A program made the position numbers and the translations under genes. The notes below the pieces were generated by a model. The model had not been told where the DNA came from. It ran no database searches and worked only from the letters and a program-made list of their open reading frames with translations. Positions 1 through 11,845 of a stretch of 11,845 nucleotides of DNA are shown here, one piece after another. This DNA is from Lachnospiraceae bacterium (GTDB lineage: Bacteria; Bacillota_A; Clostridia; Lachnospirales; Lachnospiraceae), in contig JAFXWR010000168.1 in NCBI GenBank assembly GCA_017542725.1, forward strand, positions 1 through 11,845. The letters run 5' to 3'. The first letter of the stretch is position 1. Every line of letters begins with the position of its first letter.

Positions 1-1421
1 ATATAATAAACTTTAGTAGTTTGAAAATTACTTAAGTCAATGTTTTGTATGCTGCTACAATTCATAAACATTGAACCAATATTTGTCACATTAGTTGTAT
101 TAATTGTTCCAAAATTAACATTTGTCAACTTCGTACAATCTTTAAACATACTTGACATATTTGTTACTTTAACAAAATCAAGTGTACTTAAGTTAATTTC
201 AGTTAAATTACTACATCCCTCAAAAAATGATGACATATCTGTAACTTTACTTATATAAAGCCCATCAAGGTTAATAGAAGTTAGTCCACTACATCCTTTT
301 ACGATATTTTTCATATTTGAAGATTGAACTTTTGTGGTATTAAATCCACTCAAATCAAGGTAGGTTAAACTTCTACAATTTTGAAACATATTCGCGACAT
401 TTGTACAGTTACTCGTTTCAATATTTTCAAAATTACTTATAGTAGCTAGATTATAAAAATTATTAAACCAAGAATTACATGTTGTTGGACTTATAACATC
501 TTCTATAACTATTTTTATAATTTTGCTCTTTTTAGTTTGGGTATTTAATGTTGAAGAACTATAGCTTCCTTGTGTTAATCCTGTTTGTGCTGTGCTTCTT
601 AAATGTAAAATAGTGTCATCATCAGTTAGATAATAATATGTTTTGGCAGCACCGAATAGATTATTACTCGGATTTTTCAACAAACTTTCTAAGTCTACAA
701 ATGTTTCACTAACACTTGCTTTATCTTCATTTTGATTTTCTTCTTGATTCTCTTCCTCATCATTTTTACTTGGTTCACTCTCACTAGCAACAACATTTGA
801 TTGATTATCTTTACTTGGTTCTACTATGGTTGTTGAATTAGTTGAGTCAGTAGTACTGGTAGACTCCTCAGTTGTTTCACTAGATTCTACAGTTGTTTCA
901 CTTGACTCTAATGTAGCGTTGGCTGTATCTGTTGAGTCAGTTGGGTAAGTTTGATTAGTTTCTTCATTCTTTGAAGAACTTTCGTTTTCTTTTGGTTCTT
1001 TGCTTTCTCCGCCATTTTCATTGTTGCCTTCGCTAGATTGATTACTACCATTATTTCCATCATTCTCTAGTTCCCCTTTGGTAGAGTCATCTCCCTCTTC
1101 ACCAAAACCTTCACCCTCTGGTTCTTCAGCATTGCCAATGTCATTACCATCATCACTCTCAGGGTCAACTATATTTCCTCCATTATCATCTCCATCATTT
1201 TGGCCGTAAGAAGCTTTAGTGTATTCAACACTCGTTTTACTTGTGCCCATGATTTCAGATGCTTTCTCTTCACCAAGGTCAGTTTTTAACTGCTCGGCAA
1301 TCTTTGACTGACCGGTGTCTCCAGTCTTATCAACCTCATTTGCAAAAACTGCAGCATGTGGTAAGGTCATATTGATAACCATACTCACAATTAGAATTAT
1401 TGACAACCTTCTCTTATTCAT
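1..1421 (-). CDS. Secreted BspA/DUF285-type leucine-rich-repeat surface protein, C-terminus outside window
   Basis: The frame is open from ATG at 1421 to the window edge (473 codons). Residues 1-27 form a signal peptide (MNKRR, hydrophobic core, AVFA then NE) cut by signal peptidase I; there is no lipobox cysteine. Residues about 70-240 are a low-complexity stalk rich in Asp/Glu/Asn/Ser/Thr. Residues about 245-335 (from LFGAAKTYYL) resemble the lead-in of DUF285 proteins. From about residue 338 at least five repeats of about 25 residues follow the pattern NMSSMFKDCTKLTNVNF, the DUF285 form of BspA leucine-rich repeats. Such proteins are exported and in characterised cases bind host matrix or other bacteria; that role is inferred here. 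The wall anchor, if any, lies beyond the window. A GGGGG ribosome site sits 5 nt before the start. Expression is probably gated by the attenuator leader upstream (1486-1674). Confidence 0.88.
   Translation of the reverse strand, partial: MNKRRLSIILIVSMVINMTLPHAAVFANEVDKTGDTGQSKIAEQLKTDLGEEKASEIMGTSKTSVEYTKASYGQNDGDDNGGNIVDPESDDGNDIGNAEEPEGEGFGEEGDDSTKGELENDGNNGSNQSSEGNNENGGESKEPKENESSSKNEETNQTYPTDSTDTANATLESSETTVESSETTEESTSTTDSTNSTTIVEPSKDNQSNVVASESEPSKNDEEENQEENQNEDKASVSETFVDLESLLKNPSNNLFGAAKTYYYLTDDDTILHLRSTAQTGLTQGSYSSSTLNTQTKKSKIIKIVIEDVISPTTCNSWFNNFYNLATISNFENIETSNCTNVANMFQNCRSLTYLDLSGFNTTKVQSSNMKNIVKGCSGLTSINLDGLYISKVTDMSSFFEGCSNLTEINLSTLDFVKVTNMSSMFKDCTKLTNVNFGTINTTNVTNIGSMFMNCSSIQNIDLSNFQTTKVYY
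869..910. repeat. Two tandem 21-bp units in the stalk-coding region
   Basis: Units at 869-889 and 890-910 are identical at 19 of 21 positions and encode, on the minus strand, consecutive ESSETTV/E-type heptapeptides in the Ser/Thr-rich stalk. The unit length is a multiple of three, so copy changes would alter stalk length without breaking the frame. Confidence 0.75.
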
Positions 1422-1426
1422 AATAG

Positions 1427-1431
1427 CCCCC
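1427..1431 (-). promoter_or_regulatory. Ribosome binding site of the LRR protein
   Basis: Minus-strand GGGGG lies 5 nt before the ATG at 1421, about 55 nt downstream of the leader terminator, so it is only transcribed after readthrough. It supports the chosen start. Confidence 0.65.
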
Positions 1432-1485
1432 AATATTATTATATATAAATTCAATTTATTATTTTTTAATCACTATTCTTATCCT

Positions 1486-1523
1486 AAAATAAAAATCTCG
1501 CAAGTCCATTGGACTCACGAGAT
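1486..1523 (-). terminator. Intrinsic terminator inside the LRR gene leader
   Basis: The RNA AUCUCGUGAGUCC (1523-1511), loop AAU, GGACUUGCGAGAU (1507-1495) forms a 13-bp stem with two G-U pairs, followed by UUUUAUUUU. The two G-U pairs become C-A mismatches on the plus strand and no T tract follows there, so it acts only on minus-strand transcripts. It ends about 65 nt before the LRR start codon, so it controls that gene and does not end the preceding operon. Confidence 0.85.
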
Positions 1524-1674
1524 GAAAATTGTGAGCCCTTGTTTATGAGACAAGATACTAATAATCTACCAGAGATATTGTAAAGCTCACATTTTTACCA
1601 AAATGTGACTCTGGTAAACCAGTACACAAATAGACGGAGCTTTCGCCCCAATAAAAAATTAGTTTCTTTCTCGC
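1486..1674 (-). promoter_or_regulatory. Structured 5' leader of the LRR gene: candidate riboswitch or attenuator, class unassigned
   Basis: In RNA order (high to low coordinates) the leader shows these elements. (1) A GNRA hairpin, GGGGC-GAAA-GCUCC, at 1649-1636. (2) A long-range 10-bp stem, UUUACCAGAG (1618-1609) with CUCUGGUAGA (1574-1565), one G-U pair. (3) Inside it, a perfect 8-bp hairpin CACAUUUU-GGUA-AAAAUGUG (1607-1588). (4) A short CUUGU/ACAAG hairpin (1554-1538). (5) GGGCUCAC (1538-1531), which can pair either with GUGAGUCC (1518-1511), forming an antiterminator, or with GUGAGC (1590-1585), freeing the terminator. (6) The terminator at 1523-1486. Mutually exclusive pairings ahead of a terminator are the hallmark of a transcription-attenuating riboswitch or protein/RNA-controlled attenuator. 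It does not match the conserved cores I know for c-di-GMP-I/II, SAM, TPP, lysine, purine, cobalamin, FMN, glycine, T-box, ykkC or preQ1. The ligand or effector is unknown. Confidence 0.7.
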
Positions 1675-1710
1675 ACTTTTATATTACCATATTTATAACT
1701 TTTCCGCAAC
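1674..1710 (-). promoter_or_regulatory. Extended -10 promoter of the LRR leader
   Basis: -35-like TTGCGG (1709-1704), 17-nt spacer, and -10 TAATAT (1686-1681) with an upstream TG forming TGGTAATAT. Expected transcript start is about 1674. It is identical at 31 of 37 positions to the promoter at 2923-2959 and directly abuts the T tract of the terminator at 1711-1739. Confidence 0.6.
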
Positions 1711-1739
1711 AAAAAAGAGCCATAACTGGCTCAAAAAAA
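1711..1739 (-). terminator. Terminator of the GNAT/63-residue operon
   Basis: Minus-strand GAGCCA-GUUA-UGGCUC (6-bp stem, 1732-1717) is followed by six U residues and preceded by seven, 17 nt after the stop codon of the 63-residue gene. Confidence 0.75.
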
Positions 1740-1755
1740 GTGATTGTTTGTTAAA

Positions 1756-1947
1756 CTATTTTACTTCAAAATCCTTCATTTCATCATCAGTAAGTTCTCG
1801 ACCAAGAATTCTTGAATACATTATGGCATCCCTTAATTTATATATTTTGCCATTTGATTCTTCAGTCATACGACCATCAGGCATTTCATTTCCAAAATCA
1901 TTATAGTCAATATCATTAATTTTTTTACTTTTCTCTACAACTATCAT
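1756..1947 (-). CDS. Small acidic protein of unknown function (63 residues), coupled to the GNAT gene
   Basis: I do not recognise this family. The product starts MIVVEKSKKINDIDYNDFGNE, is charged and soluble-looking, has no signal peptide or membrane segment, and ends with an acidic, probably helical stretch (GRELTDDEMKDFEVK). Its ATG lies 1 nt after the TAG of the acetyltransferase frame, and its AAGGAGGA ribosome site is inside the last codons of that gene, so translation is coupled. It is the last gene before the terminator at 1711-1739. Clear ribosome site, tight spacing and terminator make it a real gene. A partner or regulator of the acetyltransferase is plausible from context only. Confidence 0.75.
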   Translation of the reverse strand: MIVVEKSKKINDIDYNDFGNEMPDGRMTEESNGKIYKLRDAIMYSRILGRELTDDEMKDFEVK

Positions 1948-1948
1948 A

Positions 1949-2468
1949 CTAATCCTCCTTAAAATACTTACTAATTAAATCTAATGCTCCATAACTATCA
2001 ATATACATAATGTGCCAGTCAATGTTTTTAGCTTTTAATGTTTTCTTATAGTGATCAATAAGCCCATTTTTAGCAGTAAACTGCACATAGCCTTCATTCC
2101 CGGCATCCCAACTTTCCTTACATGCAATCGCAAATAAATGAGCTCCAACACCTTTATAGTGACCATTTTTACCTATATTATGAGGTGCCGCCTCCACTAT
2201 ATCAACATGAGTATATAATTGTTCTGTAATATGTTTTAATGCAATTAATCCCTCAAGTTCGTCGCTACCTTTTATATATAAGCCATAAATTAAATATTTT
2301 TCATTCTGTGGTTTAGCCCAATCAAAAACCCAACCAACATTTTTTTAAATCTATTGCTTGCTCTGAACTAATCTTTTCTATTAATCTATATTCTGTATCA
2401 AATTTTTTACCCGTAGATTGTTCTATTAAGCAATTTGTAAGTTCATCAATTTTTATATCAATTTCCAC
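1949..2468 (-). pseudogene. GNAT-like N-acetyltransferase interrupted by a +1 frameshift
   Basis: Two frames join into one protein of about 172 residues. The N-terminal part begins at GTG 2468 (VEIDIKIDELTNCLIEQSTG...) and runs to DLKK, after which that frame stops at TGA within a few codons. The C-terminal part continues one frame over from VGWVFDWAKPQNEKYLIYGLYIKG to the end at 1949. The junction is a run of seven A at 2346-2340 (minus strand); six A would restore the frame. The C-terminal half has GNAT character: HYKGVGAHLFAIA resembles the acetyl-CoA-binding loop and helix (Q/R-x-x-G-x-G/A), followed by QFTAKNGLIDHYKKTLKAKN near the end of the fold. The substrate is unknown. This could be a decayed gene, a slippage-controlled gene or a sequencing error. 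GTG at 2197 could only make an 82-residue fragment. Confidence 0.72.
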
Positions 2469-2474
2469 ACATTC

Positions 2475-2503
2475 ATTATATCATACTATTTAAATTATTC
2501 CAA
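2475..2503 (-). promoter_or_regulatory. Promoter of the GNAT/63-residue operon
   Basis: -35 TTGGAA (2503-2498), 17-nt spacer, perfect -10 TATAAT (2480-2475). The -10 ends only 6 nt before the GTG at 2468, so the transcript would start at or next to that codon, leaving no room for a ribosome site. Confidence 0.55.
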
Positions 2504-2554
2504 TATCTTGCAGGTTGTAAGATATCCTCCCCTACATATGCATTCCCCCCTACG
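2503..2554. repeat. Small inverted repeat and paired GTAGGGG motifs in the intergenic gap
   Basis: On the minus strand two related motifs, CGTAGGGGGGAATG (2554-2541) and GTAGGGGAGGATATC (2535-2521), lie in tandem. The end of the second overlaps a 7-bp inverted repeat, ATATCTT/AAGATAT (2525-2519 and 2509-2503). The G-rich patches stand out in AT-rich DNA. This may be a decayed copy of a dispersed palindromic repeat. The rest of the 2469-2683 gap has no convincing gene. Confidence 0.4.
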
Positions 2555-2658
2555 ATGTTGCATCCATCAATACAATATTTAATCTAATCCTATATCATCT
2601 AGATTGCGCTTCACATACACAAATTTTGAAAAATGTATAAATTATGAAAAACTCAAGC

Positions 2659-2700
2659 TTATACATATCTACTCATAGTCCAGTCAATTATAGCATTCAT
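2659..2700 (-). pseudogene. Possible remnant of a toxin start overlapping the antitoxin-like gene
   Basis: A 13-codon frame beginning at ATG 2700 overlaps the last 17 nt of the antitoxin-like gene and reads MNAIIDWTMSRYV before a stop. PIN-domain (VapC) toxins often begin with a similar Met, hydrophobic strand and Asp, and their start often overlaps the antitoxin end. The downstream DNA in this frame is full of stops. The match is only six residues, so this is tentative. Confidence 0.25.
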
Positions 2701-2905
2701 TTCTTAGTTTCTCAATATAATCTGAGGCATCCATATTAAATGCCTTACCTACTGATTGATACTTAGACAAATCAATTTTTCTTTGTCTTTTTGCTTCACT
2801 TTTAGTTTTTTTACTTATGATTTTGCCAACATAAGCGGCAACAATGCGGATGTCACTTCTGCTAAGACTTTCTATGCTTTTATATAATCTTGCAACCTCA
2901 CTCAT
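2684..2905 (-). CDS. Antitoxin-like small protein (73 residues)
   Basis: The gene has its own promoter (2923-2959), an AAAGGAG ribosome site 5 nt upstream of ATG 2905, and a basic middle (KKTKSEAKRQRK). The C-terminal segment DLSKYQSVGKAFNMDASDYIEKLRNE has the style of type II antitoxin tails, where an Asp-x-x-x-Tyr-Ile-x-x-x-Arg-Asn helix wraps the toxin. The N-terminal half (MSEVARLYKSIESLSRSDIRIVAAYVGKI) looks helical and could dimerise. I do not recognise a named family. No intact toxin follows, only a possible 13-codon stub, so it may be an orphan antitoxin. It could also be an unrelated small regulator. Confidence 0.65.
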   Translation of the reverse strand: MSEVARLYKSIESLSRSDIRIVAAYVGKIISKKTKSEAKRQRKIDLSKYQSVGKAFNMDASDYIEKLRNECYN

Positions 2906-2922
2906 ATATGCTCCTTTCTTTT

Positions 2923-2959
2923 CACTTATATATTACCATATTAATTGTTTTGCCGCAAC
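2923..2959 (-). promoter_or_regulatory. Extended -10 promoter of the antitoxin-like gene
   Basis: TTGCGG (2958-2953), 17-nt spacer, TGGTAATAT extended -10 (hexamer 2935-2930), expected start near 2923, and ATG at 2905. It shares 31 of 37 positions with the LRR leader promoter (1674-1710) and abuts the proS terminator. Confidence 0.6.
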
Positions 2960-2960
2960 T

Positions 2961-2985
2961 AAAAAAGGGCGGATGGTATCCGCCC
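2961..2985 (-). terminator. Terminator after proS, end of the efflux/proS operon
   Basis: Minus-strand GGGCGGAT-ACC-ATCCGCCC forms a perfect 8-bp GC-rich stem (2985-2967) followed by six T (2966-2961), starting 4 nt after the proS stop codon. Confidence 0.92.
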
Positions 2986-2989
2986 TAAA

Positions 2990-4429
2990 CTAATATGATT
3001 TGCCCCAGATAACTTCGTACTTCGCAGGTTTACCGCATACTACACATTTATCTGAAAGTTGCTCCTGCTCCATCGGTATGCATCTTGATGAAATTCCTGT
3101 CTCATCCTTAAGTTCTATCTCACACTCTTCGCATCCACAGTGCATTGCTTTTATGAATCCCTTCTTGTTATTCATTTTGCTAATCAACTCTTCTTTTGTA
3201 AGTGCTACATCTATATGGTCATCAAGGAACTTCTTCGCAACTTCGAACATATTCTTTTGAATCAACTCAAGTAACTCTTTTATTTTTGAGTCTAATTCAT
3301 TTAATTTAACTTCAATCTTCTCTCCAGTATCTCTTCTCACAAGTACACATACGCCCTTTTCTATATCCTTAGGTCCTATCTCAAGTCTAAGTGGTATTCC
3401 CTTTATCTCGCAATCTGAGAATTTATATCCCGGTGTCTTATCAGATAAATCTATGTCAACTCTAACTCCTACTTTCTTTAAGCTATTATATATTTCATTT
3501 GCCTTATCAACATTATTTTTGTCTGTCATTCTGATAGGAACTATTCTTACCTGTATAGGAGCAAGGTGTGGCGGAAGTTTAAGACCATTATCATCACCGT
3601 GCACCATTATAAGAGCACCTATGATTCTTGAAGATATAGCCCAAGATGTTTCTGTAGCATATGTAAGTTTATTATTTTTATCAAGATATTTTATATCAAA
3701 AGCTTTTGCGAAATTATCTCCAAAGTCATGAGATGTACCAGATTGAAGCGCCTTACCATCTTTCATGATTGACTCTACAGTGTAAGTAGCCTGTGCTCCA
3801 GCAAATTTTTCTTTCTCAGTCTTCTTTCCCTTCAAAACTGGTATTGCGGCATCATTTTGTATAAAATCTTCATACATATAAAGAATATCTAAAGTAAACT
3901 GAAGTGATTCTTCTGGCGTCGCATGTAAAGTATGACCCTCATGCCAGAAAAACTCACGAGTTCTTAAGAAAGGTCTTGTCTCTTTTTCCCAACGAACAAC
4001 TGAGCCCCATTGACACAAAAGTTGTGGCAAATCTCTATATGAATGCACTACATCATGCCAGTAATCGCAAAATACAGTTTCAGAAGTTGGACGAACAGCA
4101 AGTCTATCTTCCAATATATCGTCCCCACCACAAGCAACCCATGCACATTCTGGTGCAAAGCCTTCAACGTGCTCTTTTTCTTTCAAAAGCAAATGCTCTG
4201 GTATAAGAACAGGCATAGCCACATTGGTAACTCCCATCTTCTTAAGCCTTGCATCTACATTATTCATTACGTTTTCCCATAATGCCCAACCATAGGGTCT
4301 TATTACTACAAATCCTTTTACACCACTATAGATGCAAAGTTCTGATTTAAGACACACATCAGTATACCACTGTGCGAAATCTTTTTCCTGTGATGTGATT
4401 TGTTCTACTTGTTTTTTTGCTTCTGCCAT
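2990..4429 (-). CDS. proS: Prolyl-tRNA synthetase (class II, short archaeal/eukaryote-like type)
   Basis: Charges tRNA-Pro with proline in the cytoplasm using ATP. The 479-residue product has the class II core: motif 1 around residues 40-80, proline/ATP-binding RPTSE (113-117), motif 2 with RWEKETRPFLRTREFFWHEGHT (146-167), GTSHDFGDNF (231-240) and motif 3 around TSWAISSRIIGAL (261-273). An anticodon-binding domain follows (about 290-400). The C-terminal zinc domain has Cys431, Cys436, Cys462 and Cys465 and ends in WGKSY with the terminal Tyr typical of this type. The editing insert of about 180 residues found in bacterial-type ProRS is absent. I chose ATG 4429, which has GGGAG 5 nt upstream, over an in-frame TTG at 4441. 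It begins 12 nt after the second TolC-like gene, so it is probably co-transcribed with the efflux genes. Confidence 0.97.
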   Translation of the reverse strand: MAEAKKQVEQITSQEKDFAQWYTDVCLKSELCIYSGVKGFVVIRPYGWALWENVMNNVDARLKKMGVTNVAMPVLIPEHLLLKEKEHVEGFAPECAWVACGGDDILEDRLAVRPTSETVFCDYWHDVVHSYRDLPQLLCQWGSVVRWEKETRPFLRTREFFWHEGHTLHATPEESLQFTLDILYMYEDFIQNDAAIPVLKGKKTEKEKFAGAQATYTVESIMKDGKALQSGTSHDFGDNFAKAFDIKYLDKNNKLTYATETSWAISSRIIGALIMVHGDDNGLKLPPHLAPIQVRIVPIRMTDKNNVDKANEIYNSLKKVGVRVDIDLSDKTPGYKFSDCEIKGIPLRLEIGPKDIEKGVCVLVRRDTGEKIEVKLNELDSKIKELLELIQKNMFEVAKKFLDDHIDVALTKEELISKMNNKKGFIKAMHCGCEECEIELKDETGISSRCIPMEQEQLSDKCVVCGKPAKYEVIWGKSY

Positions 4430-4441
4430 ATTAACTCCCAA

Positions 4442-5851
4442 TTATGATATTGTTATATCTCCAAGTGATGCGTAGTAATATGCATTTGTTGCATTGATTA
4501 AGTTATATTTTGCAACTTTTACTTGAAGTTTATTTGATAAATTTTGTAATTCAAGACCTTTATACTCAAGTTCACTAACTAAATTACTATCAAACTTTCT
4601 CTTATTTGCTTCATCATTTATATCGCAAATTTCTTTCAAGTACATGCTCGAATCATACAAAAGTTTTTTTGACAGCAAATCATTATATAGATTTTCAAAT
4701 TCAGCAATAATTACATTTGAAGTATATTCTTGTCTCTTATGAAATAACTCTTCACCAGTACTTTGTGGTAATCTTTTATCTCTATCACTTATTTTTATAG
4801 CATTATATGTAGAATTACTTGTGTAAGCCCTTGTCTTATCATCTTCAAAATTTATGCTAGAAATATAATTTAAATCTATAACTGGTTCAACAAACACTAA
4901 CTTATCTATGTCGCCAACCTTATATCCAAGATTTATAGCTACCTGCTCTTTTACATTTTTAAGTGTTGTCTCAGTAGCCTTAAACGAATTCTTAGCGTTT
5001 TCATATTGATCCATGCTTGTCGATACATCTAGAGCCGTCGCCAACCCCAATTCATAATTCTTTTTCTTCAGTAAATACATATCATAATACAAATTCGTTT
5101 GTTTTTCAAGTATTTCCGCATAGTCTGAAAGCTGTAAATATGTAAGGACTACCGAGGTTATTGCTTTTGTAACCGACCTTCTCGCAAATGCTACTTTATT
5201 ATTATTATCAACATTTCCTATATTGTATAATGCATTATTTAACCCTAGCATTCTTTTCGTGCTATTTATAGAAGAATTTGTAGTATTATATGTTATTTTT
5301 GTAGTAGTATACATATTCTTATATGCATTTATTTGAGCCGTAAAACTATCATATTTCTTTTTATAATCTGGGTCTGTCTTATCTAAAACATTTCTTTGGT
5401 AGGTTAAACTTTTAATTGTGTCATTAAAAGTAGTCATCAAATCAAAAATCTCTTCAGTATACTGTCTATAATCATATAGTAATGTGTCGTTGCCACCTCT
5501 AGCATAAAATGACATCCAATATGAACTCTCAGCACCAGATTTAATGTTTGTATATGTTGGAGAAAAATATTTTATCCTTGATTCTATAGTATTTAAGTCA
5601 ACGACAAAATTGTCTACACTATCATACTCTTCTTTATTTATCCCTGGTTTAACCGGGTTAAGTGGATTGTATTCTTCATATGGGTCTTTATGTACAATAG
5701 TGGCTTCAGAAATACTATTTTTTTCTTCAGCAACTGGCACATCAACTTCTCCCTCAAATGGATCAGTCTTTCTTGCATACGAAATACTGCCTAAAGACAT
5801 AGACATTATAAGAGAGAGAGCTATTATTTTTTTTAATACTTTATATTTCAT
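4442..5851 (-). CDS. TolC-family-like secreted protein, second copy
   Basis: Residues 1-26 are a signal peptide (MKYKVLKK, hydrophobic core, SISYA then RK). A linker of about 50 residues rich in Asp/Glu/Pro follows. The body is mostly helical and contains the two TolC/OEP-type half-repeats: NYELGLATALDVSTSMDQYE (about 265-285) and KRKFDSNLVSELEYKGLELQ (near 425). Each has the Y/F-x-x-G/S-x-A/V helical turn that starts an outer-membrane-efflux-protein hairpin. At 469 residues it is of normal TolC length. It starts 3 nt after the stop of the other TolC-like gene with no good ribosome site (only GGGG 18 nt upstream), so it is likely translated by coupling. It is a diverged paralogue of its neighbour. 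If the cell has one membrane, it cannot be an outer-membrane channel and may act as an extracytoplasmic extension of the pump. Confidence 0.82.
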   Translation of the reverse strand: MKYKVLKKIIALSLIMSMSLGSISYARKTDPFEGEVDVPVAEEKNSISEATIVHKDPYEEYNPLNPVKPGINKEEYDSVDNFVVDLNTIESRIKYFSPTYTNIKSGAESSYWMSFYARGGNDTLLYDYRQYTEEIFDLMTTFNDTIKSLTYQRNVLDKTDPDYKKKYDSFTAQINAYKNMYTTTKITYNTTNSSINSTKRMLGLNNALYNIGNVDNNNKVAFARRSVTKAITSVVLTYLQLSDYAEILEKQTNLYYDMYLLKKKNYELGLATALDVSTSMDQYENAKNSFKATETTLKNVKEQVAINLGYKVGDIDKLVFVEPVIDLNYISSINFEDDKTRAYTSNSTYNAIKISDRDKRLPQSTGEELFHKRQEYTSNVIIAEFENLYNDLLSKKLLYDSSMYLKEICDINDEANKRKFDSNLVSELEYKGLELQNLSNKLQVKVAKYNLINATNAYYYASLGDITIS

Positions 5852-5854
5852 AAA

Positions 5855-7036
5855 TTAGCAACTAGCAAACCCCAATACCGAATATTTATAATTTTCAACT
5901 GCAATCTTTAAATCATACTTTGCACTCTGAAGATTATTTCGCGCAATAGTCACATTATGTTCTGCTGTCAATAATTCCTTTTCACTAATGTTCCCATGCT
6001 CATATTCATTATTTGCTTTGGTTAAATTATCCTTTGCAAGATTAAGTGCAATTTCTCTATTATAATTAGTATCTACTGCATCCAAAATACTTCTATATTT
6101 ATTTTCTAAGTCATTATAAATTTTCTCAGGTGCTGATTCATATAAAATATTGAACTCATTTTTAACTTCTTCATTTCTAGCATTTTCTATCTTCCTTCTA
6201 TAAATCTCTTGCTGTATATTATGAGCAAGTGCCATTTGATAATCATTGTTTAGGTTAATTGTATCAATATTTAAATCTATACTTAAATCTATAGGAGTTA
6301 TATATATATCATCACTTGAAGTTTTACCACAGTTCAACAAAAGCTTTCTCTTATAAGTTTTCTGAGCCGACTCTGCAGATATTAGTGCTGACTCTGCATC
6401 AACAACTGCTTTTTTTGCTGTAAGTAAATCAACCTGTGTACCACTTCCATATTTGAGGGCATTCTCAGCCTTTTCTTGTCCTCTCTTAGCTTCTTTTATA
6501 TTGTCTTCAGCATTTAATAATTCAAAAGCACTTTTTTGGTAATTTATATCCAAGATTTTTGTCGATAATACTAATTGCATCTCTGCAAGATAGTTTGCCA
6601 AGAAATCTGTATAAGAGTCACTCGCACTCTTATCTGCTTGAATCTGCATTGCTCTACCCTGAGCCATCATCATACCTTCCTGAAGTTCTGAATCCTGTGA
6701 ACTTGCAGCATCATATAGTCTATCAGCAGCATCCTGATACTCTTCATATACATCCTGCGAAGATTTATTATTTCTCCATGAATTCCAATTATTAAGTATC
6801 TCAGGATTATACAAGTGAATCATATCTTCTATATCATTATAATTCACAATTTTACCTTTTAATTCATCTTTTCTTTCATCCGAATATATCTTATTGATGT
6901 GCGATTGAGGTGTCAATTCGTTAAAATACTCTATAATCCCCAACTCAGCAAATGAATTGAAAGTTAATAATATAGAAAATAATATTGATATAAATTTTAC
7001 CCACTTACTTTTTATCATTTTTTCTTCTCTCAGCAT
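5855..7036 (-). CDS. TolC-family-like secreted protein, first copy
   Basis: A signal peptide (IKSKWVKFISILFSILLTFNSFA) leads a helical protein of 393 residues. Two OEP-type coiled-coil repeats are clear: NALKYGSGTQVDLLTAKKAV with the following Ala/Glu-rich helix (about residues 195-230), and NNEYEHGNISEKELLTAEHN (about 345-365). It is shorter than typical TolC (about 430-490) and ends VLGFASC. The ATG at 7036 overlaps the end of the permease gene by 32 nt and has AAAGGGA 8-9 nt upstream; the internal ATG at 7018 gives a cleaner signal peptide and could be the real start. The family forms trimeric export ducts with RND pumps in diderm bacteria. The substrate cannot be read from the sequence. 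Confidence 0.82.
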   Translation of the reverse strand: MLREEKMIKSKWVKFISILFSILLTFNSFAELGIIEYFNELTPQSHINKIYSDERKDELKGKIVNYNDIEDMIHLYNPEILNNWNSWRNNKSSQDVYEEYQDAADRLYDAASSQDSELQEGMMMAQGRAMQIQADKSASDSYTDFLANYLAEMQLVLSTKILDINYQKSAFELLNAEDNIKEAKRGQEKAENALKYGSGTQVDLLTAKKAVVDAESALISAESAQKTYKRKLLLNCGKTSSDDIYITPIDLSIDLNIDTINLNNDYQMALAHNIQQEIYRRKIENARNEEVKNEFNILYESAPEKIYNDLENKYRSILDAVDTNYNREIALNLAKDNLTKANNEYEHGNISEKELLTAEHNVTIARNNLQSAKYDLKIAVENYKYSVLGFASC

Positions 7037-10000
7037 TTCTTAATTCCCTTTCTCTATCTTCATCATCAACCTGAACTATAGCATCGTTTGAAATAGGTCT
7101 AAGTCTTTCAAGTGGAGTTCCTCCTCTTCTACTGAATATATAGTAATAAACTGGTAGAATGAAGAACGCCATAAGTGTTGAAGAAATAAGTCCACCAATA
7201 TCAACAACTGCTAAACCTTGTAAAACCTCACCATTTTCACCATATGCAATAGACATAGGTATCATAGAAACTATAGTTGTTAATGTTGTCATAAGTATAG
7301 GTCTAAGTCTTATTGCTCCAGATTCTACGAGTGCCCACTTTAATTCCTTTCCATCATCTAAAAATTGATTTACAGTATCTATATATAATATTCCGTTATT
7401 AACCGCCGTTCCTATAAGCATAAGCATACCAAGTAATACAACCATTGATAATTTTAAATTAACTAGCCAAAGTGCAACTATAGCTCCACTGGCAGAAAAA
7501 AGTACTGTTCCCATAACCATAAGTGAATATCTAACTGACTCGAACTGTGATGCCATAACTACAAATACTAAGAACGCTGCAATGGCAACTGCAATTCCAA
7601 GTGCCGAAAACTCTTCCACAAGCATATCATCAACTACACTTGATGCTTTCTCAACATACCTGGAATACATAGGTTCAACTATAGTTTTTTGGATTTCCTC
7701 TTTCGTCTTATCAGTTGCATACTCATTAAAATAGGTAGTTATAGTGGTTTTATATTTCTTATCATACTTTGGAATTCCGCTTGGGTTATCTTCGTAATAA
7801 ATCTTCGCTATGTCTTTAACTGTAGTCTCAACACCATTAGAACTTTTTAATGGCATATTAGAAACTTTTTCTATCGTATCATATTCGTTGTCTGCATATT
7901 CAAGATATATATTTTGTGTCTCACCATCAATGGTTTTTTCCATAACCTTTATGCCTGATAAAGTATTATATAAAAGTCCACCAACAGCCATAGGTGTAAA
8001 GCCCTCTGATGCAGCAAGTATTGGATCAATTTCAATTTTGATTCTTGGAGCCGCGTTATCAAGCGATGTAGTTATATTACCACAATCTTTTCTCTGCTCA
8101 AGCAACTTGACAACTCTGTCATTTGCTTCTTTCAAATATCTATATTCATTTGATTGCAAATATATGTCAAATTTATCATCATCCGGCATCGCAAACATAC
8201 TAACTGCAGATGTAGAATACGAACTAAGAGAAACTGTACAACTAGTAACATTTGCTAATTCATGCTTCCATTTTTTTATTATATTATTAGTGGTATCTCT
8301 TTCCCTTTTATCCTTCAAATATACAACTAATGCTTGTCCTCCCGAACTACCTGACATTGACATGCTGCTTGCACTATTTGACAAAATATAATGGTCAGTT
8401 TCAGGTTGTTTACTTACAAACTCTTCAAATTCTTTATAGATGTCATTTTTTGCATCAAAAGTAAGTCCTGGTTTTGTCACTATATCAAATCTAATCATTC
8501 CATTATCAGTATTAGCAACCAATTCTCTCTCAAATGTTCCTATAAGTGTAAATGATCCAATAAGTATAAGTGTACTTATAATTGCCACTATCCACTTATG
8601 TTTTAAAAGTTTTGGTAAATCTCTTCTATATAAATCTTGCAAGTGTCTTACAAGTCCTCCAGCTGGAGAAGAATCTTTCTCCTTTGGTTTAATTAGCACA
8701 TAAGTAAGAGGTACAACTGATATAGCAGATACATATGAAGCTAACATACAAAATACAATAGTAAAACCGAGTGGCTTAAAGAATTGTCCTGACATACCTG
8801 ACAAAAATCCAAGTGGAGCAAAAACCACCACAGTAGTAAGTGTTGAACCAAATACTGAAGAACCGATAGTTTTACTTGCCTTAAGTGCTGCAAGACAATA
8901 ATATCTTACATCATTTTTCCCTGCATACTCATCGCTCGCTCTAAAACATGCCTCAAGCACAACTATTGAGTTGTCAACCATCATACCAACTCCCAAAACC
9001 AATGCTGAAAGTGTGATGATATTAAGAGTATAACCATTCAAATACATTAACACAAAAGCCGTAAGAATTGAAAATGGAATTGATGTACCTATTATAAAAG
9101 ATGCCTTCAAATCTCCTAAGAAAAGGAAAATTATAATCATTGACAAAACTATGGCAATGATCATTGTTTCAAATACATTTTCTATAGAATGATTAACGTT
9201 ATTGGCACTATCTTCTACAATAACTGCTTCAAGATTAGGATCTGCGTCACTCAATTTTTTTAAAACTTTTTTTACCGCCTTAGACAAAGACACAGTACTT
9301 GCAGATTGGGTCTTAGTTATTGACACAACAATACACTCATGGCTATCATATCGTCCAACTTGAGTTTGTTCTTTTTTAGTTTGGTAAATATCTGCAATAT
9401 CTTCTAAATACAATGTTCTTTTATTACCAGTAATTATTGGTATTGATTTTAAAGACTCAACTGTATCATAATTAACACCACTAGACATAGATAGTTCTCT
9501 CTGACCAACTTTAACGTCGCCACCAGGAAGTGAAAAATCAGCATTTGCTATGATCTGGTTGAGAGTAGACATAGAGAGGTTATATCTTGTCATCATTTCT
9601 GGTTTCAGCTCTATCTTTACATAATTCTCTCTTCCACCAGCTATATCAACAGAAGAAACTTCACTAATCTTTTCAAGTTCCTTAACCATTGTTTCAGAAA
9701 CATAGTTATATATGTCTGTAGTAGTTTTATTTTGAACTGAAATTTTAATAGCTGGCATAGAATTTATGTCCATCTCATATATTGTAGGCTCTTGCACGTC
9801 GTCAGGGAAATCAGCTTTCACTTGGTCAACTGCTTTTTTAAGATCAGTATATGCCTGATTCATATTTTGACCATAATTATACTGTACAGCAAGTATTGAT
9901 ACATTCTCTCTTGATGTTCCTTGAAGGTGCTTCACACCTTGTAAATTATAAAGTTCATCTTCAAGTTTCTTAGTAATATTGGTATCTATATCTTCTGGCT

Positions 10001-10169
10001 GTGCACCTGGATAAACTGTAACTACTGCATACATAGGCATAGATATAGAAGGCATGAGTTCATACTGAAAACTAATTATAGATATAAATCCAAAGAAAAC
10101 GATAGAAAGCATTATAAGAAATGCTGTTACTGGTTTTCTTAAGACAAATTTTGAAAATTGATAACTCAT
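7005..10169 (-). CDS. RND efflux permease, HAE1/AcrB-like
   Basis: Full-length RND pump (1054 residues) of the inner/cytoplasmic membrane, expelling drugs or amphiphiles by proton antiport. Layout: TM1 (about 12-32) with FQYELMPSISMP after it, first porter loop (35-330), TM2-TM6 from about 331 with GVGMMVDNSIVVLEA (394-407), TM7 near 520, second porter loop, then TM8-TM12 (about 860-1013) with GTAVNNGILYIDTVN near 920-934. Compared with AcrB, the proton-relay pair Asp407/Asp408 reads Asp399/Asn400, and the Lys940 position reads Asn924. After TM12 there is a charged cytoplasmic tail of about 40 residues. The ATG overlaps the adaptor's TAA as TAATG with GGAGG 7 nt upstream, giving tight coupling. 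The exact substrate is unknown. Confidence 0.95.
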   Translation of the reverse strand: MSYQFSKFVLRKPVTAFLIMLSIVFFGFISIISFQYELMPSISMPMYAVVTVYPGAQPEDIDTNITKKLEDELYNLQGVKHLQGTSRENVSILAVQYNYGQNMNQAYTDLKKAVDQVKADFPDDVQEPTIYEMDINSMPAIKISVQNKTTTDIYNYVSETMVKELEKISEVSSVDIAGGRENYVKIELKPEMMTRYNLSMSTLNQIIANADFSLPGGDVKVGQRELSMSSGVNYDTVESLKSIPIITGNKRTLYLEDIADIYQTKKEQTQVGRYDSHECIVVSITKTQSASTVSLSKAVKKVLKKLSDADPNLEAVIVEDSANNVNHSIENVFETMIIAIVLSMIIIFLFLGDLKASFIIGTSIPFSILTAFVLMYLNGYTLNIITLSALVLGVGMMVDNSIVVLEACFRASDEYAGKNDVRYYCLAALKASKTIGSSVFGSTLTTVVVFAPLGFLSGMSGQFFKPLGFTIVFCMLASYVSAISVVPLTYVLIKPKEKDSSPAGGLVRHLQDLYRRDLPKLLKHKWIVAIISTLILIGSFTLIGTFERELVANTDNGMIRFDIVTKPGLTFDAKNDIYKEFEEFVSKQPETDHYILSNSASSMSMSGSSGGQALVVYLKDKRERDTTNNIIKKWKHELANVTSCTVSLSSYSTSAVSMFAMPDDDKFDIYLQSNEYRYLKEANDRVVKLLEQRKDCGNITTSLDNAAPRIKIEIDPILAASEGFTPMAVGGLLYNTLSGIKVMEKTIDGETQNIYLEYADNEYDTIEKVSNMPLKSSNGVETTVKDIAKIYYEDNPSGIPKYDKKYKTTITTYFNEYATDKTKEEIQKTIVEPMYSRYVEKASSVVDDMLVEEFSALGIAVAIAAFLVFVVMASQFESVRYSLMVMGTVLFSASGAIVALWLVNLKLSMVVLLGMLMLIGTAVNNGILYIDTVNQFLDDGKELKWALVESGAIRLRPILMTTLTTIVSMIPMSIAYGENGEVLQGLAVVDIGGLISSTLMAFFILPVYYYIFSRRGGTPLERLRPISNDAIVQVDDEDRERELRNAERRKNDKK

Positions 10170-11635
10170 TATTTAACCTCCGTTATCTTCACAGAGTTAG
10201 TGTCAATGCTTTTATCTGCAAACGAAGGTTGGAATTTCATGCTATCTATCTCAATATCTTTTACTTCACTTTTTGTAAAAGGCTTAAACTCTTCTTCAGT
10301 TTCACTCTTTGTTGCAATTTCTTCTCTATCTGCATCTTCAACAATTTTTCCAATTAGATCACTTAATTTTTTTGAGTTGCCGTCTATAGTATCTTCACTT
10401 TCCAAAGTTTCAGTTATCTCCAACGCCTCTGTAGTTTCCTCTACTTCAACTTCAGACTTACTTGCTATCTTTCTATTTTTATTTGCCATTTCTTCAATTT
10501 TTTCTCTAGAAACAGACTCAATATATACTTCATCTTCAACTTTTTCATCTCTTACAACATTTACAGTTGCACCTTCAGCTAAATCGTTGTTCCAAGTTGA
10601 TACAATCTTAAGACTTCTATCAAGATCAGTTAAAACCTCTGTATAGTCCTTATTTTCAATACCAACTTCAATATACTTCTTGCTAACTAGACCTTCATCA
10701 TTTACCACAAAAACATATGGCATACTAGCTTCATAATATATAATTTCATTTGGCAACAAATTTACATTTTTCTTTGTGATATAAGGAAATGTAACTTTTG
10801 CCATAACACCTGATGCAAACGAATTTTCAGAAGTTATGACAGCTTTTACATTAAATAATCCATTTTGAGTATTTATCAAGTTGGAAATATTTGATATATA
10901 ACCATTATATGTCTTCCCTGCTTTCTCAATAGTGACAGGGTCATTTATCTTTATGCCATCAAGAACTCTTTCTGTAACTCCGAAATTAATCTCCTTTGCT
11001 CCTTCTGAAGTAATATAACAAAGCACTGTACCCTGATTGATTGCAGTATTAATAGTCATATTAGTATTTTCTACAACTCCATCATCTACGGCAACTGGTA
11101 TTGAATACTCCATCTTTGTATCATATGCGAGCTTATATCCATCATACTGAGCTTTTACTGACTCAAAACTTTGGAGCGAAATATCACCTGCTTTATATAA
11201 CTTTTGCATTCTTTCATAACTGCTTCTTGCAGTATCGTATTGTATGAATGCCGCTTCAATTTCTTTAGAAGCATCTATCTCACATATCGGATCACCTTTT
11301 TTAACATAATCACCATTTTTAACATATATATTTTTTATGTCTCCACCAACTTTAGCTACTACATAGTATGTATCTGTTGGCAAAATATTTCCCATGACAG
11401 ACACATCTTTTGATATGCTTCCTCTTCTTATGTGTGTGACGTTTACTGCTGGCACTGCATTGAAATCAACATCTTTCTTAAATGTCAATCTCTTAAACAC
11501 CATAAATCCAACCGAGAATATGATAATCAAAATAATTATAGCATATACAATCTTCCCACCTGTGTTTTTTACAGTCTTAAGCATGTTTTTATTTTTGCTT
11601 TCCATCTCTTCATTGTTTTCAAATTGATTTTCCAT
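10169..11635 (-). CDS. RND adaptor (membrane-fusion protein, HlyD/AcrA-like) with acidic C-terminal tail
   Basis: Periplasmic-type adaptor that links the permease to its outer partner. It is anchored by one membrane helix (about 29-48) and has no lipobox. The first lipoyl half is VGGDIKNIYVKNGDYVKKGDPICEID (96-121), then a short alpha-hairpin (about 123-172), the second lipoyl half SIPVAVDDGVVENTNM with INQGTVLCYIT (178-209), a beta-barrel (about 214-285) and a membrane-proximal domain (about 290-362). Residues 363-488 are an extra, highly acidic, low-complexity tail rich in Glu, Asp, Ser and Thr. GAGGGG lies 8 nt before ATG 11635. The stop overlaps the permease start. The hairpin is short, as in adaptors that do not span a deep periplasm. 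Confidence 0.92.
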   Translation of the reverse strand: MENQFENNEEMESKNKNMLKTVKNTGGKIVYAIIILIIIFSVGFMVFKRLTFKKDVDFNAVPAVNVTHIRRGSISKDVSVMGNILPTDTYYVVAKVGGDIKNIYVKNGDYVKKGDPICEIDASKEIEAAFIQYDTARSSYERMQKLYKAGDISLQSFESVKAQYDGYKLAYDTKMEYSIPVAVDDGVVENTNMTINTAINQGTVLCYITSEGAKEINFGVTERVLDGIKINDPVTIEKAGKTYNGYISNISNLINTQNGLFNVKAVITSENSFASGVMAKVTFPYITKKNVNLLPNEIIYYEASMPYVFVVNDEGLVSKKYIEVGIENKDYTEVLTDLDRSLKIVSTWNNDLAEGATVNVVRDEKVEDEVYIESVSREKIEEMANKNRKIASKSEVEVEETTEALEITETLESEDTIDGNSKKLSDLIGKIVEDADREEIATKSETEEEFKPFTKSEVKDIEIDSMKFQPSFADKSIDTNSVKITEVK

Positions 11636-11661
11636 TTTGTATACCCCTCAAATAATTTATA

Positions 11662-11845
11662 TTATTTTATTCCATTTTTAATTAAATCAAGTTTATAATT
11701 AAAATCATCATATTTTTTAAAATACTCTGAATTAAACATTATGTGAGTAAATACTGTATTTAAAATCAAAAATATGAGAAAATCCAATACATTTGCCATT
11801 TTTGTATGTGTATTCAATTCACTCTTACCTTCTACAGTATTTTTA
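11662..11845 (-). CDS. C-terminal end of an upstream gene, possibly a TetR-like regulator (partial)
   Basis: A minus-strand frame is open from the window edge (first whole codon at 11844) to TAA at 11664-11662. It covers about 60 codons, too few to judge alone. The segment reads NTHTKMANVLDFLIFLILNT, then FTHIMFNSEYFKKYDD, and ends LDLIKNGIK. Amphipathic helices ending in a short basic tail resemble the ligand-binding C-terminus of TetR-family regulators, which often precede RND adaptor genes, but a small membrane protein is also possible because of the hydrophobic stretch. The stop is 26 nt before the adaptor ATG, so it is probably in the same operon. Confidence 0.5.
   Translation of the reverse strand, partial: KNTVEGKSELNTHTKMANVLDFLIFLILNTVFTHIMFNSEYFKKYDDFNYKLDLIKNGIK

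Follow-up and report, generated by a model that had tools for sequence, protein, structure and literature searches.

Known from Firmicutes are protein-controlled attenuators and riboswitches of the terminator type, among them the trp/TRAP and pyr systems and the purine riboswitches. T-box leaders, also from Firmicutes, rely on the mutual exclusivity of an antiterminator and a terminator. In type III toxin-antitoxin loci such as ToxIN, which are linked to phage defence, a structured RNA and a terminator precede a gene. We analyzed the window, i.e., the whole stretch of 11,845 nucleotides of contig JAFXWR010000168.1 from a Lachnospiraceae bacterium. Its minus strand carries, at 1674-1485, a structured leader ahead of a gene for a leucine-rich repeat (LRR) surface protein. 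The leader belongs to a large family of structured RNAs in uncultured Clostridia that has apparently not been described before. Judged from sequence, the members probably act in cis as transcription attenuators by means of mutually exclusive pairings of one segment, S2, a reading to which we give a probability of about 80%.

The original prediction had recognized no established riboswitch class in the leader, and a scan of 1420-1720 with Rfam 15 agreed, giving four matches with a best score of 18.3 bits against a cut-off of 100. The whole-window scan returned no match on the leader up to an E value of 10, and the T-box family was absent among the window matches within the same limit. Scans of related copies (15 loci and 17 loci) yielded nothing at threshold over an element. 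Full-text literature searches found no description of such an RNA; supplements lay outside their scope and surveys hold many unnamed motifs, so that an earlier sighting as an unnamed motif in survey supplements is possible. In word searches of the main texts of PMC11109978 and PMC8632094, neither "restriction" nor "leucine-rich" occurred.

Architecture of the window leader

The leader and its surroundings were divided into the following parts.

1681..1709, minus strand: promoter, TTGCGG (1709-1704), 17-nt spacer and TAATAT (1686-1681), read from the sequence
1658..1674, minus strand: 5' strand of stem P1 (16 pairs), 98.2% of alignment cells paired, two-sided changes at every pair
1636..1649, minus strand: P2, an optional GNRA hairpin of the window fold, with a predicted equivalent in 16 of 37 copies
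1609..1620, minus strand: 5' strand of P3 in the window fold, helices 5 and 6 of the alignment (99.2% and 91.3% of cells paired)
1587..1608, minus strand: hairpin P4 with a GGUA loop in the window fold, helix 7 of the alignment (83.3% paired)
1582..1590, minus strand: S1 (GUGAGCUUU), the 3' end of P4 and the joint, rival partner of S2 according to partner-swap permutations
1563..1574, minus strand: 3' strand of P3, from the window fold and the alignment
1545..1562, minus strand: 3' strand of P1, from the window fold and the alignment
1537..1555, minus strand: anti-P1 hairpin UCUUGU/ACAAGG, from copy-specific pairing energy
1524..1540, minus strand: S2 (AAGGGCUCAC) and a U-rich linker, from partner-swap permutations
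1511..1518, minus strand: S3, within the 5' arm of the terminator, antiterminator partner of S2, from permutations and energy evaluation
1485..1523, minus strand: intrinsic terminator and U-run, from an independent terminator scan
3..1421, minus strand: downstream DUF285/LRR gene, secreted-type, truncated at the window end (PF03382, 2.8e-24)

Transcription is predicted to start near 1674. The boxes of the window promoter are too weak for the automated scan, in which it remained below detection. The segments named in the original prediction were found where it had placed them, with GGGCUCAC at 1538-1531, GUGAGUCC at 1518-1511 and GUGAGC at 1590-1585. The strong terminator that it had described was recovered by the independent scan as a 13-bp stem (1523-1495) followed by a U-run. 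Together with its terminator, the leader folded better than 200 of 200 shuffled sequences (z of -6.39); the part without the terminator had a z of -3.55, and one of 200 shuffles was equally good.

The stems of the compact upstream domain proposed earlier covary, but its GNRA hairpin (P2) is variable and optional, and the outer stem P1 had been overlooked. P1 is an addition to the earlier description, as are the hairpin that competes with it and the continuation of the S1.S2 helix through P4. The two outermost pairs of P1 are weak in the window, being G-U and C-A (GCGAGA versus UCUCAU). The small hairpin CUGG-UUUA-CCAG, which had also been put forward, lacked a counterpart in the relatives inspected, unsystematically, by eye.

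Elsewhere on the minus strand of the window, the promoter region (2906-2945) of a 73-aa ORF at 2684-2905 resembles the leader promoter by eye (TTGCGG, TATGGTAATAT). An acetyltransferase-like gene at 1949-2470 is apparently broken near 2340, as judged by eye, and an 82-aa piece of it had no Pfam match. An operon-like set at 4442-11635 comprises genes for an RND pump (ACR_tran) and an outer-membrane-efflux-type protein, together with further TolC/adaptor-like genes recognized by eye. Lachnospiraceae are usually taken to be without an outer membrane.

A covarying RNA family just upstream of gene starts

The proS gene of the window led to seven loci in metagenome-assembled genomes, several of them from ruminants, with 80-98% identity in the best segment. 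The leader did not adjoin proS in these relatives. A DNA search located clear homologues elsewhere in five of the seven genomes, in front of other genes. Covariance models were then built from 5 (R1), 25 (R2) and 35 sequences (R3). In the nearest genus examined, that of G002, they detected copies in 10, 11 and 12 of 12 genomes, respectively. The 45 rows returned by R3 consisted of 38 sense and 7 antisense rows; the latter mirrored sense copies and were removed, as were the antisense rows of R1, R2 and later searches. A local search added L194, located before a methylase gene and missed by the genus-wide model runs. The tally stands at 40 copies including L194 and the window, or 41 with G212, which belongs to another genus.

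Copies were rarer in wider draws, which score few candidates per genome and therefore give only rough counts outside the genus. Two draws from the family matched 1 of 299 and 2 of 397 genomes (G002 and G212), and two of 392 matched in the order. One of the latter, G633, was discarded: it is a plain long hairpin in which the tail parts are missing. Among relatives of G001, 9 of 35 carried copies, all within the genus. Relatives of G212 gave 0 of 41, although G212 itself was included and had matched in another draw. Since G212 and L194 were missed in some runs, absence in these searches means little. In the class draw, 33 of 391 genomes matched, namely G002 and 32 of the 390 others, with 54 rows outside G002. 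About 8 of the 391 would be expected to reach an E value of 0.02 by chance, and all 54 sites were therefore fetched. The 32 genomes were retained because the fetched sequences carry the family-defining tail parts, a judgment made partly by eye.

With five tandem neighbors added by local search, the class set comprised 59 copies. P1 was closed (at least 5 of the first 6 pairs) in all 59, and the U-rich linker was at the scripted position in 57; the remaining likeness to the family was judged by eye. A hairpin of -6 kcal/mol or better preceded the U-run in 59 of 59 class-set and 36 of 40 genus-set copies, the other four of the genus set missing this value. Owing to a start that is one base off, L096 does not pass the simple P1 check.

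The stems named in the original prediction covary in these relatives. In alignment A6 (35 rows), 93.5% of cells were paired and 37 of 40 pairs had two-sided changes. The values for alignment A3 (28 rows, one of them antisense) were 92.1% and 39 of 42. The covariation score of A6 was 0.639, compared with 0.157 for shuffled and at most 0.086 for slid alignments. Both alignments were fitted to the model structure, which favors it, related rows are not independent, and permutations and shuffles leave shared ancestry in place. Model-free folds of single copies agreed with the structure in most cases. The mean length was about 16 pairs for P1 and about 13 for P3, averages that include folds of L085, L086 and L109 that are not meaningful, and no correlation was found between the two lengths (-0.02).

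Upstream of the RNA, a -10 box matching at five or more of six positions was present in 97 of 99 copies (about 47 in shuffles), and a -35 box matching at four or more of six in 60 (about 16 in shuffles). An ATG with a ribosome-binding site lay 15 to 80 nt past the U-run in 26 of 37 copies, as opposed to 1 of 35 in a mirrored control. The corresponding numbers for a second set of 62 copies (59 from the class set and 3 from the genus) were 37 and 3 of 62. In the class set, eight of 59 copies, some near contig ends, had no called gene within 300 nt, and six further copies were followed only by ORFs with a poor ribosome-binding site. Some copies may therefore be lone RNAs or relics.

Several individual loci merit description. 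A complete element at 6959-7083 on the plus strand of L136 is followed only by an apparent gene remnant. In L157, L158, L160, L169, L178 and L191, the spacing between tandem copies on the same strand ranges from about 100 to 930 bases, and most have unlike stems. A DUF3800-XI RNA (62.6 bits, above threshold) occupies 606-653 on the plus strand of L062, about 850 bases upstream of a family element.

Conserved rival pairings and a proposed model of the switch

To compare pairings, S1, S2 and S3 were excised from the copies, and the pairing of each segment with its own partner was set against that with partners from other copies in 5,000 permutations. Among 37 copies, S1 with S2 gave -12.23 for native and -9.92 for swapped partners, and S2 with S3 gave -16.4 and -11.85; none of the 5,000 permutations was as good in either case. 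The native value of the control pairing, S1 with S3, was reached in 1,487 of 5,000. The mutually exclusive pairings that the original prediction had drawn around GGGCUCAC are thus kept in relatives through compensatory change. L093, L100 and L101 illustrate this, an altered S2 being accompanied by altered partners.

Longer segments gave the same picture. S2 plus the linker paired with S1 plus the 3' strand of P4 at -14.56 versus -12.2 in 39 distinct genus-set copies (with G212) and at -15.41 versus -11.25 in 52 distinct class-set copies. For S2 with S3, the values were -16.33 versus -12.03 and -17.87 versus -13.13, respectively. No permutation of 5,000 was as good in any of these comparisons, which retained L158b despite its misplaced P1 end; the S1 with S3 controls reached the native value in 2,455 (genus set) and 575 (class set) of 5,000. 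The anti-P1 hairpin was also copy specific (-4.33 kcal/mol native, -2.84 kcal/mol permuted, 0 of 5,000).

On the window transcript, the antiterminator S2.S3 was the predicted minimum for 3' ends at 1511-1502, and the terminator for ends at 1495-1490. With the same upstream fold, energy evaluation gave -59.6 kcal/mol for the terminator and -53.4 kcal/mol for the antiterminator, in Vienna energies that exclude the pseudoknot. As predicted from sequence, the conserved antiterminator excludes the terminator. With the antiterminator predicted to form earlier on the window transcript, termination should be efficient only if another segment competes for S2. S1 is the conserved rival, and we therefore infer that the S1.S2 state is OFF.

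In the proposed mechanism, the nascent RNA would fold into P1-(P2)-P3-P4, and the emerging S2 would meet two mutually exclusive partners, S1 and S3. If S2 were to settle on S1 and then exchange strands with the 3' strand of P4, S3 would be left free and the terminator would form (OFF). S2 with its linker resembles the 5' strand of P4 extended by a sequence complementary to the S1 toehold, and the switch accordingly looks like a toehold strand exchange. If S1 and P4 were kept unavailable, S2 would take S3 during the synthesis of S3, and the terminator would be blocked (ON). Opening of P1 would favor the S1.S2 state, as the anti-P1 hairpin suggests. The polarity, the path of strand exchange and a ligand, protein or other cell state as the agent that sets the choice are what we infer from these pairings. 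Two structural features count against the model: the 14-bp S1.S2 helix is topologically awkward with P1 and P3 closed, and the conserved unpaired positions, by eye few and A/U-rich, offer no typical ligand pocket.

Cargo genes, alternative readings and known systems

The original prediction had tied the RNA to control of an LRR protein. The attenuator-type leader was supported, but a tie to the LRR protein was not: the same RNA fronts many unrelated genes, and the DUF285 listing for the genus contains at least 43 distinct frames, of which only 2 directly follow a detected copy. The LRR gene of the window is one cargo among many. A gene was called behind 37 copies in the genus (34 without G212, plus L135, L137 and L194). 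Restriction-type genes, not always the first ORF, were behind 14 of them.

Type III methylases: L094, L095, L105, L112, L135 and L137; also a methylase behind L194
Eco57I-type: L096 and L098
C5 methylases: L097 and L103
GmrSD-type: L106, and L084 (HNH above its cut-off, GmrSD_N below its own)
Helicase-methylase operon: L110
DUF285/LRR cargo: the window, L085 and L108

Other cargo in the genus included choline-binding proteins, lipoproteins, SPFH, a kinase operon, a nucleotidyl transferase, small proteins and unknowns. The N6_N4 methylase family, which served as the genome-wide background for restriction genes, had 28 matches in the genus, nine of them in uninterrupted frames of 500 aa or more. 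Seven of these nine sit in a gene or operon behind a copy, as opposed to only one (G005:C16) of the other 19; a local copy search was made at four unlinked loci. None of the 18 first genes scanned in the class set was a restriction gene, so defence cargo describes the genus rather than the whole family. First genes in that set encoded BspA-type LRR_5 proteins (L140, L164 and L171), copper-amine-oxidase-N domain proteins, a sugar transferase, small proteins resembling MazE/MraZ and RHH, and unknowns. Directly behind the RNA in L154, L156, L157, L160, L178, L180 and L184 lie genes for one family of small, cysteine-rich proteins. The L154 protein has 50 relatives, the named ones being only hypothetical proteins of Clostridia.

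At three loci the leader was kept while the genes behind it differed. Flanks and leader are shared by G002, G001 and G006, where they are followed by a C5 methylase system (L097), an Eco57I-type system (L098) and small and secreted-type genes (L092), respectively; the other two loci are those of G003/G004 (L106/L107) and G006/G002 (L078/L079). Of two faecal scaffolds filed as phage that carry copies, one looks, by eye, like a bacterial chromosome and the other like an integrase-bearing element. A plasmid search for family copies found none, and leader DNA had only short matches, covering 8-14% of the query and taken as chance, in phages and plasmids. Pattern scans of IMG/VR gave three matches inside other sequence in one round and none in another. 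Tentatively, the family may place exchangeable accessory genes in a common regulon that acts after initiation, with restriction and other defence genes in one genus and surface, secreted or small proteins in other Clostridia. A single cell signal, for example phage attack, stress or contact, could then switch on many of these genes together, and a newcomer would be brought under control by inserting behind a leader already in place.

What sets the choice between S1.S2 and S2.S3 may be a protein or a trans-acting RNA that acts on the leader at S1/P4 or P1, as in protein-controlled attenuators. The short motifs common to all clades and the regulon-like diversity of the cargo fit such a factor, to which we give somewhat less than an even chance. 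A riboswitch, in which P1-P3-P4 and the joints form an aptamer for a small molecule or ion, would explain why a covarying folded domain precedes an expression platform and why genomes hold many copies. We consider it rather unlikely, however, given the lack of a common metabolic theme in the cargo and the scarcity of conserved unpaired bases. Leader-peptide attenuation and a 6S-like role were set aside by eye and for want of Rfam matches.

The RNA could instead be a free small RNA ended by its terminator, its position before genes being secondary. Its own promoter and terminator, the 8 of 59 class-set copies without a gene called within 300 nt and the apparent loss of the L136 gene speak for this, but the consistent distance to start codons with ribosome-binding sites stands out against the mirrored control, and a conserved antitermination pairing of S2 with S3 would be useless to such an RNA, making it improbable. 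That the RNA is a mobile repeat, with its pairings a side effect of copying, is very unlikely. L084 and L085 are 97% identical over 164 nt of leader, alike over little beyond the transcript and unrelated in their flanks, and L178 contains an almost exact repeat at a distance of 930 bases; in most copies, however, the stems diverge while pairing is retained, and S1, S2 and S3 change together.

If the attenuator reading is right, the family is an orphan class of RNA switches that is widespread in uncultured gut Clostridia, precise and testable in its design and unusual in the genes that it precedes. It would offer a view on the post-initiation control of costly restriction and surface genes, and its many natural variants would be material for finding the signal. 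Like the trp/TRAP, pyr and purine systems, the new family combines a folded 5' domain, an exclusive antiterminator and terminator, and a gene start soon after the U-run; it differs in having no Rfam match and a diverse accessory cargo, and in an S2 that also mimics the 5' strand of P4. With T-box leaders it shares the exclusivity of antiterminator and terminator, but it has no T-box match and its cargo is unlinked to amino acids. With ToxIN-like loci it shares the order of RNA, terminator and gene as well as links to phage defence. However, the window leader is devoid of tandem pseudoknot repeats, and in place of the single toxin family expected directly downstream of a type III antitoxin RNA, the family is followed by many unrelated genes.
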